NCBI RefSeq assembly: GCF_027497195.1
Contig: NZ_CP114905.1
Location: 5,715,001 to 5,779,000, forward strand
DNA: 64,000 nt
Source of the DNA: Streptomyces sp. WMMC500
GTDB taxonomy: Bacteria > Actinomycetota > Actinomycetes > Streptomycetales > Streptomycetaceae
Reading direction: 5' to 3'
Shown here: positions 1-64,000 of the stretch, piece after piece
Layout of the letters: each line of letters opens with the position of its first letter
How positions within the stretch are numbered: the first letter of the stretch is position 1
The notes under the pieces: model-generated
Told to the model about the DNA's origin: nothing
Seen by the model: the letters and a program-made list of their open reading frames with translations, nothing else
Database searches by the model: none
Program-made: the position numbers and the translations under genes

Positions 1-714
1 CCGCGAAGAACCCCCGGGGGGGACCCCCCGCCCCCCATCCCCACCCCTTGCTTCGCCACGCGCTGCGACGCGGCCTGCGGCCCCGCCGGCATCGCCGTAC
101 AACTCGGCGTAGAGCGCGCCCGTGGCCGGATCGACGCCCGAGCCGGCCGCGTTGACGACGGCCAGCGCCGCGACCGTGGTGCCGGACGGCAGGACGACGC
201 TCGCCGAGCCCACCCCGCCCTTCATCGCCCCGCACACGGCGCCCGTGCCCGCGCCGACGTTGCCCTGCGCGACCGCGGCGCCGACGGCGGAGGCCGCCGC
301 GGCGGCAGCGGCCTCCCGGCCCATGGCGGCGTCGGGGCGGGCCCGGAAGTCGCCGCCGCGGCCCAGGTCGAACAGGGCCGCCGCCGGCACCACCGGGACC
401 ACCTGCGCCGGATCTGGCCCCACCCGGAAGCCGCGGCCCCGCTCCTCCAGCCAGGCCATCACGCCGGAGGCGGCGGCCAGCCCGTAGGCGCTGCCGCCCG
501 TCAGCACCACCGCCTCCACCCGCTGCACGATGTTGCGCGGGTCGAGGGCGTCGGTCTCCCGCGTGCCCGGCCCACCTCCGCGTACGTCCACGGAGGCGAC
601 GGCGCCACCCTCCGGGGCGAGCACCACCGTCGTCCCGGTCAGCCACCCGTCCCCGGTCCGCGACGCGTGCCCGACGCGCACCCCCGCCACATCCGTGATC
701 CCGTCCACGCCCAT
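1..714 (-). CDS. P1 family (DmpA-like) peptidase, C-terminus beyond window
   Basis: Only the first 238 residues are visible; the family usually has about 330 to 370, so the C-terminal part lies outside the left edge. The protein opens MGVDGITDVAGVRVGHAS, the usual start of P1/DmpA aminopeptidases, followed by the GTTVVL and DVRGGGPGTRETDAL stretches and LTGGSAYGLAAASGV near residues 70 to 85. These are self-cleaving N-terminal-nucleophile aminopeptidases. The nucleophile region should lie near NAAGSGVDPATG at the end of the visible part. The ATG at 714 follows TAGGGT (722-727) by seven bases with no Shine-Dalgarno sequence, so the mRNA is probably leaderless. Family call is firm; substrate unknown. 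Confidence 0.85.
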   Translation of the reverse strand, partial: MGVDGITDVAGVRVGHASRTGDGWLTGTTVVLAPEGGAVASVDVRGGGPGTRETDALDPRNIVQRVEAVVLTGGSAYGLAAASGVMAWLEERGRGFRVGPDPAQVVPVVPAAALFDLGRGGDFRARPDAAMGREAAAAAAASAVGAAVAQGNVGAGTGAVCGAMKGGVGSASVVLPSGTTVAALAVVNAAGSGVDPATGALYAELYGDAGGAAGRVAARGEARGGDGGRGVPPGGSSR

Positions 715-821
715 GCACCGCACCCTAACCGCGCCCCGCCGGCGGACCGCAGCACCGCCCGAGCACCGACCACGGCCGTCTACGGGGCCCTCACGGCACG
801 CCGCCGCGTACCCTGGTGCGT

Positions 822-980
822 ATGAGCACCGAGCCCGAGAACCCGCTCGTCTTCGACGATCCTCTGACGGAGCGGAGCCGGGACGACACCGACGAGGGCT
901 GGGGGGACCGGCCCGCCGCCGAGGGGAGCGCAGCCGACCTGGCCCGCTTCCTCGACGAGAAGCCCCCGCACCACATCTGA
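822..980 (+). CDS. small conserved acidic protein, 52 aa
   Basis: A 52-residue hydrophilic, acidic protein beginning MSTEPENPLVFDDPLTE and ending RFLDEKPPHHI. I remember similarly short proteins with a FLDEKPPHH-type tail from streptomycetes, but no function is known to me. It lacks signal peptide, membrane segment and cysteines. The start is supported by TACCCT at 809-814, exactly seven bases before the ATG, which fits a leaderless mRNA; no ribosome binding site is present. It diverges from the P1 peptidase, and mscL converges on it ten bases downstream. Confidence 0.65.
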   Translation: MSTEPENPLVFDDPLTERSRDDTDEGWGDRPAAEGSAADLARFLDEKPPHHI

Positions 981-990
981 CCCCGCGGCC

Positions 991-1503
991 CTACCTCTGG
1001 CTCGGCAGCGTGCCACCGTCGCGGTGCGGCGCCGGGCCGTTCCGCTGGGCCACGAGTTCGTCGCGGATCTGCGTCAGCAGCTCGATCTCCGTGACCTCCG
1101 CGGCGCTCGCGTCCACCGGTGTCTTCGCCGCCTGCCGCTCCCTGAGCTTGTTCATCGGCAGGATCATCGCGAAGTACACGACGGCCGCCGTCACGACGAA
1201 CGTCAGCGTCGCGCTCAGCACCGGGCCCCACAGGATCGCGACGCCCTTGGTGACCTCGCCCTCCGGGCTCGTCGTGCAGACATCGCTGAAGCAGGAGTGG
1301 TACTTGTCGAGGTTTCTGGAGCCGAAGAGGCCGACGAGGGGGTTGATGACGCCCTTCACCACCGCGTTCACGATGCTCGTGAACGCGGCGCCGACGACGA
1401 CGGCGACCGCGAGTTCCATCACGTTCCCGCGCATCAGGAACTGCTTGAACCCGGCGATGACGCCCTGACTTTCCGAGGCGCTCCCGGCACCCTGCGTGCT
1501 CAA
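991..1503 (-). CDS. mscL: large-conductance mechanosensitive channel MscL
   Basis: Pressure-relief channel of the cell membrane that opens under hypo-osmotic shock. The 170-residue product has the family layout: a short N-terminal amphipathic helix ending GFKQFLMRGNVMELAVAVVVGAAF (TM1 pore helix), a periplasmic loop with SRNLDKYHS, TM2 near VLSATLTFVVTAAVVYFAMI, and a charged cytoplasmic helix with LLTQIRDELVAQR. The start chosen is the TTG at 1503, preceded by the purine-rich AGGAAGGG; an upstream in-frame start at 1611 would add a tail that MscL proteins do not have. It is downstream of the SAF-domain gene on the same strand, 114 bases away. Confidence 0.92.
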   Translation of the reverse strand: MSTQGAGSASESQGVIAGFKQFLMRGNVMELAVAVVVGAAFTSIVNAVVKGVINPLVGLFGSRNLDKYHSCFSDVCTTSPEGEVTKGVAILWGPVLSATLTFVVTAAVVYFAMILPMNKLRERQAAKTPVDASAAEVTEIELLTQIRDELVAQRNGPAPHRDGGTLPSQR

Positions 1504-1617
1504 TGCCCTTCCTCGCTTCACTCTCGACGGGTCGGCCGACCCAGCTAGGTATGGCAGAGATACGGAAGGATTGTCCAATCCTCCCCCACCTGCCGGTGAC
1601 GATCCGCGCAAGCGTCG

Positions 1618-2517
1618 TCATCGCAGCGTCACCGCCAGACGTTCGCCGGCCGCACCGGCCAGCGCCGCGGCCGCGGGCCGGGGTACCGACAACACCACCA
1701 GCGTCCCGTCGTCCCACCCCGTCGACTCCGGCGCTCCCGGGGGCCATTGCGCCTCCGGCGCTCCCGGTGCCCCCGGTGACAACGTCCCGTCCGGCGCCTC
1801 GGTCGACTCCGTTGCTCCCCATGCCCCTGTCGCGTCCGTCGCCCCCTCCGTCTCCGCGGCCCCCGTCTCGTCCGCCCCCCGCTGCACGCCGGGCGCCTGC
1901 GCCGCCCCCGGGATGTGGGTCACCCGGGCGGCGCGCGCCACGACCCGTGCCGGGCCGCCGTCCTCGCCGCCGGCGGCCAGCACGTCCACCATGTCGCCCG
2001 GCGCCAGCAGCCCGACCACCCCGGCGTCCGCGATCCGCACCGGCGCCAGCACCTCCCCGCCGCCTCCGGCGGCGCCGCCGGTGCCCCGCCCTCCGGCGGC
2101 CGACCCGGTGACGTCACCCGGCGCTCCGGTTTCCCCGCCGTCCGGCGCCGCGGCGGGCGGCGGGCTCTCCGCGTCGCTGCGCGGCGCCGCCGCCAGCGCG
2201 GCTGCCACCATCGCGAGTAACGCGGCCAGCAGCCGCCGGCGGCTCGCCACGGCCCGCCGGACCCTGGCCCCGCGCCCCGGGCGCAGCGGCTCGAACTCCG
2301 GTACTCCGCGCGGTGGCGGCGCCCCGCGCGGCAACGGACCCGGTCCCGCCGCGAGTCCGCCGCCCCCGGGTGAAGGCACAGCCCCGGCCGGACCGTTGCC
2401 CCCGGCGGCAGCCATCCCGTACCGCAAGCCGGCACCGGAGCCGGAACGGGAGTCCGAGAGGGCGGGGGGAGGGGAGCCGGGAAGAGTGCGGGCATGGGGG
2501 GACATGGCGGTCACCAC
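1618..2517 (-). CDS. SAF-domain protein (CpaB/RcpC-like), single membrane segment
   Basis: A 299-residue protein with a long Pro/Gly/Ala-rich N-terminal part, an Arg-rich stretch and one hydrophobic segment (RRRLLAALLAMVAAALAAAP, about residues 95 to 115), then a SAF-like region containing VLAPVRIADAGVVGLLAPGDMVDVLAA. SAF domains occur in Flp-pilus assembly proteins such as CpaB, but no pilus genes are nearby, so that role is not supported here. The C-terminal 80 residues are low complexity (Gly, Ala, Thr). Start is uncertain: GTG at 2517 is used; ATG at 2505 is an alternative. It sits between mscL and the MTA phosphorylase gene, a neighbourhood I remember from other streptomycetes. Confidence 0.75.
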   Translation of the reverse strand: MVTAMSPHARTLPGSPPPALSDSRSGSGAGLRYGMAAAGGNGPAGAVPSPGGGGLAAGPGPLPRGAPPPRGVPEFEPLRPGRGARVRRAVASRRRLLAALLAMVAAALAAAPRSDAESPPPAAAPDGGETGAPGDVTGSAAGGRGTGGAAGGGGEVLAPVRIADAGVVGLLAPGDMVDVLAAGGEDGGPARVVARAARVTHIPGAAQAPGVQRGADETGAAETEGATDATGAWGATESTEAPDGTLSPGAPGAPEAQWPPGAPESTGWDDGTLVVLSVPRPAAAALAGAAGERLAVTLR

Positions 2518-2590
2518 CTGTTCGTGACGAGTCGGTCGCGTTCCGTGACGCCCTCGACTCTGCCCGATCTCCGCCCTCCCCGCTTGAGCC

Positions 2591-2617
2591 TGTGGATAAC
2601 TCCCCGGTTGTGGACAA
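2591..2617 (+). promoter_or_regulatory. pair of DnaA-box-like sequences
   Basis: TGTGGATAA at 2591-2599 and TGTGGACAA at 2609-2617 lie on the same strand with centres 18 bases apart. The reverse complements, TTATCCACA and TTGTCCACA, are the classical DnaA box and the form preferred in Streptomyces. They are in the 148-base gap before the SAF gene. This is not oriC: no dnaA or dnaN is near and there are only two boxes. They could tie expression of the SAF gene to DnaA or titrate DnaA. Confidence 0.5.
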
Positions 2618-2665
2618 CCCGCCGCCCACGCCCCCGAGAGACCCTCGTCAGCCGCGCAACCGGCC

Positions 2666-3514
2666 CTAGGGCAGCTCGATCCCCGGGTCCATCCCCGCCA
2701 GCGCCCCCGCGCACAAGCAGTCCCGTTCCGCCGTCTCCGGCAGCCGCCCCACCGCGTCGAACAGCACGTCCCGCAGCCGCCCCACGTTCGCCGCGAAGAC
2801 CTCCAGCACCTCTTCGTGCGAGACGCCGTCGCCCGTCTCGGCGCCCGCGTCGAGGTCCGTCACCAGCGTCATCGACGTGTAGCAGAGCTCCAGTTCACGG
2901 GCCAGCACCGCCTCCGGGTGACCGGTCATCCCGACCACGGCCCACCCCTGCGCCCGGTGCCACACCGACTCCGCCCGCGTGGAGAACCGCGGCCCCTCGA
3001 TGACCACGAGCGTCCCCCCGTCGACCGCCGCCCAGCCGCTCTCGTGCGCCGCCTTCAGCGCGGCCCGGCGCCCCGTCGGGCAGTACGGGTCGGCGAGGCT
3101 CACGTGCACGACGTTCGGCGTGGCGCCGTCGGGCAGTTGCTCGCCGTCGTAGTACGTCTGCGTGCGCGACTTCGTACGGTCCACCATCTGGTCCGGTACG
3201 AGCAGCGTGCCCGGCCCGTGCTCCGGCCGCAGCCCGCCCACCGCGCACGGCCCCAGCACCTGCCGTACGCCCAGGGAGCGCAAGGCCCACAGGTTGGCGC
3301 GGTAGTTGATCCGGTGCGGCGGCAGATGGTGCTTGCGGCCGTGCCGGGGGAGGAACGCGACGCGCCGCCCCGCGATCTCGCCGAGGAACAGCGAGTCGCT
3401 CGGCGGTCCGTACGGTGTCTCGACGGCGATCTCCGTGACGTCGTCGAGGAAGGAGTAGAACCCCGAGCCGCCGATGACGCCGATCTCTGCCCGCTCTGCC
3501 GCTGCCTCAGCCAT
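2666..3514 (-). CDS. mtnP: S-methyl-5'-thioadenosine phosphorylase
   Basis: Phosphorolysis of 5'-methylthioadenosine, a by-product of polyamine and SAM metabolism, to adenine and methylthioribose-1-phosphate (methionine salvage). The 282-residue protein starts MAEAAAERAEIGVIGGSGFYSFLDD, with the phosphate-binding GGSGFY motif near residue 15, and has FLPRHGRKHHLPPHRINYRAN, the PNP/MTAP family-2 signature, near residues 55 to 75, followed by VIEGPRFSTRAES and GMTGHPEAVLARELELCY in the C-terminal half. The second motif carries TGHPE where human MTAP has TTVPE, so a relaxed purine-nucleoside specificity cannot be excluded. It lies 36 bases downstream of the FmdB gene on the same strand and may share its transcript and heat-shock operator. 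Confidence 0.9.
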   Translation of the reverse strand: MAEAAAERAEIGVIGGSGFYSFLDDVTEIAVETPYGPPSDSLFLGEIAGRRVAFLPRHGRKHHLPPHRINYRANLWALRSLGVRQVLGPCAVGGLRPEHGPGTLLVPDQMVDRTKSRTQTYYDGEQLPDGATPNVVHVSLADPYCPTGRRAALKAAHESGWAAVDGGTLVVIEGPRFSTRAESVWHRAQGWAVVGMTGHPEAVLARELELCYTSMTLVTDLDAGAETGDGVSHEEVLEVFAANVGRLRDVLFDAVGRLPETAERDCLCAGALAGMDPGIELP

Positions 3515-3550
3515 GCCGCAACGATAACCGTGCGGCCGGCGCGGCGTTCT

Positions 3551-3931
3551 TCAGGCCGCCGACGTACCGCTGGGCGACTTGGACGACGACGAGGAACCCG
3601 ACGAAGACGACGAGGAGGAGGAAGACGAAGAATCCGAGGAGCCCGAAGAGGAGGAGGAAGAAGACGAGGACGACGAAGTCGACGACTCGGACCCCTTCTT
3701 CTCACTCGACCCCGACCCGGACCCGCCGGAACCCGACCCGCCCGAAGCCGAGCCGCTGCGGCTGTCCGTCCGGTAGAAACCGGAGCCCTTGAAGACCACG
3801 CCGACCGCGGAGAACACCTTGCGCAGCCGCCCCTGGCAGGCGGGGCACACCGTCAGCGCGTCGTCGGTGAACTTCTGCACCGCTTCGAGGCCCTCGCCGC
3901 ACTCGGTGCACTGGTACTGGTAGGTCGGCAC
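3551..3931 (-). CDS. FmdB-family zinc-ribbon protein with long Ser-rich tail
   Basis: A 126-residue protein whose first 60 residues are an FmdB zinc ribbon: MPTYQYQCTECGEGLEAVQ and later TVCPACQGRL provide two CxxC pairs for one zinc ion. Residues 62 to 126 are almost entirely Ser and Gly with a few Lys/Glu, a tail much longer than in typical FmdB proteins. FmdB proteins are small putative regulators of poorly known function. The GTG at 3931 is preceded by AGGAGG six bases upstream, so the start is secure. A near-perfect CIRCE element overlaps the leader just before that ribosome binding site, which predicts control by the heat-shock repressor HrcA. Confidence 0.88.
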   Translation of the reverse strand: MPTYQYQCTECGEGLEAVQKFTDDALTVCPACQGRLRKVFSAVGVVFKGSGFYRTDSRSGSASGGSGSGGSGSGSSEKKGSESSTSSSSSSSSSSSGSSDSSSSSSSSSSSGSSSSSKSPSGTSAA

Positions 3932-3941
3932 GTGCTTCCTC

Positions 3942-3968
3942 CTGGCACTCTCAACTGTTGAGTGCTAA
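3942..3968 (-). promoter_or_regulatory. CIRCE element (HrcA operator) in the fmdB leader
   Basis: Read on the plus strand it is CTGGCACTC, nine bases, GAGTGCTAA. The consensus is TTAGCACTC-N9-GAGTGCTAA: one half-site matches 9 of 9 and the other 7 of 9, with the exact spacing of nine. On the coding strand of the FmdB gene the perfect half comes first and the element ends just before AGGAGG, so bound HrcA would block transcription elongation or initiation, and the transcript could also fold here. Confidence 0.8.
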
Positions 3969-3998
3969 CGACGCTTCATCATGCAGCATTCCCGCCCG

Positions 3999-5399
3999 TC
4001 AGTCCACCGACGCGGGAACCGGGCGCCCACCGCCACGGACCGTGATCGTCCCGTGGCTCTCCGCGGCCCGCAGGCGCGCCCGGAGCAGCAGCAGGGTGGC
4101 GCACGCGAGCGCGGTCGCGGCCAGCGGTACGAGGAACCCGGCGTGGGCGCCCGCGCCGTCGGCCAGCCGGCCCGCCGCCGTCGTCGCCGCGGCCTGCCCC
4201 AGCGCGACGGCGCCCGACAGCCACGTGAACGCTTCCGTACGCGCCTGTCGGGGCACCAGCGCGTCCGCCAGGGTGAAGCCCGTGATCAGCGCGGGCGCGA
4301 TGCACACGCCGACCGCGAGGCCGAGGCCGCCGAGCGCCGCCGCGGACTCCAGCCCCGCGACCGCCCAGAGCCCTGAGGTGGTGGCGACCAGCAGCGGGTA
4401 CGCGACGAGCAGGCGCCGCTGCGCCGGGCCGCGCCAGTGGATCACGCCGATGGCCACGCCGGCGAGCATGTTGCCGGCGGCGAAGACCCCGTACAGGACC
4501 CCGCTCAGACCGGGGCGGCCGATCGCCTCGCTGAACGCGGTCAGCGACACCTGCATGCCACCGAAGACCGCCCCGACGCCGAAGAACGCCGCGACCAGCA
4601 CCGGCAGCGCCGGTGCCCGCAGCGCGGAAGCCCGCCGTCCGCGGGGCAGGTCCCCGCGGCCGGTGCGCACCACCGGCGGCGCGGTCCGCCGCTGAGCGGC
4701 GAACAGCAGCCCGCCGGCCAGCGTCAGCACCCCCTCGGCCACCAGGCCCGCCGACGGGTGCACCCCCGTGCACAGCGCCGCGGCGAGCACCGGCCCGACG
4801 ACGAACGTGAACTCGTCCGTCACCGACTCGAACGCCGTCGCCGTGTGCTGCAACGGGGTGCGCGGATCCGGCCCGGCGGCGAAGAGATGCGACCAGCGGG
4901 CCCGCACCATCGGCCCGATCTGGGGTATGGAGGCGCCCGTCGGGACCGCCGCGGCCACCAGCGCCCACCCCGGCGCGCCCGCCAGCGCGAGCACGCTCAG
5001 CAGGGCCACCGCGGCGGCGTGCAGCAGCACGCTCGGCAGCAGGACCGCCGGCTGCCCGTAGCGGTCCGTGAGCTTGCCGCTGACGGGCGCGCACAGCGCC
5101 ATGGACAGACCCGCCGCGGCCGCCACCGTGCCGGCCAGGCTGTACGAGCCGGACGTGTGCTCCACCAGCAGCACGATGCTCATGGTCAGCATCGCGAACG
5201 GCTGCCGCGCGGCGAAGCCGGGGAGGACGAAGCTCCGCGCCCCGGGCGTACGCAACAACTGAAGGTAGCCGGGCCGCGCACCGGCGCGGCCAGGGGGCGT
5301 ACCCGACGGGCCGGAAGCCGGATCCATGGGCGTACCGGCCGGATCGATCGGCGTACCGGAGGGAGATCCCGAAGGCGAAGGGTGAGGCGGGCGCGACAC
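3999..5399 (-). CDS. MFS transporter, probable drug exporter
   Basis: A 466-residue membrane protein of the major facilitator superfamily. After a Pro/Ser/Gly-rich N-terminal tail of about 40 residues, hydrophobic helices begin near SFVLPGFAARQPFAMLTMSIVLLV. The family loop motif appears as SGKLTDRYGQPAVLLPS after the second helix. Twelve helices can be placed to the C-terminus at LRAAESHGTITVRGGG. The pattern fits actinobacterial exporters of unknown substrate. The start chosen is GTG at 5399 because AGGAAGGA lies seven bases upstream; a longer frame to 5495 exists but adds an Arg-rich stretch. Overlapping palindromes at 5550-5572 lie about 150 bases upstream. Confidence 0.85.
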   Translation of the reverse strand: MSRPPHPSPSGSPSGTPIDPAGTPMDPASGPSGTPPGRAGARPGYLQLLRTPGARSFVLPGFAARQPFAMLTMSIVLLVEHTSGSYSLAGTVAAAAGLSMALCAPVSGKLTDRYGQPAVLLPSVLLHAAAVALLSVLALAGAPGWALVAAAVPTGASIPQIGPMVRARWSHLFAAGPDPRTPLQHTATAFESVTDEFTFVVGPVLAAALCTGVHPSAGLVAEGVLTLAGGLLFAAQRRTAPPVVRTGRGDLPRGRRASALRAPALPVLVAAFFGVGAVFGGMQVSLTAFSEAIGRPGLSGVLYGVFAAGNMLAGVAIGVIHWRGPAQRRLLVAYPLLVATTSGLWAVAGLESAAALGGLGLAVGVCIAPALITGFTLADALVPRQARTEAFTWLSGAVALGQAAATTAAGRLADGAGAHAGFLVPLAATALACATLLLLRARLRAAESHGTITVRGGGRPVPASVD

Positions 5400-5549
5400 G
5401 GCCCGGTCCTTCCTGCTGCCTGGTAGTGCGCCGACCGCGCGGCTCGCGCGGGCCCGCCCCGCCCGGGACCGGGCGGGAAGCGAGCCGGCCGGCACGCACC
5501 GAGGGCCGTCCGCTGTGCGCGCCCGTCAGGCGCGCCGACCCTGCATCAG

Positions 5550-5572
5550 ACAGAGACATCTGTTCGTACGAA
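5550..5572. promoter_or_regulatory. two overlapping palindromes upstream of the MFS gene
   Basis: ACAGA-GACA-TCTGT at 5550-5563 is a perfect inverted repeat with a four-base centre, and TTCGTACGAA at 5563-5572 is a perfect ten-base palindrome that shares its first base. Such paired palindromes upstream of an exporter often bind TetR- or MarR-type repressors. No adjacent regulator gene is visible to pair with it, so the assignment is speculative. Confidence 0.4.
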
Positions 5573-5653
5573 TTCCACGCCGACCCTACCGAACGCCGCC
5601 CCGCCACCGAAGACCGGCGGCAGGCCGGTGGCAGACGGCAGTCCCGGGCCGCC

Positions 5654-7156
5654 CTACCGCGCCCCTCGCTCGTTCGTCGCCAGCCAGCGCGCCAGCTTGC
5701 CGCCCCGCCCCACGTCCCGCAGCCGCTGCTCCGCCGCGTCGCGCACCTCGTCCGTCGCCACCACCAGCAACTCGTCCCCCCGCCGCAGGATGTCCGTCGG
5801 CGCCGGCACGAAGCTCGCCCCGTCCCGCACCACGAGCGTCACCGCCGCCCCCGGCGGCAGCCGCAGCTCGCCGACCTCCACCCCGTGCATCCGGGAACGC
5901 TCCGGCACCGACAGCGACAGCAGGTGCCCCCGCACCCGCTCCAGCGGCGCCGACTCGATGCCCAGGTCGTACGCCGCGTCGCCGTCGCCGAGCCGCAGCC
6001 AGCGCGCCACCATCGGCAGCGTCGGCCCCTGCACCATCGTGTAGACGATGACGAGCACGAAGACGATGTTGAACACGCGGCCGGAGTCGGGGACGTCGTT
6101 CACCATCGGGATCGTCGCCAGCACGATGGGCACCGCGCCGCGCAGCCCGGCCCACGACATCAGCGCCTGTTCCCGCCACGGGATGCGGAACGGCAGCAGG
6201 CTCACGATCACCGACGCCGGCCGCGCCACCATGGTCAGCACCAGCCCGATGACCACCGCCGGCATGATGTCGTCGCCCAGCTCGTGCGGCGTCACCAGCA
6301 GCCCGAGCAGCACGAACATCCCGATCTGGGCCAGCCAGCCCACCCCGTCGGCGAAGCCGCGGGTGGCCGACCAGTGCGGCAGTTTCGCGTTGCCCAGGAC
6401 CATCGCCGCCAGATAGACCGCCAGGAAGCCGCTGCCGTGCGCCAGGGAGCCCACGGCGTACGCGACGATGGCGAGGGCCATCACCGCGATCGGGTAGAGG
6501 CCGGAGGCCGGCAGGGCCACGTGCCGCAGCGCGAAGGAGCCCAGCCACCCGATCGCCAGCCCCAGCGCCGCCCCGATGGCCAGCTCCAGCAGGATCTCGC
6601 CGAGGAGGACGTACCAGCTCTCGATGTGCCCCGTGGTGGAGAAGGCGACGACCAGGATGACCACGGGGGCGTCGTTGAACCCCGACTCGGCCTCCATCAC
6701 GCCGTTGACCCGGCGCGGCAGGGGCACCTTGCGCAGCACGGAGAACACCGCGGCGGCGTCCGTGGAGGACACGACGGCGCCCATGATGAGCGCCTGCTTC
6801 CACTCCAGACCGACGAGGTAGTGCGCCCCGGTCGCCGTGACGCCGACGCTGACCGCGACGCCGGCCGTGGACAGGACGGCCGCCGCGGGCAGCGCGGGTC
6901 TGATGTCACTCCACTTCGTGCCGAGGCCGCCCTCGGCGAGGATCAGCGCGAGGGCCGCGTAGCCGAGGACCTGGGTGAGCTCCGCGTCGTCGAAGCCGTA
7001 GCCGAACAGTCCGTCCTCGCCGACGAGGACGCCGATGCCCATGTACAGCAGAAGGCTGGGCAGGCCGCTGCGGGACGCGAGGCGGACCGCCGCGACCGCG
7101 ACCAGCAGAACCAGGGCGGCGACGAGCGCGAGCTTGTTGAGTTCCTCGACTGACAG
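5654..7156 (-). CDS. potassium(cation)/proton antiporter, CPA1/NhaP2-like, with RCK_C domain
   Basis: A 500-residue antiporter with about 12 membrane helices. Recognisable segments are LASRSGLPSLLLYMGIG, ALILAEGGLGTKWSDIRP, GAVVSSTDAAAVFSVLR (with the ion-binding ST-D motif) and MEAESGFNDAPVVIL (family SGFND motif). A C-terminal RCK_C/TrkA-C domain follows (VGELRLPPGAAVTLVVRDG through GDELLVVATDE), suggesting nucleotide control. The first ATG, at 7042, would cut away the first helix. Extending upstream, the only sensible start is CTG at 7156, just after the purine-rich GAGGGAGA, giving LSVEELNKLALVAALVLL; homologues I remember begin in the same way. The family and stop are certain; the CTG start is an inference. 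Confidence 0.88.
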   Translation of the reverse strand: MSVEELNKLALVAALVLLVAVAAVRLASRSGLPSLLLYMGIGVLVGEDGLFGYGFDDAELTQVLGYAALALILAEGGLGTKWSDIRPALPAAAVLSTAGVAVSVGVTATGAHYLVGLEWKQALIMGAVVSSTDAAAVFSVLRKVPLPRRVNGVMEAESGFNDAPVVILVVAFSTTGHIESWYVLLGEILLELAIGAALGLAIGWLGSFALRHVALPASGLYPIAVMALAIVAYAVGSLAHGSGFLAVYLAAMVLGNAKLPHWSATRGFADGVGWLAQIGMFVLLGLLVTPHELGDDIMPAVVIGLVLTMVARPASVIVSLLPFRIPWREQALMSWAGLRGAVPIVLATIPMVNDVPDSGRVFNIVFVLVIVYTMVQGPTLPMVARWLRLGDGDAAYDLGIESAPLERVRGHLLSLSVPERSRMHGVEVGELRLPPGAAVTLVVRDGASFVPAPTDILRRGDELLVVATDEVRDAAEQRLRDVGRGGKLARWLATNERGAR

Positions 7157-7313
7157 CTTTCTCCCTCTCGTCTTTTCTGCCTTGACGGAGAATTTACCCG
7201 GAGGGAGCGTCCGCCTGCTGCTTCTGGGGAGAGCACAGGGGCCGTACGGAGTCCCTTGACCGGACGCCTAAGGTTGCTCCAGCAAGTGCTCCGCTGGCTC
7301 CAGAAGGACAGGC

Positions 7314-10010
7314 ATGCCCCTCAACGAGAACGGCCGCACGGCAGGCAAGAGGCGCCGCCTCATCTACGTCGCGATCGGTCTCGCCACCGTGCTCGTGCTG
7401 GGCGTGGGCGCCGCCGCGTTCTGGACCGTCAGCACGGTGCGCGACTCCTTCCCGCAGACCACCGGTTCGCTCAAACTGAGCGGTCTGGCCTCGCCGGTCA
7501 CGGTCAAGCGCGATGCCCGCGGGGTGCCGACACTGTACGGGGACACCGCCGAGGACCTCTTCAGGGCGCAGGGCTTCGTACACGCGCAGGACCGCTTCTG
7601 GGAGATGGACGTCCGCCGCCACATGACGTCGGGCCGGCTGTCGGAGATGTTCGGCGCGGAGCAGGTCGAGACCGACGAGTTCCTGCGCACGCTGGGCTGG
7701 CGGCAGGTGGCGCAGAAGGAGTACGACGAGGAGCTGTCGGCGGAGACCAAGAAGTACCTGCGGGCCTACGCCGACGGGGTCAACGCCTACCTCGCGGACC
7801 ACAGCGGCTCCGGTCTGTCCGTGGAGTACGCCGCCCTGGGGTTCGTCAACGACTACGAGCCGGAGAAGTGGAGCCCCGTCGACTCCGTCGCCTGGCTGAA
7901 GGCGATGGCGTGGGACCTGCGGGCCAACGTCGAGGACGAGATCGACCGCTCGCTGCTCTCCCAGCGCTTCGACGAGGGCGAGATCGCCGACCTGTACCCG
8001 CCCTACCCGTACGAGCGCAACAAGCCGATCGTGGAAGGCGGCTCCGCGACCGCCGACGGCTACGAACCGCAGAGTGCGGGAGGGGCGCAGAGCACGTACA
8101 GTGCCGCCACCGCGGGCCTCAGCAGCCAGATGGGCTCGCTGGCGAAGACCATGGACGACATCCCCGCCCTCCTCGGTCCCAGCGGCAGCGGCATCGGCTC
8201 CAACTCCTGGGTGGTCTCCGGCGACCTGACCACCACCGAGAAGCCGCTCCTCGCCAACGACCCGCACCTGTCCGCGCAGCTCCCCTCGGTCTGGTACCAG
8301 ATGGGTCTGCAGTGCACGAGAGTCAGCGACGACTGCCCCTACGAGGTCAGCGGCTTCTCCTTCTCCGGCATGCCCGGCGTGGTCATAGGTCACAACGCCG
8401 ACATCTCCTGGGGCCTGACCAACCTGGGCGCCGACGTCGCCGACCTGTATCTGGAGAAGGTCGAGGACGACGGCTATCTCTACGACGGCGAGTCGCGCGA
8501 GTTCGGCACCCGGGAGGAGCTGATCAAGGTCGCGGACGGCGAGGACAAGCGCATCACCGTACGCACCACGCGCAACGGGCCCGTGGTCTCCGACCGCAGC
8601 GACGAGATGGCCGAGGTCGGCAAAGAAGCCCCCGTGGGCAACTCCGCGCCCGACCGGGGCGACGGGTACGCCGTCTCGCTGCGCTGGACCGCCCTGGAGC
8701 CGTCCAGCACCATGGACGCCGTCTTCGGCATCAACAGAGCCGCGGACTTCGATGAGTTCCGCGACGCGGCCCGCGACTTCGCCGTGCCCTCGCAGAACCT
8801 CGTCTACGCCGACACCGACGGCAACATCGGCTACCAGGCGCCCGGCAGGATCCCGCAGCGCGCCGGCGGCGACGGCAGCCTGCCCGCCCCCGGCTGGGAC
8901 CCGGCGTACTCCTGGGACGGCTACGTCCCCTTCGACTCACTGCCCTGGGAGCTCAACCCCGACCGCGGCTACGTCGTCACCGCCAACCAGGCCGTCGTCG
9001 ACGAGAACGACTACCCGTATCTGCTGACCACCGACCCCGGCTACGGCACCCGCAGCCAGCGCATCTCCGACCTCATCGAGGAGAAGATCAAGGACGGCGG
9101 GAAGATCTCCCCTGACGACATGCGCACCATGCAGCTCGACAACCACAGCGAGATCGCCGAACTCCTCACGCCGCTGCTGCTGGACATCGAGATCGATGAC
9201 CCGATGGTGCGCGAGGCCCAGGACCTGCTGAAGGACTGGGACTACAGCCAGGACACCGACTCCTCCGCCGCCGCGTACTTCAACGCCGTCTGGCGCAACA
9301 TCCTCAAGCTCGCCTTCGGCGACAAGATGCCCAAGGAGCTGCGCCCGGACGGCGAGTGCCTCCAGGTGCCGCCCGCCAACCCGGCGGCCGACCCCGACGG
9401 GCCCGCCACCGTGCGCGAGTGCGGCGAGCGCGACGCGGACGCCGCCCAGCCGGACGGCGGTGACCGGTGGTTCGAGGTCGTACGGAGCATCCTCAAGGAC
9501 GAGGACAACCGCTGGTGGACGACCACCGACAGCCGCGGGGAGTCCCTCGACGGGAACCGCGACGAGCTGTTCGAGCACGCCATGAACGACGCCCGCTGGG
9601 AGCTGACCGCCGAGCTGGGCAAGGACATCGACACCTGGTCCTGGGGCCGGCTACACCGGCTGATGCTGCGCAACCAGACGCTGGGCACCGACGGTCCGGG
9701 CATCGTGCAGTGGGTGCTCAACCGCGGCCCGTGGAACCTCAGCGGCGGCGAGGCCGCCGTCAACGCCACCGGCTGGAACGCGGCCGGCGGATACGACGTG
9801 CTGTGGGTGCCGTCCATGCGGATGGTGGTGGACCTGGCGGACCTCGACGCCTCGGGCTGGGTCAACCTCTCCGGCGCCTCGGGGCACGCCTTCCACCCGA
9901 ACTACACGGACCAGACCACGGCGTGGGCGAAGGGCGAGCTGTACGAGTGGCCGTTCTCCGACAAGGCGGTGGAGGACGCCGCGGAGGACACGATGACGCT
10001 GTCGCCGTGA
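7314..10010 (+). CDS. penicillin acylase family N-terminal-nucleophile hydrolase
   Basis: An 898-residue exported amidohydrolase. A short basic N-terminus precedes one hydrophobic helix (LIYVAIGLATVLVLGVGAAAFW, residues 17 to 38), a signal anchor or signal peptide. The alpha-chain part contains LYGDTAEDLFRAQGFVHAQDRFWEMD, strongly typical of the family. The autoprocessing site and nucleophile are in GIGSNSWVVSG, with Ser296 the new N-terminal residue of the beta chain; downstream LLANDPHLS and TANQAVV are also conserved. Members cleave the acyl side chain of penicillins, acyl-homoserine lactones, or cyclic lipopeptides such as echinocandin; the substrate cannot be read from sequence. AGAAGGACAGGC precedes the ATG. 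It stands alone, convergent with the next gene. Confidence 0.9.
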   Translation: MPLNENGRTAGKRRRLIYVAIGLATVLVLGVGAAAFWTVSTVRDSFPQTTGSLKLSGLASPVTVKRDARGVPTLYGDTAEDLFRAQGFVHAQDRFWEMDVRRHMTSGRLSEMFGAEQVETDEFLRTLGWRQVAQKEYDEELSAETKKYLRAYADGVNAYLADHSGSGLSVEYAALGFVNDYEPEKWSPVDSVAWLKAMAWDLRANVEDEIDRSLLSQRFDEGEIADLYPPYPYERNKPIVEGGSATADGYEPQSAGGAQSTYSAATAGLSSQMGSLAKTMDDIPALLGPSGSGIGSNSWVVSGDLTTTEKPLLANDPHLSAQLPSVWYQMGLQCTRVSDDCPYEVSGFSFSGMPGVVIGHNADISWGLTNLGADVADLYLEKVEDDGYLYDGESREFGTREELIKVADGEDKRITVRTTRNGPVVSDRSDEMAEVGKEAPVGNSAPDRGDGYAVSLRWTALEPSSTMDAVFGINRAADFDEFRDAARDFAVPSQNLVYADTDGNIGYQAPGRIPQRAGGDGSLPAPGWDPAYSWDGYVPFDSLPWELNPDRGYVVTANQAVVDENDYPYLLTTDPGYGTRSQRISDLIEEKIKDGGKISPDDMRTMQLDNHSEIAELLTPLLLDIEIDDPMVREAQDLLKDWDYSQDTDSSAAAYFNAVWRNILKLAFGDKMPKELRPDGECLQVPPANPAADPDGPATVRECGERDADAAQPDGGDRWFEVVRSILKDEDNRWWTTTDSRGESLDGNRDELFEHAMNDARWELTAELGKDIDTWSWGRLHRLMLRNQTLGTDGPGIVQWVLNRGPWNLSGGEAAVNATGWNAAGGYDVLWVPSMRMVVDLADLDASGWVNLSGASGHAFHPNYTDQTTAWAKGELYEWPFSDKAVEDAAEDTMTLSP

Positions 10011-10040
10011 GGCATACCGGGGGATGCCGGTGGCCGGGCG

Positions 10041-10787
10041 CTACGGCCGCGGGAAGCGGTGCACCGCGGAGGGCGTGACGGCGGCGGTCACGGGGCGGTC
10101 GTGGGGCTCGGCGGGCACGTGGTCGAGGACTTCGCCGTCGTAGAGGAGCACGACGAGGGCGGGCCCGGCGGCGGACGGCGCGCCGGCGGGGGACACGCCG
10201 GTCTCCGCGCCCGTACGCCGGCCGCCCGCGCCCGTACGCCGGAGGCCCGCGCCCCCAGTCCCGGCCTCCCCGCCCGAACTGCCCGAACCGCCTGTGCCCC
10301 CCGGGTCCTCCGCGCCGCCCCCGCCCCCCGCCAGCCGCGCCAGCACCCGGTCGTACGAACCGCCGCCCCGCCCCAGCCGCAGCCCCCGGCCGTCGACCGC
10401 CAGCCCCGGCAGCAGCACCGCCTCCGCCGTCCGCACCGCCGCCGGCCCGAGCCGCGGCCCGGCCGGCTCCAGCAGCCCGCGCCGGGCGGCCCGCAGCGTG
10501 TCGGGACCCTCGTACTCCGCCCAGTCCAGGTCGTCGTCCGCGAGCAGCACCGGCAGCAGCACCGCCGTCCCCCGCTCCCGCAGCGCCTCCAGCAGTTCGC
10601 GCGTGGCCGGCTCGCGCCCCACCGACACGTACGCCGCCACCGTCCGCGCCTCCGCCAGCTCCGGCAGCTCCAGCGCCCGCCGGGCCAGCCGCCGCCCCGC
10701 CGACGCGGCCTCACCCGGCGGCACGGCGGCCCGCGCGGCGAGTAGGGTGCGGCGCAACGCCGCCTTTCTGGCCTGGTCGCTGCCCAC
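10041..10787 (-). CDS. 5-formyltetrahydrofolate cyclo-ligase
   Basis: ATP-dependent conversion of 5-formyl-THF to 5,10-methenyl-THF, recycling a storage folate. The 248-residue protein starts VGSDQARKAALRRTLLAARAAVPP, carries VAAYVSVGREPATRELLEAL, and the family signature VDGRGLRLGRGGGSYDRVLARL near residues 140 to 160. The expected C-terminal ALVVLLYDGEVLDHVPAEPHD region follows, but between the two is an unusual insert of about 50 Gly/Ala/Thr-rich residues. The start is GTG 10787, seven bases after TAGGTA with no Shine-Dalgarno sequence, suggesting a leaderless mRNA. It diverges from galU across about 30 bases. Confidence 0.9.
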   Translation of the reverse strand: MGSDQARKAALRRTLLAARAAVPPGEAASAGRRLARRALELPELAEARTVAAYVSVGREPATRELLEALRERGTAVLLPVLLADDDLDWAEYEGPDTLRAARRGLLEPAGPRLGPAAVRTAEAVLLPGLAVDGRGLRLGRGGGSYDRVLARLAGGGGGAEDPGGTGGSGSSGGEAGTGGAGLRRTGAGGRRTGAETGVSPAGAPSAAGPALVVLLYDGEVLDHVPAEPHDRPVTAAVTPSAVHRFPRP

Positions 10788-10794
10788 TTGTCCG

Positions 10795-10800
10795 TACCTA
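10795..10800. promoter_or_regulatory. symmetrical -10-like hexamer shared by two divergent genes
   Basis: TACCTA on the plus strand reads TAGGTA on the minus strand. Towards the cyclo-ligase it lies seven bases before the GTG, an ideal leaderless -10 position. Towards galU a start site about seven bases downstream would fall at the ATG at 10806 or just before the ATG at 10818. The hexamer could therefore act as a two-way -10 element. No good -35 box is seen on either side. Confidence 0.4.
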
Positions 10801-10817
10801 CCCTTATGGTGCTGAAC

Positions 10818-11726
10818 ATGGATTCTTCGCGTACTCGGATCACCAAGGCTGTCATCCCGGCCGCCGGCCTCGGCACTCGCTTCCTGCCGGCGACCAAGGC
10901 GACGCCCAAGGAGATGCTGCCCGTCGTCGACAAGCCCGCGATCCAGTACGTCGTCGAGGAGGCCGTCTCGGCCGGACTCACCGACGTCCTCATGATCACC
11001 GGGCGGAACAAGCGCCCGCTCGAAGACCACTTCGACCGCAACCACGAGCTGGAAGAGGCCCTGCGCAAGAAGGGCGACGAGGCGCGCCTGGCCAAGGTCG
11101 CGGAGTCCAACGACCTGGCCAACATCCACTACGTCCGCCAGGGTGACCCCCGCGGCCTCGGCCACGCGGTGCTGTGCGCCGCCGAGCACGTCGGCGACCA
11201 GCCGTTCGCCGTCCTCCTCGGCGACGACCTCATCGACCCGCGCGATCCGCTGCTGGCCCGCATGGTGCGCGCCCAGGCCGACCACGGCGGCAGCGTCATC
11301 GCGCTGATGGAGGTCGACCCGGAGCAGATCCACCTCTACGGCTGCGCGGCGGTGGAGACCACCGCGGACAGCGACGTCGTGCGCGTCACCGACCTCGTCG
11401 AGAAGCCCGCGGTCGCGGACGCGCCCAGCAACTACGCGGTGATCGGCCGCTATGTCCTCGACGCCGCGATCTTCGACGTGCTGCGCACGACGGAGCCCGG
11501 CCGGGGGAACGAGATCCAGCTCACCGACGCGCTGCAGCGGCTGGCGACGGACGAGGCGCTGGCGAGCCCGGTGTACGGCGTGGTGTTCAAGGGCCGGCGG
11601 TACGACACGGGCGACCGCAGCGACTACCTCCGGGCCATCGTCCGCCTCGCGTGCGAGCGTGAGGACCTCGGCGCCGACCTGCGCGCGTGGCTGCGGAAGT
11701 ACGTCGCGGAGGAGATGGCGGATTGA
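10818..11726 (+). CDS. galU: UTP-glucose-1-phosphate uridylyltransferase
   Basis: Makes UDP-glucose from UTP and glucose-1-phosphate for cell-envelope and storage sugars. The 302-residue product begins MDSSRTRITKAVIPAAGLGTRFLPATKATPKEML (the first 30 residues hold the nucleotidyltransferase loop), with VVDKPAIQYVVEEAV, DDLIDP, LVEKPAVADAPSNYAVIGRYVL and GNEIQLTDALQRL, all GalU hallmarks. In-frame alternatives are ATG 10806 and TTG 10788; the chosen ATG matches the usual protein length and leaves room for a promoter. Its stop overlaps the TTG of glp (TTGA), so the two are translationally coupled. In actinobacteria galU commonly leads this cluster. Confidence 0.93.
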   Translation: MDSSRTRITKAVIPAAGLGTRFLPATKATPKEMLPVVDKPAIQYVVEEAVSAGLTDVLMITGRNKRPLEDHFDRNHELEEALRKKGDEARLAKVAESNDLANIHYVRQGDPRGLGHAVLCAAEHVGDQPFAVLLGDDLIDPRDPLLARMVRAQADHGGSVIALMEVDPEQIHLYGCAAVETTADSDVVRVTDLVEKPAVADAPSNYAVIGRYVLDAAIFDVLRTTEPGRGNEIQLTDALQRLATDEALASPVYGVVFKGRRYDTGDRSDYLRAIVRLACEREDLGADLRAWLRKYVAEEMAD

Positions 11727-13249
11727 GCGAGGCGGTGAAGGGCGCGACGGAAGCGGGGGAGCAGGAGCCGGCGACCGGCATGCAGGAGCCCGGAGAACCG
11801 GCGGCCGAAAAACCCGAGACGGTGGAACCGGAGACCGGGGAGCCGGCTGCCGGGGAGCCGGAGTCCGGCGCGCCGGAGACGGGCGCCGGGGACCCGGAGG
11901 CCGGCGACGCCCGGCAGGGGCGCCGGCCCTCCGGGGTGTGGTCCGTCGAGGAGCACCTGGACGACATACTGCGGCAGGTCCGCCCGTTGGAGCCGCTGGA
12001 GATGCAGTTGCTCGACGCCCAGGGCTGCGTCCTCGTCGAGGACGTCACCGCGGCCGTCGCCCTCCCGCCGTTCGACAACAGCTCCATGGACGGGTACGCC
12101 GTGCGCACCGTCGACGTGGAGCGCGCGAGCGACGAGTTCCCGGCCGTCCTGCGCGTCATCGGCGACGTCCCGGCGGGCGGCGGCGGTGAGTTGCCGCACG
12201 TCGGCGCGGGCGAGGCCGCCCGCATCATGACCGGCGCCCCGCTGCCGCCCGGCACGCAGGCCGTCGTCCCCGTGGAGTGGACCGACGGCGGCACGGGCCG
12301 CGGCCGGGTCGACGCCATGCGCCCGCACAGCGAGTCCCCCGCGGGCGCCGGCGGCGAGGTGCGGATCTACGCCCCCGCCGACACCGGCCGGCACGTCCGC
12401 ACCCGCGGCAGCGACGTCGTCGCCGGCGACCTGGTGCTGCCCGCCGGCACGCTGCTCGGCCCGGCGCAGATCGGGCTGCTCGCGGCCATCGGCCGCGGCA
12501 CGGTGCGGGTCCGCCCGCGCCCGCGGGTCGTCGTGCTGTCCACCGGCAGCGAGTTGGTGCCCCCGGGCGAACAGCTCGCCCCGGGACGTATCCACGACTC
12601 CAACAGCTACGCGCTGACCGCCGCCGCCCGCGACGCGGGCGCCATCGCGTACCGCGTGGGCGCCGTCGCCGACGACGCCGAGACCCTGCGCGCGACCGTC
12701 GAGGACCAGCTCATCCGCGCGGACGCGCTGGTCACCAGCGGGGGCGTCAGCGTCGGGGCGTACGACGTGGTCAAGGAGGCCCTGGCCGAGCTGGACGGCG
12801 AGGCGGGCGGCGGGGTGGAGTTCCGGCGGCTGGCCATGCAGCCGGGCAAGCCGCAGGGCTTCGGCCGTATCGGCGCGGACCGCACCCCGCTGTTCGCGCT
12901 CCCGGGGAACCCGGTGAGTGCGTACATCTCCTTCGAGATGTTCGTACGGCCCGTGATCCGCAGACTGATGGGCGTGGAGCCGGAGCACCGCCCGGTGGTG
13001 CGGGCGCGCCTGGCCGGCGACGAGCCGCTGAGTTCGCCGCCGGGCCGCCGGCAGTACCTCCGCGGCCGGTACGCGGACGAGCCGGCCGGCGGCGGCACGC
13101 ACCCCGACGCCGGTGAGGTCACCCCCGTGGGCGGCGCCGGCTCACACCTCATCGCCGCACTGGCCCGTGCGAACGCGCTCGTCGTCGTGCCCGAGGAGAC
13201 CACGGAGGTGGCGCCGGGGTCGCCCGTGGACGTCGTCCTCCTCGACTGA
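11723..13249 (+). CDS. glp: gephyrin/MoeA-like molybdotransferase, probable Glp
   Basis: A 508-residue protein: an acidic, Pro/Gly/Glu-rich N-terminal tail of about 70 residues, then a complete MoeA fold from [26 protein letters not shown] to [48 protein letters not shown] and [15 protein letters not shown] are MoeA signatures. MoeA inserts molybdate into molybdopterin. The [11 protein letters not shown] loop has Ala346 where E. coli MoeA has the catalytic Glu of VGEAD, so activity may be impaired. In Corynebacterium a gephyrin-like MoeA homologue (Glp) encoded beside the SepX/GlpR receptor acts in cell division; the same neighbours are here (rimJ, sepX), so I favour that role. TTG 11723 overlaps the galU stop. 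Confidence 0.9.
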
Positions 13250-13336
13250 GCGGCGGACCGGGAAACGCGCGGAGCCGAACGGCAGGCCGTGGAGGTACGG
13301 TGGCTCCGCGCGCATTCACCCCGGGAGCTCCACGCC

Positions 13337-13828
13337 ATGAGCCAGCCAAGCCGCCTGACCCACCTCGACGACACGGGCGCCGCCCGCATGGTCGACGTCT
13401 CCGCCAAGGACGTCACCGCGCGCACCGCCCGCGCCTCCGGGCGCGTCCTCGTCTCGCCGCGCGTCGTCGAACTGCTCCGCGGCACCGCGCCCGGCGAGAC
13501 GCTGCCCAAGGGCGACGCCCTGGCCACCGCCCGCCTCGCCGGCATCATGGGCGCCAAACGCACCCCCGACCTGATCCCCCTCTGCCATCCGCTGGCGCTG
13601 TCCGGCGTCACCGTCGACCTCGGCGTCGCGGACGACGCGGTGGAGATCGCGGCGACCGTGCGCACCACGGACCGCACCGGCGTGGAGATGGAGGCGCTGA
13701 CCGCGGTGTCGGTGGCGGCGCTCACGGTGGTCGACATGGTCAAGGCCGTCGACAAGGCGGCGGTCATCACGGACGTGCGGGTCGAGACGAAGACCGGCGG
13801 CAAGTCCGGCGACTGGAGCCGGTCATGA
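13337..13828 (+). CDS. moaC: cyclic pyranopterin monophosphate synthase MoaC
   Basis: Second enzyme of molybdenum-cofactor synthesis, converting the MoaA product to cyclic pyranopterin monophosphate. The 163-residue product shows [25 protein letters not shown] at the N-terminus, [31 protein letters not shown] with the active-site region, and [30 protein letters not shown] near the C-terminus, all diagnostic of MoaC. ATG 13337 is preceded by GGGAG eight bases upstream. It lies 87 bases after glp and overlaps the next gene by ATGA, so the two are coupled. Confidence 0.95.
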
Positions 13829-14358
13829 GGGCCCTGGCGGTCACGGTGTCCAACCGCGCGGCGGCCGGGGTGTACGCGGACACGGGCGGCCCGCTGCTCG
13901 TCGCGGGCCTGACGGAGATGGGCTTCGCCGCGGAAGGCCCGCGGGTGGTGCCGGACGGCGAGCCCGTGGAGGCGGTGCTGCGCGAGGCGGTCGCCGCCGG
14001 CTACGACGTGGTCCTGACCACCGGCGGCACGGGCGTCTCGCCGACCGACCGCACCCCGGAGATGACTGCGCGGGTGCTGGACCGCCAACTGCCGGGCGTA
14101 CCGGAGGCGATCAGGGCGCACGGATACGCGAAGGTGCCCACCGCCGCGCTCTCCCGCGGCCTCGCCGGGGTCGCGGGCCGTACGGTCATCGTGAACCTGC
14201 CGGGCTCGTCCGGGGGCGTACGCGACGGGCTCGCGGTGCTGGCGCGGCTGCTGCCGCACGCGGTCGACCAGGTGCACGGCGGCGACCACGCGCGCGGCGA
14301 CGACGGCCCGGCCGGGGACGCGGACGGCGGGTCCAGACACCCCGGCGGTGCCCACTGA
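13825..14358 (+). CDS. mog: MogA/MoaB-type molybdopterin adenylyltransferase
   Basis: Activates molybdopterin by adenylylation before molybdate insertion. The 177-residue protein has [25 protein letters not shown] at the N-terminus, the [15 protein letters not shown] motif near residue 70 and [13 protein letters not shown] near residue 130, all typical of MogA/MoaB. The last 25 residues are Gly/Asp-rich and probably disordered. Its ATG overlaps the moaC stop codon (ATGA), so translation is coupled. It is followed after 17 bases by rimJ. Confidence 0.92.
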
Positions 14359-14375
14359 GCGCGTCCTGGCCCGCG

Positions 14376-14972
14376 GTGCTGGCGGAGGGGCCCGTGACCC
14401 TCCGCCCCATCCGCGCGCGCGACCAGCGCGTCTGGCGGGAGATCAACCAGCGCAACCGCGACTGGCTGCGCCCCTGGGAGGCCACCATCCCACCCCCGCC
14501 CCCGGGCACCCCGCACACCCGCCGCCCCACCTTCCGGCAGATGGTCCGGCACCTGCGCAGCGAGGCGAGCGCGGGGCGGATGCTGCCCTTCGTCATCGAA
14601 TACCAGGGCACGCTGTGCGGGCAGTTGACCGTGGCGGGCATCACGTGGGGCTCGATGCGTTCCGGGCACGTCGGTTACTGGATCGACCGGGATTACGCGG
14701 GCCGGGGCGTGATGCCGACGTCGGTGGCGCTCGCGGTGGACCACTGTTTCCGGACTGTGGGGCTGCACCGCATCGAGGTCTGCATCCGTCCGGAGAACAT
14801 GCCGAGCCGTCGGGTGGTGGAAAAGCTGGGCTTTCGGGAAGAGGGCGTGCGCCCGCGCTACCTGCACATCGACGGGGCCTGGCGCGACCACCTGGTGTAC
14901 GTGCTGACCACCGAGGAAGTTCCGGAGGGGCTCGTCAACCGGTGGCGTGGGCTTCGCCACTCGGAGAAATAA
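14376..14972 (+). CDS. rimJ: RimJ/RimL-type GNAT N-acetyltransferase
   Basis: A 198-residue acetyltransferase of the ribosomal-protein N-acetyltransferase type: [29 protein letters not shown] at the N-terminus, the acetyl-CoA region [29 protein letters not shown] near residues 95 to 125, and the C-terminal [44 protein letters not shown]. The acceptor is unknown; neighbours suggest it may modify a division or translation protein. GTG 14376 is used; GTG 14394, with GGAGGGG just before it, is a good alternative. It is probably the last gene cotranscribed from galU; sepX has its own upstream region. Confidence 0.9.
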
Positions 14973-15095
14973 AACAAAGATTCGATAGTCCGGGCGTAAA
15001 AAGTCAGAAGAAAAGGTCGAGATATCAGCCAGATGGTGCGACACACCGAGCCAATTGGCCCATGCGCTGTCGCCGCGGCCTCTACCGTGTAAGGC
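14973..15095 (+). promoter_or_regulatory. A-rich upstream region and leaderless promoter of sepX
   Basis: This gap is strikingly A-rich against its surroundings, with runs of A on the plus strand between 14970 and 15025 (for example TAAAACAAAG and GTAAAAAGTC). TACCGT at 15083-15088 lies seven bases before the GTG of sepX, the leaderless -10 pattern. A TTGGCC at 15055-15060 is 22 bases upstream of it, too far for a normal -35. The A-rich part may be an activator site or curved DNA. Confidence 0.45.
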
Positions 15096-16415
15096 GTGAG
15101 CAGCAGCGGCCTCATCTACGCAATGATCGTCGGGGCCTGGGCCGCCTACTTGGTGCCGATGTGGCTCCGTAGGCAGGACGAGCTGAACGAAGCCCGTCCG
15201 ACGGAACGCTTCAGCACCGCCATCCGGCTGCTGACCGGACGGGGTGGGGCGGACCGTACCCAGGGCCGGGACGGCGCCGACTCCGGCTCCGGCCCGCCGG
15301 CCTCGGCCTCGGGCCCCTCCTCCGGCTCGGAGGAGGACGCCGGAGGCGCCGACGAGAGCCCGGACGCCGCACCCGCCGCAGGCGGCGTGGTGGACGTCCG
15401 GGCCGCTGCCGTGCCCGTGACCGACCCCCGCGCCGCCGCCCCGCGCCCGCGCCGTACCCGCCAGGAGACCCCGGCGGCGCCGGTGGCGCGCCCGGGGGCG
15501 GCGGCGCAGGCAAGGGTGGAGGAGGAGCCGGAGGCGGCTCCGGCGGGGCGTACCGACGCGCAGCCGGGCGTGACCGCGAGCCCGCACGCCCCGGAAGGCG
15601 ACCCCGCCCCCGCGGCCGGAGCCGAACCCGCCCCCGCGCGCAACCAGCCGTCCCCGTACACCCCTGAGCGCCGGGCGCGGGCACGGGTGCTCGCGCGCCG
15701 GAGGCGCACGCTGACGATGCTGTTCGTGGCCCTGACCGCGGGCGCCGTGGCGGCCTCGGTGGGCGGCCCGCGCTTCCTGTGGGCCGTCGTCGTCCCGGGG
15801 CTGCTGCTCACCGCGTACGTCGTCCGCGTACGCACCCAGGAGCGCCACCGCCGCACCTTCACCGCGGACCAGGCACGCGGCGAGGCGGCGGCCCGCCGCC
15901 TGCGCGAGGACCGCGAAGCCTCCCCCCGCCGGACCCACGACAACGCCGACGACACCCGCGACGGAGACGACGGGGAGGGGGCCGAAGACGACGCCGGCGA
16001 CCCGTCCGCCACCGCCCCGTTCGACGCCCCGGCGGCGGCGTACGAGGCGGACCGCAGGGCGCTGGTGGAGCAGACCGACCACGCCGAGTGGGTCGACCAG
16101 CAGCGCGAACGCGACCGCCCGGCCGACGCCGGCTGGGACCCCGTACCGGTCCCGCTGCCCACGTACGTCACGGCCCCCGTGGCCCCCCGCGCCACCCGGG
16201 GCCTGGACTTCGACGCCCCGGACACCTGGAGCTCGGCCCGCTCCAGCACCGCGGAACCCCACAAACCGCAGCCGGAAACCACCCCCGCGCCCCCCGACCC
16301 GGCAGACCCGCCTGCCGACCCCGAATCCCCACCCCGCCGCCCCCGCCCCACCAACCGCACCCCTCTCTTCGACCAGTACGCCGACCCACCCCGCCGCCGC
16401 GCCGCCAACGAGTAG
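15096..16415 (+). CDS. sepX: SepX/GlpR-type septation membrane protein
   Basis: A 439-residue membrane protein starting MSSSGLIYAMIVGAWAAYLVPMWLRRQDELNEARPTERFSTAIRLL, with one N-terminal helix (residues 5 to 24), then about 150 residues of low-complexity acidic/Ala/Pro sequence, a basic stretch, and two further helices near residues 206 to 245 (TLTMLFVALTAGAVAASV and FLWAVVVPGLLLTAYVV). The rest is charged and disordered. Sequence pattern and position after rimJ match the actinobacterial protein called SepX in Streptomyces (septation, sporulation) and GlpR in Corynebacterium (membrane receptor of the MoeA-like Glp). The gene name rests on remembered context, not an alignment. GTG 15096 appears leaderless. 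Confidence 0.82.
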   Translation: MSSSGLIYAMIVGAWAAYLVPMWLRRQDELNEARPTERFSTAIRLLTGRGGADRTQGRDGADSGSGPPASASGPSSGSEEDAGGADESPDAAPAAGGVVDVRAAAVPVTDPRAAAPRPRRTRQETPAAPVARPGAAAQARVEEEPEAAPAGRTDAQPGVTASPHAPEGDPAPAAGAEPAPARNQPSPYTPERRARARVLARRRRTLTMLFVALTAGAVAASVGGPRFLWAVVVPGLLLTAYVVRVRTQERHRRTFTADQARGEAAARRLREDREASPRRTHDNADDTRDGDDGEGAEDDAGDPSATAPFDAPAAAYEADRRALVEQTDHAEWVDQQRERDRPADAGWDPVPVPLPTYVTAPVAPRATRGLDFDAPDTWSSARSSTAEPHKPQPETTPAPPDPADPPADPESPPRRPRPTNRTPLFDQYADPPRRRAANE

Positions 16416-16443
16416 CGCGCTCCTCCCGGCGGCAGGAACCGAT

Positions 16444-16473
16444 TTCCTGGCCAGCGACCCGGGATGCTAAGGT
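16444..16473 (+). promoter_or_regulatory. probable promoter of the tRNA gene
   Basis: TAAGGT at 16468-16473 is a plausible -10 hexamer and TTCCTG at 16444-16449, 18 bases upstream, a weak -35. A start near 16480 would give a short 5' leader before the mature tRNA begins at 16488. Confidence 0.4.
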
Positions 16474-16487
16474 TCCTTCCGTTGTGA

Positions 16488-16561
16488 GGGCCTGTAGCGC
16501 AGTCCGGTAGCGCACCTCGTTCGCATCGAGGGGGTCTGGGGTTCAAATCCCCACAGGTCCA
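16488..16561 (+). tRNA. tRNA-Ala (CGC anticodon)
   Basis: A 74-base cloverleaf can be folded by eye: a 7-bp acceptor stem GGGCCTG/CAGGTCC, D arm GCGC/GCGC, anticodon stem CCTCG/CGAGG with loop TTCGCAT (anticodon CGC, reads GCG), a five-base variable loop, and T arm TGGGG/CCCCA with TTCAAAT. The acceptor contains the G3-U70 wobble pair that is the main identity element for alanyl-tRNA synthetase. The discriminator is A and the CCA end is not encoded. A hairpin terminator follows after 19 bases. Confidence 0.95.
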
Positions 16562-16580
16562 CTCCAGAGGCGTTGACGAG

Positions 16581-16609
16581 ATCCCGTCCGATCCCCGATC
16601 GGGCGGGAT
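16581..16609 (+). terminator. hairpin terminator after tRNA-Ala
   Basis: ATCCCGTCCGAT and ATCGGGCGGGAT form a 12-bp stem with one G-U pair and a five-base loop, followed by TTT-poor sequence as usual in high-GC actinobacteria. Confidence 0.75.
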
Positions 16610-16690
16610 TTCGCCGTCTCCGGGTCCGTCGAGTTCTGGGTGTGCTGACGTCGACGATTACGGTTCATCGCTGCGGGACGCCGGGGGAGA

Positions 16691-17356
16691 TCAGTAGGTG
16701 GCCCGTGCGAAGGCCGCGGTGGGCAGCGGGGCCTGGGTGTCCTCCCAAGCGATGTAGATCCCGTACTCGTCCTCGAGGAAGCGCAGGAAGGCGACGTCGG
16801 GGAGTTCCTGGCCGGAGTAGACGAAGCCCGGCACCCCCTCCCGTGCACCCACGCCTCCCAGATGCGGCAGCCCCGGTTCGTAGTAGGCCAGCACCTGGCC
16901 GTCACGTGCGTAGCCGACCTGGTGCTCGCCGTTGACGCCGCGGAACACCGTGTACGCGCGCGTGCCGCGCGACAACGCCGTCAGGTAGGCGGGGGCGCGG
17001 CTGGAGATGTCCTCGATGGCATAGGCCCAGCCGGGGACGCTGCCGGCGCGGACGAGCACCTCCGGGTGGGAGAGGAATCCCGCCTCCGTGAGCCGCGCCA
17101 CCCACGCCTCGTCTTCCCAGTCGAGAAACTCCAGGTCACCCAGGTGGCCGTCCTCCGGCCACATCTGGAGCTCAGCGACCGCATCGTTGGTCAGCTCGTG
17201 AATGTGCCGCGGCTCCGCGCCCATCCGGCCCAGCAACTCCCGTGGCTCGATGCCCTCACACAGCGTGAAGGTGTAGCCGAGGTCGTACGCGGTCGCTATC
17301 CACCGCAGCCCGCTCGCCACGTCCGCCCTCCCCGCAGCCGACAACTCACGCTGCAA
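16691..17356 (-). CDS. DUF6461-like protein, unknown function
   Basis: A 221-residue soluble protein with no signal or membrane segment. It starts MQRELSAAGRADVASGLRWIATAYDLGYTFTLCEGIEPRELLGRMGAEP and later has AYTVFRGVNGEHQVGYARDGQVLAYYEPGLP, features I associate with the DUF6461 family; that name is from memory. It appears to have two halves, each opening with an aromatic-rich strand region. Acidic and aromatic residues dominate the C-terminus. The start is uncertain: TTG 17356 is used, TTG 17344 is also possible, and there is no clear ribosome binding site. It is the first gene after the tRNA and faces it. Confidence 0.7.
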   Translation of the reverse strand: MQRELSAAGRADVASGLRWIATAYDLGYTFTLCEGIEPRELLGRMGAEPRHIHELTNDAVAELQMWPEDGHLGDLEFLDWEDEAWVARLTEAGFLSHPEVLVRAGSVPGWAYAIEDISSRAPAYLTALSRGTRAYTVFRGVNGEHQVGYARDGQVLAYYEPGLPHLGGVGAREGVPGFVYSGQELPDVAFLRFLEDEYGIYIAWEDTQAPLPTAAFARATY

Positions 17357-17443
17357 CCTAGCCGAACAAGCCGCGGGGGAACGATCGCTTCGCGAACGGG
17401 TCCTTCGTAGCCCTCGGAAACGGTGTTCCGGCTTCGTCTGGGT

Positions 17444-18154
17444 TCATCCGGTGCTGGGTTGTGGTCTTGGTGCCTCTCCTCGTCTCCTGCGACGTCGCTT
17501 CCGCCTCTCCGGCAGATGGAGAACGTCGTGTAGCGGCGTCCCGAGTTCGGCCCATGCCTGCAGCCGGTCCCGGTTCGTCCAGTGGATGCGGTGTCGGTCG
17601 CCCCAGACTTTGGCGTCGCGGGTGAAGTCCGCGTTGGTGACGACGACCGCGTTGTCCGCACGGTGTACCGGGCGGGCGGTGCCCTTCACTTGGTACATCA
17701 CCGAAGAGCCGACCTTGTTCCCGACGCGGGTGTGCTTGGCCTGGAGCACGATCCGGCCTCGCCGTTCGTGGTCGCCGATGACGTCGGCGGCCTGGTCGCC
17801 CTTCCGGCCGACGACGCGAGCGGTCCAGCCGTCGCGAATCAGCAGGTCCCGAAGTGCGAACTCAAAAGCCTTGTCGCCCATGGTGTCCAGGTCTGTGAGT
17901 GGGATGCGCAGCTTGGCGACCATCGCGGCGCGTATCCGCCGGGCTCGGGCTGTGCGCCGAGTTCGCCAGATCCCGTACGCCGCGGTACCGATGGCTGCGG
18001 CGACCAGCACCGGCCAGCCGCGGACCAGGGAGTGGAGCGCGGCCGAAGCCTGCTGGACCGCCGCCACCATGACCGCCACGAACACGACACAGGCGGCGAG
18101 CAGTTCACGACCACCGCGGGGCCTGCGCAAGCGCAGCCGGCGAGCGGCCATCAA
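17444..18154 (-). CDS. membrane-tethered Mrr-type restriction endonuclease
   Basis: A 236-residue protein with two N-terminal helices (LLAACVVFVAVMVAAVQQAS and GWPVLVAAAIGTAAYGIW, about residues 18 to 65), a basic linker and an Mrr_cat domain: FEFALRDLLIRDGWTARVVGRKGDQAADVIGDHERRGRIVLQAKHTRVGNKVGSSVMYQVKG. The D...QAK arrangement is the Mrr form of the PD-(D/E)xK nuclease site. Mrr proteins cut methylated DNA; the family also contains membrane-anchored forms of unknown role. The tail is very basic (RRKRRRRRRGE), suited to nucleic-acid contact. Its ATG overlaps the stop of the upstream small gene (TGATG), so both are translated together. Confidence 0.87.
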   Translation of the reverse strand: MMAARRLRLRRPRGGRELLAACVVFVAVMVAAVQQASAALHSLVRGWPVLVAAAIGTAAYGIWRTRRTARARRIRAAMVAKLRIPLTDLDTMGDKAFEFALRDLLIRDGWTARVVGRKGDQAADVIGDHERRGRIVLQAKHTRVGNKVGSSVMYQVKGTARPVHRADNAVVVTNADFTRDAKVWGDRHRIHWTNRDRLQAWAELGTPLHDVLHLPERRKRRRRRRGEAPRPQPSTG

Positions 18155-18372
18155 CGGTCCGCCGACTCGGATACCGACGTCTCCGACGGAGGCGGTCCCT
18201 CCGCCTCAGCGCCACCGAACCCGAAGACCTGCCCCCACAGCCACACTCCCGCGACCAGAGCGGCGATGGTCCAGCCGCTCAGCATGCCGCGACCGGCCCG
18301 GCCCGTCGGCTTCCGGCGTAGATGCGACCTGACGTGGACGAAACCCTCCGGTACGCGATTTCCCTGAGACAT
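18151..18372 (-). CDS. small single-pass membrane protein, 73 aa
   Basis: A 73-residue protein with a basic N-terminal half (VHVRSHLRRKPTGRAGRG), one hydrophobic helix (LSGWTIAALVAGVWLWGQVFGF, about residues 32 to 53) and a short acidic/Ser tail. I do not recognise a family. It is directly upstream of and overlapping the Mrr-like nuclease gene, so it is probably its partner in the membrane, perhaps controlling the nuclease. GGGGAGAGCGG before the ATG supports the start. Confidence 0.65.
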   Translation of the reverse strand: MSQGNRVPEGFVHVRSHLRRKPTGRAGRGMLSGWTIAALVAGVWLWGQVFGFGGAEAEGPPPSETSVSESADR

Positions 18373-18714
18373 CCGCTCTCCCCATTCCCGTCAATGACCG
18401 GCCGCCCGGTGCGGCCCTTCCTGGGAAATGTGTCTAGCAACCGGCACTGACAATTCCCGGTCGGCGGGACAGGGGAAAGCCGGTCCGGGAAACGGAAAGA
18501 GCCATGGGGGAGGTGCCGGCTGCGGCTTGTTCGACCGGCACGTCTTCGGGGCTGCTGAGCTGCGTAAACGTCCAGGATGGCCTGACGGATCGTCAACTCG
18601 GTCAACTCCGGCACCACGAGTAATCGAATTCCTTTCGGCCAACGGTCAGAACAAGACTTTGCCGGGTGGCCAAATCTGAGGTCTGTTCGAAAATGCAGGC
18701 AGACCTGGGGCTTG
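18373..18714. other. 342-base gap without a convincing gene
   Basis: The stretch is less GC-rich than its surroundings. It must contain the promoter of the two-gene nuclease operon; TTGTCA read on the minus strand near 18450 is a possible -35 but I see no matching -10. Between about 18540 and 18640 the minus strand can be translated as VPELTELTIRQAILDVYAAQ, which looks protein-like but lacks a sensible start and ends in low-complexity Arg sequence, so it may be a gene remnant. Confidence 0.4.
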
Positions 18715-20145
18715 TCACTCTCCGCAGCGGCCGGGGCTGTAGCTCGCGACGAACGCGGGGGCGGGAACCGTGGCCACGCGCATGCACACCGGGTGCTGCC
18801 CGAGCAGATTGGTGACCTCGAAGGCCGCAGCGTCAGACTCCCAGCCGCTGAAGACTGTGCTGTACGGGTCAGAGGTCCGTAGCCGCAGCCAGCCGCTCTC
18901 GCGGTCCAGCGCCTGTTCGGCTGCCTCCTCAACGGTGAGGCCCTCGTCGTTCAGCCCGCCGTAGTTGAGGTCCTCGGTCGCGCGCTGGACCGAGTCGAGC
19001 ACCTCGGCCCGGTCGTAGGCGGTCAGCGTCAGATACCCCAGCACACCACTGGCCACCACCAGCACCGCCCCGGTCACCCCCAGCATTCGCCGCCGGCGGT
19101 CGGCTCGACGTACCTGCGCTGCCGTGGCCGGTGGCGCGGCGGAGGCTGTAGCGGGCGGCGCCGGCATCACCTCGGCGTCCTCTCCTGCCTCCTGCCCTTC
19201 GGCCGGCTCGACGGTGTCCGCATGCAGTAGGTCGACGACATCGGCCCGCGGTGCCGGGGGCTTTGCGCGCAGCGCGGCGATGGCCGCCGCGGCCTGCCCG
19301 GCGTGTGCGGGCCGGTCGGCCGGTTGCCGGGCCATCAGGGTGAACACCAGGTCGTCCACTGCCTCGGGCACCGTGTGCACCGCGCGGCTGGGCCGCAGCG
19401 GCAGGCTCTGCTGATGCTGCTCCAGTACCTCGGCCACGGTTCCGGCGTACGGCGGGCGGCCGGCGAGCATCTCGTACAGCAGGCACCCGATCGCGTACAC
19501 GTCGGCGGGCGCGCCGGCCGGTGCCGCGGTGCCGCACTCCGGCGCAAGGTACGCCACGGCCCCGACGTGCCCGGCGTCGGCCTCGGCGGGCGGGAGGTCG
19601 GCGCCGGTGCACTCCGCCAGGGCGGTGTCCAGCACGGTCACCCTGCCGTGCTCGCTGCCCTCGTCGTCGTTGGCGTTGTCGATCAGCACACCGGCGGGCT
19701 GGAGAGCGCCGTGGGCCAGCCCGACGGCATGGGCCGCGGCCAGCCCGCGGCATATCTGCTCCGCCCAGGCCAGCGCCCGGCGCCAGTCGATGCCGCCGGG
19801 TTCACGCAGCACCTGCCCCAGCGAGCGGCCGCGCAGCGGTGCCAACGCCAGGTAACCCCTACCGGTCCGGCCGGCGAGCTCGGTGGTCCCGTGGCCGACG
19901 ACGGCCGCCAGGTGCGGGCTGTCCAGCCCGGCCAGTCGACGCGCCACCTGCTCGAAGCGGGCCCGCTCCTCTGCCCCGTCTGCCACTGCCGCCGGCTCGG
20001 GCGGAGGCAGTAACTGCACGGCCACCTCGCCCCCCTGGGTGCGGTCGCGGGCCCGCCACATCTCCCCCACCGCGCCGGCATCGAGCGGTTCGGCCAGCTC
20101 GTAACGGCCGTCGAGGACGACCCCCTGCAGCCCCGTCTCCGACAC
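18715..20145 (-). CDS. membrane-anchored Ser/Thr protein kinase homologue, likely pseudokinase
   Basis: A 476-residue protein: kinase-like domain (residues 12 to about 290), an acidic Pro/Ala linker, one helix (about 355 to 377, GVTGAVLVVASGVLGYLTLTAY) and a 99-residue outside domain with two cysteines. RYELAEPLDAGAVGEMWRARD, AYLAPECG and ADVYAIGCLLYEMLAGRPPY show the fold, but catalytic residues are gone: the VAIK lysine is Gln44 (EVAVQLL), HRD is H145-G-A and DFG is D173-T-A. It should not transfer phosphate and may be a scaffold or sensor. GTG 20145 has AGAAGGGGG six bases upstream; a longer frame to 20376 is low complexity. Confidence 0.85.
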   Translation of the reverse strand: MSETGLQGVVLDGRYELAEPLDAGAVGEMWRARDRTQGGEVAVQLLPPPEPAAVADGAEERARFEQVARRLAGLDSPHLAAVVGHGTTELAGRTGRGYLALAPLRGRSLGQVLREPGGIDWRRALAWAEQICRGLAAAHAVGLAHGALQPAGVLIDNANDDEGSEHGRVTVLDTALAECTGADLPPAEADAGHVGAVAYLAPECGTAAPAGAPADVYAIGCLLYEMLAGRPPYAGTVAEVLEQHQQSLPLRPSRAVHTVPEAVDDLVFTLMARQPADRPAHAGQAAAAIAALRAKPPAPRADVVDLLHADTVEPAEGQEAGEDAEVMPAPPATASAAPPATAAQVRRADRRRRMLGVTGAVLVVASGVLGYLTLTAYDRAEVLDSVQRATEDLNYGGLNDEGLTVEEAAEQALDRESGWLRLRTSDPYSTVFSGWESDAAAFEVTNLLGQHPVCMRVATVPAPAFVASYSPGRCGE

Positions 20146-20534
20146 CCGACGCCCCCTTCTCCCCTCGCGCCCTGGGCCAGACCCGGTCACGGCCGACGGC
20201 CTCCCCCTCTCGGGCCCGGCCGCAGCGTAGTGCCCGCCGGGGCGCCGCCGCAGGACCACGCCCCCCCCGCCGGCCATCCGCCCCGAGCGCGTTTCCCGTC
20301 CGGGTCGGACGGCGTCGGACGGAGCGCTGGACGGGGGTACGTCCCGGGTCCCGAGCGCGTCGACTTGCGGGCGCATCGTCCCGGAGGATCATGGATGGGG
20401 GAGTGCAGGTGGGCTTACGTGCCCTGACCTGGGGTGGCCTCGCGCACCGGAGGGGGACCCGGCCCGCGTGGGAGGCCGCGGGACCCGACCCCTTCTCCCC
20501 GCCGGCCGGGCGCCGGTCCGTAAAGGAGGCCCTC
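20146..20534. other. 389-base divergent gap
   Basis: This stretch separates the kinase-like gene from the 53-residue gene. The plus-strand frame of the small gene stays open upstream to an ATG at 20391 preceded by GGAGG, and would then include one TTA codon. I think the later ATG at 20535 is the real start, so most of the gap is probably promoter DNA. No further gene is supported. Confidence 0.4.
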
Positions 20535-20696
20535 ATGGACGAAGAGCTGCACAGGGAGTGGACGCGTCGCCTGCTGTCCCTCCACCCGGAAATTCCGCCT
20601 GACGCTGCCAGCCTGTTCGTCGCCGACCTCTACGCCCAGGCGCAGGCCGACCTCGACGCCGAACGGGCCGAGGTCGACTTCCAGCGAGAGGAGTGA
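20535..20696 (+). CDS. small acidic protein, 53 aa
   Basis: MDEELHREWTRRLLSLHPEIPPDAASLFVADLYAQAQADLDAERAEVDFQREE is not quoted in full here elsewhere; in short it is a charged, probably all-helical 53-residue protein with no cysteines or signal. AAAGGAGG lies six bases before the ATG, the best ribosome binding site in the region. It ends within the overlap GTGA at 20693-20696 and is followed immediately by the molybdoenzyme gene, so it is likely in that operon. Function unknown; no family recognised. Confidence 0.6.
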   Translation: MDEELHREWTRRLLSLHPEIPPDAASLFVADLYAQAQADLDAERAEVDFQREE

Positions 20697-20701
20697 GCGC
20701 C

Positions 20702-21319
20702 GTGAGCGGTCTGTCCCCGGGGTTCCGGGGCCGCGGCGGCGGGCAGGCGTTCGCCGAACGGCTGCCCCCGGGTCAGTACCCCACGGAGTCCTTCCCCGTG
20801 CTGTCCGCCGGGCCCACCCCGCGCGTGCCGGAGGACCGGTGGTCCTTCACCGTCACCGGTGAGACGGGCGAGTCCCGGAGCTGGACGTGGGCGGAGATGA
20901 CGGCGCTCCCGCAGGAGGAGCCCGTCGTCGACATCCACTGCGTCACCCGCTGGTCCAAGTTCGACACCCGCTGGCGGGGCGTCTCGCTCGACGTCCTCCT
21001 CGACGCCTTCGTCGAGGAGGTCGGGACCACGGCCGACTACGTCGTCGCCGAGTCCTTCGACGGCTACACCGCCAACCTCCCCCTGAAGGACGTCACCGGC
21101 GGCAAGGCGTGGCTGGCGCACACCTTCGACGGCTACCCCCTCGCCCCCGACCACGGCGGCCCGGCCCGGCTGGTGATCCCGCACCTGTACTTCTGGAAGT
21201 CGGCGAAATGGGTCAAGGGACTGCGGCTGACGCTGCAGGACGAACCGGGCTTCTGGGAGACCGCCGGCTACCACAACTACGGCGACCCCTGGCGCGAACA
21301 GCGCTACTGGAGCGACTGA
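20702..21319 (+). CDS. sulfite-oxidase-like molybdopterin oxidoreductase
   Basis: A 205-residue soluble enzyme with only the molybdopterin-binding domain of the sulfite oxidase family. FPVLSAGPTPRVP and WSFTVTGE open the domain; VVDIHCVTRWSKFDTRWRGVSL contains the molybdenum-ligand cysteine (HCVTRWS), and GGPARLVIPHLYFWKSAKWVKGLRLTLQDEPGFWE is the conserved cofactor-binding end. Such small cytosolic forms use an unknown substrate. The start GTG 20702 has GGAG eight bases upstream; GTG 20693 is possible. The next gene, a ferredoxin-NADP reductase-like protein, starts in the stop codon, so it is the likely electron donor or acceptor. Confidence 0.88.
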   Translation: MSGLSPGFRGRGGGQAFAERLPPGQYPTESFPVLSAGPTPRVPEDRWSFTVTGETGESRSWTWAEMTALPQEEPVVDIHCVTRWSKFDTRWRGVSLDVLLDAFVEEVGTTADYVVAESFDGYTANLPLKDVTGGKAWLAHTFDGYPLAPDHGGPARLVIPHLYFWKSAKWVKGLRLTLQDEPGFWETAGYHNYGDPWREQRYWSD

Positions 21320-22047
21320 TGCCGGCCGCCGGCGCACCTGCCCGGGCCGGCTGGCGCGTGGCGCGGCTCGCGGCCCGCGACGACCAGACCGCCACCGGAC
21401 GCACGCTGCGCTTCGAGCTGCCCGGCTGGCCCGGGCACCGGCCGGGCCAGCACGTCGACGTCCGGCTGACCGCCGACGACGGCTACCAGGCCGTCCGCAG
21501 CTACTCGCTGGCCGCACCCGCCGACGGCGACGTCATCGAGCTGGGCGTGCAGGAGGCGGCGGACGGCGAGGTGTCGCCGTACCTGGCCGACGCGCTGCCC
21601 GTCGGCGCGGAGGTCGAGATCAAGGGCCCGCTGGGCGGCTGGTTCGTGTGGACGCCGCCCGGGCCGGGTCCGCTGCTGCTGTTCGGCGGCGGCTGCGGGG
21701 TGGTCCCGCTCGTGGCGATGCTCCGGGCCCGGCGGGCGGCGGCAGCCGACCCGGAGCCGTGCGTCCTCCTGTACTCCGTACGCGGTCCGGACGAGGTCTG
21801 GTACGCGAAGGACCTCACCGAACCCGGCCACCCGGAGGACATCCGCCTCCTCTACACCCGCCGGGCCCCGGCCGGCCACGCGCGGCGGCCCGGGCGGGTG
21901 ACCGCGGACGATCTGGCGGACCTGCCCGCGCCGGGTGCGGCCCACTGCTACGTGTGCGGGCCGACCGGCTTCGTCGAGCACGTCGCCGACCTGCTCCAGG
22001 ACGCCGGGTATCCCCGGGACCGGATCCGCACCGAGCGGTTCGGCTGA
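21319..22047 (+). CDS. ferredoxin/flavodoxin reductase-like FAD/NAD(P)-binding protein
   Basis: A 242-residue flavoprotein of the ferredoxin-NADP+ reductase type. GHRPGQHVDVRLTADDGYQAVRSYSLAAP holds the FAD-binding RxYS motif near residues 57 to 60; IKGPLGGWFVW and LLLFGGGCGVVPLVAMLR contain the NAD(P)-binding GGGxGxxP motif, and HCYVCGPTGFVEHVADLL the C-terminal CGP motif. There is no iron-sulfur domain. The ATG overlaps the stop of the molybdoenzyme gene (TGATG). It probably passes electrons between NAD(P)H and the molybdoenzyme. Confidence 0.88.
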   Translation: MPAAGAPARAGWRVARLAARDDQTATGRTLRFELPGWPGHRPGQHVDVRLTADDGYQAVRSYSLAAPADGDVIELGVQEAADGEVSPYLADALPVGAEVEIKGPLGGWFVWTPPGPGPLLLFGGGCGVVPLVAMLRARRAAAADPEPCVLLYSVRGPDEVWYAKDLTEPGHPEDIRLLYTRRAPAGHARRPGRVTADDLADLPAPGAAHCYVCGPTGFVEHVADLLQDAGYPRDRIRTERFG

Positions 22048-22098
22048 CCGCCCGCCCTCACCCCGTTTCCGTACCGGGTCCGACCCCCAAGGAGCACC

Positions 22099-22386
22099 GT
22101 GAACCAGCCCCCGCCCCACCGCCTCGACGGCAATGCTCTCGCCGGGCCGCTCGCCCAGGTCTTCGCGCTCGACCCCACCACCGCCCTGCGTGTCTGCCCG
22201 GCCTGCCGGCTGCCGTCGACGGTCGGCGAACTCCACGTCTACGGTCCGGAACCGGGCATGACCGCGCGGTGCCCGGGCTGCGAGCAGCTCGCCCTGCGGG
22301 CCGTCACCCGGCCCGGCCACCTGTGGCTCCAGCTCGGCAACGGCCAGGGCCTGTTCCGGTTCGACCTGCCCGCCCCGTCCCCCTGA
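22099..22386 (+). CDS. DUF6510-type zinc-ribbon-like small protein
   Basis: A 95-residue protein with LDGNALAGPLAQVFALDPTTALRVCPACRLPSTVGELHVY and TARCPGCEQLALRAV. The two CxxC pairs (CPAC and CPGC) about 30 residues apart suggest one bound metal, perhaps zinc. The LDGNALAGPLAEVF-type opening is what I remember from the DUF6510 family, which is usually encoded just after a small sulfite-oxidase-like enzyme and its reductase, as here. AAGGAG lies five bases before GTG 22099. Function unknown; it may help assemble or regulate the pair. Confidence 0.8.
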   Translation: MNQPPPHRLDGNALAGPLAQVFALDPTTALRVCPACRLPSTVGELHVYGPEPGMTARCPGCEQLALRAVTRPGHLWLQLGNGQGLFRFDLPAPSP

Positions 22387-22424
22387 CCGATTCCGCCCGG
22401 CCGGCGCCGGCGCAGGCCAGGTGG

Positions 22425-22889
22425 TCAGTCGGGCTGCTTCTCCATGTGTGACAGGACGCGGTTCGAGATCCGGGTGAGGGTGTCGAGTTCCTCCCGGGTG
22501 AGGGCGTCGATGAACAGCCGGCGCACGTGGTCGACGTGCATGGGCGCGGCGTCCTCGATCGCCCTGTAGCCGTCCGGGGTGGCGACGATGAACGCTCCGC
22601 GCCCGTCGTCGGGACATTCCTCCCTGGCCACAAGGCCGCGCTTCCGCATCCGTCCGACCTGGTGGGACATGCGGCTCTTCTCCCACTCCACCAGCTTCAC
22701 CAGTTCCATGAAGCGCATCCGCCCGCCGGCTTCGGTGAGTTTGACCAGCACGAGGTAGTCGGAGGCGGACATCCCCGAGTCGGCCTGGACGCGGCGGGAG
22801 AGCCGTCCGATGAGCTTCTCCTGCATGCGGATGAAGCTGTCCCAGGCGGCCGACTGCTCCGAGGTCAGCCAGCGAGGCGTCGCGTCCAT
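22425..22889 (-). CDS. MarR family transcriptional regulator
   Basis: A 154-residue winged-helix regulator: WLTSEQSAAWDSFIRMQEKLIGRLSRRVQADSGMSASDYLVLVKLTEAGGRMRFMELVKLVEWEKSRMSHQVGRMRKRGLV, with the recognition helix around residues 65 to 80, and the wing (REECPDDGRGAFIVAT). MarR proteins often respond to phenolic ligands. TACGCT lies six bases before ATG 22889 and there is no ribosome binding site, so the mRNA appears leaderless. Its targets are unknown; the small oxidoreductase genes at 23-26 kb and the palindrome at 25778-25795 are candidates. Confidence 0.9.
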   Translation of the reverse strand: MDATPRWLTSEQSAAWDSFIRMQEKLIGRLSRRVQADSGMSASDYLVLVKLTEAGGRMRFMELVKLVEWEKSRMSHQVGRMRKRGLVAREECPDDGRGAFIVATPDGYRAIEDAAPMHVDHVRRLFIDALTREELDTLTRISNRVLSHMEKQPD

Positions 22890-23041
22890 GGAGGGAGCGT
22901 AGCGAGCACGTGGAGAGCTCCTCCATCCTCCGGACGCGGCGGATTCCCACGGCCCGCGGCCGGTCGCGGAGGTGCCGCCCGGCGGGCCGGCTCCGGCCGC
23001 CCCGCCTGCGGCTCGGCCGCGTCCGCGTTGCCGGCCGGTGG

Positions 23042-23335
23042 TCAGGAGCTCGGGCCGGGGTCGTTGGGATGGGGTTCGAGTGCGGTGACCGTAACGGTCA
23101 TCCACGGGCTCAGCGGCAGGGTCCCGAGGACGTTGTCACGGAGATCGTCCTCGTCGGTGGCGCGCCAGATGCCGATGCTGCGCCGTTCTCCGACCGGTCG
23201 CCACAGGCGTGCCAGGCGGCCGTCGGCGGCGAGTTCGCGGGCTCGGGCAGCCTCGGCGGAGCGGCGGCGGTCGACCTCTTCGGGGGCGGTGCCGTCGGGA
23301 ATGGCGGTGGTGATCTCGACCAGGTACTCGTTCAT
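23042..23335 (-). CDS. muconolactone isomerase-like protein
   Basis: A 97-residue protein starting MNEYLVEITTAIPDGTAPEEVDRRRSAEAARARELAADGRLARLWRP and containing GERRSIGIWRATDEDDL, the ferredoxin-like fold of muconolactone delta-isomerase (CatC) and related small proteins. True CatC works in the beta-ketoadipate pathway, but no other genes of that pathway are near, so this may be a stand-alone homologue of unknown substrate. It is divergent from the LysR gene, its probable regulator. Confidence 0.82.
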   Translation of the reverse strand: MNEYLVEITTAIPDGTAPEEVDRRRSAEAARARELAADGRLARLWRPVGERRSIGIWRATDEDDLRDNVLGTLPLSPWMTVTVTALEPHPNDPGPSS

Positions 23336-23489
23336 GGTCCTGTGCTCTCTTCGGAGATCTGCGGCGGCCCCCACCCGGTCTCGGGCGGGGCCATGATCTC
23401 ATCGTGCGCCGGACGACGAGGGCGGCGCCACGACCGGTGTGCTCCCTGGTGAGAGGCTGAGCCTCCTACCGGCGCCGTAGCATCGAGGC

Positions 23490-24422
23490 GTGGAGCTTCG
23501 CCAGTTGCGGTACTTCGTCGCGGTTGCCGAGGAGCTGAACTTCGGCCGGGCGGCCGCCCGGCTGCTGATCGCCGGTCCGTCGCTGTCCCAGCAGATCAAG
23601 GCGCTGGAGCGGGACCTGGGGGTGGTGCTGTTCGAGCGCGACCGGCGTTCGGTGGCGCTGACCCCGGCGGGCACGGCGCTGCTGCCGCACGTGCGGTCCC
23701 TGCTGGACCGGGCGGACGACCTCAAGGCCCGGGCGGCGCGATTGTCGGGTTCACAGCCGGTCCGCCTCGGGTACGTCAACTGGCTGCCGCCCGATCTCGC
23801 CGCCCGTACCGCAGGAGCGGCGAGGGTCCACGTGGACGCGTGGGTCGCGCCGTCCCACACCCAGGCGTCCCGGGTCGCGGACGGCAGCCTCGACCTGGCG
23901 GTGTGCTGGGTCCGCGAGGAGGACCTGGAGCGGCTCGGTCTGGCGGCGCGTCTGGTCGGCGCCGACCGGCTCTTCGCCGTGTCGCCGGGGAGCGGTACGG
24001 ATCCGGTGCACGCCCGGGACACCGTCGTGCTGCTGGACGCGGACGCCACTTCCTGGTCGTCGTGGAACGACTACGCGCAGGCGCTGTCCGAGGACACGGG
24101 CGCCCCGGTGGAGCGGATCTCGGACGGCGGGGTGACCGGTCCGGCGTTCTTCGACCACGTCAGGCGCATCGGCCGTCCGGTCCTTAACTCGCCGAAGGGC
24201 CAGGCCGCCGCGCTCCCTCCCGATCTGGTCCACCGCCCGGTGACGGAACCGCGGGTGTACTGGACGTGGTCACTGGTGCGGCGCGCGGACGAGGAGCGTC
24301 CCGGCGTGCTCGCGGTGGTCGACGCGCTCTGCGACGGCGTCGGCGATCTCGGACTGCGGGAGCCCGGCGTCTGGCTGCCGGCCGGTGACCCGTACGGGCA
24401 GGGGCCCGGACGGAGGGGCTGA
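23490..24422 (+). CDS. LysR family transcriptional regulator
   Basis: A 310-residue LysR-type regulator: MELRQLRYFVAVAEELNFGRAAARLLIAGPSLSQQIKALERDLGVVLFERDRRSVALTPAG is the N-terminal winged helix (residues 1 to 61), followed by a periplasmic-binding-protein-like effector domain. The effector domain is short and poorly conserved in LNSPKGQAAALPPDLVHRPVTEPRVYWTW. TAGCAT lies six bases before GTG 23490 with no ribosome binding site, suggesting a leaderless mRNA. It diverges from the muconolactone isomerase-like gene and precedes an SDR gene; either may be a target. Confidence 0.92.
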   Translation: MELRQLRYFVAVAEELNFGRAAARLLIAGPSLSQQIKALERDLGVVLFERDRRSVALTPAGTALLPHVRSLLDRADDLKARAARLSGSQPVRLGYVNWLPPDLAARTAGAARVHVDAWVAPSHTQASRVADGSLDLAVCWVREEDLERLGLAARLVGADRLFAVSPGSGTDPVHARDTVVLLDADATSWSSWNDYAQALSEDTGAPVERISDGGVTGPAFFDHVRRIGRPVLNSPKGQAAALPPDLVHRPVTEPRVYWTWSLVRRADEERPGVLAVVDALCDGVGDLGLREPGVWLPAGDPYGQGPGRRG

Positions 24423-24488
24423 CCGGCGCTGGAAGCCTGGGCCTTCCAACAGGGAGGAAACCGGTCCCGGGCCGGGGCCGGTTCGGCG

Positions 24489-24518
24489 TTGCCCGGCGCG
24501 AAGCGTGCTGCCTACTGT
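24489..24518 (+). promoter_or_regulatory. probable promoter of the SDR gene
   Basis: TTGCCC at 24489-24494 and TACTGT at 24513-24518 are separated by 18 bases, a fair match to the housekeeping sigma consensus, about 90 bases before the ATG. Confidence 0.5.
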
Positions 24519-24607
24519 CGAGGAGTCGACCGGCGGCCGCAGCCGAGGTCGAGGAATCCACCCCCCGAGCGCGTACCCGTGCTCGCCCGCACACCAGGAG
24601 AGATGTC

Positions 24608-25324
24608 ATGAGCATGACTATAAAACGGAAGGTCGCCGTCATCACCGGAGCCTCGCAGGGCATCGGCGCCGGCCTGGTCGACGCCTACCGCAAGCTCGGC
24701 CACGCCGTCGTCGCCACCTCGCGCACCATCGCCCCCGCCGACGACGCGGGCGTGCTGACCGTCCCGGGCGACATCGCCGACCCGACCACCGCCGACCGCC
24801 TGGTCTCCGCCGCCGTCGAACGCTTCGGCCGGATCGACACCCTGGTCAACAACGCCGGGATCTTCGTCGCCAAGCCGTTCACCGACTACACCGAAGAGGA
24901 CTACGCCGCCACGCTCGGCGTGAACCTGACCGGGTTCTTCCGCCTCACCCAGCTCGCCGCCGGCCAGATGCTCACGCAGGGCGCCGGCCACATCGTCAAC
25001 GTCACCACCAGCCTCGTCGACAACGCCGACGCCCGGGTCCCGTCCGTGCTTGCCTCGCTGACCAAGGGCGGCCTGCAGTCGGCCACCAAGTCCCTCGCCA
25101 TCGAGTACGCCACCCGCGGCATCCGCGCCAACGCCGTCTCCCCCGGCACCATCCGAACCCCGATGCACGCCCCCGAGACCCACCAGTTCCTCGACGGCCT
25201 CCACCCCGTCGGCCGCATGGGTGAGATCTCCGACATCGTCGACGCCGTCCTCTACCTGGAGAACGCGCCCTTCAGCACCGGCGAGATCCTGCACGTGGAC
25301 GGCGGCATGAGCGCCGGCCACTGA
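24608..25324 (+). CDS. short-chain dehydrogenase/reductase
   Basis: A 238-residue classical SDR. The NAD(P)-binding motif is in VAVITGASQGIGAGLVDAYRKLG (residues 8 to 30), NNAGIF follows near residue 80, and the catalytic region is NVTTSLVDNADARVPSVLASLTKGGLQSATKSLAIEY. Notably the expected Tyr of YxxxK is not obvious; the corresponding stretch reads LASLTKGGL, so Tyr appears replaced and only the Lys remains. RANAVSPGTIRTPM and ILHVDGGMSAGH are standard. Enzyme activity is therefore uncertain. AGGAGAGATGTC precedes the ATG. A NTF2-like gene follows after 40 bases in the same operon. Confidence 0.88.
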   Translation: MSMTIKRKVAVITGASQGIGAGLVDAYRKLGHAVVATSRTIAPADDAGVLTVPGDIADPTTADRLVSAAVERFGRIDTLVNNAGIFVAKPFTDYTEEDYAATLGVNLTGFFRLTQLAAGQMLTQGAGHIVNVTTSLVDNADARVPSVLASLTKGGLQSATKSLAIEYATRGIRANAVSPGTIRTPMHAPETHQFLDGLHPVGRMGEISDIVDAVLYLENAPFSTGEILHVDGGMSAGH

Positions 25325-25364
25325 ACCCGACCGCCACGTCCCACCGACCTCCGGGAGAACCGCC

Positions 25365-25739
25365 GTGCGCCACACCACCACGGACGACGAGAAGATCCTG
25401 CGCGGTGTCCTCGACGGCTGGAAGGACGCCGTCGACCGGCACCAGCCCGACCGGGTCGCGGCCCACTTCACCGAGGACGCCGTCTTCCAGGGCCTGCACC
25501 CCTACACCGTCGGCCGCCCCGGCATCGCCGCCTACTACGACGCGCAGCCCCTCGGCCTGCGGGCCGACTACCGCGTCCTGGAGACCCGGCGCCCGGCCGG
25601 CAACCTGATCCTCGGTTACCTCACCGTCGACTTCTCCTTCACCGACCGCCCCACCCTCACCGTCAACCTCGGCATCCTGCTCCAGCAGACGGACCGCGGC
25701 TGGGCCATCGCCCACTACCAGGTGTCCCACCTGGCGTGA
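25365..25739 (+). CDS. SnoaL/NTF2-like (SgcJ type) protein
   Basis: A 124-residue protein with the cone-shaped alpha+beta fold of the SnoaL/NTF2 group: TDDEKILRGVLDGWKDAVDRHQPDRVAAHFTEDAVFQGLHPYTVGRPGIAAYYDAQ, then beta strands ending RGWAIAHYQVSHLA. Members include isomerases and accessory proteins in polyketide clusters and many unknowns. It follows the SDR by 40 bases, so both are likely cotranscribed. GGGAG lies eight bases before GTG 25365. Confidence 0.85.
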   Translation: MRHTTTDDEKILRGVLDGWKDAVDRHQPDRVAAHFTEDAVFQGLHPYTVGRPGIAAYYDAQPLGLRADYRVLETRRPAGNLILGYLTVDFSFTDRPTLTVNLGILLQQTDRGWAIAHYQVSHLA

Positions 25740-25749
25740 CCCCAACTGA

Positions 25750-25795
25750 TTGACGATTCAACGATCGACGCCTAATGTAGATGATGCATCAACTA
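25750..25795 (+). promoter_or_regulatory. promoter with 18-bp operator palindrome
   Basis: TTGACG at 25750-25755, 17 bases, then TAATGT at 25773-25778 is one of the best housekeeping-type promoters in the window. Overlapping the last base of the -10 and covering the expected start point is TAGATGATGCATCAACTA (25778-25795), a palindrome broken only at the fourth base from each end. That position fits a repressor of the MarR or a related type. It drives the GNAT gene at 25820. Confidence 0.65.
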
Positions 25796-25819
25796 GATGT
25801 GTAGGCACGTGGAGGACAC

Positions 25820-27570
<1,751 letters not shown>

Positions 27571-27629
27571 ATCCGCGACGAGACCGGAGACTGTTCGGGA
27601 GACCCGTGGCCTGTTGCCGGGTTCTCTGC

Positions 27630-27682
27630 GGAACGGCCGCCCCCGCTTTCCGCAGGAGCGCGAGAGCGGGGGCAGCCGTTCC
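27630..27682 (+). terminator. long hairpin between hydrolase and glutaminase genes
   Basis: The arms at 27630-27647 and 27665-27682 are complementary over 18 bases with one mismatch, around a 17-base loop. It lies 60 bases after the hydrolase stop and 36 bases before the glutaminase ATG, so it can end the hydrolase transcript or act in the glutaminase leader. Confidence 0.7.
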
Positions 27683-27718
27683 CGCGCAGCAGGTGTCCGT
27701 CTGCACGGAGGAGAACGA

Positions 27719-28996
27719 ATGCGGTCGATGATTCCCGACTATCTGACCGAGGCACTCGGAGACGTCGAGCCGGACACCTCCGGAGAGCAGGCGGCGTACA
27801 TCCCCGAACTCGCGGCAGCGGACCCCGACCGCCTCGGCGCGGTCTTCGCCACCGTCGACGGCAAGGTCTACGGTGCCGGCGACACCGACACCGAGTTCAC
27901 GATCCAATCGATCTCCAAGCCGTTCACGTACGCCCTGGCACTGGGCGACCGCGGCTTCGACCCCGTGCTCGCCAAGGTCGGCGTCGAGCCGTCGGGCGAG
28001 GCGTTCAACGAGATCTCCCTCGAAAGCGAGACCGGGCGCCCTCGCAATCCCATGATCAACGCGGGTGCCATCACCGCCCACTCGCTCGCCGGCCCGGCGG
28101 ACATGGATCCGGCGGAGCGCGTGGAGCGCGTGGTCCACGGCCTCTCGGCCTTTGCCGGCCGCCGGCTGGGGATGGACGATGCGGTGTGCGCGTCGGAGAT
28201 GGAGCACGCGCACCGCAACCTCGCCATCGCCCACATGCTCCGCAGCCACGGCATCCTCACCGAGGACGCGAGGGCCGTCGTCGAGGGCTACACCCGCCAG
28301 TGCTCCGTGCTCGTCACCGCGCGGGACCTGGCCATGATGGCCGCGACGCTGGCCAACCGCGGGGTGAACCCCCTCTCGGGTGAACAGGTGATCCGCGAAC
28401 CGGTGGTACGCCAGGTGCTGAGCGTCATGGCCACCTGCGGCATGTACGACGCGGCCGGTGACTGGGCGACCCAGGTGGGCATTCCGGCGAAGAGCGGCGT
28501 GGCCGGCGGCCTGATCGGCGCGCTCCCCGGTCAGATCGGCATCGCCACCTTCTCACCGCGACTGGACCCCCACGGGAACAGCGTCCGCGGGGTGTCGCTC
28601 TTCGAGCGGTTCTCCTCCGACATGGGGCTGCACGTGATGGAGGTCCCGGCCGCCGCGCGCGCGGTCGTGCGGTCCAATCACGTCGTCGGCAGCGGACCGG
28701 ACGCGCTCCGGGTCTTCCAACTGCAGGGCGGGATCGGCTTCGCCGCGGTCGAGAGGGTGGTCCGGGAGACCGTGGACACCGCGCCCGCGGAGGCCAGGGT
28801 CGCCTTGGATCTCACGATGGTCCATTCGCTCGATGACGTGGCACGGCGCATGCTGCTGGAGATCGTGCGCCGGCTCACGCTGGACGGTCACGAGGTCTAC
28901 CTCGTCGACCCGGAGTCGATCATCCCCGATCCGGATCCCGGCGACGGTGGCCGGGTCACCGTCGTCGGCAGGCTCGATCAGGCCCGTACCGCCTGA
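27719..28996 (+). CDS. glsA: glutaminase A with C-terminal STAS domain
   Basis: Hydrolyses L-glutamine to glutamate and ammonia. Residues 1 to about 305 are a beta-lactamase-like glutaminase: TIQSISKPFTYALALGDRG holds the catalytic S64-x-x-K67, with NEISLESETGRPRNPMINAGAI, CGMYDAAGDWATQVGIPAKSGVAGG and KSGV-type binding motifs. Residues 320 to 425 are a STAS domain (DALRVFQLQGGIGFAAVERVV... ARVALDLTMVHSLDDVARRMLLEIVRRLTLDGHEVYLVDPE), as in some bacterial and actinobacterial glutaminases; STAS may sense nucleotides or bind a partner. GGAGGAGAACGA precedes ATG 27719. A long hairpin lies in the leader. Confidence 0.93.
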   Translation: MRSMIPDYLTEALGDVEPDTSGEQAAYIPELAAADPDRLGAVFATVDGKVYGAGDTDTEFTIQSISKPFTYALALGDRGFDPVLAKVGVEPSGEAFNEISLESETGRPRNPMINAGAITAHSLAGPADMDPAERVERVVHGLSAFAGRRLGMDDAVCASEMEHAHRNLAIAHMLRSHGILTEDARAVVEGYTRQCSVLVTARDLAMMAATLANRGVNPLSGEQVIREPVVRQVLSVMATCGMYDAAGDWATQVGIPAKSGVAGGLIGALPGQIGIATFSPRLDPHGNSVRGVSLFERFSSDMGLHVMEVPAAARAVVRSNHVVGSGPDALRVFQLQGGIGFAAVERVVRETVDTAPAEARVALDLTMVHSLDDVARRMLLEIVRRLTLDGHEVYLVDPESIIPDPDPGDGGRVTVVGRLDQARTA

Positions 28997-29035
28997 AACG
29001 GTGATCACTGTACGAGGGTCCCTGAAGGGTGTGCC

Positions 29036-29068
29036 CATTTGCCTAATCGGTGTAGGCAAATGCATAAT
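29036..29068 (+). promoter_or_regulatory. promoter and overlapping perfect inverted repeat of the TetR gene
   Basis: CATTTGCCTA (29036-29045) and TAGGCAAATG (29053-29062) are perfect ten-base inverted arms around seven bases. TTGCCT at 29039-29044 and CATAAT at 29063-29068, 18 bases apart, make a promoter whose spacer lies inside the repeat. A repressor bound here would block RNA polymerase, the classic TetR autoregulation layout. The first TetR codon is 40 bases downstream. Confidence 0.75.
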
Positions 29069-29108
29069 CGACTGTGGCGCAACCCCGGAAGTGATTCGGA
29101 GGTGGGGC

Positions 29109-29681
29109 ATGGCGCGAGTAGGACTGACCACGCAGCGCCTGGTCCTGGCGGGCGCGGACCTGGCCGACGAGATCGGCTTCGAGCAGACGACCCCCGCGGA
29201 GCTCGCCCGGCGCTTCGGCGTCAAGACCGCGAGCCTGTACTCGCACGTCAAGAGCGCCCACGACCTCAAGACCCGGATCGCCCTGCTGGCCCTGGAGGAA
29301 CTCGCCGACCAGGTCTCCGCCGCGGTGGCCGGGCGGGCAGGCAAGGACGCCCTGACCGCCTTCGCGAACGTCTACCGCGACTACGCCCTCAAGCACCCGG
29401 GCCGCTTCGCCGCCGCCCGGTTCCGGCTCGACCCTGAGGCGGCGGCCGCCGGCGCCGGTGTCCGGCACGCGCAGATGACGCGGGCGATCCTGCGCGGATA
29501 CGACCTGGCCGAACCCCACCAGACCCACGCGGTACGGCTGCTGGGCAGCGTCTTCAGCGGCTACGTCACCCTCGAAACCGCCGGGAGCTTCAGCCACAGC
29601 ACTCCCGACGCGCAGGAGAGCTGGACCGAGATCCTCGACGCGCTCGACGTCCTGCTGCGCACCTGGCCCACCGCCTCCTGA
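29109..29681 (+). CDS. TetR/AcrR family regulator (WHG-type C-terminal domain)
   Basis: A 190-residue regulator. The N-terminal helix-turn-helix is in TTPAELARRFGVKTASLYSHVKSAHDLKTRIALLALEEL (residues 22 to 60); the C-terminal half LLGSVFSGYVTLETAGSFSHSTPDAQESWTEILDALDVLL is the WHG type. It is the first gene of a small operon with the SGNH hydrolase gene starting 65 bases downstream, under its own inverted-repeat promoter. Likely a repressor that controls itself and the hydrolase; the ligand is unknown. ATG 29109 has GGAGGTGGGGC just before it. Confidence 0.92.
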   Translation: MARVGLTTQRLVLAGADLADEIGFEQTTPAELARRFGVKTASLYSHVKSAHDLKTRIALLALEELADQVSAAVAGRAGKDALTAFANVYRDYALKHPGRFAAARFRLDPEAAAAGAGVRHAQMTRAILRGYDLAEPHQTHAVRLLGSVFSGYVTLETAGSFSHSTPDAQESWTEILDALDVLLRTWPTAS

Positions 29682-29745
29682 CCGCCCGCCCGGCCGGTCC
29701 GACCGACCCGCCCGGCTGCCCCTCCCGATCGAAGAGGCCGAGGAC

Positions 29746-30930
29746 ATGCACACCGAGCACGACTGGACCACCACCCCCCTCACCGCCGACCTCCTGCGCG
29801 GCGCTCTCGACCTGGAGCACACCGAACGCGGCGTCCTGCCCCACCGGTTGCCTCCGCACGCCCGCCGGCAGATCCCCGACGGCCAACTGGCCATGGCGGA
29901 GTCGCAGCCCTCCGGCGTACGACTGGCCTTCCGCACCCCGGCCACCGCCGTCGAGTTGGACGTCGTGGCCACCAAGCGGGTCTACGTCGGCGCGCCGCCG
30001 CGCCCCGACGGGGTGTACGAACTGCTCGTCGACGGACGGCTCGCGGGCCGGGCCGGCGTGCCGGACGGCGACGTACTCACCATCGACATGGCCGCCGGGA
30101 CCGCGGAAACCCGGTCCGGGCCGGTGCAGACCCTGCGGTTCACCGGCCTGTCCGGCGACGACAAGGACGTCGAGATCTGGCTGCCGCACGACGAGACCAC
30201 CCACCTGGTCAGCCTGCGCACCGACGCCCCCGTCCGGCCCGCGCCGCCCCGCGGCCGCAAGGTCTGGCTGCACCACGGCAGTTCGGTCAGCCACGGCTCC
30301 CACGCCGCGACCCCGACCGGGACCTGGCCCGCCGTGGCCGCCGCCCTGGGGGAGGTGGAGCTGGTGAACCTGGGATTCGGCGGCGGCGCCCTGCTCGACC
30401 CGTTCGCCGCGCGCACGATCCGCGACACCCCCGCCGACCTGATCAGCCTCAAGATCGGCATCAACATCGTCAACGCCGACCTGATGCGGCTGCGCGCCTT
30501 CGGCCCGGCCGTGCACGGCTTCCTCGACACCATCCGCGAGGGACACCCCGCCACCCCCCTGCTGGTCGCCTCCGCCATCTACTGCCCCATCCACGAGGAC
30601 ACCCCCGGGCCCAGCGCACCCGACACCGCCGCGATGAACGAGGGGCGGCTGCGGTTCACGGGCACCGGCGACCCCGCGGAGACCGCCGCCGGGAAGCTGA
30701 CCCTCACCGTGATCCGCGACGAGCTCACCCGCATCGTCCGGGAGCGCGCCGCCGCCGACCCGAACCTGCACTATCTCGACGGCCTCGACCTCTACGGCAA
30801 GGCCGACTACGCCGAACGGCCGCTGCCCGACGAACTCCACCCGGACCCCGCCACCCACCGGCACATCGGCGAACGCTTCGCCCGCCTCGCCTTCGGCGCC
30901 GGCGGCCCCTTCGCCCCGGAGCACCGCTGA
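29746..30930 (+). CDS. SGNH/GDSL hydrolase, carbohydrate-esterase-like
   Basis: A 394-residue protein without signal peptide. Residues 1 to 170 form a beta-sandwich-like domain (ESQPSGVRLAFRTPATAVELDVVATKRVYVG). The SGNH domain follows: KVWLHHGSSVSHGSH carries the nucleophile Ser about residue 180 (GSS), LGFGGGALLDPF the Gly block, LKIGINIVN the Asn block, and LPDELHPDPATHRHIGERFA the Asp/His block. This layout resembles CE2-like acetyl esterases. It follows the TetR gene and is presumably its target. Intracellular location suggests a sugar-ester or small-molecule substrate. Confidence 0.85.
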   Translation: MHTEHDWTTTPLTADLLRGALDLEHTERGVLPHRLPPHARRQIPDGQLAMAESQPSGVRLAFRTPATAVELDVVATKRVYVGAPPRPDGVYELLVDGRLAGRAGVPDGDVLTIDMAAGTAETRSGPVQTLRFTGLSGDDKDVEIWLPHDETTHLVSLRTDAPVRPAPPRGRKVWLHHGSSVSHGSHAATPTGTWPAVAAALGEVELVNLGFGGGALLDPFAARTIRDTPADLISLKIGINIVNADLMRLRAFGPAVHGFLDTIREGHPATPLLVASAIYCPIHEDTPGPSAPDTAAMNEGRLRFTGTGDPAETAAGKLTLTVIRDELTRIVRERAAADPNLHYLDGLDLYGKADYAERPLPDELHPDPATHRHIGERFARLAFGAGGPFAPEHR

Positions 30931-31263
30931 GCCGGCGCCCGTAGCGCCTGACCGGGCCGGGAGAGGTTCCGAAGGGATGGCGGTCCTCGCGCGAATCCCC
31001 GGTGAACGAGGCGCGAACATTGCACCGCAATCGTCGGCCCTCATCCGTAATCCGTACAGGAGATGCGAAAGTGCACCGCAGGGGAAGGGTGGGGCTGCTG
31101 AGCACGACACCGGTGCTCGCAGGAGTCAGAGGGTGGGATCTCCGTGTCCTGGTGTCCGCCGCTGCCGTGCGGCGGACAGCCGCTGCCGTTCCGCGACAAG
31201 TGCCGGCGCACCCGGTCTCCCGGCGGGCGGCGAGGCATCGACCGACGTGAAGGACATGACAAC
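30931..31263. other. 333-base gap before a secreted-protein gene
   Basis: Nothing clearly coding is visible. Small in-frame extensions upstream of GTG 31264 are Arg/Cys/Pro-rich and unlike protein. TTGCAC at 31020-31025 followed by CGTAAT at 31046-31051 is a possible promoter, but the 20-base spacer is long. Confidence 0.35.
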
Positions 31264-31887
31264 GTGAGACGCACGCTTGTAGCAGTGGTCAGCCTGTGTG
31301 CCGCGCTCGGGCTCTCCGGGCTGGGTACGGCCGCCGCGGAGCCCGGCTCGTCGCCCGCGGGGGCGCCCGACGGGTGGCAGGAGATCAAGGGCGCGCAGCC
31401 GGCCGCTCTGGCCGACGGGGCGCGCGCGGACGCGGCGAACGCGCAGGACCCCGTCGCGATTCAGTCCGTGCGCAACGGCGGCTTCGCGACCGCCGAGGTC
31501 AACTACGCGGCTCCGCGCACCGGCGTGGTGCGCGCCCGCTCCGCCAACCCCGGAAGCTGGGAGACCTTCGACCTGGTCTGGGACGGCACCACCGAGACCT
31601 ACGCGCTGAAGTCCAGGGCCAACAACCGGTACGTGGCGGTGGAGCGCAACTTCACGGGCAGCGCCAAGAACGTGCTGCGCGCCCGCTCTACCAGCGCCGG
31701 CGCCTGGGAGCGCTTCTCGCTCTGGTACAACGAGGAGCTCGACCGCTGGGCCTTCCGCTCCGAACTGAACGGCATGTTCGTGGCGATGGAGAACAACTAC
31801 ACCGGCTCCCTCCAGTACGTGCTGCGCGCCCGCTCCGAAACCGTCACCGGGGCCTGGGAGGAGTTCAACCTCTACGACCGGAGCTGA
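31264..31887 (+). CDS. secreted beta-trefoil/fascin-like repeat protein
   Basis: A 207-residue exported protein. The first 27 residues are a signal peptide (VRRTLVAVVSLCAALGLSGLGTAAA, cleavage likely after AAA). After a linker, three similar 45- to 50-residue units follow, each with a pattern Y/FVAVE..FTGS..VLRARS..G.WE.F.L: residues near FATAEVNYAAPRTGVVRARS, RYVAVERNFTGSAKNVLRARS and MFVAMENNYTGSLQYVLRARS. This is a fascin-like beta-trefoil. Such folds bind carbohydrate or actin. GTG 31264 has AAGGA nine bases upstream. The gene ends in a convergent terminator. Confidence 0.8.
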   Translation: MRRTLVAVVSLCAALGLSGLGTAAAEPGSSPAGAPDGWQEIKGAQPAALADGARADAANAQDPVAIQSVRNGGFATAEVNYAAPRTGVVRARSANPGSWETFDLVWDGTTETYALKSRANNRYVAVERNFTGSAKNVLRARSTSAGAWERFSLWYNEELDRWAFRSELNGMFVAMENNYTGSLQYVLRARSETVTGAWEEFNLYDRS

Positions 31888-31932
31888 CCCGTAGCTGACC
31901 GACGCCGTCCCACCCCCCACCTCCGGCGTCCC

Positions 31933-31963
31933 CTCCGGCCGCCCGCACCGCGGGCGGCCGGAG
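31933..31963. terminator. bidirectional hairpin terminator
   Basis: CTCCGGCCGCCCGC (31933-31946) and GCGGGCGGCCGGAG (31950-31963) form a perfect 14-bp stem with a three-base loop, between two convergent genes. Confidence 0.85.
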
Positions 31964-31982
31964 TTCCGGTCGGGAAGACGGG

Positions 31983-32729
31983 TCAGGTCCGGCTGATGCC
32001 GTCCGCCGTGTCGTGCGCCGGCCCCGCCGGCCCGGGGGCGACGGGGCGTATCCAGCGCATGGCGCAGGCGACCGTGTGGATGTCGTCATCGAACCTGGCG
32101 CCGGGGAAGACCGCCCCGTACGCCTGGTGGTACTCCCGGCGGGTCAGACGCGGGCTTCTGGTGACCATGGCGAGCCAGGCCGGGTGCAGCCGCAGCCGCA
32201 GGATGTCGGCGGCGGCGTCGGGGCTGCGGGAGCGCCGCGGATTGGTGTAGCTGTCGTGGGCGTCCTGGAAGGCGTGGCTCTCGTGCCACTCGCGGGTGGC
32301 CCGCGCCCCCGCGGGCGCGGTGTCGACGATGTCCACCAGCAGCGCGTGCCCGCCGGGGGCGACGAGGCTCCTCACGTGCGGCAGCACCTCCCGGTGGTCG
32401 CCCGCGTGGTGGAGGGTGTTGACGGCCAGGACGAGGTCGAAGCGGCCGTCGCGCTCCGGTACGAGGTCCGCCAGCGCCTGCTGCCGGTAGACCACGTTGG
32501 GGAGGGTGTTCCGGGCCCGGGCCATCTCGATCTCGCGGGCGGCGACGTCGATCGCGAGCACTTCCTCGTACCGCGCGGCCAGTAGTCCCGTGAAGCGCCC
32601 GTAGCCGCAGCCGAGGTCGACGGCGCGGCCGCCCTCGTGCAGGTGCTCTTCCAGCCAGGGCTGGAAGAGGCCGCGGGTGTCCTCCGCGAATCTCTCGAAC
32701 AGGTGGGCCAGCTCGTCGAAGTCCGCCAT
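31983..32729 (-). CDS. class I SAM-dependent methyltransferase
   Basis: A 248-residue methyltransferase with motif I in GGRAVDLGCGYGRFTGLLAARYEEVLAIDVAAREIEMAR (about residues 34 to 72) and LVLAVNTLHHAGDHREVLPHVRSLVAPGGHALLVDIVD as motifs II and III. The substrate is unknown; the C-terminal part (RREYHQAYGAVFPGARFDDDIHTVACAMRW) resembles small-molecule methyltransferases. ATG 32729 is chosen by alignment to motif I spacing; GAGAGGG is 12 bases upstream. It faces the fascin-like gene and diverges from the GH2 gene. Confidence 0.87.
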   Translation of the reverse strand: MADFDELAHLFERFAEDTRGLFQPWLEEHLHEGGRAVDLGCGYGRFTGLLAARYEEVLAIDVAAREIEMARARNTLPNVVYRQQALADLVPERDGRFDLVLAVNTLHHAGDHREVLPHVRSLVAPGGHALLVDIVDTAPAGARATREWHESHAFQDAHDSYTNPRRSRSPDAAADILRLRLHPAWLAMVTRSPRLTRREYHQAYGAVFPGARFDDDIHTVACAMRWIRPVAPGPAGPAHDTADGISRT

Positions 32730-32849
32730 GCCGGATGCAGCCCTCTCGTGTGCCGAAGAACCCCGCGTGTGCCGGATGCCCGATGCTAGCGCCGGGTTCG
32801 AACTCGGGTACGTACGGGGTGGCGGCGCGTGGGCCTCTCCACGGGCGTG

Positions 32850-32863
32850 TTGCAACGTTACAA
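32850..32863 (+). promoter_or_regulatory. LacI-type operator, distal
   Basis: TTGCAACGTTACAA is a near-perfect palindrome centred on AACGTT, the usual LacI-family core (A-A-C-G-T-T). It is the first of two such sites upstream of the GH2 gene, with centres 46 bases apart, and could be looped to the second by a LacI tetramer or hinder RNA polymerase. Confidence 0.7.
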
Positions 32864-32894
32864 GTCCTGCCGCGGCAGCCTCGTCAAGGTGTGG

Positions 32895-32923
32895 TTTACA
32901 ACGTTGCATCTTGATGCTGAGAT
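32895..32923 (+). promoter_or_regulatory. promoter with LacI-type operator over the -35 box
   Basis: TTTACA (32895-32900) and TGAGAT (32918-32923) are 17 bases apart. The operator TTACAACGTTGCAT (32896-32909), again palindromic about AACGTT, overlaps the -35 box, so repressor binding would prevent initiation. The nearby LacI gene is the obvious repressor. Confidence 0.65.
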
Positions 32924-32975
32924 GGCGGGGAAGCACCCCGTCCGACCCGATGCCTCCTCCAGGAGACCCTTCGCC

Positions 32976-34835
32976 ATGTCCGATGCGCACGTTCCCCCCG
33001 CCCCCGCGGGGACTCCCCGGCCCGAGTACCCCCGGCCCAGCTTCGTCCGGGCGGACTGGCTCAACCTCAACGGCACCTGGCAGTTCGCCCGCGACCCCGG
33101 CGACAGCGGGCTGGAGCGCGGCCTGGCCGGGGCCGAGTTGCCCGAGCGGATCGTCGTTCCGTTCTGTCCCGAATCGGAGTTGTCCGGGATCGGGGACACC
33201 GACTTCCACCACGCCGTCTGGTACCGCCGCACCGTGCGGATACCCGGCGAGTGGGCCGGCCGGCGGGTCCTGCTGCACTTCGGGGCCGTGGACCACGACG
33301 CCACCGTGTGGGTCAACGGGCGTGAGGTCGTCCGGCACAGCGGCGGGTTCACCCCGTTCACCGCCGATCTCGGCGGTGTCGTACGGGCCGGGGAGGACGC
33401 CGTCGTCGTCGTGCGGGCGCGGGACGCCGCGCAGGGGCCGCAGGCGCGGGGCAAGCAGTCGACCGCGTACGACAACCACGCCTGCTTCTACACCCGTACC
33501 ACCGGCATCTGGCAGACCGTCTGGCTGGAGCCCGTCGCGGACACGCACCTGCAGCGGCCCCGTATCACCCCCGACCTGGCCGCCGGCTGCTTCCACGTCG
33601 AGGTCCCGCTCGCCGGCCGCCGCACCGGCCACCGCGTCCGCGCCGAACTGCGCGACGCGCAGGGCGTCGTCGTCGAGGCCGCGGTCGCGGCGGACTTCGA
33701 CCTCGCGCCGCGCCTCGTGCTGCCCGTGCCCGACGACCGGCGCCGCCCCTGGTCCCCCGAGGATCCGCACCTGTACGAGCTGACGCTGGAACTGACCGGT
33801 CCCGACGGCACCGTGACCGATCGTGCCGTCTGCACCGCCGGTCTGCGCGCGGTGACGATCGACGGGAAACGGATCCTGATCAACGGCAAGCCCGTCTTCC
33901 AGCGGCTGGTGCTCGACCAGGGCTGGTACCCCGACGGCCTCATGACCGCCCCCGACGACGCCGCCCTCGTCCGCGACATCGAACTCTCCCTCGCCGCCGG
34001 CTTCAACGGCGCCCGGCTGCACCAGAAGGTCTTCGAGGAGCGCTTCCTCCACCACGCCGACCGCCTCGGCTACCTGGTCTGGGGCGAGTTCGGCGACTGG
34101 GGCGCCAGCACCGGAGGGCCCGTCGGCCCCGACAACCAGCAGCCCACCGCCGGCTTCGTCGCGCAGTGGCTGGAGGCCGTCGAGCGCGACTACTCCCACC
34201 CCGCCGTCATCGGCTGGTGCCCGCTCAACGAGACCCGGCAGGACCTGACCGACCGGCAGAGCGTCCTCGACGACGTCACCCGCGCGATGTTCCTCGCCAC
34301 CAAGGCCCACGACACCTCCCGGCCCGTCCTCGACGCCTCCGGGTACGCCCACCGCGTAGCGGAGACCGACGTCTACGACTCGCACTGCTACGAGCAGGAC
34401 CCGAAGGTCTTCGGCGAGCTGATGGCGGGCCTCGGCGCGGGCACCCCGTTCGTCAACCCGCAGGACGAGGCGGCGGGGCGGACCTGGTCGCTGCCGTACG
34501 GCGGGCAGCCGTACTTCTGCAGCGAGTTCGGCGGCATCTGGTGGAACCCGGAGGAGGCGGCGGCCTCGGCGGGCGAGGACCGGCTGGTGTCGTGGGGGTA
34601 CGGGCAGCGACCGCGCGACGAGGAGGAGTTCCACGAGCGGTTCGACGGGCTGACCGGGGTCCTGCTGGCGGACCCGGACATGTTCGGCTACTGCTACACG
34701 CAGTTGACGGACGTCTTCCAGGAGCAGAACGGGATCTACCGGTTCGACCGGTCGGAGAAGCTCGACGTGCGGCGGGTACGGGCCGCGCAGCTCCGGGCGG
34801 CGGCGTACGAGGGGGAGGGGGACGCGGGGGCGTAG
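32976..34835 (+). CDS. glycoside hydrolase family 2 protein
   Basis: A 619-residue intracellular beta-glycosidase (no signal peptide). Residues 20 to 190 form the sugar-binding jelly roll (WLNLNGTWQFARDPGDSG, HHAVWYRRTVRIP, WVNGREVVRHSGGFTPF), residues about 190 to 290 the immunoglobulin-like domain, and the rest a TIM barrel starting at VTIDGKRILINGKPVFQRLVLDQGWYP. The acid/base is Glu419 in WCPLNETR and the nucleophile Glu517 in CSEFGG. Family 2 covers beta-galactosidase, beta-glucuronidase and mannosidase; the exact sugar is unknown. AGGAGA lies nine bases before ATG 32976. Two LacI operators lie upstream and the LacI gene follows on the other strand. Confidence 0.92.
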   Translation: MSDAHVPPAPAGTPRPEYPRPSFVRADWLNLNGTWQFARDPGDSGLERGLAGAELPERIVVPFCPESELSGIGDTDFHHAVWYRRTVRIPGEWAGRRVLLHFGAVDHDATVWVNGREVVRHSGGFTPFTADLGGVVRAGEDAVVVVRARDAAQGPQARGKQSTAYDNHACFYTRTTGIWQTVWLEPVADTHLQRPRITPDLAAGCFHVEVPLAGRRTGHRVRAELRDAQGVVVEAAVAADFDLAPRLVLPVPDDRRRPWSPEDPHLYELTLELTGPDGTVTDRAVCTAGLRAVTIDGKRILINGKPVFQRLVLDQGWYPDGLMTAPDDAALVRDIELSLAAGFNGARLHQKVFEERFLHHADRLGYLVWGEFGDWGASTGGPVGPDNQQPTAGFVAQWLEAVERDYSHPAVIGWCPLNETRQDLTDRQSVLDDVTRAMFLATKAHDTSRPVLDASGYAHRVAETDVYDSHCYEQDPKVFGELMAGLGAGTPFVNPQDEAAGRTWSLPYGGQPYFCSEFGGIWWNPEEAAASAGEDRLVSWGYGQRPRDEEEFHERFDGLTGVLLADPDMFGYCYTQLTDVFQEQNGIYRFDRSEKLDVRRVRAAQLRAAAYEGEGDAGA

Positions 34836-34865
34836 GGCCTGCCCGCCGTGGGGGCGTGTGCGACC

Positions 34866-34895
34866 GGGTGCGTACGCGCGAGCGCGTACGCACCC
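34866..34895. terminator. convergent hairpin terminator between GH2 and LacI genes
   Basis: GGGTGCGTACGCGC (34866-34879) and GCGCGTACGCACCC (34882-34895) are perfectly complementary over 14 bases. The right arm ends at the base before the LacI stop codon. Confidence 0.85.
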
Positions 34896-35924
34896 TCACG
34901 CGCTCCGCCTGACCTCCAGCCGGTGCGCCGCCACCACCTGCCGCGCCGCCCGCCCCCCGTCCGCGATCCGGTCCAGCAGCAGCCCCAGCGCCGTCCGGGC
35001 GATCTCCTCCTTGTCCGGCGCGATCGTCGTCAGCGTCGGATTGCTGTACCGCCCGTCGTCGATGTCGTCGATCCCGATGACCGCCACGTCCTCCGGCACC
35101 CGCAGCCCGCGCTCGTGCAGCGTGTGGATCGCGCCGAGCGCGAGGAGGTCGGTGTAGCAGAACACCGCGTCGGGCCGGGCGCCGCGGTCCAGGGCCGCGG
35201 CCATGGCCAGCGCCCCGTCGCGGCGGTGGTAGGAGGGCGTGTGCACGACGAGGGCCGGGTCGTACGGCACGTCCGCGGCCCGCAGCGCCCGGCGGTAGCC
35301 CTCCGTGCGCCGCGGCGCGGTGCCGCCGCCGCGCGGCTCCTGGTGCCCGAGGGCGGCGACGCGCCGGCGGCCCCGGCCGAGGAGGTACGCGGTGGCGTCG
35401 GCGGCGGCGGCGACGTTGTCGATCGCCACGTGGTCGACGCCGGTGCCGGTGATGCGCTCGCCCAGGAGCACCAGCGGGGTGCTGCCGCGGCGGCTGTCGA
35501 ACTCGTGCCGCTCGATGCCGAGCGGGCTGAAGAGGATCCCGTCGACCATGCCCGGGTTCATGCCGCTGAGCACGAAGCGCTCGGCTTCGAGACGGCCCTC
35601 GGTCTGGTCGATGAGCACGGTGTAGCCGCTGGTACGGGCGGCCTGCACGACGTGCCGCGTCAGCTCCGCGAAGTACGGGATGTCGATCTCGGGCACGGCG
35701 ACGGCGATCAGGCCGGCGCGGCGCAGCCGCAGGTTGCGCGCGGAGAGGTTGGGGCGGTAGCCGAGCTGGTCGATCGCCCAGTGCACGCGCTCGCGGGTGG
35801 CCGCGCTGACGGGACGGTTGCCGGAGAGCACGTTGGACACCGTCGTGGGTGACACCCGCGCCAGCGCGGCCACGTCGCGCACGCCGATGGCGCTGCGCTG
35901 CGGCGATGCTTCGGGGGACGGCAT
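34896..35924 (-). CDS. LacI family transcriptional regulator
   Basis: A 342-residue repressor. IGVRDVAALARVSPTTVSNVLSGNRPVSAATRERVHWAIDQLGYRPNLSARNLRLRR is the helix-turn-helix and hinge (residues 12 to 68), followed by a periplasmic-binding-like ligand domain (AIDNVAAAADATAYLLGRGRRRVAALGH and DAVFCYTDLLALGAIHTLHERGLRVPEDVAVIGIDDID). It is downstream of and convergent with the GH2 gene and divergent from the secreted propeller gene, so both may be targets. The two AACGTT-centred sites near 32850 and 32900 are candidate binding sites. GAGAAGA precedes the ATG. Confidence 0.93.
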   Translation of the reverse strand: MPSPEASPQRSAIGVRDVAALARVSPTTVSNVLSGNRPVSAATRERVHWAIDQLGYRPNLSARNLRLRRAGLIAVAVPEIDIPYFAELTRHVVQAARTSGYTVLIDQTEGRLEAERFVLSGMNPGMVDGILFSPLGIERHEFDSRRGSTPLVLLGERITGTGVDHVAIDNVAAAADATAYLLGRGRRRVAALGHQEPRGGGTAPRRTEGYRRALRAADVPYDPALVVHTPSYHRRDGALAMAAALDRGARPDAVFCYTDLLALGAIHTLHERGLRVPEDVAVIGIDDIDDGRYSNPTLTTIAPDKEEIARTALGLLLDRIADGGRAARQVVAAHRLEVRRSA

Positions 35925-35995
35925 GGGGTCATCTTCTCAGGCAGGGGCGGCGGGGGCGCGCGGGGAAGCGGGCGCGTGGGGGACCGGCGTGCGGG

Positions 35996-36041
35996 AACTT
36001 TGCGGAGCGGACGATCCGTTGTTTCGGACGTTCGCAGAGTT
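35996..36041. promoter_or_regulatory. inverted repeat in the LacI/propeller intergenic region
   Basis: AACTTTGCG (35996-36004) and CGCAGAGTT (36033-36041) are inverted arms with one mismatch, enclosing two copies of CGGACG. This is a candidate operator for the divergent genes; it lacks the AACGTT core of the other sites. Confidence 0.35.
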
Positions 36042-36091
36042 ACCGAGGTGCGCCCACCCCTGCCGTCCACTGCCACGGAAGGCCCGCAACC

Positions 36092-37108
36092 ATGACTCCG
36101 AACCACCCCCACCCCCGGCTCTCCCGCCGCCTGCTCCTCGGCGCCGCCGCAGGCGCGACGCTCACGGCCGCGACGGCGGCCGGCACGGGAGCGGCGTACG
36201 GCGCGAGCGGCCCGCACGGGACGACCAGGCCGGCCGGCCCGGCCGGTGCGAGCGCGCGGCACGGCCGCGGCGGCGACTGGCCGACCGAGTTCCCGCTCCC
36301 CGACGGCTGGCTCCCCGAGGGCATCACGATAGGCAGCCGCCCGTACGCATACATGGGCTCCCGCGCCAACGGCGCCGTCCTCCGCGCGGACCTGCGCACC
36401 GGCGCGGGCAAGGTCGTCCACGCCGGCGCCCCCGGCACGGCGTCCATCGGCCTGAAGCTGGACCGCGACGGCCTGCTGTACGTGGCGGGCGGCGCCGGCG
36501 GTACGGCCAGCGTCATCGACGCCCGTACCGGCGCGGTGGTCGCGACCCACCGGCTGACGCCCCCGACGGGCCACTTCGTCAACGACACCGTCCTCCTCGG
36601 CCGCAGCGCCTGGTTCACCGACTCCCAGGCGGCCGTCCTCTACGCCGTCCCCCGCGGCCGCTCCGGCGAGGTCCGCACCCTCCCGCTCACCGGCGACTGG
36701 GTGCAGACGCCGGGCGTCTTCAACGCCAACGGCATCGTCGACACCCCCGACGGCCGCGGTGTCATCGTCGTCAGCAGCTCCCCCGGCCGCCTGTACCACG
36801 TCGACCTGCGGACCGGCCACGCCACGGAGCTCGCGCTGCGCGGCGCGACGGACGTCGCCAACGGCGACGGCCTGGCCCGCGTCGGCCACACCCTGTACGT
36901 GGTGCGGAACCGGGACAACCTCGTCGCCGCCTTCCGCCTCGACCGTGCGATCCGTACCGCCACCCTGCACCACACGATCACGGACCCCCGCTTCGACGTC
37001 CCCACCACGGCTGCCCGCTACGGCAACCGCCTCTACCTGGTCAACGCCCGCTTCACGTCCCCCCAGGAACCGGACACCACCTTCAACGCGGTGGCGGTCC
37101 CCCTCTGA
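36092..37108 (+). CDS. Tat-exported SMP-30/gluconolactonase-like beta-propeller
   Basis: A 338-residue protein. The N-terminus (LSRRLLLGAAAGATLTAATAAG) has a twin-arginine motif and a hydrophobic core, so it is probably exported folded. The remainder shows repeating strands with GxLYVAGG, GRSAWFTDSQ, NANGIVDTPDGRGVIVVSSSPGRLYHVDL and NRLYLVNARF, typical of SMP-30-like six-bladed propellers. Function unknown; lactonase or sugar-acid roles are possible because of the adjacent LacI/GH2 pair. GGAAGG lies nine bases before ATG 36092. Confidence 0.82.
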   Translation: MTPNHPHPRLSRRLLLGAAAGATLTAATAAGTGAAYGASGPHGTTRPAGPAGASARHGRGGDWPTEFPLPDGWLPEGITIGSRPYAYMGSRANGAVLRADLRTGAGKVVHAGAPGTASIGLKLDRDGLLYVAGGAGGTASVIDARTGAVVATHRLTPPTGHFVNDTVLLGRSAWFTDSQAAVLYAVPRGRSGEVRTLPLTGDWVQTPGVFNANGIVDTPDGRGVIVVSSSPGRLYHVDLRTGHATELALRGATDVANGDGLARVGHTLYVVRNRDNLVAAFRLDRAIRTATLHHTITDPRFDVPTTAARYGNRLYLVNARFTSPQEPDTTFNAVAVPL

Positions 37109-37259
37109 GGGCGGTACATGAGCGAACGCGAGCTCAGCGCACGGGAGATCAGCGAGATCACGGCGTACGCGGCCGGCGGCGCGGGCCGGGGGTGTCGGTG
37201 GCGCCGCGGGAGCCGCGTTTGTGGGGTTACTTCGCTCGTGTGCGTGTGTGACCTCTCTG

Positions 37260-37832
37260 CTAGGACGACTCCTCGAAGTAGGCGTCGAGGGTCGACTCCA
37301 GGTCGCTCGCCCACTGCTTCAGCGTCCCCTTGTCCGGGGCCTCCACCTCCGCCGGGCAGATGCCGCGGCTGTCGTGGACGCTCAGGACCAGGCGGCGGCC
37401 GAACCGGGAGGTCTTGTACTCGACCGCGCCGATCTCCGGCCACGTGAACTCGGCCTCGGTGTCGTCGAGCTGGAAGCGGACGCCGGTGCTGTCCACGGTC
37501 ACCGAGCCGCGGCGGTCGGTGGCCTCGAAGACGGGTCCGTCGCCGGCCGCGTCGCCGGTTCCCGTCGCCTCGTCCTCGTCCTCGGCCCCGTCGTCGTCCT
37601 TGGCCTCGGCCTCGGACTCGGCCGTGTCCTCCTCGCCGTCCCCGTCCCCGTCCGTGTCGGCGTCCTCGGTGTCCTCGGTGTCCGTCTCGGGGTCCTGCGT
37701 CTCGTCGGTCGTTGTGGCTTCGTCCTCCTCCTTCTCGTCCGGCGGCGGCGATACCAGGCCGGGCAGAGCGGCCGGGTCCGTCGCGGCGGCGGCGTAAACG
37801 GGCGTGACGTTCAGACCTTTGTTCTCCTCCAC
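37260..37832 (-). CDS. acidic protein with PH-like C-terminal domain
   Basis: A 190-residue protein. Residues 30 to 105 are almost entirely Asp, Glu, Thr and Ala, probably disordered. The last 80 residues (GSVTVDSTGVRFQLDDTEAEFTWPEIGAVEYKTSRFGRRLVLSVHDSRG) look like a small PH-like beta domain. I do not recognise a named family, but the strong contrast of acidic tail and ordered end is clear. The start is GTG 37832, eight bases after CATACT with no Shine-Dalgarno sequence, consistent with a leaderless mRNA. It diverges from a GNAT gene. Confidence 0.7.
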   Translation of the reverse strand: MEENKGLNVTPVYAAAATDPAALPGLVSPPPDEKEEDEATTTDETQDPETDTEDTEDADTDGDGDGEEDTAESEAEAKDDDGAEDEDEATGTGDAAGDGPVFEATDRRGSVTVDSTGVRFQLDDTEAEFTWPEIGAVEYKTSRFGRRLVLSVHDSRGICPAEVEAPDKGTLKQWASDLESTLDAYFEESS

Positions 37833-37937
37833 GGTCCCAAAGTATGGCCGCTGGCACCCCTCGCGGTCTCCGGGTCCGGCCACCTGCACCGGGATGCCCG
37901 GTTCGGCACCGGGCGGCGGGTTCGTACCATGGCCGCC

Positions 37938-38480
37938 ATGGAGATCGTCGCCGTGCCCTACGACCACCCCGACGCGGTCACGCTCAACGACCGCGTCCAG
38001 ATCGAGTACGCCGAGCGGTACGGCGAAGGTGATCACACGGAGATGGACCCGTTGCAGTTCACGCCCCCGCGCGGCCTGTACCTGCTCGCGTACGACGCCG
38101 ACGGGACCCCCCTCGCCACGGGCGGCTGGCGGGCCATGGACGCGACGCCGGAGGGGCACCGCGCCGGCGACGCGGAGCTGAAGCGGATGTACGTGGTCCC
38201 CGAGGCCCGCGGGCGCGGGCTGGCCCGGCGGATACTCGCGGCGCTGGAGGAGAGCGCGCGGGCCGCGGGGCGGGTGCGGATGGTGCTGGAGACGGGCAAC
38301 AAGCAGCCGGAGGCCATAGCGCTCTACATATCGGAGGGGTACGAGCCGACCGAGAAGTTCGGCTACTACCGCTTCGAGCAGGACAGCCGCTGCTTCGCCA
38401 AGCCGCTGCGGGCGGCCGGCACCGCGGGCGCGGGCGAAGAGCACGACGGCGAGCAGGCCGAGGGCGCCGCGGCACGCTGA
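37938..38480 (+). CDS. GNAT N-acetyltransferase
   Basis: A 180-residue acetyltransferase: MEIVAVPYDHPDAVTLNDRVQIEYAERYGEGDHTEMDPLQF, TGGWRAMD, then the acetyl-CoA site KRMYVVPEARGRGLARRILAALEE (about residues 84 to 107) and RMVLETGNKQPEAIALYISEGYEP. The acceptor is unknown. ATG 37938 is chosen because TACCAT (37925-37930) lies exactly seven bases upstream, the leaderless pattern; ATG 37929 is also in frame. It ends 21 bases before the convergent paaK. Confidence 0.88.
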   Translation: MEIVAVPYDHPDAVTLNDRVQIEYAERYGEGDHTEMDPLQFTPPRGLYLLAYDADGTPLATGGWRAMDATPEGHRAGDAELKRMYVVPEARGRGLARRILAALEESARAAGRVRMVLETGNKQPEAIALYISEGYEPTEKFGYYRFEQDSRCFAKPLRAAGTAGAGEEHDGEQAEGAAAR

Positions 38481-38501
38481 GCCGCGGCGGCGGCCGTCCC
38501 C

Positions 38502-39818
38502 CTACCCCGCCCGCTCGTCCACCACCCTGCGGATCTTGCCCACCGACCGCTCCAGCGTCTCCGGCTCCACGACCTCGACCTCCACGCCCACCCCCACGCC
38601 CTCCCGCACCCGCCGCGCGATCGCCTCGCCCGCCGCCGCCCGCTGCTCCACCGGCGCCCCCGGCCGGGCCTCGGCCCGTACCGTCATCCGGTCGAGACGG
38701 CCCTCCCGGTGCAGCCGCAACTGGAAGTGCGGGGCCACGCCCGGCGTGCGGAGCACGATCTCCTCGATCTGGCTCGGGAAGACGTTCACGCCGCGCAGGA
38801 TGATCATGTCGTCGCAGCGTCCGGTGACCTTCTCCATCCGCCGGAACGCCGGCCGCGCCGTCCCGGGCAGCAGCCTGCTGAGGTCGCGGGTGCGGTAGCG
38901 GACGACCGGCATGGCCTCCTTCGTCAGCGAGGTGAACACCAGCTCGCCCCCCTCGCCCGCCGACCTCACCTCGTCCGTCACCGGGTCCACGACCTCCGGC
39001 AGGAAGTGGTCCTCCCACACGTGCAGCCCGTCCTTGGTCTCCACGCACTCCTGCGCGACGCCCGGCCCGATGACCTCCGACAGGCCGTATATGTCCACCG
39101 CGTCCAGGCCCGCCCGCTCCTCGATCTCGCGCCGCATCTCCTCCGTCCACGGTTCGGCGCCGAAGATGCCGACGCGCAGCGAGCTGGTCCGCGGGTCGAT
39201 GCCCTGGCGCTCGAACTCGTCGATGATCGTGAGCATGTAGGACGGCGTCACCATGATGACCTCGGGCGCGAAGTCCCGGATGAGCTGCACCTGCCGCGCG
39301 GTCATCCCCCCGGAGGCGGGGATGACCGTGCAGCCGAGCCGCTCGGCGCCGTAGTGGGCGCCGAGGCCGCCGGTGAACAGGCCGTAGCCGTACGCGACAT
39401 GCACCCGGTGGCCGGGCCGGCCGCCCGCGGCGCGGATGGAGCGCGCGACGAGGCCGGACCAGGTGTCGAGGTCGGCCGCGGTGTAGCCGACGACGGTGGG
39501 CAGGCCGGTGGTGCCGCTGGAGGCGTGCAGGCGGCGGACGTCGGCGACGGGGACGGCGAACATCCCGAAGGGGTAGTCCGCGCGCAGGTCGTCCTTCGTG
39601 GTGAAGGGGAAGCGGGCGAGGTCGTCGAGCGTGCGGCAGTCGTCGGGGGTGACGCCGGCGGCGTCGAACTTGCGGCGGTACAGGGGGACGTTGTCGTACG
39701 CGCGGCGGAGCGTGGCGCGGAGGCGGTCGAGCTGGTACGCGCGGAGTTCGCCCGGGGACATGCGCTCGCCGGCGTCGAGCAGGGGGTCGGTGCCGTCGGT
39801 CGTCGTCGTGTCGCTCAC
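38502..39818 (-). CDS. paaK: phenylacetate-CoA ligase
   Basis: Activates phenylacetate with ATP and CoA, the first step of aerobic phenylacetate breakdown. The 438-residue enzyme opens LRAYQLDRLRATLRRAYDNVPLYRRKF, has the AMP-binding loop LHASSGTTGLPTVVGYT near residues 100 to 115, ASGGMTARQVQLI, FGAEPWTEEMR, VDIYGLSEVIGPGVAQEC, RYRTRDLSRL, RCDDMIILRGVNVFPSQIEE and a C-terminal VGKIRRVVDER with the catalytic Lys. GGAGGG lies seven bases before GTG 39818. It diverges from a 3-hydroxyacyl-CoA dehydrogenase gene over a PaaR-like operator. The other paa genes are not in the window. Confidence 0.94.
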   Translation of the reverse strand: MSDTTTTDGTDPLLDAGERMSPGELRAYQLDRLRATLRRAYDNVPLYRRKFDAAGVTPDDCRTLDDLARFPFTTKDDLRADYPFGMFAVPVADVRRLHASSGTTGLPTVVGYTAADLDTWSGLVARSIRAAGGRPGHRVHVAYGYGLFTGGLGAHYGAERLGCTVIPASGGMTARQVQLIRDFAPEVIMVTPSYMLTIIDEFERQGIDPRTSSLRVGIFGAEPWTEEMRREIEERAGLDAVDIYGLSEVIGPGVAQECVETKDGLHVWEDHFLPEVVDPVTDEVRSAGEGGELVFTSLTKEAMPVVRYRTRDLSRLLPGTARPAFRRMEKVTGRCDDMIILRGVNVFPSQIEEIVLRTPGVAPHFQLRLHREGRLDRMTVRAEARPGAPVEQRAAAGEAIARRVREGVGVGVEVEVVEPETLERSVGKIRRVVDERAG

Positions 39819-39968
39819 GCGTGTCCCTCCGAGCCGTTCTCGTCGCGCGCGCCGTTCACGCGGCCGTTCCCGTTGCCGCTCCCGGTCGCCGCGTGCTCGC
39901 CGTGCGCCGCGGTAGCGCCCGTCGCCGGGTCGCGGACGATACGGCTCCGGCCCCGGGGCTCCGCGGCC

Positions 39969-39997
39969 TTGTGGCCCGACCGATCATTCGGTTAGCT
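39969..39997 (+). promoter_or_regulatory. promoter of the dehydrogenase gene with PaaR-like operator in its spacer
   Basis: TTGTGG (39969-39974), 17 bases, TTAGCT (39992-39997). Inside the spacer, ACCGATCATTCGGT (39979-39992) is a perfect palindrome ACCGA-N4-TCGGT. TetR-type PaaR repressors are known to use CCGA...TCGG sites in phenylacetate operons. Both divergent genes could be controlled here. Confidence 0.6.
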
Positions 39998-40044
39998 TGC
40001 GGAGCGGCCGGATCCCAGTCAAGAGGTACGACAGGACGTACGAC

Positions 40045-40950
<906 letters not shown>

Positions 40951-41081
40951 GCGGCGCCCCGGAAGGGTGGTCTGCCCGGCCGGGCGGGGTTCAGGGCCCG
41001 TAGCGCGTCCCGGGACACCCGATCCGGCGCATTCGTGGCTACCTGCCGGTAGGGGGACGGTTCGGGGCGGGAAATGCGACC

Positions 41082-41123
41082 CGGGAGGGGTTCCCCCGGG
41101 GGGCGTACTGCTCCGGCAGTACG
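41082..41123 (+). promoter_or_regulatory. stacked hairpins in leader of the DMT gene
   Basis: CGTACTGC-TCCG-GCAGTACG (41104-41123) is a perfect 8-bp stem with a TCCG loop. Immediately upstream a G/C run folds as GGGAGGGG/CCCC. They lie about 60 to 100 bases before the ATG. I cannot match a known riboswitch. Confidence 0.4.
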
Positions 41124-41180
41124 ACCCAGAGCATCCGCCAGGATGACGACTTTCGCCACCGATCGCGGGATCGTTGCTAT

Positions 41181-42914
41181 ATGAGCCCACTCATGCTGTC
41201 GGTGTTGCTTTCGCTGGTGTCAGCGGTGGCGTACGCCGGCGCCGCCCTCGTCCAGGAGCGTGTCGCGGCCACGACGACCGACGCCGACGGCGCCGGCGGG
41301 TCCTTCGCGCCGCTGCACCGCGGGAGCTGGTGGGCCTCCGTCGTGCTCAACTGCTCGGGTGCGCTGCTGCACATGATCGCGCTCGCGTACGGGCCGCTCA
41401 GCCTGGTCCAGCCGCTGGGCGCGCTGACCATCGTCTTCGCGCTGCCGATGGCGGCGCTGTTCCTCGGCCGCCGCGCCGGGCGGGCCGCCTGGCGCGGGGC
41501 GCTGCTGTCGACCGTGGGGCTCGTGGCGCTGCTGGCGCTCGTCGACCCCGTGGAGTCGCAGGCACTGGGCGGGACGACGGCGATGGGGCTGGCCGTGGCG
41601 ACGGTGGCCGTGCTGGGCGTGCTGACCCTGGCGGGCATGCGGATACGGCATGCGGCGGCCCGGAGCGTGACGCTGGCGGTGGGCTCGGGTGCGGCGTTCG
41701 GCATGGCGTCGGTGTTCACCAAGGACGTCACCGCGGACTTCACCGACCCGCTGGCGATCGGCATGATCGCGATCCTGGCCCCGGCCGGGCTGCTGCTGTC
41801 GCAGGCGGCGTACCGCGGCGCGGGCCTCTCGGCGCCGCTGGCGACGCTGACGGTGGTCAACCCCGTGATAGCGGCGGCGGTCGGCGTCACCGCGCTGAAC
41901 GAGACGGTGCGGTACGGGGTGCTGGGCGCCCTGCTCGCCGTCGGGGCGGGCGTGGTCGCGGCGGCGGGGCTGATAGAGCTGACGGTGCAGGCGCACCGTA
42001 CGCCGCCGGAGGAGCCCGCCACCGAGCCCGCCGCGGGGCCGGACGACGTGGCCGCGGCGCCGGTCACCGGCCGGGTGCCGGCGCCCGCCGCGCCGCCCGA
42101 GCAGGTCACCCCGCCGGAGCACGTCACCCCGGCGGAGCCCGCCGCATCTGCCGACCCGGTAGTCCCGGTCCCGGACGGGCCCGGGACTCCGCCCGGCTCC
42201 GTACCCGCGCCCACCCCGGCGTACCACGCGGGCGCGGCAGCGGCGGCGGTGCTCTACGAGACCGCCCCGGCCGCGGAGGCCGGGACGGAGGCGCCCGAGA
42301 CCGATGTGTCCAGGACGGATGCGTCGGGGGCAGGTGCCTCCGGTAAGGATGCGCCGAGGACGGATGTGCCCGGGACGGACGCGTCGAGGACAGGCGTGTC
42401 CGGGACGGGTGCGTCCCCCGCCGGTCGCGCCGACGCCGGTCACACCGGCCCCCGCGGCCCCGAGACCGGTACGCCCGACACCCCCGCCCCCCACACCCCG
42501 GCGCCCGGGACCCCCGCACCCCGGGGCCCGGCGCCGGAGAACGCCGCCCCCGCGGGCCCGTCACCCGCGGTGGCGGCGCTCATCCTCGCCGCTGCCGCCG
42601 CCTCCGGCGGAGCCGCGCTGGCGCCGCACCACGTGGGCTGCTCTCGCTTATCGGCCCCGCCGGGCTCCGGCCCGGCCACGGCGACGGGCGCGGCCGGCCC
42701 CGTCGCCACGCGCGCCCCCGCGGACCCCGCGCCGGCCGCTGCCGCCGACGACACCGACGCGGCCCTGCCCCCGTGCGGCGCGACGGCTGTGTCAAGGTGG
42801 CCCCATGCGCCGCATCACCGTGACCGTCTGCGCCCTCCTCGCCGTGGCCCTGGCCGCGTGTTCGACGGGGGATCCGGAGGCGGCGGCGACCAATGGGGGC
42901 ACCCCCGCCAGTGA
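41181..42914 (+). CDS. DMT (EamA/NIPA-like) transporter with long disordered tail
   Basis: A 577-residue protein. Residues 1 to about 275 carry nine to ten membrane helices (MSPLMLSVLLSLVSAVAYAGAALVQERVAA, GPLSLVQPLGALTIVFALPMAALFLGRR and following) typical of DMT transporters. From residue 275 the chain is Pro/Ala/Glu-rich, with a degenerate five-residue repeat (TDVSR, TDASG, TDVPG, TDASR, TGVSG) around residues 375 to 415, and its final 36 codons overlap the glutaminyl cyclase gene by 110 bases. Such a tail is far longer than in the family, so the stop may have moved by frameshift. ATG 41181 has no clear ribosome binding site. Confidence 0.75.
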   Translation: MSPLMLSVLLSLVSAVAYAGAALVQERVAATTTDADGAGGSFAPLHRGSWWASVVLNCSGALLHMIALAYGPLSLVQPLGALTIVFALPMAALFLGRRAGRAAWRGALLSTVGLVALLALVDPVESQALGGTTAMGLAVATVAVLGVLTLAGMRIRHAAARSVTLAVGSGAAFGMASVFTKDVTADFTDPLAIGMIAILAPAGLLLSQAAYRGAGLSAPLATLTVVNPVIAAAVGVTALNETVRYGVLGALLAVGAGVVAAAGLIELTVQAHRTPPEEPATEPAAGPDDVAAAPVTGRVPAPAAPPEQVTPPEHVTPAEPAASADPVVPVPDGPGTPPGSVPAPTPAYHAGAAAAAVLYETAPAAEAGTEAPETDVSRTDASGAGASGKDAPRTDVPGTDASRTGVSGTGASPAGRADAGHTGPRGPETGTPDTPAPHTPAPGTPAPRGPAPENAAPAGPSPAVAALILAAAAASGGAALAPHHVGCSRLSAPPGSGPATATGAAGPVATRAPADPAPAAAADDTDAALPPCGATAVSRWPHAPHHRDRLRPPRRGPGRVFDGGSGGGGDQWGHPRQ

Positions 42915-43677
42915 GGGCGTAGCCGGCGGGGGAGGCCGGAGCCCGGCCCGTACGGACCAGGCCCCTCAGGAGCTACGGGTACGGGTGCTGGAGCGCCTGC
43001 CGCATGACACCGAGGCGTTCACGCAGGGCCTGGAGCTGCGCGGCGCCGACCTCTACGAAGGCACCGGCCTGGAGGGCAGCTCCTCCGTCCGCCGCGGCCC
43101 CGCCGGCGGCCCGCCCACCGTCCGCCGCGACCTGCCCGCGCCGCTCTTCGGCGAGGGCCTGACGCTCGTCGGCTCCCGGCTCTGGCAGCTCACCTGGCAG
43201 AACGGCATCGCCATCGAGCGGGAGGCGGACACCCTCAAGGAGCTGCGCCGGGTGCGCTACGACGGCGAGGGCTGGGGCCTGTGCCACGACGGTACGGACG
43301 GCGGCGCCGGCGGCCGGCTCGTCATGAGCGACGGCAGCTCCCGGCTCACGTTCCGCGACCCGGAGACGTTCGAGGCCACCGGCCACGTGGACGTCACCCG
43401 CGACGGCGTCCCCGTCGACCGGCTCAACGAGCTGGAGTGCACCGACGACGGCAGCGTCTACGCGAACGTCTACCAAACCGAGACCCTGGTCCGCATCGAC
43501 CCGGACACCGGCGCCGTCACCGCCGGCATCGACGCCTCGGGGCTGCTCACGCCGGCCGAGCTGCGGGCCGGGGCGCGCGAGCTCAACGGGATCGCCGCGG
43601 TCCCCGGCGGCGACGAGTTCCTGCTCACCGGCAAGTACTGGCCGCGGATGTTCCGGGTCGCGTTCGTGCCGCGCTGA
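42805..43677 (+). CDS. glutaminyl-peptide cyclotransferase, lipoprotein
   Basis: A 290-residue exported lipoprotein of the plant/bacterial type glutaminyl cyclase, a five-bladed propeller that converts N-terminal Gln to pyroglutamate. MRRITVTVCALLAVALAACSTGD has a lipobox L-A-A-C19. VRVLERLPHDTEAFTQGLELRGADLYEGTGLEGSSSVRR opens the propeller; GEGLTLVGSRLWQLTWQNG, LVMSDGSSRLTFRDPETFE and LNELECTDDGSVYANVYQTETLVRIDPDTG are conserved blocks, and LNGIAAVPGGDEFLLTGKYWPRMFRV the end. AAGGTGG precedes ATG 42805. It overlaps the long tail of the upstream transporter frame. Confidence 0.9.
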   Translation: MRRITVTVCALLAVALAACSTGDPEAAATNGGTPASEGVAGGGGRSPARTDQAPQELRVRVLERLPHDTEAFTQGLELRGADLYEGTGLEGSSSVRRGPAGGPPTVRRDLPAPLFGEGLTLVGSRLWQLTWQNGIAIEREADTLKELRRVRYDGEGWGLCHDGTDGGAGGRLVMSDGSSRLTFRDPETFEATGHVDVTRDGVPVDRLNELECTDDGSVYANVYQTETLVRIDPDTGAVTAGIDASGLLTPAELRAGARELNGIAAVPGGDEFLLTGKYWPRMFRVAFVPR

Positions 43678-43785
43678 CGACGCCGTAAAAAAACTCCGCG
43701 CCCGTGTCGATCCGGCAGGGTGTCGTTCGACGCAGGGGCAGAGGACGGCACACGGCCGCCCGCGACGAGATCGAGGAGACGCGCG

Positions 43786-44142
43786 ATGCGCTACATGATG
43801 CTGATCGAGCCGGACCTGGAGCGCAGCCCGAAGGACGGGATGCCCAGCCAGGAGATCATGGACGAGATGGGCAAGCTGCTGGAGGAGATGACCAGGTCGG
43901 GGGTGCTGCTGGACACCGCCGGGCTGAAGCCCGCGGAGGAGGCCGTACGGGTCACCTCCGACCGCGGCAACCTGTCCGTGGTCGACGGGCCGTTCACCGA
44001 GGCCAAGGAACTGGTCGGCGGCTATCTGATCGCCCAGGTCAAGTCGAAGGAGGAGGCCCTGGAGTGGGCCAACCGCTTCCTGAAGGTGCACGGTGACGAG
44101 TGGGTCATCACCCTGGAGCTGCGGGAGATCATGGAGCCGTAG
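43786..44142 (+). CDS. YCII/DGPF-domain protein
   Basis: A 118-residue protein: MRYMMLIEPDLERSPKDGMPSQEIMDEMGKLLEEMTRSGVLLDTAGLKPAEEAVRVTSDRGNLSVVDGPFTEAKELVGGYLIAQVKSKEEALEWANRF. VVDGPFTEAKE is the DGPF signature. DGPF proteins are nearly always encoded beside ECF42 sigma factors, as here (next gene), and are thought to be part of the regulatory unit. GGAGACGCGCG precedes the ATG. Confidence 0.93.
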   Translation: MRYMMLIEPDLERSPKDGMPSQEIMDEMGKLLEEMTRSGVLLDTAGLKPAEEAVRVTSDRGNLSVVDGPFTEAKELVGGYLIAQVKSKEEALEWANRFLKVHGDEWVITLELREIMEP

Positions 44143-44215
44143 TCGATCGTGACGGCCCAGGTCAGGGCCGTTGCGAGTTGCCTCCGGCCGGGGCGGGCTG
44201 TTCTGATGTGGGGCT

Positions 44216-45553
44216 GTGACGGCTTCGCAGGACGCCCGCCCCCGGCGGGAGGACGCACCCCGGCCGCCCGCCGGCGCGCGGGGGGCCGCCGACCGCGCCG
44301 TGGCCGCGGTCTGGCGGATCGAGTCCGCGCGGATCATCGCGGGCGTGGCCCGTATCGTGCGCGACGTCGGGGTGGCGGAGGAACTGGCGCAGGACTCGCT
44401 GGTCGCCGCCCTGGAGCAGTGGCCCGAGTCGGGCGTGCCCGACAACCCCGGCGCGTGGCTGACGGCCACGGCCAAGCGGCGGGCCATCGACCTCGTACGC
44501 CGCAAGGAGCGCTACGCGCGCAAGCTGGCGGAGATCGGCCACGACCTGGAGAGCCGCCGCCCGGAGGGCGAGGCGCAACTCGCCGCGGTCCTCGACGACG
44601 ACATCGAGGACGACCTGCTGCGGCTGGTGTTCACGGCCTGCCACCCGGTGCTGTCCACGCCCGCGCGGGTGGCGCTCACGCTGCGGCTCCTCGGCGGGCT
44701 GACCACCGACGAGATCGCGCGGGCGTTCCTGGTCACGGAGCCGACGGTGGCGCAGCGCATCGTCCGGGCCAAGCGGACGCTGGCGAAGGCGGAGGTGCCG
44801 TTCGAGCAGCCGCAGGGTGCGGAGCGGGCGGAGCGGCTGGCGTCGGTGCTGGAGGTCATCTACCTGGTCTTCAACGAGGGCTACTCGGCGACCGCGGGCG
44901 ACGACTGGATGCGCCCGGGGCTGTGCGAGGACGCGCTGCGGCTGGCCCGGGTGCTCGCGGGGCTGATGCCGAAGGAGCCGGAGGTGCACGGGCTGGCGGC
45001 GCTGCTGGAGATCCAGGCGTCGCGGGCGGCGGCACGCACGGGGCCCGACGGTGAGCCGGTGCTGCTGCTGGAGCAGAACCGCCGACGGTGGGACCACCTG
45101 CTGATCCGGCGCGGGTTCGCGGCGCTGGCGCGGGCGCAGTCGCTGGTCGCGGCGGGGGCGCCGGGGCCCGGCCCGTACGCGCTGCAGGCGGCCATCGCCG
45201 CCTGCCACGCGCGGGCGCCGCGGGCGGAGGACACGGACTGGGGGCAGATCGTCCGGCTCTACGAGGCGCTGGCGCGGGTGGCGCCGTCGCCGGTGGTGGA
45301 GCTGAACCGGGCGGTGGCGGTGTCCATGGCGTACGGGCCCGGGGAGGCGCTGCGGATCGTCGACGGGCTCGCGGACGAGCCGGCGCTGAAGGACTACCAC
45401 CTGCTGCCCAGCGTCCGCGGCGACCTGCTGCGGCGGCTGGGGCGGGCGGCGGAGGCGCGGGCGGAGTTCGCGCGGGCGGCGGACCTGACGCGCAACGCGC
45501 AGGAGCGCACGCTGCTGCAGACCCGAGCGGAGTCCTCGCCGGACGGGCTATAG
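44216..45553 (+). CDS. ECF42-type RNA polymerase sigma factor with C-terminal extension
   Basis: A 445-residue sigma factor. Sigma2 is RIESARIIAGVARIVRDVGVAEELAQDSLVAALEQWPESGVPDNPGAWLTATAKRRAIDLVRR (about residues 33 to 100); sigma4 is VALTLRLLGGLTTDEIARAFLVTEPTVAQRIVRAKRTL (about residues 155 to 195). A long helical tail of about 230 residues contains DUF6596 and TPR-like repeats, as in ECF42 factors, which lack an anti-sigma factor and are thought to be switched by this extension. The DGPF gene lies 73 bases upstream. GTG 44216 start follows from the family N-terminus; no clear ribosome binding site. Confidence 0.9.
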   Translation: MTASQDARPRREDAPRPPAGARGAADRAVAAVWRIESARIIAGVARIVRDVGVAEELAQDSLVAALEQWPESGVPDNPGAWLTATAKRRAIDLVRRKERYARKLAEIGHDLESRRPEGEAQLAAVLDDDIEDDLLRLVFTACHPVLSTPARVALTLRLLGGLTTDEIARAFLVTEPTVAQRIVRAKRTLAKAEVPFEQPQGAERAERLASVLEVIYLVFNEGYSATAGDDWMRPGLCEDALRLARVLAGLMPKEPEVHGLAALLEIQASRAAARTGPDGEPVLLLEQNRRRWDHLLIRRGFAALARAQSLVAAGAPGPGPYALQAAIAACHARAPRAEDTDWGQIVRLYEALARVAPSPVVELNRAVAVSMAYGPGEALRIVDGLADEPALKDYHLLPSVRGDLLRRLGRAAEARAEFARAADLTRNAQERTLLQTRAESSPDGL

Positions 45554-45865
45554 CGGACGGCGGTGGTCCGTGACGGAGGGGCCGTGGCGGCACGGGGCGT
45601 GGCCGACAGGCGTGGGGGAGACGGGCCGTGGCGGGACAGGCGAGGCGGACCGCGGGGGGGACCGGGCGGGCTGAGACGGGCCGTCGCGAGACGGGGCCGT
45701 GGCAGGCCAGGTCGTGGCGGGGCGAACCATGGGAGACGGGGCGCTGCGGGGCGGAGGCGCGGAGAACGGTGGTGGACAGGGCTGCGGTGACGCCCGCGCG
45801 GACGCGCCCCGGGTGCCGGGCGGTCCCGGAGCCGGCCCGGTCCGGCTGCGCCGGTCCTCCCGTTC
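45554..45865 (+). other. 312-base G-rich, strand-skewed intergenic region
   Basis: The plus strand is dominated by G with a loose repeat of the form GACGGGGCCGTGGCGG (for example near 45567, 45620, 45687). Short frames here are low complexity and I do not support a gene. The minus-strand C-run lies downstream of the ECF gene's stop. G-quadruplex formation is possible. Two convergent genes end in it. Confidence 0.4.
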
Positions 45866-46873
45866 TCAGTCCTCCAGCACCAGCGGCAGGCCGAAGAGGG
45901 GGAACAGGCGGTCCACGCCCAGGAAGTTGTTCATCCCCGTGACCTTGCCGTCCTCGATCTCCAGGATCTGGATCGCCCAGGCGCGGTGCCCGCCGGTCTC
46001 GGGGTCCGGGTGGTACTGCGCGAAGGCCGGCATGCCGTTCGCCGAGCAGGGGACCAGGCGGGAGCCGCGGCAGACCGAGCCGGTGCCGAGGAACCAGGTG
46101 CGGATGTCCTCCGGGCCGCGCAACCACAGGGGCAGCGGGGGCATGGAGAGGACGACGTCCTCGCGCATGAGCGCCGTGAGCGCATCCAGGTCGTACCGCT
46201 CGAAGGCGTCCACGTACCGCTCCAGGAAGCGCTGCTGGTCCGCGTCCAGCGGCTTGGCCGGCTCGCTGTCCGCCGGGGCCTCGGTGGCCAGCGTCGCGCG
46301 GGCGCGCTGCAGCGCGCTGTTCACCGACGCCACGGAGGTCTCCAGCAGCTCCGCGACCTCGCTCGCCTTCCAGGCGAACACGTCCCGCAGGATCAGCACC
46401 ACGCGCTGGCGCGGCGGCAGGTGCTGCAGCGCGGCGACGAAGGCGAGGCGCACGGAGTCGCGCTGGGCCGCGACCTCGGCCGGGTCGCCGCCCTCGGGGA
46501 GCACCTTCGCGTCCGGCATCGGCTCCAGCCACGTGGCCTCCGGTAGGGCCGCGCCGAGGACGACCTCCGGGGACGTCGTGGCCGCGCCGGGCGAGGACAG
46601 ATCCATCGGGCGGGCGCGGCGCTGGGGGCTGCCGTGCATGTCGAAACAGACATTCGTGGCGATGCGGTACAACCACGAGCGCATCGACGCGCGGCCCTCG
46701 AAGCGGTCGAAGCCCTTCCAGGCGCGCACCATCGTCTCCTGGACCGCGTCCTCCGCCTCGAAGGCGGAGCCGAGCATGCGATAGCAGTACCCGGTCAGCT
46801 CGACGCGGTGGGACTCCAGGCGATTCTCCACCGGCTCTTCCGCGGCGGGGGCCGCCACCGTTTCTCTGGTCAC
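45866..46873 (-). CDS. ECF sigma factor with C-terminal SnoaL-like domain
   Basis: A sigma factor of about 335 residues. Sigma2 is LESHRVELTGYCYRMLGSAFEAEDAVQETMVRAWKGFDRFEGRASMRSWLYRIATNVCFDMH, sigma4 is RLAFVAALQHLPPRQRVVLILRDVFAWKASEVAELLETSVASVNSALQRARATL, and the last 120 residues (FERYDLDALTALMREDVVLSMPPLPLWLRG) are SnoaL-like, as in ECF41-type and M. tuberculosis SigG/SigJ-like factors that have no membrane anti-sigma. TACGAT lies seven bases before GTG 46873 with no ribosome binding site, so this start is preferred over ATG 46882 and the frame start at 46903. It diverges from a secreted DUF6528-like protein. Confidence 0.88.
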   Translation of the reverse strand: MTRETVAAPAAEEPVENRLESHRVELTGYCYRMLGSAFEAEDAVQETMVRAWKGFDRFEGRASMRSWLYRIATNVCFDMHGSPQRRARPMDLSSPGAATTSPEVVLGAALPEATWLEPMPDAKVLPEGGDPAEVAAQRDSVRLAFVAALQHLPPRQRVVLILRDVFAWKASEVAELLETSVASVNSALQRARATLATEAPADSEPAKPLDADQQRFLERYVDAFERYDLDALTALMREDVVLSMPPLPLWLRGPEDIRTWFLGTGSVCRGSRLVPCSANGMPAFAQYHPDPETGGHRAWAIQILEIEDGKVTGMNNFLGVDRLFPLFGLPLVLED

Positions 46874-47026
46874 GCCCGCCATCGTACGGGCGGGCACCGA
46901 CAACGGTCATCGGGTGCGACAGATGCACAGAATTCACCAACCGGCTATCGCAAGGGCTTACTTCCCGCCACCCGGCGTGGCACTGTGCGGCTGATGTTGA
47001 TCAGAGCAACCCGACCAGGAGTGCCC

Positions 47027-48031
47027 ATGACCGGCAGACCCACCCGACGTACGGCCCTGCTCACCGCCCTCGGCGCGGGCGCCGCCGCCACGCTTCCGGC
47101 CGCCGGCGCGCACGCGGCCGGCGCGAGGCCCGAGCCGCCCGTCGCCGTCACCGACCAGAAGTCCCGCCGCGTGCTCGTCCTCGACCCCCGCCTGCCGTGG
47201 GACTCGGCGGACGCCGTGCGCTGGGCCTTCTCGCCGGAGGGCGACGAGAGGTACGCGGACCTGGTGCCGCAGGCGAGCTGGACGTACGTCGACGAGGCCA
47301 AGGCCCGCCGCCGCAGGGGCCGTACGTACCTGCTGACCACCGCCTCCTTCGGCTTCGCCGCCGTCGTCGAGGTGCCCACCGGCCGCCGCTACTGGGCCGG
47401 TGCCCTCGCCGGCGGCACGGACACGGTCAACCCGCACAGCATCGAGCTGCTCCCCGACGGCAACGTCGCCGTCGCCGGCAGCACCGGCGACACCATCCGC
47501 CTCTACGCCGCGTCGCAGGGCCCGGCGAACGACACGTACGCCGAGTACCGCTTCGACGACGCGCACGGGCTCCAGTGGGACACCTGGCGCGGCGTGTTGT
47601 GGGCCATCGGCTACGACGAACTGATCGCCCTGAAGGTCGGCGGTACGCGCGCGGAGCCCACGCTCACCCGCGTCCACGGCGCCGCGCTGCCGCACCCCGA
47701 GGGCGTCCGGGCCGGCGGGCACGACCTCAGCCTCGTCGCGAGCCGTCCCGGCCGGCTGTGGCTGACCACCAACCACGCGGTGTACCAGTACGACATCGCC
47801 CGGCGCGAGTTCCGCCAGGACTTCGCCGGTGCGGCGCAGATCAGCCGGCGCAGCGTGAAGGCGGTCAGCGACGTGCGGGGGAGCGGCCGGGTCGCCACGA
47901 CCGTGCCGGAGCCGGGGCTCGGCGAGACGTGGTGGACGACGACGGTGTCGGCGCACAACCCGGAGGGCGCGTACCGGCTCCCGGACGGCGGGATCTACAA
48001 GGCGCGCTGGTGGGTGCCGGAGCCCCGGTGA
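47027..48031 (+). CDS. Tat-exported DUF6528-like beta-propeller protein
   Basis: A 334-residue exported protein. MTGRPTRRTALLTALGAGAAATLPAAGAHAAG has a twin-arginine signal and AxA cleavage site. The mature part has repeating propeller strands: VAVTDQKSRRVLVLDPRLPW, FGFAAVVEVPTGRRYWAGALAGGTDTVNPHSIELLPDGNVAVAGSTGD, RFDDAHGLQWDTWRGVLWAIGYDELIALKVGGT and HPEGVRAGGHDLSLVASRPGRLWLTTNHAVYQYD. The DUF6528 assignment is from memory. CAGGAG lies five bases before ATG 47027. It diverges from the ECF factor, which may control it. Confidence 0.78.
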   Translation: MTGRPTRRTALLTALGAGAAATLPAAGAHAAGARPEPPVAVTDQKSRRVLVLDPRLPWDSADAVRWAFSPEGDERYADLVPQASWTYVDEAKARRRRGRTYLLTTASFGFAAVVEVPTGRRYWAGALAGGTDTVNPHSIELLPDGNVAVAGSTGDTIRLYAASQGPANDTYAEYRFDDAHGLQWDTWRGVLWAIGYDELIALKVGGTRAEPTLTRVHGAALPHPEGVRAGGHDLSLVASRPGRLWLTTNHAVYQYDIARREFRQDFAGAAQISRRSVKAVSDVRGSGRVATTVPEPGLGETWWTTTVSAHNPEGAYRLPDGGIYKARWWVPEPR

Positions 48032-48050
48032 ACGCCCGGTGACCCGGCCC

Positions 48051-48083
48051 GGGTCCGGCCGCGCCGGCGCCCCCACCGGACCC
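48051..48083. terminator. probable hairpin terminator
   Basis: GGGTCCGG (48051-48058) and CCGGACCC (48076-48083) form a perfect 8-bp stem around a GC-rich loop, between convergent genes. Confidence 0.6.
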
Positions 48084-48140
48084 GACCTCCGGTGAGGTGA
48101 GGCTTCCGGCGTTCTGAAAGCCGGTGCCGGCCCGGCCCGT

Positions 48141-48911
48141 TCAGCCCTCGGGCTCCTCGGCGGTGGACCCGGCGTGCGTGCGCTTCCACTCCTCGAACTC
48201 CTTGCGCACCCGCCGGTCCATCGCCATCGCCACCTCCGCCTCCAGCACCTCCATCGACACCGGCCGCAACTGCTCCAGCGCGTCCGTCAGCCGCTCCACC
48301 TGCTCACCCGTCAGCTCGCCCGCCGGTGTGTCCAGGACGTCCGCCAGCACGTGCGCGCGTATGAGCCCGGTGAACAGCTCGGCGAGGTCGTCGGCGTGCG
48401 CGCGCACCTCGCGGCCGGCGGCGAGCACGGCGGCCAGCGGCACGCCCTTGGCCACCAGCTTCGACGAGGCGTCCAGCAGCCTTCTGCTGACGTGGATGAA
48501 CTCCTCGCCCTCCACGGCGACATAGCCCATGTCGATGGACGTGGCGAGGTTCTCCGGCGAGACCTCGCCCGCGAACCGGTCGGCCAGCTCCTCCGGCGTG
48601 ATGCGCACGGGGGTCTCCTCCGACCACGGCTTGGCCAGCGTCTCCTCCAGACCGAGCAGTTCGGCGGCGCCCCGTACGTCCCTGCCGCTCTCGAAGGCGG
48701 AGATCAACTCCGCGATGCCGCCCAGGGTGTGGCCGCGGTCCAGCAGAGCGGCGATCGTCCGCAGCCGGGAGAGGTGGTGTTCCCCGTACCAGGCGATACG
48801 GCCCTCGCGGCGCGGCGGTTGGAGGAGCTTGCGCTCGCGGTAGAAGCGCAGGGTGCGGACGGTGATGCCGGCGTGCTCCGCCAGCTCCCCCGTCCGGTAT
48901 TCGCGTCCCAC
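48141..48911 (-). CDS. MerR family transcriptional regulator
   Basis: A 256-residue regulator. EYRTGELAEHAGITVRTLRFYRERKLLQPPRREGRIAWYGEHHLSRLRTIAALLDRGHTLGGIAELISAFESG is the MerR winged-helix domain and dimer helix (residues 3 to 75). The 180-residue effector domain has no cysteine cluster, so it is not a metal sensor of the classic type; lipid or drug sensing is possible. GTG 48911 has GGAAGGGACAGACG just before it. It diverges from the Baeyer-Villiger operon and probably controls it. Confidence 0.9.
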   Translation of the reverse strand: MGREYRTGELAEHAGITVRTLRFYRERKLLQPPRREGRIAWYGEHHLSRLRTIAALLDRGHTLGGIAELISAFESGRDVRGAAELLGLEETLAKPWSEETPVRITPEELADRFAGEVSPENLATSIDMGYVAVEGEEFIHVSRRLLDASSKLVAKGVPLAAVLAAGREVRAHADDLAELFTGLIRAHVLADVLDTPAGELTGEQVERLTDALEQLRPVSMEVLEAEVAMAMDRRVRKEFEEWKRTHAGSTAEEPEG

Positions 48912-49065
48912 CGTCTGTCCCTTCCGCCGGTCTTCCGCGGTCTCTCGTCGGTCCTTCGTCCGTCTCCCGGCGTCCTCGCAGGTCTGCGCCGTACGCCCCG
49001 ACCACCAGGGTAGGACCTCCCGCCGACACCCCACTCCCGGGCGGAAACCGATCACGCCGGCCCCC

Positions 49066-49077
49066 TACCCATGGGTA
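49066..49077. promoter_or_regulatory. 12-bp perfect palindrome between MerR and monooxygenase genes
   Basis: TACCCATGGGTA reads identically on both strands and lies 75 bases before the monooxygenase ATG. It is a candidate operator, though MerR sites usually sit between promoter boxes with a 19-base spacer, which is not clear here. Confidence 0.45.
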
Positions 49078-49151
49078 AGAAGAGGCCCTACTCTCATCGT
49101 GCCAGTGAATGCTGGCGCAATCGCGGCTCCACGGCAGGGAGGACGACGGCG

Positions 49152-50702
49152 ATGACGCGCGAACACGTCAGGGTGGCGGTGATCGGCTCCGGCTTCGGCG
49201 GCCTCGGCGCCGCCGTACGGCTGCGCCGGGAGGGGATCACGGACTTCGTCGTGCTGGAGCGCGCGAGCGCGCTCGGCGGCACGTGGCGGGACAACGCCTA
49301 CCCGGGTTGCGCCTGCGACGTCCCCTCCCACCTGTACTCGTTCTCCTTCGCGCCCAACGCCGAGTGGCCGCGCACCTTCTCCGGCCAGGAGCACATCCGG
49401 GAGTACCTGGAGCAGGTCGCCGACATCTTCGGCGTACGGCAGCACATCCGCTTCGACCACGAGGTGCGCGGCATCCGCTGGGACGACGACGAGCTGCACT
49501 GGGAGATCGACACCGCGCACCGCGAACTCACCGCCGACGTCGTAGTCTCCGCCACCGGGCCGCTGTCCGACCCCAAGGTCCCGGACATCCCCGGCCTCGA
49601 CACGTTCCCCGGCAAGGTCTTCCACTCCGCGCGCTGGGACCACGACGTGCCGCTCGGCGGCAAGCGGGTCGCCATGGTCGGCACGGGCGCCTCCGCCATC
49701 CAGATCGTGCCGTCCATCCAGCCCGAGGTCTCCCGGCTCACCGTCTTCCAGCGCACGCCGCCGTGGGTGCTGCCGCGCGTGGACCGCGCCATCAGCGCGC
49801 CCGAGCGGTGGCTGCACGCGCGCGTACCCGCGACCACCAAGCTGCGCCGCGGCCTCCTGTGGGGCATCCGCGAACTTCAGGTGCAGGCGTTCACCAAACG
49901 TCCCAACGAGCTGGGATTCGTGGAGCTCATGGCCAAGCGGAACCTGAGCCGGGCGATCAAGGACCCCGACCTGCGCCGCAAACTCGTACCCGACTACCGG
50001 ATCGGCTGCAAGCGGATCCTGCTGTCCAACGACTACTATCCGGCGCTCGCCCAGCCCAACGTCGACGTCGTCGCCTCCGGTCTGCGGGAGGTGCGCGGGT
50101 CGACCCTCGTGGCCGCCGACGGCACCGAGACCGAGGCCGACGCGATCATCTTCGGGACGGGCTTCCACGTCACGGACATGCCCATCGCCGACCGCATCAA
50201 GGGCCGTGACGGCACCACCCTCGCGGAGGCGTGGCGCGGCGGGATGGCGGCGCTGCGCGGCGCGAGCGCGGCCGGCTTTCCCAACCTGCTGACGATCATC
50301 GGCCCCAACACCGGCCTCGGGAACAGCTCGATGATCCTCATCATCGAAGCGCAGCTCACCTACATGGCCGACTTCGTCCGCCGCCTCGACCAGCTCGGCG
50401 GGTCCGGCGGCCGGGTCGCGCTCGACGCGCGCCCGTCCGCGGTGAAGGACTGGAACACGCGCGTGCAGGAGCGGATGAAGCGCACGGTGTGGAACACCGG
50501 CGGCTGCGATAGCTGGTACCTGGACGCGAACGGGCGCAACACGACCGTGTGGCCGGGCACGACGACCGAGTTCCGGAAGGTGACGAGGAAGGTGCACGTG
50601 GAGGAGTACGAGCTGCTGCGCGCCGGGGACGGGACGCCGCGCGCGGCGGGCCTCGCGCCGGAGTCCGCCGGAACCCACCGGGGTGAGGAGGCCGTCCGAT
50701 GA
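49152..50702 (+). CDS. flavin-containing Baeyer-Villiger monooxygenase
   Basis: A 516-residue FAD/NADPH monooxygenase that inserts oxygen next to a carbonyl. VRVAVIGSGFGGLGAAVRLRREGITDFVVLERASALGGTWRDNAYPGCACDVPSHLYSFSF contains the first Rossmann GxGxxG, and FPGKVFHSARWD is the Baeyer-Villiger fingerprint FxGxxxHxxxWD (about residues 152 to 163). The second Rossmann motif is VAMVGTGASAIQIVPSI. IGPNTGLGNSSMILIIEAQLTYMADFVRRL is the expected C-terminal block. ATG 49152 has GGGAGG ten bases upstream. The next gene, a hydrolase, overlaps the stop (ATGA), so the lactone or ester product could be hydrolysed at once. Confidence 0.93.
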   Translation: MTREHVRVAVIGSGFGGLGAAVRLRREGITDFVVLERASALGGTWRDNAYPGCACDVPSHLYSFSFAPNAEWPRTFSGQEHIREYLEQVADIFGVRQHIRFDHEVRGIRWDDDELHWEIDTAHRELTADVVVSATGPLSDPKVPDIPGLDTFPGKVFHSARWDHDVPLGGKRVAMVGTGASAIQIVPSIQPEVSRLTVFQRTPPWVLPRVDRAISAPERWLHARVPATTKLRRGLLWGIRELQVQAFTKRPNELGFVELMAKRNLSRAIKDPDLRRKLVPDYRIGCKRILLSNDYYPALAQPNVDVVASGLREVRGSTLVAADGTETEADAIIFGTGFHVTDMPIADRIKGRDGTTLAEAWRGGMAALRGASAAGFPNLLTIIGPNTGLGNSSMILIIEAQLTYMADFVRRLDQLGGSGGRVALDARPSAVKDWNTRVQERMKRTVWNTGGCDSWYLDANGRNTTVWPGTTTEFRKVTRKVHVEEYELLRAGDGTPRAAGLAPESAGTHRGEEAVR

Positions 50703-51739
50703 GCCGGCTCATGCACGTCACCTCCGGCCCGTACGCCCCGCCCGTACCCCGGCGCGAGCTGACCGCCGTCTCCGCCGACGGCACCCGGCTGTACGTCGAG
50801 GAGCACGGGCCGAAGGACGCGCCCGCCGTCGTCCTCGCGCACGGCTGGTGCTGCTCGACGGCCTTCTGGGCGCCGGTCGTCCGGCAGCTCGCACCCGCGC
50901 ACCGCGTCATCGTCTACGACCAGCGCGGCCACGGCCGCAGCCCCGCCGGCGGCGTCGGCTCGTACCACACCGCCACCCTCGCCGACGACCTCGGCGCGGT
51001 GCTCGACGCGGCGCTGGCGCCCGGCGAGAAGGCCGTGATCGGCGGCCACTCGATGGGCGGCATGACGCTGATGGCCGCCGCCGGGCGGCCGTATCTGCGC
51101 GAGCGGGCCGCGGCCGTGCTGCTGTGCAGCACGGGCAGCGCGCAGTTGGTGCCCGAGTCGCGGGTGGTGCCGCTGCGGGCGCGGGCGCTGCGCTCCGCGG
51201 TGCAGCGCGCGCTGCTGGTCTCGAAGCTGCCGATGGGGCCGGTGACGCCGCTGTCGAAGAAGGTGCTGGGCCCGGCGATCCTGGGGCGCGGCGCCACCCC
51301 GGCGCAGATCGAGGCGAGCGTCCGCATCGTCTTCGCCAGCCCGCGCAGGGCGCGCGGCGCCTGGGGACGGGTGCTGGCGACCCTCGACCTGGACGCGGAG
51401 GTCGCGCGGATGCCGGTGCCGGCCGCGGTGGTGCACGGCGCCGCCGACAAGCTCACGCCGGTGCGGCTGGCGCGGAGGATCGACGAGCTGCTGCCGCAGA
51501 GCGCGGGGTTCACCGAGCTGCCCGGGCTGGGGCACATGACGCCGATCGAGGCGCCGTACGCGGTCGCCGAGGTGCTGCGCGAACTCGTACGCGACCACCT
51601 GGCGGGAGCACCGGCGGGGGCGCAGGCTGAAGAGACCGCCGGGGGACCGGCCGAGACCGTCGAGCCGGCCGGGACGCCCGGGACGGCAGCCGGGCCGGCC
51701 GCCGCGGCGGCCACCGAGAAGGAGGAGGCGGGCGCATGA
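50699..51739 (+). CDS. alpha/beta hydrolase, esterase or lactonase-like
   Basis: A 346-residue alpha/beta hydrolase. AVVLAHGWCCSTAFWAPVVRQL gives the oxyanion hole, VIVYDQRGHGRSPAGG follows, and AVIGGHSMGGMTLMAAAGRP holds the nucleophile Ser in GHSMGG (about residue 118). VVHGAADKLTPVRLARRI and PGLGHMTPIEAP supply Asp and His. The last 40 residues are Ala/Glu/Gly-rich. The ATG overlaps the monooxygenase stop and its own stop overlaps the next ATG (ATGA at both ends), so the three proteins are made together. It likely hydrolyses the ester produced by the monooxygenase. Confidence 0.9.
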   Translation: MSRLMHVTSGPYAPPVPRRELTAVSADGTRLYVEEHGPKDAPAVVLAHGWCCSTAFWAPVVRQLAPAHRVIVYDQRGHGRSPAGGVGSYHTATLADDLGAVLDAALAPGEKAVIGGHSMGGMTLMAAAGRPYLRERAAAVLLCSTGSAQLVPESRVVPLRARALRSAVQRALLVSKLPMGPVTPLSKKVLGPAILGRGATPAQIEASVRIVFASPRRARGAWGRVLATLDLDAEVARMPVPAAVVHGAADKLTPVRLARRIDELLPQSAGFTELPGLGHMTPIEAPYAVAEVLRELVRDHLAGAPAGAQAEETAGGPAETVEPAGTPGTAAGPAAAAATEKEEAGA

Positions 51740-52644
51740 GCCGCCGGCACGGACTGGAGGGCAGGACCGTCGTCGTCACCGGCGCCGCCCGCGGCGTCGG
51801 CGCGCTGCTGGCGCGCCGGCTGGCGGCGCGCGGGGCGCGGCTCGCACTGGTGGGGCTGGAGCCGGACGAGCTCAAGAAGGTCGCCGACGCGCTGCCGGGC
51901 GACTCCGCCCACTGGCACGCGGACGTCACCGACCACGAGGCGATGGCCGGCGCCGCCGCCGAGGTCGAGGAGCACTTCGGCGGCGTCGACGTGGTCGTCG
52001 CCAACGCGGGCGTCGCCACCGGCGGCCCGTTCCTCGACTCCGACGCCCGCTCCTTCGACCGCGTCATCGAGGTCAATCTGCTGGGCAGCGTGGCCACCGC
52101 CCGCGCCTTCCTGCCGGCGCTGGTCCGCGCGCGCGGCTACCACCTCCAGATCGCCTCGCTCGCCGCGATCACGCCCGCGCCGATGATGGCGGCGTACTGT
52201 GCGTCGAAGTCCGGCGTGGAGGCGTTCGCGCACTGCCTGCGCGCCGAGGTCGGCCACCAGGGCGTGGACGTCGGCGTCGGCTATCTGAGCTGGACCGACA
52301 CCGACATGGTGCGCGGCGCCGACGCGGACGAGGTGCTGCGCGACATGCGGGCGCGGCTGCCGTGGCCGTCGAACAAGACGTATCCCCTCGCGCCCGCCGT
52401 CGAGCGGCTGGTCGCGGGCATCGAGCGGCGCTCGCCGCACGTCTATGGGCAGTGGTGGCTGCGCGGCATGCAGTCGGTGCGCGGCGCGCTGCCGTCGGTC
52501 GTCAGCGGGCCGCTGGCGAAGCGGGAGATGGGGAAGCTGGCGCCGCTGCTCGCGGCGACGCGCGCGGCGCGCGGCGGGCTGGTCGGCGCCGGTGGCGCGG
52601 CGGACGAGCGGACGCGGGCGCTGCGCGGGAAGCGGAAAGCGTAG
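51736..52644 (+). CDS. short-chain dehydrogenase/reductase
   Basis: A 302-residue SDR. TVVVTGAARGVGALLARRLAARGARLALVGLEPDEL is the cofactor-binding motif; NAGVATGGPF gives the NAG motif, and YCASKSGVEAFAHCLRAEVGHQGVDVGVGYLSWTDTDMV has the catalytic YxxxK with the upstream Ser in QIASLAAITP. The C-terminal 100 residues (PLAPAVERLVAGIERRSPHVYGQWW) are longer than in short members and resemble Rv-type mycobacterial SDRs. It is the third gene of the monooxygenase operon; it could supply the ketone by oxidising an alcohol. Confidence 0.92.
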   Translation: MSRRHGLEGRTVVVTGAARGVGALLARRLAARGARLALVGLEPDELKKVADALPGDSAHWHADVTDHEAMAGAAAEVEEHFGGVDVVVANAGVATGGPFLDSDARSFDRVIEVNLLGSVATARAFLPALVRARGYHLQIASLAAITPAPMMAAYCASKSGVEAFAHCLRAEVGHQGVDVGVGYLSWTDTDMVRGADADEVLRDMRARLPWPSNKTYPLAPAVERLVAGIERRSPHVYGQWWLRGMQSVRGALPSVVSGPLAKREMGKLAPLLAATRAARGGLVGAGGAADERTRALRGKRKA

Positions 52645-52666
52645 GCCCCGGAGCGGGACTACGGCG

Positions 52667-52697
52667 GAGGGGCGCACCCGCGTGGGGTGCGCCCCTC
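52667..52697. terminator. hairpin terminator after the three-gene operon
   Basis: GAGGGGCGCACCC (52667-52679) and GGGTGCGCCCCTC (52685-52697) form a perfect 13-bp stem with a five-base loop between convergent genes. Confidence 0.85.
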
Positions 52698-52720
52698 GTG
52701 CGTGCCCGAACCGCGTCGGG

Positions 52721-52930
52721 TCAGCGTTCGTCCTGCTCGTCGTCGCGGCGCTCCCGCATACGGTCGCGGCCCTGCTCAGCGCCCTCCTGGGCGCGCTGCG
52801 AAGGGTCCTGGTCCTGCTGCCGGCCGCGCTCACGGCTCTGCTGGCCCTGCTCGCGGCTCTTCTGCGCGGCTTCCTTCGCCTTCTCGGCCGCGTCGCTGGC
52901 CATGTCCTTCGCCTTGTCGAATGCGCCCAT
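52721..52930 (-). CDS. small hydrophilic Gln/Arg/Glu-rich protein
   Basis: A 69-residue protein beginning MGAFDKAKDMASDAAEKAKEAAQKSREQGQQSRERGRQQDQDP. It is highly charged, without hydrophobic or cysteine residues, and resembles CsbD-like or other stress-protective hydrophilic proteins. ATG 52930 is chosen because AGGAG lies 11 bases upstream; ATG 52939 and GTG 52942 are too close to it. Function unknown. Confidence 0.65.
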   Translation of the reverse strand: MGAFDKAKDMASDAAEKAKEAAQKSREQGQQSRERGRQQDQDPSQRAQEGAEQGRDRMRERRDDEQDER

Positions 52931-53038
52931 CTTGTTCATCACTCCTAGTGCGAGAGGGTGTTGGGGCCCTCCTCAGGCTTACATACGCGGCTCAATGCCG
53001 CATTTCGGGATCAAGTGCCTTTGCGTCCCGCGGGTCTT

Positions 53039-56000
53039 CTACGCCTGCCGCGAGCGCGCCGGCAGCGGCGGCCGGCTCCGGTCCGGCACGTCGGCGTAGT
53101 CCGGCGGCACCGCGGCCGGGTGCTCGCGCAGCAGTTCCAGCGCGGTGGCCACCGCGACGTTCAGCTCGGAGGTCCGGCCCTCCGCCCAGTCCAGCGGCGT
53201 GCGTTCGGCGACCACGTCGGGCGAGACGCCGGCGTTCTCCACGCCCCAGCCGTACTCGTCGAACCAGGCCGCGTTCATCGGCACCGTGATCACCGTGCCG
53301 TCGCCCAGCCGGTGCCGGCCCGTCATGCCGACCACCCCGCCCCACGTGCGCAGCCCCACCACCGGGCCGAGGCCGAGCAGCTTGAACGCCGCCGTGATCA
53401 TGTCGCCGTCCGACGACGTCGCCTCGTCGGCCAGCGCCACCATCGGCCCGCGCGGCGCGGTCGAGGTGTACGAGACGGGCTGCGCGTTGCGCGTCAGGTC
53501 CCAGCCCATGATCGTGCGGGTCAGCTTCTCCAGCACCAGCTCGCTGATGTGCCCGCCCGCGTTGCCCCGTACGTCCACGATCAGCGACTCGCGGTTCATC
53601 TCCATCCGCACGTCCCGGTTGAACTGCGCCCAGCCGCTGGCGACCAGGTCCGGGATGTGCAGGTAGCCGCAGCGCCCGCCGCTCAGCTCGTGCACCACCG
53701 CGCGCCGCGCCGCCACCCAGTCCTGGTAGCGCAGCGGCCGGTCGTCGACCAGCGGCACCACGGCCACCCGGCGCAGCCTCCCCCCGCCGCCCGCGATCGC
53801 GAACGTCAGCTCCACCGACGTGCCCCCCGCCCCCTCCAGCAGCGGGTACGGGCCCGTGACCGGGTCGACCGCGCGGCCGTCGACGTGGGTGAGCACCGAG
53901 CCTTCCGGGATGCCGGTGCCGGCCAGCGGGGAGCGGGCGCGGGTGTCGGAGGAGTCGCCGGGCAGGATGCGGGCCAGGGCCCAGCCGCGGCCGTCGCGGG
54001 TGCGGACGAAGTTCACGCCGAGGAAGCCGATGGGCCGCCGGTAGTGCGGCGGGCCCTCGTTGCGGCGGGCGGGCGTAACGTACGCGTGCGACGTGCCCAG
54101 CTCGCCCAGCACCTCGCGCAGCAGGTCGGCGAACTCGTCCGGGGTGGCCACGCGGTCCAGCAGCGGCCGGTACTGCGCCAGCACCGCGTCCCAGTCGACG
54201 CCGCACATGTGCGGCTCCCAGAAGAACGCCCGCATGATCCGGCCGGTCTCGGCGTACGCCTGGTGCCACTCGGCCACCGGGTCGGCGACGTGCAGCACCC
54301 GCCGCAGGTCGATGTACACGGTGGTGTCCGGGTCCGCCCGGTCGGTCGCCGGGATCGCGCGCAGCGAGCCGCCGTCGTTGACCACCAGCCTGGTGCCGTC
54401 GCCGCTCACGGCGATCTCCGTGACCAGCGACGTCAGTTCGGTGAGCCGGGCGGTGGAGATGTCGAAGTGCTCCAGCGTCGGCCGGCCCGAGGTGTCCGCG
54501 GGGTTGGCGAACGTCTCGCCGAGCGCGCCGGAGATCGGCCAGCGCAGCCACACCAGCCCGCCGCCCGCGACCGGCAGCAGCGAGGAGTACTTCGACGCCG
54601 GCACCGGAATCGGCGCCACCCGGCTCTCCAGCCCCTCCGGTTCCACCAGCACCGTCCCGCCCCCCGCCGCCGACGGGCCGACCCGGTCCATCCCGCCGGC
54701 CGCGGGGCGGCCCTCGGCGGACAGCGCGAACGGCGAGGGCGTCGCGGGATGCAGCGGTACGAGGTAGGGGCGGGAGCCCAGCGGGAACGACAGGTCGCCG
54801 GTGTGCACGTCGTACACCGGGTCGAAGCCGCGCCAGGACAGGAACGCCAGATAGCGCCCGTCGCGCGTGAACACCGGCTCCTCGTCCTCGAACCGGCCGT
54901 CCGTCACGTCCACGATCGTCCGGTCCGCGATCCGGGCGATCTTGATCTGCCGCAGCGAGCGGCCGATGCCCGGGTGGGCCCAGGCGATCCACCTGGAGTC
55001 CGGCGAGAACGCCAGGTCGCGTACGGGCCCGTTGACCGACCTGATCAGCTCGGTGACCTGGCAGTCACCCGCCGCCTCGGCCGGCGACAGCTCCTCCGCG
55101 GCCCGTACCGCCTCCGCGAACTCCTCCGCCACCTCCACCGACATCCGCTCGTCGACGTGCACCCGCTCCGGCACCCGCACCAGCAGCAGCCGGCCGTCGT
55201 GCGTGGCGATCGCGATGTGCCGCCCGTCCGGCGAGGGCACCAGCGCCAGCACCCGGCCCAGCCGCCCCGCCGCCAGCCGCAGCGGCTCGCCCACGGCGCC
55301 GGTACGCGGCAGGTCCGCGATCTCGATGGCGTCGTCACCGGCCGCGTCCGTGACGTACGCGACGCGGTTGGTGTCGCCCAGCATCTCCGGCAGTCTGATC
55401 CGCGCCCCGGGAGCGTCGGTGATCGTGCGCGCCGGGCCGTCCCGGTGGGTCAGCCAGTACAGCGCGCCGCGCACCGCGAGCGCGCTGGCGCGCCCGGTGG
55501 TGTCGACTGTCAGCCCGTGCACGTTGTTCTCCGCGGCCACCTGGTACGGCCGCCGCCCGACCCGGGGGCTGCCGAGCCGCACGTCGAGGCGGCGCGGCTG
55601 CCCGGCGGGGCCGAAGTCCTCGGCGAGCCACAGCTCGCCGGCGCACTGGTAGACGACCCGGTGGCCGTCCGTGGCGGCGTTCCTGGCGTAGAACTCGGCG
55701 TGGTCGCTGTGCCTGCGCAGGTCCGTGCCGTCGGGGAGGCAGGAGTAGAGGTTGCCGACGCCCTCGTGGTCGGAGAGGAAGGCGATGCGCGTGGCGGCCG
55801 GCGGGCCGACGAACATCACGCACTCCACGTGCCCGCCGAGGTTCGCGAGCAGCCGCTCGCCGTGCAGGTAGATGCGGCCGGTGGCGCCGCCGCGGTAGCG
55901 CTTCCAGGCGGCGGGCTCGTGCGGCGGGCGGCCGGTGAGCAGCAGCGTCCTGCGGCAGCCGGACAGCTCGGCGACCGCGATGTCGTCGACCGGCCCCCAG

Positions 56001-56464
56001 GGCAGCCGGCGACCGGGGGAGCCGTCGGTCGGCACCAGATAGGACCACGTCTGGTACGACAGCGGCTGCCCCTGTGAGGAGACCGCGAGGATCTGCGGCG
56101 CGGCGTCCTCGGCCGGCGGCGTCCACCCGCACACCCGGGTGTCCGGGCTGCCCCAGTACGTCAGCCGCCGGGCCCCGCCGCCCTCGGCGGACACGACGTG
56201 GATCTCGGCGTCGAGGCTGTGCCAACTGGTGAACGCGATGGACCGCCCGTTCGGCGAGAACCGCGGATGCCCCACGCGGGTGCGGTCGACGGTCAGCCGC
56301 CAGCCCCGCTCCGGCTTCGCGCCGGGCGCGGGCAGCGGGGCGAGCCAGAGGTCGTCCTCGGCGGCGAAGCAGAGGAGGTCGCCGTGGAGGTGGGGGAAGC
56401 GGAGGTAGGGCAGGCCGGGGCCGGGCGCGGCGGTGCTCTCGGAACCGTCTGTCACAATCTCCAT
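53039..56464 (-). CDS. tricorn-type protease (S41 family)
   Basis: A 1141-residue cytosolic protease. The first 700 residues hold propeller repeats (PRFSPNGRSIAFTSWHSLDAEIHVV and many WD-like strands), followed by a PDZ region (GIPEGSVLTHVDGRAV) and the S41 catalytic domain. The tricorn tetrad can be placed: Ser792-His793 in TSHAYV, Ser1018 nucleophile in TSSDGD, and Glu1076 in GVENAGVSPDV. Tricorn degrades proteasome-released peptides in archaea and a few actinobacteria. ATG 56464 is used; GTG 56455 is an alternative. It diverges from the metal transporter genes. Confidence 0.93.
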   Translation of the reverse strand: MEIVTDGSESTAAPGPGLPYLRFPHLHGDLLCFAAEDDLWLAPLPAPGAKPERGWRLTVDRTRVGHPRFSPNGRSIAFTSWHSLDAEIHVVSAEGGGARRLTYWGSPDTRVCGWTPPAEDAAPQILAVSSQGQPLSYQTWSYLVPTDGSPGRRLPWGPVDDIAVAELSGCRRTLLLTGRPPHEPAAWKRYRGGATGRIYLHGERLLANLGGHVECVMFVGPPAATRIAFLSDHEGVGNLYSCLPDGTDLRRHSDHAEFYARNAATDGHRVVYQCAGELWLAEDFGPAGQPRRLDVRLGSPRVGRRPYQVAAENNVHGLTVDTTGRASALAVRGALYWLTHRDGPARTITDAPGARIRLPEMLGDTNRVAYVTDAAGDDAIEIADLPRTGAVGEPLRLAAGRLGRVLALVPSPDGRHIAIATHDGRLLLVRVPERVHVDERMSVEVAEEFAEAVRAAEELSPAEAAGDCQVTELIRSVNGPVRDLAFSPDSRWIAWAHPGIGRSLRQIKIARIADRTIVDVTDGRFEDEEPVFTRDGRYLAFLSWRGFDPVYDVHTGDLSFPLGSRPYLVPLHPATPSPFALSAEGRPAAGGMDRVGPSAAGGGTVLVEPEGLESRVAPIPVPASKYSSLLPVAGGGLVWLRWPISGALGETFANPADTSGRPTLEHFDISTARLTELTSLVTEIAVSGDGTRLVVNDGGSLRAIPATDRADPDTTVYIDLRRVLHVADPVAEWHQAYAETGRIMRAFFWEPHMCGVDWDAVLAQYRPLLDRVATPDEFADLLREVLGELGTSHAYVTPARRNEGPPHYRRPIGFLGVNFVRTRDGRGWALARILPGDSSDTRARSPLAGTGIPEGSVLTHVDGRAVDPVTGPYPLLEGAGGTSVELTFAIAGGGGRLRRVAVVPLVDDRPLRYQDWVAARRAVVHELSGGRCGYLHIPDLVASGWAQFNRDVRMEMNRESLIVDVRGNAGGHISELVLEKLTRTIMGWDLTRNAQPVSYTSTAPRGPMVALADEATSSDGDMITAAFKLLGLGPVVGLRTWGGVVGMTGRHRLGDGTVITVPMNAAWFDEYGWGVENAGVSPDVVAERTPLDWAEGRTSELNVAVATALELLREHPAAVPPDYADVPDRSRPPLPARSRQA

Positions 56465-56521
56465 GTTTCGGGGCGTAAGGGGCAACGGCAAGTCGGCGGC
56501 GGTTTCGCGAGGTGAGCGCTG

Positions 56522-56538
56522 TTGCCATCTCTTTGCAA
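56522..56538 (+). promoter_or_regulatory. Nur-like nickel box upstream of cbiMQO
   Basis: TTGCCA-TCTCT-TTGCAA matches the Streptomyces Nur consensus TTGCAA-N5-TTGCAA at 11 of 12 bases with the correct five-base spacing. It lies 77 bases before cbiM in the 150-base gap to the divergent tricorn gene, and its first half-site can serve as a -35 for TTGTAT at 56544-56549. Nur is the nickel-dependent Fur-family repressor; the site suggests the transporter carries nickel. Confidence 0.6.
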
Positions 56539-56614
56539 TTGGTTTGTATGACCGGGTGCCGTCCTGCCGATACATATGGGCGAACCGCCTGCCGGCCGAC
56601 GGAGGGACGCCGCC

Positions 56615-57928
56615 ATGCATGTGCCCGACGGATTCATCGACGCACCCGTCTCGGTCGCCGCCGGCGCGGTCGCCGCCGGGGCCGTGGCCGTCAGCCTGCG
56701 CGGCGCCCGGCACGAACTGGCCGAACGGACGGCGCCGCTGGCGGGGCTCGTCGCGGCGTTCGTCTTCGCCGTGCAGATGCTGAACTTCCCCGTCGCGGCG
56801 GGCACGAGCGGGCACCTGCTCGGCGGCGCGCTGGCGGCGATACTCGTGGGGCCGTGGACGGCCGTGCTGTGCATCGCCGTGGTCCTGCTGATGCAGGGAC
56901 TGCTCTTCGCGGACGGCGGGCTCACGGCCCTGGGCGTGAACATCACGCTGATGGGCGTGGTGACGGTCGCCGTGTCGTACGCCGTGTTCCGTGCGCTGTT
57001 CGGGGTGCTGCCGCGGGGGCGGGGCGGACTGGGCGGGCTGGGGGTGGCCACGTTCGTCGCGGCGGCGCTGTCGGTGCCGGCCTCGGCGCTGGCGTTCACA
57101 GGGCTGTACGCGCTGGGCGGCACCGCGGACGTGTCGCTGACGAAGGTCGCCACGGCGATGGTGGGCGTCCACCTCCTCATCGGCCTCGGCGAGGCGGCCA
57201 TCACCACGGCGACCGTCGCCTCGGTGGCCGCGGTCCGCCCGGACCTGATCCACGGCGCGCAGGGCGTGCGGCGCCCGCTCGAACTGCGCACGGCGACGGT
57301 GGCGCGGCCGGGCGACGGGGCCACGGCGCCGCTCCCGGAGCGTACGGGCACCGTCCCGGCGGGCGCCGGCACGGTCCCGGCGGGCGGCGGCACGGTGCAG
57401 GGGGCCGCCGGCCCGCGGCCGGGGCGCAGCCCGGGGCGGGTCTGGGCCGTCGGTGTGGCCGCGTCCCTCGTCCTCGCCGGGGTCGTGAGCTTCTACGCCT
57501 CCTCCGACCCGGACGGCCTGGAGAAGGTCGCGGGCGACAAGGGCATCGCCGAGGAGGAGAAGGAGCACGCGCTGTCCGACTCGCCCCTGGCGGACTACGG
57601 CGTCGAGGACATCACCGACGCCCGTCTCTCCGGCGGCCTCGCCGGCGTCATCGGCGTCACGGTCACGCTGGCGGTGGGCAGCGGGGTGTTCGTCGCGGTC
57701 CGCCGCCGCCGGGGCGGCGCGGCACCTCTGAGCGCCGCGGCGGGAGCGGGCGGCGGCGAGGGACCTGGCGAGGGACGCGGCGAGGGACGTGCGGACAAGG
57801 ATCCCGGGAGGGTGCCCGCCGCCGGACCGGCGACCGCGGCGGAGGAGCCCGGCTCCCCGGACCGCGGAGGCGCGGTCCCGGGCCCCCGCGAGACGGACCC
57901 GCGGCCCCCGGCCCGGCCGGAGGGCTGA
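56615..57928 (+). CDS. cbiM: CbiM-type ECF transporter permease fused to PDGLE domain
   Basis: Substrate-binding membrane subunit of a cobalt/nickel energy-coupling-factor transporter. It starts MHVPDGFIDAPVSVAAGAVAAG; the N-terminal His2 and GTSGHLLGGALAAILVGPWTAVLCIAVVLLMQGLLFADGG with its His are the metal ligands. About seven helices span residues 10 to 230. A linker leads to a CbiN-like PDGLE domain (SSDPDGLEKVAGDKGIAEEEKEHALSDSPLADYGVEDI) at residues 295 to 335 with two helices, so no separate cbiN is needed. CGGAGGGACGCCGCC precedes ATG 56615. The Nur-like box upstream points to nickel. Confidence 0.92.
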   Translation: MHVPDGFIDAPVSVAAGAVAAGAVAVSLRGARHELAERTAPLAGLVAAFVFAVQMLNFPVAAGTSGHLLGGALAAILVGPWTAVLCIAVVLLMQGLLFADGGLTALGVNITLMGVVTVAVSYAVFRALFGVLPRGRGGLGGLGVATFVAAALSVPASALAFTGLYALGGTADVSLTKVATAMVGVHLLIGLGEAAITTATVASVAAVRPDLIHGAQGVRRPLELRTATVARPGDGATAPLPERTGTVPAGAGTVPAGGGTVQGAAGPRPGRSPGRVWAVGVAASLVLAGVVSFYASSDPDGLEKVAGDKGIAEEEKEHALSDSPLADYGVEDITDARLSGGLAGVIGVTVTLAVGSGVFVAVRRRRGGAAPLSAAAGAGGGEGPGEGRGEGRADKDPGRVPAAGPATAAEEPGSPDRGGAVPGPRETDPRPPARPEG

Positions 57929-57931
57929 GCC

Positions 57932-58696
57932 CTGGGAGCGGGGCACGCGCACAAGCTGTACCGGCACGGCGACTCGCCCGTCCACCGGCTGCCCGCGCAC
58001 GCGAAGCTCGTCGCCGCCTTCTCCTTCGTCCTGGTCGTCGTCGCCACACCCCGCGAGGCGGTCTGGGCGTTCGGCGCGTACGCGCTGCTGCTCGCCGGCG
58101 TCGGCGCCGCCGCGCGCGTGCCGCCGGGGTTCGTGCTGGGGCGGCTCGTCATCGAGGTGCCCTTCGTCGCCTTCGCGGTCCTCCTCCCCTTCGTCGCGGA
58201 GGGCCCGCGCACCGACGTCCTCGGGCTCTCCCTCAGCGAGTCCGGCCTCTGGAGCGCCTGGAACGTCCTCGCCAAGGGCACCCTCGGCGTCGCCGCGTCC
58301 GTGCTGCTCGCCGCGACCACCGAACTGCGCGCCCTGCTCCTCGGGCTGCAACGGCTGCGCATGCCGCCGCTGCTCGTGCAGATCGCGACGTTCATGGTCC
58401 GCTACGGCGACGTGATCGCCGACGAGCTGCGCCGGATGCGCATCGCCCGCGAGTCCCGCGGCTTCACCGCCCGCGGCCCGCGCCACTGGGGTGTGCTCGC
58501 CCGTACCGCGGGGGCCCTGTTCATCCGTTCCTACGAGCGCGGTGAGCGCGTCCACCTCGCCATGGTCAGCCGCGGCTACACGGGTACGATGCCGGTCGTC
58601 GACCGGGCCGTTGCCACCCGGGCACAGTGGTCGTCCGCCGCCGCGCTGCCGCTGACCGCCCTCGCCGTGTGCCTGCTCGGATGGAGCTCCCTGTGA
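57932..58696 (+). CDS. cbiQ: CbiQ-type ECF transporter transmembrane protein, CTG start
   Basis: The second membrane subunit, coupling the ATPase to the substrate subunit. It reads LGAGHAHKLYRHGDSPVHRLPAHAKLVAAFSFVLVVVATPREAVWAFG at the N-terminus and later contains VRYGDVIADELRRMRIARESRGF, the coupling-helix motif ARESRGF near residues 165 to 180, and AMVSRGYTGTMPV. The only start that keeps the GAGHAHKLY opening is CTG 57932; GGAGGG lies seven bases upstream, and the frame upstream of it meets the cbiM stop at once. No ATG, GTG or TTG is available before the first helix. The stop overlaps the cbiO GTG. Confidence 0.9.
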   Translation: MGAGHAHKLYRHGDSPVHRLPAHAKLVAAFSFVLVVVATPREAVWAFGAYALLLAGVGAAARVPPGFVLGRLVIEVPFVAFAVLLPFVAEGPRTDVLGLSLSESGLWSAWNVLAKGTLGVAASVLLAATTELRALLLGLQRLRMPPLLVQIATFMVRYGDVIADELRRMRIARESRGFTARGPRHWGVLARTAGALFIRSYERGERVHLAMVSRGYTGTMPVVDRAVATRAQWSSAAALPLTALAVCLLGWSSL

Positions 58697-59478
58697 CAGA
58701 GCCGACCCAGCCGACGGAGCCGACGGAGCCGGCACGGAGACCGCCCCCCTCGCTGGAAGTCGCCGGTCTCGCCTACGCCTACCCCGACGGCCACCAGGCC
58801 CTCTTCGGCGTCGACCTCACCGTCGAACGCGGCGAGCGCGTCGCCGTCCTCGGGCCCAACGGTGCCGGCAAGACCACGCTCGTCCTCCACCTCAACGGCA
58901 TCCTCGGCGGCGGTGCCGGCACCGTCCGCGTCGCCGGACTGCCCGTGGAGAAGCGGAACTTCGCCGAGATACGCCGCCGCGTGGGGATCGTCTTCCAGGA
59001 TCCCGACGACCAGTTGTTCATGCCCACCGTCCGCGACGACGTCGCCTTCGGCCCGGCCGCCGGCGGCATGCGCGGGCCGGAACTGGAGGCGTGCGTACGG
59101 CGGGCACTGGCACAGGTCGGCATGGCGGAACACGCGGACCGGCCGCCCCACCACCTCTCTTTCGGCCAGCGCCGCCGGGTCGCCGTCGCCACCGTGCTGG
59201 CCATGGAACCGGAGGTGCTCGTGCTGGACGAGCCGTCCTCCAACCTCGACCCCGCCGCCCGCCGCGAACTCGCCGACATCGTGCGCTCCCTCGACGTCAC
59301 CGTCCTGATGGTCACCCACGACCTCCCCTACGCCCTCGAACTGTGCCCCCGCTCCGTCGTCCTCGGCGGCGGGCTGATCGTCGCCGACGGCGCGACCAAG
59401 GAACTCCTCCTCGACGAGGAGCTGATGGCCGCGCACCGATTGGAAATACCCTTCGGCTTCGACCCGGGCCGGGCATAG
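58693..59478 (+). CDS. cbiO: CbiO-type ECF transporter ATP-binding protein
   Basis: ATPase subunit. A Pro/Thr/Glu-rich tail of about 15 residues precedes the ABC domain: Walker A GPNGAGKTT near residue 55, the Q-loop in VFQDPDDQLF, signature HHLSFGQRRRVAVA (LSFGQ rather than LSGGQ, as usual in CbiO) and Walker B VLVLDEPSSNLDP. The final VTHDLPYALELCPRSVVLGGG is standard. GTG 58693 overlaps the cbiQ stop (GTGA) with GGATGGAG upstream. Completes a cbiM-N fusion, cbiQ, cbiO operon. Confidence 0.94.
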   Translation: MTEPTQPTEPTEPARRPPPSLEVAGLAYAYPDGHQALFGVDLTVERGERVAVLGPNGAGKTTLVLHLNGILGGGAGTVRVAGLPVEKRNFAEIRRRVGIVFQDPDDQLFMPTVRDDVAFGPAAGGMRGPELEACVRRALAQVGMAEHADRPPHHLSFGQRRRVAVATVLAMEPEVLVLDEPSSNLDPAARRELADIVRSLDVTVLMVTHDLPYALELCPRSVVLGGGLIVADGATKELLLDEELMAAHRLEIPFGFDPGRA

Positions 59479-59488
59479 GGTCCGAAGC

Positions 59489-60238
59489 ATGCCCGAACTC
59501 CCGCGCGCGATACCGGCCCCGACGCCCGCACCGGAACAGTCCCACGCCACCGTCGCCACACTGCGGCGCTTCCCGGTCAAGTCCATGCTCGGCGAACGGC
59601 TGCCGCAGCTCGTCATCGACGAGCGCGGCACGGTCGGCGACCGCCTCTGGGCCGTCACCTACGGCGACGGCAAGCTCGGCAGCGGCAAGAACTCCCGCCG
59701 CTTCCGCCGCGCCGAGGGCCTGCTCCACTTCTCCGCCTCCTACCCCGCGGGTGACGAGGGCACCGGCCGCCCGCACGTCGTCACCCCCGACGGCCGCGAC
59801 CTGCGCGACGACGCGCACCTGGCCGAACTGCTCGGCGCCGACGTACGGCTGGCCCGCGAGGACGCCGTCCCGCACTTCGACGAGTGCGCCGTGACGCTGA
59901 TCGGCACCGCCTCCCTGCACGCACTGGGCCGCATTCTCGGCGACACCGAACCGGCCGACGCCCGCCGCTTCCGCAAGAACATCCTGCTGGACACCGAGGA
60001 ACCCTGGATCGAGGAGGACTGGGTGGGCCGGGAGGTGGCCGTGGGCGAGGAGGTGCGGCTGCGGATCATCAAGCGGGTGAAGCGCTGCGTGATGACGACG
60101 ATGGCGCAGCGCGACCTGCCGGAGGACCGCCGGGTGCTCAAGACGCTGACCGCCGACCGCGGGATGTGCCTCGGCGTGGCCGCCGACGTCCTGACCCCCG
60201 GCACCGTACGCCTCGGCGACGCCGTACGCCCCCGCTGA
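59489..60238 (+). CDS. MOSC N-terminal beta-barrel domain protein
   Basis: A 249-residue protein of the YcbX/mARC-like MOSC group, which transfer sulfur or reduce N-hydroxylated compounds using molybdenum cofactor. ATVATLRRFPVKSMLGERLPQLVIDERGTVGDRLWAV is the N-terminal barrel; ADARRFRKNILLDTEEPWIEEDW and RIIKRVKRCVMTTMAQRDLPEDRRVLKTL the MOSC part, with Cys200 in RCVMTT at the position of the Mo ligand. TAGGGT lies seven bases before ATG 59489 and no ribosome binding site is seen, so this gene seems to have its own leaderless promoter at the end of cbiO. Confidence 0.88.
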   Translation: MPELPRAIPAPTPAPEQSHATVATLRRFPVKSMLGERLPQLVIDERGTVGDRLWAVTYGDGKLGSGKNSRRFRRAEGLLHFSASYPAGDEGTGRPHVVTPDGRDLRDDAHLAELLGADVRLAREDAVPHFDECAVTLIGTASLHALGRILGDTEPADARRFRKNILLDTEEPWIEEDWVGREVAVGEEVRLRIIKRVKRCVMTTMAQRDLPEDRRVLKTLTADRGMCLGVAADVLTPGTVRLGDAVRPR

Positions 60239-60261
60239 CCGGTCGCCGGGCGCCCGGCTCC

Positions 60262-61527
60262 TCAGCCCACCCGCGGCGGACCGGCCGGCGGCGGGCCCGC
60301 GGGCGGCGGCCCCGCCGAGGGCGGTGCGGCGGGCGGCGGCGCGGCGGGAGGCGGTGCAGCGGGAGGCGGTGGCGCGGCCGGCGCCGGGGCCCGCGGTGTC
60401 GCGTCCTGCCGCGCCTGCGGCTGGAAGCGCGGCTGCGCCCCGGGCGCGGGCCGCCCCGCCGGCTGCGGCGGTACGTAACCGCCCGCCGCCGGTGCGGACA
60501 CCCCGGCCGCCGTCTCCGGCGCGCGCAGCATCAGCGCGATCACCGCGACGGCTATCAGCGAGCCGCCGACGTAGGTGGCCAGGACGAGCCAGCCCTCCGT
60601 GTCCTCCGTGTACCCGTCCCAGCCGAGAACGGGTATCCGGCCGTCGGTCGGCACGTCGTTCGGGTAGTCGGTGATCGTCATGCCGATCATGCGGCGGACG
60701 TTGATGTAGAGGTAGACCCCGAGGACCACGATCGCCGCTCCGCGCACCACCGGCCTGCGCATCAGCGCCAGCACGCCGACCAGCAGCAGCGCCGCCGGGA
60801 AGACCGCCTCCCAGAACTCCGTGGACCCGGCGAGCGCCGGGGCGAACGACTCGCCGGGGTCGGCCAGGCCCTTGAAGTACTGCCCGGCGCTGATCCCGCC
60901 CTCGTCCCGGGTCAGCATGCGCACGATCCAGCCGACCAGCGCGAGGCCGAGCACCAGCATCAGCCCGCCGGAGACCAGGTAGGACTGCGACCCCCGCGCC
61001 GGCGCCCCCGCCGCGCCTCCGCCCGGCCGGTCGCCCGCGCGCAGCATCAGCACGACCACGGTCGCCGAGAACAGCAGGGCGACCCCCCAACTGCCGAAGA
61101 TCGCGACCTCCAGGTCGTTGCCCCCGACGTACCAGTGCCGGAACTGGTCGCTCGACGCCAGACCGACCAACTCGCGCGCGGCGGTCGCGAACATCACGAA
61201 CCCGCACAGCAGCGCGGCCCCCCGCCCCGCCCGCCGGTTCAGCGCCACGAGCACCCCGGTCACCAGCAGCGCCACCGTGAACGCCCACACGTACGGGCTG
61301 AAGAGCTCGGGCTCCAGCAGGATCCGCGGGTCGTAGAGCGCCTTCAGGAAGTCGTCGACCCCGGTGCTCACATGGTCGAAGTCGTAGGCGAGCCAGCCGA
61401 CGACCATCCGGCCCAGGGCCGTGAGCAGCACCGCCGCGGCCAGATACGCACCCAGGTGCCGCGGCGGCCCATACCGGTCCGGCGCCGCCGCGGACGGCTG
61501 TTTCGTCCCCTGGTCGAGCACTGCCAT
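60262..61527 (-). CDS. multi-pass membrane protein, unknown function
   Basis: A 421-residue protein with eight to nine predicted helices between residues 25 and 340 (LGAYLAAAVLLTALGRMVVGWLAYDFD, YVWAFTVALLVTGVLVALNRR, LLVGVLALMRRPVVRGAAIVVLGVYLYINVRR among them) and a Pro/Ala-rich C-terminal tail of 70 residues. I do not recognise a family. Conserved-looking soluble loops include DFLKALYDPRILLEPELFSPY. ATG 61527 has GGGGGACGACC upstream; an in-frame ATG at 61563 would add 12 residues. Confidence 0.75.
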   Translation of the reverse strand: MAVLDQGTKQPSAAAPDRYGPPRHLGAYLAAAVLLTALGRMVVGWLAYDFDHVSTGVDDFLKALYDPRILLEPELFSPYVWAFTVALLVTGVLVALNRRAGRGAALLCGFVMFATAARELVGLASSDQFRHWYVGGNDLEVAIFGSWGVALLFSATVVVLMLRAGDRPGGGAAGAPARGSQSYLVSGGLMLVLGLALVGWIVRMLTRDEGGISAGQYFKGLADPGESFAPALAGSTEFWEAVFPAALLLVGVLALMRRPVVRGAAIVVLGVYLYINVRRMIGMTITDYPNDVPTDGRIPVLGWDGYTEDTEGWLVLATYVGGSLIAVAVIALMLRAPETAAGVSAPAAGGYVPPQPAGRPAPGAQPRFQPQARQDATPRAPAPAAPPPPAAPPPAAPPPAAPPSAGPPPAGPPPAGPPRVG

Positions 61528-61594
61528 GGTCGTCCCCCGTTGCCTGCGGTGCGGAGATTCCATCCTGAAGGCGAACTCCCGCGGAAAAAACCCC

Positions 61595-61603
61595 TGTGGA
61601 TAA
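61595..61603 (+). promoter_or_regulatory. single DnaA-box-like sequence
   Basis: TGTGGATAA, complement of TTATCCACA, in the 299-base divergent gap between the membrane protein and the GSDH-like gene. One isolated box; its effect is unclear. Confidence 0.35.
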
Positions 61604-61826
61604 CCCCTGTTGCGTACTTGTCACCCGCCGCGGACCGGCCGGCTACGAAGCCGGCGGCACGGGCACTGCCCGGCCGCCGAGCGGGCTGCTACCTTTTCCG
61701 TAGTGGGGCATTCCGCAGGTATGGATCACGCCTGCAGGGGCCTGGGTCCCGCGCCAGATCGAGTATCTCGGTACGTGGAATGACCGCCCCCCCACATGTG
61801 GAAGGAGGTTGGGGACGGGACCTTCC

Positions 61827-63023
61827 ATGGGCGCCCGCCCCCGACTACCCATGAGTCGTGGAAAGTTATCGGCAGTCGTCGCCCTGGGTCTCGCGTTGAC
61901 GTTGTCCGCGGGCATGGCGCCGGCGGCTGCCTCGGCGTCACCGGCCGAAACCCGGCAGGTCCGGGTTGCGCTGACCAAGGTCGCCACCGCGGCGGCGCCC
62001 ACCGCCGGGGCCGTCGGTCCTGACGGCTCGGTGTGGATCGGCGAACGCGCCGGCGCCGTGCGGGTGCTCGACGACCAGGGTCTGAGCGAGCCGGTCGTCG
62101 ACATCACCGGTGAGACCACCACCGACGGCGAGCGCGGGATCGCCGACATCGCGTTCAACCCCGACTTCACGCGCTTCTACCTGTCGTACACCGACATCGA
62201 CGGTCACAGCACCGTCGACGAGTTCGACGTGGTCGACGGCGAGGTGCGGGAGGACACCCGGCGCACCGTCCTCTTCCAGGAACAGCCGGGCCCCGCGCAC
62301 AACTCCGGCCACATCGCCTTCGGCCCCGACGGAATGTTCTACATCTCCCTCGGCGACGGCGACTTCTCGCTGGAAGGCGATCCGTACGACAACGGCCAGA
62401 ACCTCGGCACCCTGCTGGGCAAGGTGCTGCGGATCGACCTCGACGCCGGTGACCCGTACGGGATTCCGCCGGACAACCCGTTCGTCGACGTCCCCGGTGC
62501 CCGCGGCGAGATATGGGCGTACGGCCTGCGCAACCCGTGGCAGTTCTCCTTCGACGCCGCGAACGGCGACATGTGGCTCGGCGACGTGGGCCACCTGGAG
62601 CGCGAAGAGATCAACCTCGCCCCCGCCGGAGTGGGCGGCCAGAACTACGGCTGGCCCCTCATGGAGGCGACCCGCCCGCACCGGGGCACGGAACCGGCCG
62701 ACCACAGCCCGCCGGTGCACGAATGGCAGCACGGTCTGAGCGGCGTCTGCGACTCGGTCACCGCCGGCTTCGCCTACCGGGGCGACGACATCCCGGATCT
62801 GCAGGGCTCGTTCGTGTTCGCCGACTACTGCAGCGGCGATCTGCAGGCCCTGGAGACGCAGAACGGCCAGGTGACCGAGGTGCTCGACCTCGGCGCCAAC
62901 GCCGGCTGGGTGAGCACGTTCGTGCAGGGGCTCGACAACGAGCTGTACGTGTTCGACATGGGCGGCTTCGGCGGCGGCGGGGGCACACCCTCCGGCTCCG
63001 TCTACCGCATCGGTCCCGCCTGA
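61827..63023 (+). CDS. secreted PQQ-dependent glucose/sorbosone dehydrogenase-like protein
   Basis: A 398-residue exported protein. Signal peptide MSRGKLSAVVALGLALTLSAGMAPAAASAS (AxA cleavage). The six-bladed GSDH domain shows TAGAVGPDGSVWIGERAGAVRVLDDQGLSEPVVDITGETTTDGERGIADIAFNPDFTRFYLSYTDIDG, AHNSGHIAFGPDGMFYISLGDGDF, RGEIWAYGLRNPWQFSFDAANGDMWLGDVG and GQNYGWPLMEA, all typical of the aldose sugar dehydrogenase (Asd/YliI) group. Two cysteine pairs may form disulfides. ATG 61827 is chosen; ATG 61851 gives a shorter signal. No partner oxidase is visible. Confidence 0.88.
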   Translation: MGARPRLPMSRGKLSAVVALGLALTLSAGMAPAAASASPAETRQVRVALTKVATAAAPTAGAVGPDGSVWIGERAGAVRVLDDQGLSEPVVDITGETTTDGERGIADIAFNPDFTRFYLSYTDIDGHSTVDEFDVVDGEVREDTRRTVLFQEQPGPAHNSGHIAFGPDGMFYISLGDGDFSLEGDPYDNGQNLGTLLGKVLRIDLDAGDPYGIPPDNPFVDVPGARGEIWAYGLRNPWQFSFDAANGDMWLGDVGHLEREEINLAPAGVGGQNYGWPLMEATRPHRGTEPADHSPPVHEWQHGLSGVCDSVTAGFAYRGDDIPDLQGSFVFADYCSGDLQALETQNGQVTEVLDLGANAGWVSTFVQGLDNELYVFDMGGFGGGGGTPSGSVYRIGPA

Positions 63024-63099
63024 CGGCACCCGGTCGGGCGCCGCGGTTCGCCGTCACGTTCCGGCGGCGCACCGCGGCGCACCCCGGGCACCCCGCCCG

Positions 63100-63951
63100 C
63101 TACGCCGGAAGCAGAACCAGCGCGATCCCCGCCAGCATCAGGCACGCCCCCGCGATCCGCGGCCCACCGAACCGCTCCTTGAGGAACACCGCCCCGATGG
63201 CCGCCCCCACCACGATGCTCGATTCGCGCAGCGCCGCTATCGGCGCCAGCGGGGCGCGCGTCTGCGCCCAGAGCACCAGCCCGTACGCCGTGATGGAGAT
63301 CGCCCCGCCCAGCAGGCCGCGTACCGCCACCGGCCCCAGCGTGCGCACCACCCCCGGGCCGCGCAGCACCAGCGCCGTCAGCGGGATCCACGGGCCCATC
63401 AGCAGCACCAGCCAGGCCGTGTAGCCCATCGCGCTGCCGGAGGCGCGGACGCCGACCCCGTCGACGATCGTGTACGCCGCGATGGCCAGGCCCGTCGCGA
63501 ACGCCGCGGCCAGGGCCGGCCAGTCGGGGCGGGTGTCCGCGCCGCGCAGCCCCCACAGGGCGATGCCGCTCAGGCCCGCGCACGCCACCGCGACGCCCGC
63601 GGTCTGCCACAGGCCCAGCCGCTCGTCGAGGAAGAGATGCGCGACGGCCGCGACGACGAGCGGGGCCGTGCCGCGGGCAATCGGGTAGACCTGCCCGAAG
63701 TCGCCCAGCCGGAACGACTGCATGAGCAGCGTCATGTACAGGAGGTGGACGGCGACCGAGGCCAGCAGCCACGGCCACGCGCCGGCCGCCGGGACCGGCA
63801 CGAAGAACACCGCGGTCCCCGCGATCAGCACGTCGCCCACGCCGATGAGCGCGAAGACGACCAACTGGTCCTTGAACCCGTGCGCGAGGGCGTTCCACGA
63901 GGCGTGCATCACGGCCGCCGCGAGGACCGCCGCGGCTATGAGGGGCGTCAC
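63100..63951 (-). CDS. EamA-family DMT transporter
   Basis: A 283-residue transporter with two tandem five-helix EamA repeats: the first opens MTPLIAAAVLAAAVMHASWNALAHGFKDQLVVFALIGVGDVL and the second around PDWPALAAAFATGLAIAAYTIVDGVGV. ESSIVVGAAIGAVFLKERFGGPRIAGACLMLAGI closes it. The substrate is unknown. GTG 63951 overlaps the stop of an upstream gene (GTGA), so it is the second gene of an operon entering from the right edge. Confidence 0.88.
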   Translation of the reverse strand: MTPLIAAAVLAAAVMHASWNALAHGFKDQLVVFALIGVGDVLIAGTAVFFVPVPAAGAWPWLLASVAVHLLYMTLLMQSFRLGDFGQVYPIARGTAPLVVAAVAHLFLDERLGLWQTAGVAVACAGLSGIALWGLRGADTRPDWPALAAAFATGLAIAAYTIVDGVGVRASGSAMGYTAWLVLLMGPWIPLTALVLRGPGVVRTLGPVAVRGLLGGAISITAYGLVLWAQTRAPLAPIAALRESSIVVGAAIGAVFLKERFGGPRIAGACLMLAGIALVLLPA

Positions 63952-64000
63952 ACCCCCGGCTCGCGCACCTCGGCCACGTCGGCGACCCGCGCGCCCGCGT
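63948..64000 (-). CDS. C-terminal end of an unknown gene
   Basis: Only 17 residues are visible (ending RVADVAEVREPGV), so the protein cannot be identified. Its stop codon TGA overlaps the GTG of the EamA transporter, which implies translational coupling. The rest lies beyond the right edge. Confidence 0.55.
   Translation of the reverse strand, partial: AGARVADVAEVREPGV

Follow-up and report, generated by a model that had tools for sequence, protein, structure and literature searches.

Gephyrin combines enzyme activity with the scaffolding of membrane receptors. The available part of the published account of Glp (PMC11733289), which makes this point, presents Glp as an enzyme turned scaffold, predicts loss of activity for the group, and reports that no Glp-bearing genome has fewer than two copies of MoeA. 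The neighbourhood of glp with glpR in Corynebacterium glutamicum has been published (PMC10522489, in its available part), and the available text of the SepX paper (PMC8748795) describes Streptomyces sepX (vnz_14865) as not lying near other known divisome genes; by term counts, the words moeA, molybdenum and Glp do not occur in that text. For Cnx1E, the available part of PMC9458074 reports D274 as a critical residue. Our search of a limited literature library found no report of a Glp with an intact active site.

The window analysed here is a 64,000 nt stretch of Streptomyces sp. WMMC500 (NZ_CP114905.1, 5,715,001-5,779,000), in which an initial annotation had read a Glp-SepX cluster with the order galU, glp, moaC, mog, rimJ-like and sepX. 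That order is confirmed, with all of the genes on one strand, as is the identity of the cluster, glp and sepX being named by NCBIfam models (Table 1); the last gene passes the SepX_GlpR_2 cut-off, which is its likeness to vnz_14865. Translation of glp is taken from the GTG at 11687, although it could also begin at the TTG at 11723 or further downstream, and the protein begins with a low-complexity stretch of about 80 aa. The start of mog overlaps the stop of moaC, moaC is the only PF01967 match in the genome, and the three PF00994 matches elsewhere in the genome are all MoeA-family proteins. The Moco genes of this strain further include one MoaA and one MoaE, and its molybdoenzyme-family matches number six for MoCoBD_1 and seven for Oxidored_molyb.

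Table 1. Features of the glp-sepX cluster, in window positions
Feature	Position	Strand	Basis
galU, UTP--glucose-1-phosphate uridylyltransferase	10818..11726	+	NCBIfam TIGR01099, 342.3 bits (cut-off 326.8)
glp, MoeA family, Glp clade, 520 aa from GTG	11687..13249	+	NF045515 Glp_gephyrin, 570 bits (cut-off 475)
glp residues 276-280, Arg-Pro-Arg-Pro-Arg, proline-rich link of domains I and III	12512..12526	+	Conservation counts
glp codons Ala358, Tyr359, Asp360	12758..12766	+	Alignment: Ala358 = E. coli E257, Asp360 = D259
moaC, cyclic pyranopterin monophosphate synthase	13337..13828	+	TIGR00581, 199.5 bits
mog/moaB-type molybdopterin adenylyltransferase-like gene	13825..14358	+	MoCF_biosynth, 93.3 bits
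rimJ-like GNAT acetyltransferase	14376..14972	+	PF13302, 76.2 bits
sepX/glpR, divisome membrane protein	15096..16415	+	NF050099 SepX_GlpR_2, 222.4 bits (cut-off 150)

The window Glp has the MoeA domains over their cut-offs (MoeA_N 157.3, MoCF_biosynth 116.4 and MoeA_C 62.4 bits) and keeps all 14 core positions by which we scored a MoeA site. The catalytic-site residues D59, T100, E188, D228 and D259 and the GG..G, PG and PGNP elements are present, and alignment with E. coli MoeA (1G8L, 1FC5) adds R137, D142, GGVSVG, PGKP, R350 and S371 to the shared positions. The MoeA motifs outside the alanine are intact, as had been proposed. The two proteins differ at K275 (Arg in the window), K279 (Gln) and E257 (Ala), as well as in the link between domains I and III, which reads RPRPR in the window and IRKVR in E. 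coli, and the window gene sits with sepX. The alanine lies in GGVSVGAYD, is encoded at 12758-12760, and is residue 358 from the GTG start or 346 from the TTG start. The initial annotation had set it against an essential Glu, but the E. coli motif is GGVSVG-E257-A258-D259, in which E257 is the counterpart of the alanine, and the acidic D259 is conserved as D360. We found no source calling E257 essential, the E. coli MoeA mutagenesis paper lying outside the literature covered. Because S269 and D274 of Cnx1E and S254 and D259 of E. coli MoeA are both five residues apart, the critical D274 probably maps to D259. The AlphaFold model of the window Glp is weak (mean pLDDT 63.8, 33 near relatives).

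We surveyed 118 actinomycete genomes, calling a gene intact if the 14 core positions are kept, with position 259 accepted as Asp or Glu. Match counts probably include weak partial hits of 18-36 bits (CinA-like, at a guess), and for this reason we ran a second check, with MoeA_N, on the sole-MoeA set. This set comprises the 51 MoaA-bearing genomes that have a single MoeA_N match over the cut-off, among which G034 and G042 have an extra sub-threshold partial match of 21-23 bits. MoeA-like hits below 60 bits, residues more than 12 beyond the hit on each side, and further low-scoring matches of some genomes with several MoeAs were excluded; the window and E. coli reference rows took the place of loci L001 and L135, and wider loci that of eight short ones. 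The sole MoeA is intact in 51/51 genomes from 16 families, and in 49 of them, from 15 families, it is clustered with galU, rimJ or sepX. Six genomes received no cluster call (G002, G056, G081, G091, G100 and G101), of which G081 and G091 belong to the 51. The neighbours of the 49 clustered genes are moaC (49), rimJ (46), galU (40) and sepX (30), many stretches being too short for sepX, and all but two (G069 and G111) pass the Glp cut-off. Eleven of the 49 are single-contig assemblies, and both molybdoenzyme families are matched in all 11, whereas in G013, another sole-MoeA genome, neither of the searched families is matched. Position K279 is Gln in 49 and Arg in two of the 51 sole MoeAs, and we thus do not take Lys279 as defining for the class.

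The survey contains 15 genomes without MoaA, and here none of the Glps is intact. MoaC, MoaE and Oxidored_molyb are each found in 0/15, and none of the 15 is among the 77 PF02738 positives. In another 16 genomes MoaA is present and the Glp is changed, and in all 16 another MoeA passes. A decayed active site is thus seen only without the cofactor pathway or alongside another intact MoeA copy, and the inactive-looking Glps differ at D228, GGVSxGxxD, PGKP or PGNP, and not through the alanine.

The state of the active site goes with the neighbourhood. Among cluster genes, with rimJ or sepX nearby, 79/82 are intact when moaC/mog lie nearby, and 0/28 when they do not; the exceptions are G039 L088 (N300T), G057 L073 and G070 L075. 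Other MoeA genes near moaC/mog are intact in 21/21 cases, including three cluster genes (G013, G067 and G113) whose stretches are not long enough to include rimJ. The 31 cluster genes with a changed site have nearby rimJ (31), galU (20), detected sepX (19), mog-like genes (3) and moaC (1). SepX was sought with the window SepX only (E 1e-4), so divergent copies are missed, including all eight of family f4. On the cluster-gene tree (drawn without L098, L111 and L045) the intact state changes only four times, and in the phylogeny-corrected comparison the independent pairs, none of them contrary, are too few for a test (median p 0.5 and 0.25, range 0.25-1; L107 left out here and in the proline count). 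It had been asked whether the shared cluster ties cofactor synthesis to septation: the neighbourhood is shared and meaningful, but moaC and mog follow catalytic function, being largely absent around the 31 changed genes.

The best PDB match of the window Glp is the C. glutamicum Glp (Cgl0883, 8BVE/8BVF; 251 bits to 8BVE), and the two fall into one clade apart from other MoeA (116/173 rows, local support 97) in a FastTree phylogeny built with the core positions masked, which gave long-branch warnings and whose Glp clade also takes in a few MoeA genes that received no cluster call. They also share the proline-rich link, although RPRPR is one such link and the Glp criterion is two proline-rich hinges between domains I and III. 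P277 and P279 are present in 98% and 100% of 81 intact cluster genes and both in 15/15 cluster genes of the genomes without MoaA, with R176 and V178 as their E. coli counterparts. The active site of C. glutamicum Glp has changes at D228, GGVSVGxxD, PGKP and PGNP (GAVGGAGSA, PGSV and PSNP), whereas the window Glp keeps the site and does not have the altered one predicted for Glp in the available part of PMC11733289. The FtsZ-binding loop of the C. glutamicum protein runs from Met361 to Tyr369 (C. glutamicum numbering); the loop of the window Glp has no such Met-to-Tyr stretch, and in the Streptomyces genome G016 the loop is shorter. For this reason we call the window protein a Glp-clade orthologue and not a demonstrated FtsZ-binding Glp.

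We consider it probable that the window Glp is a catalytically competent MoeA insertase and at the same time a member of a conserved SepX division module; with both properties it would work like eukaryotic gephyrin, as enzyme and scaffold. Glp would insert molybdate into MPT-AMP supplied by Mog, and would also act with SepX at the Streptomyces septum in a role outside Moco synthesis, while the published loss of catalysis would be a secondary state of lineages without Moco synthesis or with another MoeA taking over. The basis in sequence is that the MoeA site is kept, that the gene lies with mog and with the only moaC of the genome, that clustered relatives are the only MoeA of many MoaA-bearing actinomycetes, and that genomes without the Moco pathway retain the cluster, but with a changed site and no moaC/mog. 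The likeness to gephyrin and Cnx1 is the MoeA-type E-domain, although Mog is a separate gene here, Glp would have SepX/GlpR and the division cytoskeleton as its partners, and the scaffold role in Streptomyces is putative. Points against the dual role are the passing second MoeA gene described below, Gln at K279, the missing FtsZ-binding loop, the moaC/mog exceptions, G013 and the few changes on the tree.

Several other explanations were weighed against this dual role. The initial annotation proposed that the exchange of Glu257 for Ala reduces or alters activity and is a sign of specialisation as a scaffold, and we regard this as very improbable. The residue is real and E. coli has Glu at the site, but most sole MoeAs of MoaA-bearing genomes have Ala at this position (45/51, with Asp in 3, Glu in 2 and Thr in 1), and Ala also occurs in the non-Glp MoeAs L070, L072, L074 and L076 of family f4. 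Since the acid at 259 is also kept, the argument from a lost essential Glu to a structural role fails, and on these counts and the homologue listings we reject the alanine as an inactivating change; the same Ala is present in 120/120 of the closest homologues listed and in 118/120 of those listed for a Jiangellaceae-type Glp, which is not chance. It is unlikely, too, that the window Glp is an ordinary MoeA with no role in division in Streptomyces, sitting in an inherited and functionless sepX neighbourhood. Such a reading is consistent with the loss or shortening of the loop in those Streptomyces sequences that were compared, and with the silence of the available SepX text on MoeA. However, a MoeA-derived gene adjoins rimJ in 15/15 genomes without MoaA, from six families and with sepX detected in 12, which argues for a widespread non-Moco role, and the proline link is conserved in every group.

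The converse, that the window Glp is catalytically dead and acts only as a division scaffold while a paralogue makes Moco, strikes us as decidedly doubtful. The further MoeA-family genes expected in the genome do exist, as two loci, L003 and L004, and the activity loss predicted for Glp as a group would fit. Proteins of the L003 type pass the 14 core positions in 9/10 Streptomyces genomes, and in other families (G082, G088, G098 and G025) it is relatives of theirs, near moaC/mog, that supply the other passing MoeA. It would thus be too strong to call both Streptomyces paralogues degenerate, and an apparent loss of domain IV in L003-type proteins was dropped because these sequences covered no more than the trimmed search hit. 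The divergent L003-type MoeA may be active in Streptomyces, so Glp need not be the sole insertase there; moreover, among 150 genomes of the genus only G162 and G222, both drafts, have a single match, so we make no claim of Glp as the sole MoeA within the genus. Set against a scaffold-only Glp, however, Streptomyces L003-type proteins have Ala at S303 in 10/10, unlike their four moaC-adjacent relatives, and no moaC or mog is found near L003 within its 3.4 kb stretch, whereas both adjoin Glp. The Streptomyces-type Glps keep the site: among the 120 listed homologues, Asp259, QPGKP and LPGNP are kept in 120/120, MDGYAV in 118 and MTGAP in 117, compared with a changed site in 15/15 Glps of genomes without MoaA.

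If the dual role is correct, then the base state of Glp is moonlighting and not repurposing, and the NCBI name 'molybdotransferase-like' obscures what is probably the molybdotransferase itself in many actinomycetes. The 49 MoaA-bearing genomes from 15 families with the cluster Glp as their only MoeA contrast with the two or more copies reported in the available part of PMC11733289. A broader proposal, which we view as improbable, is that the ancestral and commonest actinomycete Glp would be a true bacterial gephyrin, a single protein for molybdenum insertion and, with SepX, for organising the septum, with the final Moco steps of Mog and Glp in Streptomyces placed at the division site, molybdenum status acting on septation, and loss of catalysis derived. 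Under the dual role, Streptomyces would be a model in which the two jobs could be separated by point mutation, and the lineages without Moco look like natural separation-of-function alleles, above all Candidatus Planktophila, whose Glp has lost approximately a whole domain.

On the best reading of the sequence data, the window Glp would be a candidate enzyme and, in the same protein, a putative member of the division module with SepX, and the loss of catalysis in other lineages would be derived. The window (G000:C1:5715001-5779000) lies in an 8.61 Mb genome whose closest named protein matches point to Streptomyces, one example being 92% to Streptomyces sp. B8F3. The Glp-SepX cluster named in the initial annotation is borne out both by gene order and by NCBIfam matches, in that glp scores 570 bits with Glp_gephyrin (cut-off 475), whose partner at the end of the cluster scores 222 bits with SepX_GlpR_2 (cut-off 150). 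Since these models already cover glp and sepX, the cluster as such was known before. The window Glp, read from a tentative start codon, is longer than its relatives (423-498 aa, all 120 among the matches listed) owing to its N-terminal stretch.

Features in the window and in fetched loci, with the cluster genes in their order
Feature	Location	Coordinates	Strand	Remark
Long ORF	window	7314-10010		upstream of cluster; presumably penicillin acylase-like
galU	window		+	
glp	window	11687-13249	+	
glp N-terminus	window	11687-11930		low-complexity, EPETGEP-like repeats; overlaps galU end
moaC	window		+	
mog	window		+	
rimJ-like gene	window		+	
sepX	window		+	
MoeA-like gene	L003, own genome	1192-3237		long N-terminal extension
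Third MoeA-like gene	L004, own genome	1258-2601		MoeA_C weak, 20.4 bits (cut-off 22.1)
f21 locus	L038	4848-5798		

The Ala in GGVSVGAYD is real, and aligns with E257 of the E. coli MoeA motif (GGVSVG-E257-A258-D259; gene from NC_000913), but the acid at 259 is retained as D360. D59, T100, R137, D142, E188, and D228 are also kept, as are GGVSVG, PGKP, PGNP, R350, and S371, such that the description of the other MoeA motifs as intact holds, and the differences from E. coli MoeA are E257 to Ala, K275 to Arg, and K279 to Gln. The cluster and the question of a link between cofactor synthesis and septation stand, but the conclusion that the Ala marks a protein kept for its structural role does not. 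The division-proven Glp of Corynebacterium glutamicum, in contrast, has an altered site, with changes at D228, GGVSVGxxD, PGKP, and PGNP. Its FtsZ-binding loop is M361-Y369, according to PMC10522489; a counterpart is present in both family f4 sequences compared and was not found in either of the two Streptomyces sequences aligned.

We sampled 118 genomes spread evenly over the class and searched each with one profile, Glp_gephyrin, which gave a MoeA-family match in all 118 and a match above the Glp cut-off in 93. MoaA (PF06463) is present in 103, MoCoBD_1 in 77, and Oxidored_molyb in 99. The fetched loci cover the main MoeA gene of each genome and extra copies from many, and contain 172 MoeA-like ORFs, of which two take the place of reference rows; 14 core positions were scored on a single MAFFT alignment. 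MoaA accompanies a single MoeA in 51 genomes (one MoeA_N match over cut-off on recheck in 51/51), and in all 51, across 16 families, this sole MoeA is intact. All but two of the 51 genes are clustered with galU, rimJ, or sepX, and the neighbours found for these 49 are moaC (49), rimJ (46), galU (40), and sepX (30), many stretches having ended short of sepX. At least one of the molybdoenzyme families MoCoBD_1 and Oxidored_molyb occurs in 50 of the 51, with neither found by profile search in G013.

MoaC and MoaE were also not found in the 15 genomes lacking MoaA, yet a MoeA-derived cluster gene persists in every one (with rimJ in 15, sepX in 12, and galU in 9), and none retains an intact active site. 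Of the 52 genomes where MoaA occurs with more than one match, 32 have an intact cluster gene, 16 have a changed one, and four have no cluster call; each of the 16 whose Glp is changed also carries a different MoeA that does pass the 14 positions. In genus g22, the Glp of G022 and of G099 is single and intact, whereas that of G089 is changed and a further moeA lies close to moaC and mog. In family f14, changes are seen in the MoaA-lacking genus (G093 and G103), and the five sole-MoeA relatives are intact.

Grouped by neighbourhood, genes whose stretch includes rimJ or sepX are intact in 79 of 82 cases if moaC or mog is nearby and in 0 of 28 if not, the exceptions being L088 of G039, with one change, and two f4 loci (L073 of G057 and L075 of G070) with only a mog-like neighbour. 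The remaining MoeA genes beside moaC or mog are all intact (21/21), three of them (G013, G067, and G113) being cluster genes on short stretches, and those with neither neighbourhood are intact in 19 of 40 cases. Among four no-MoaA loci for which gene order was read off, three show galU-glp-rimJ-sepX and L038 reads glp-rimJ-sepX, its SepX scoring 103 bits, under the cut-off of 150. moaC and mog adjoin the other, passing MoeA in G089, G082, G025, G032, G088, and G098, and in four of eight f4 genomes (G027, G092, G102, and G112).

In a FastTree phylogeny of 173 rows with core positions masked, to which long-branch warnings apply, a 116-row clade (support 97) unites the window Glp, C. glutamicum Glp with f4, and the sole-MoeA genes, and includes 14 of the 15 no-MoaA cluster genes and a few MoeAs lacking a cluster call; cluster genes L045, L098, L111, and L088 fall outside. 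Intactness changes at least four times on the cluster-gene tree (109 rows), and in independent pairs it never runs contrary to MoaA presence or moaC/mog neighbourhood, although the number of pairs is too small to reach significance (median p 0.5 and 0.25, range 0.25-1). Because both changes and pairs are few, the raw counts should not be taken for as many independent events.

The Candidatus Planktophila-type Glp of family f21 looks like a natural scaffold-only form, judged from its sequence. In 8/8 loci (L038, L041, L043, L044, L046, L049, L050, and L051) it is without E. coli residues 42-140, which we take to be about the whole of domain II; profile searches did not find MoaA and MoaC in six of the eight genomes.

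A second moeA, which the initial annotation proposed looking for, was found: the genome has three MoeA-family genes, including L003 and L004, and only glp has moaC and mog within the fetched stretch. L003 and L004 lie in a separate 22-row clade with L112, L149, L150, and L153. In ten Streptomyces examined, moaC is single-copy and near glp, MoaE is single-copy, and an L003-type paralogue is present, nine of which pass the 14 positions; only two of 150 genomes of the genus, both drafts, have a single MoeA-family match. A second, divergent insertase may be encoded by L003, so that Moco in the window's species probably, rather than certainly, depends on glp. The sequence after L003 resembles what we take to be a TrkA-type potassium channel protein. 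The nine other Streptomyces have two MoeA-family matches apiece versus three here. AGSS replaces GGVS in side-by-side pairs of extra MoeA-like genes (L102, L105, L163, and L164 in f13; L162 in f9), with as many as six matches per genome.

The literature states that most actinobacterial genomes carry at least two MoeA copies (PMC10522489), and that every Glp-bearing genome does (PMC11733289). The latter statement is contradicted by 49 genomes (15 families), of which 47 exceed the NCBI Glp cut-off; one such family, f17, can be assigned to Jiangellaceae from the named proteins nearest to those of G107. The sample agrees with the published loss of activity as regards f4, the family grouping with C. 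glutamicum Glp.

Among the columns retained by at least 95% of 81 intact cluster genes, but by no more than 20% of the 15 no-MoaA genes, are E. coli N55, M58, M99, T100, E115, S254, K262, P283, N300, S303, S371, and H372, many of the columns lying within or adjoining catalytic motifs; window P277, P279, and R280 are among those kept in both groups. We also note Glu for Asp at E. coli 259 in L058, L064, and L066 (f15) and L070, L072, L074, and L076 (f4), all in sole or passing copies; PMC9458074 reports that D274E at the matching Cnx1E site leads to accumulation of MPT-AMP and molybdate.
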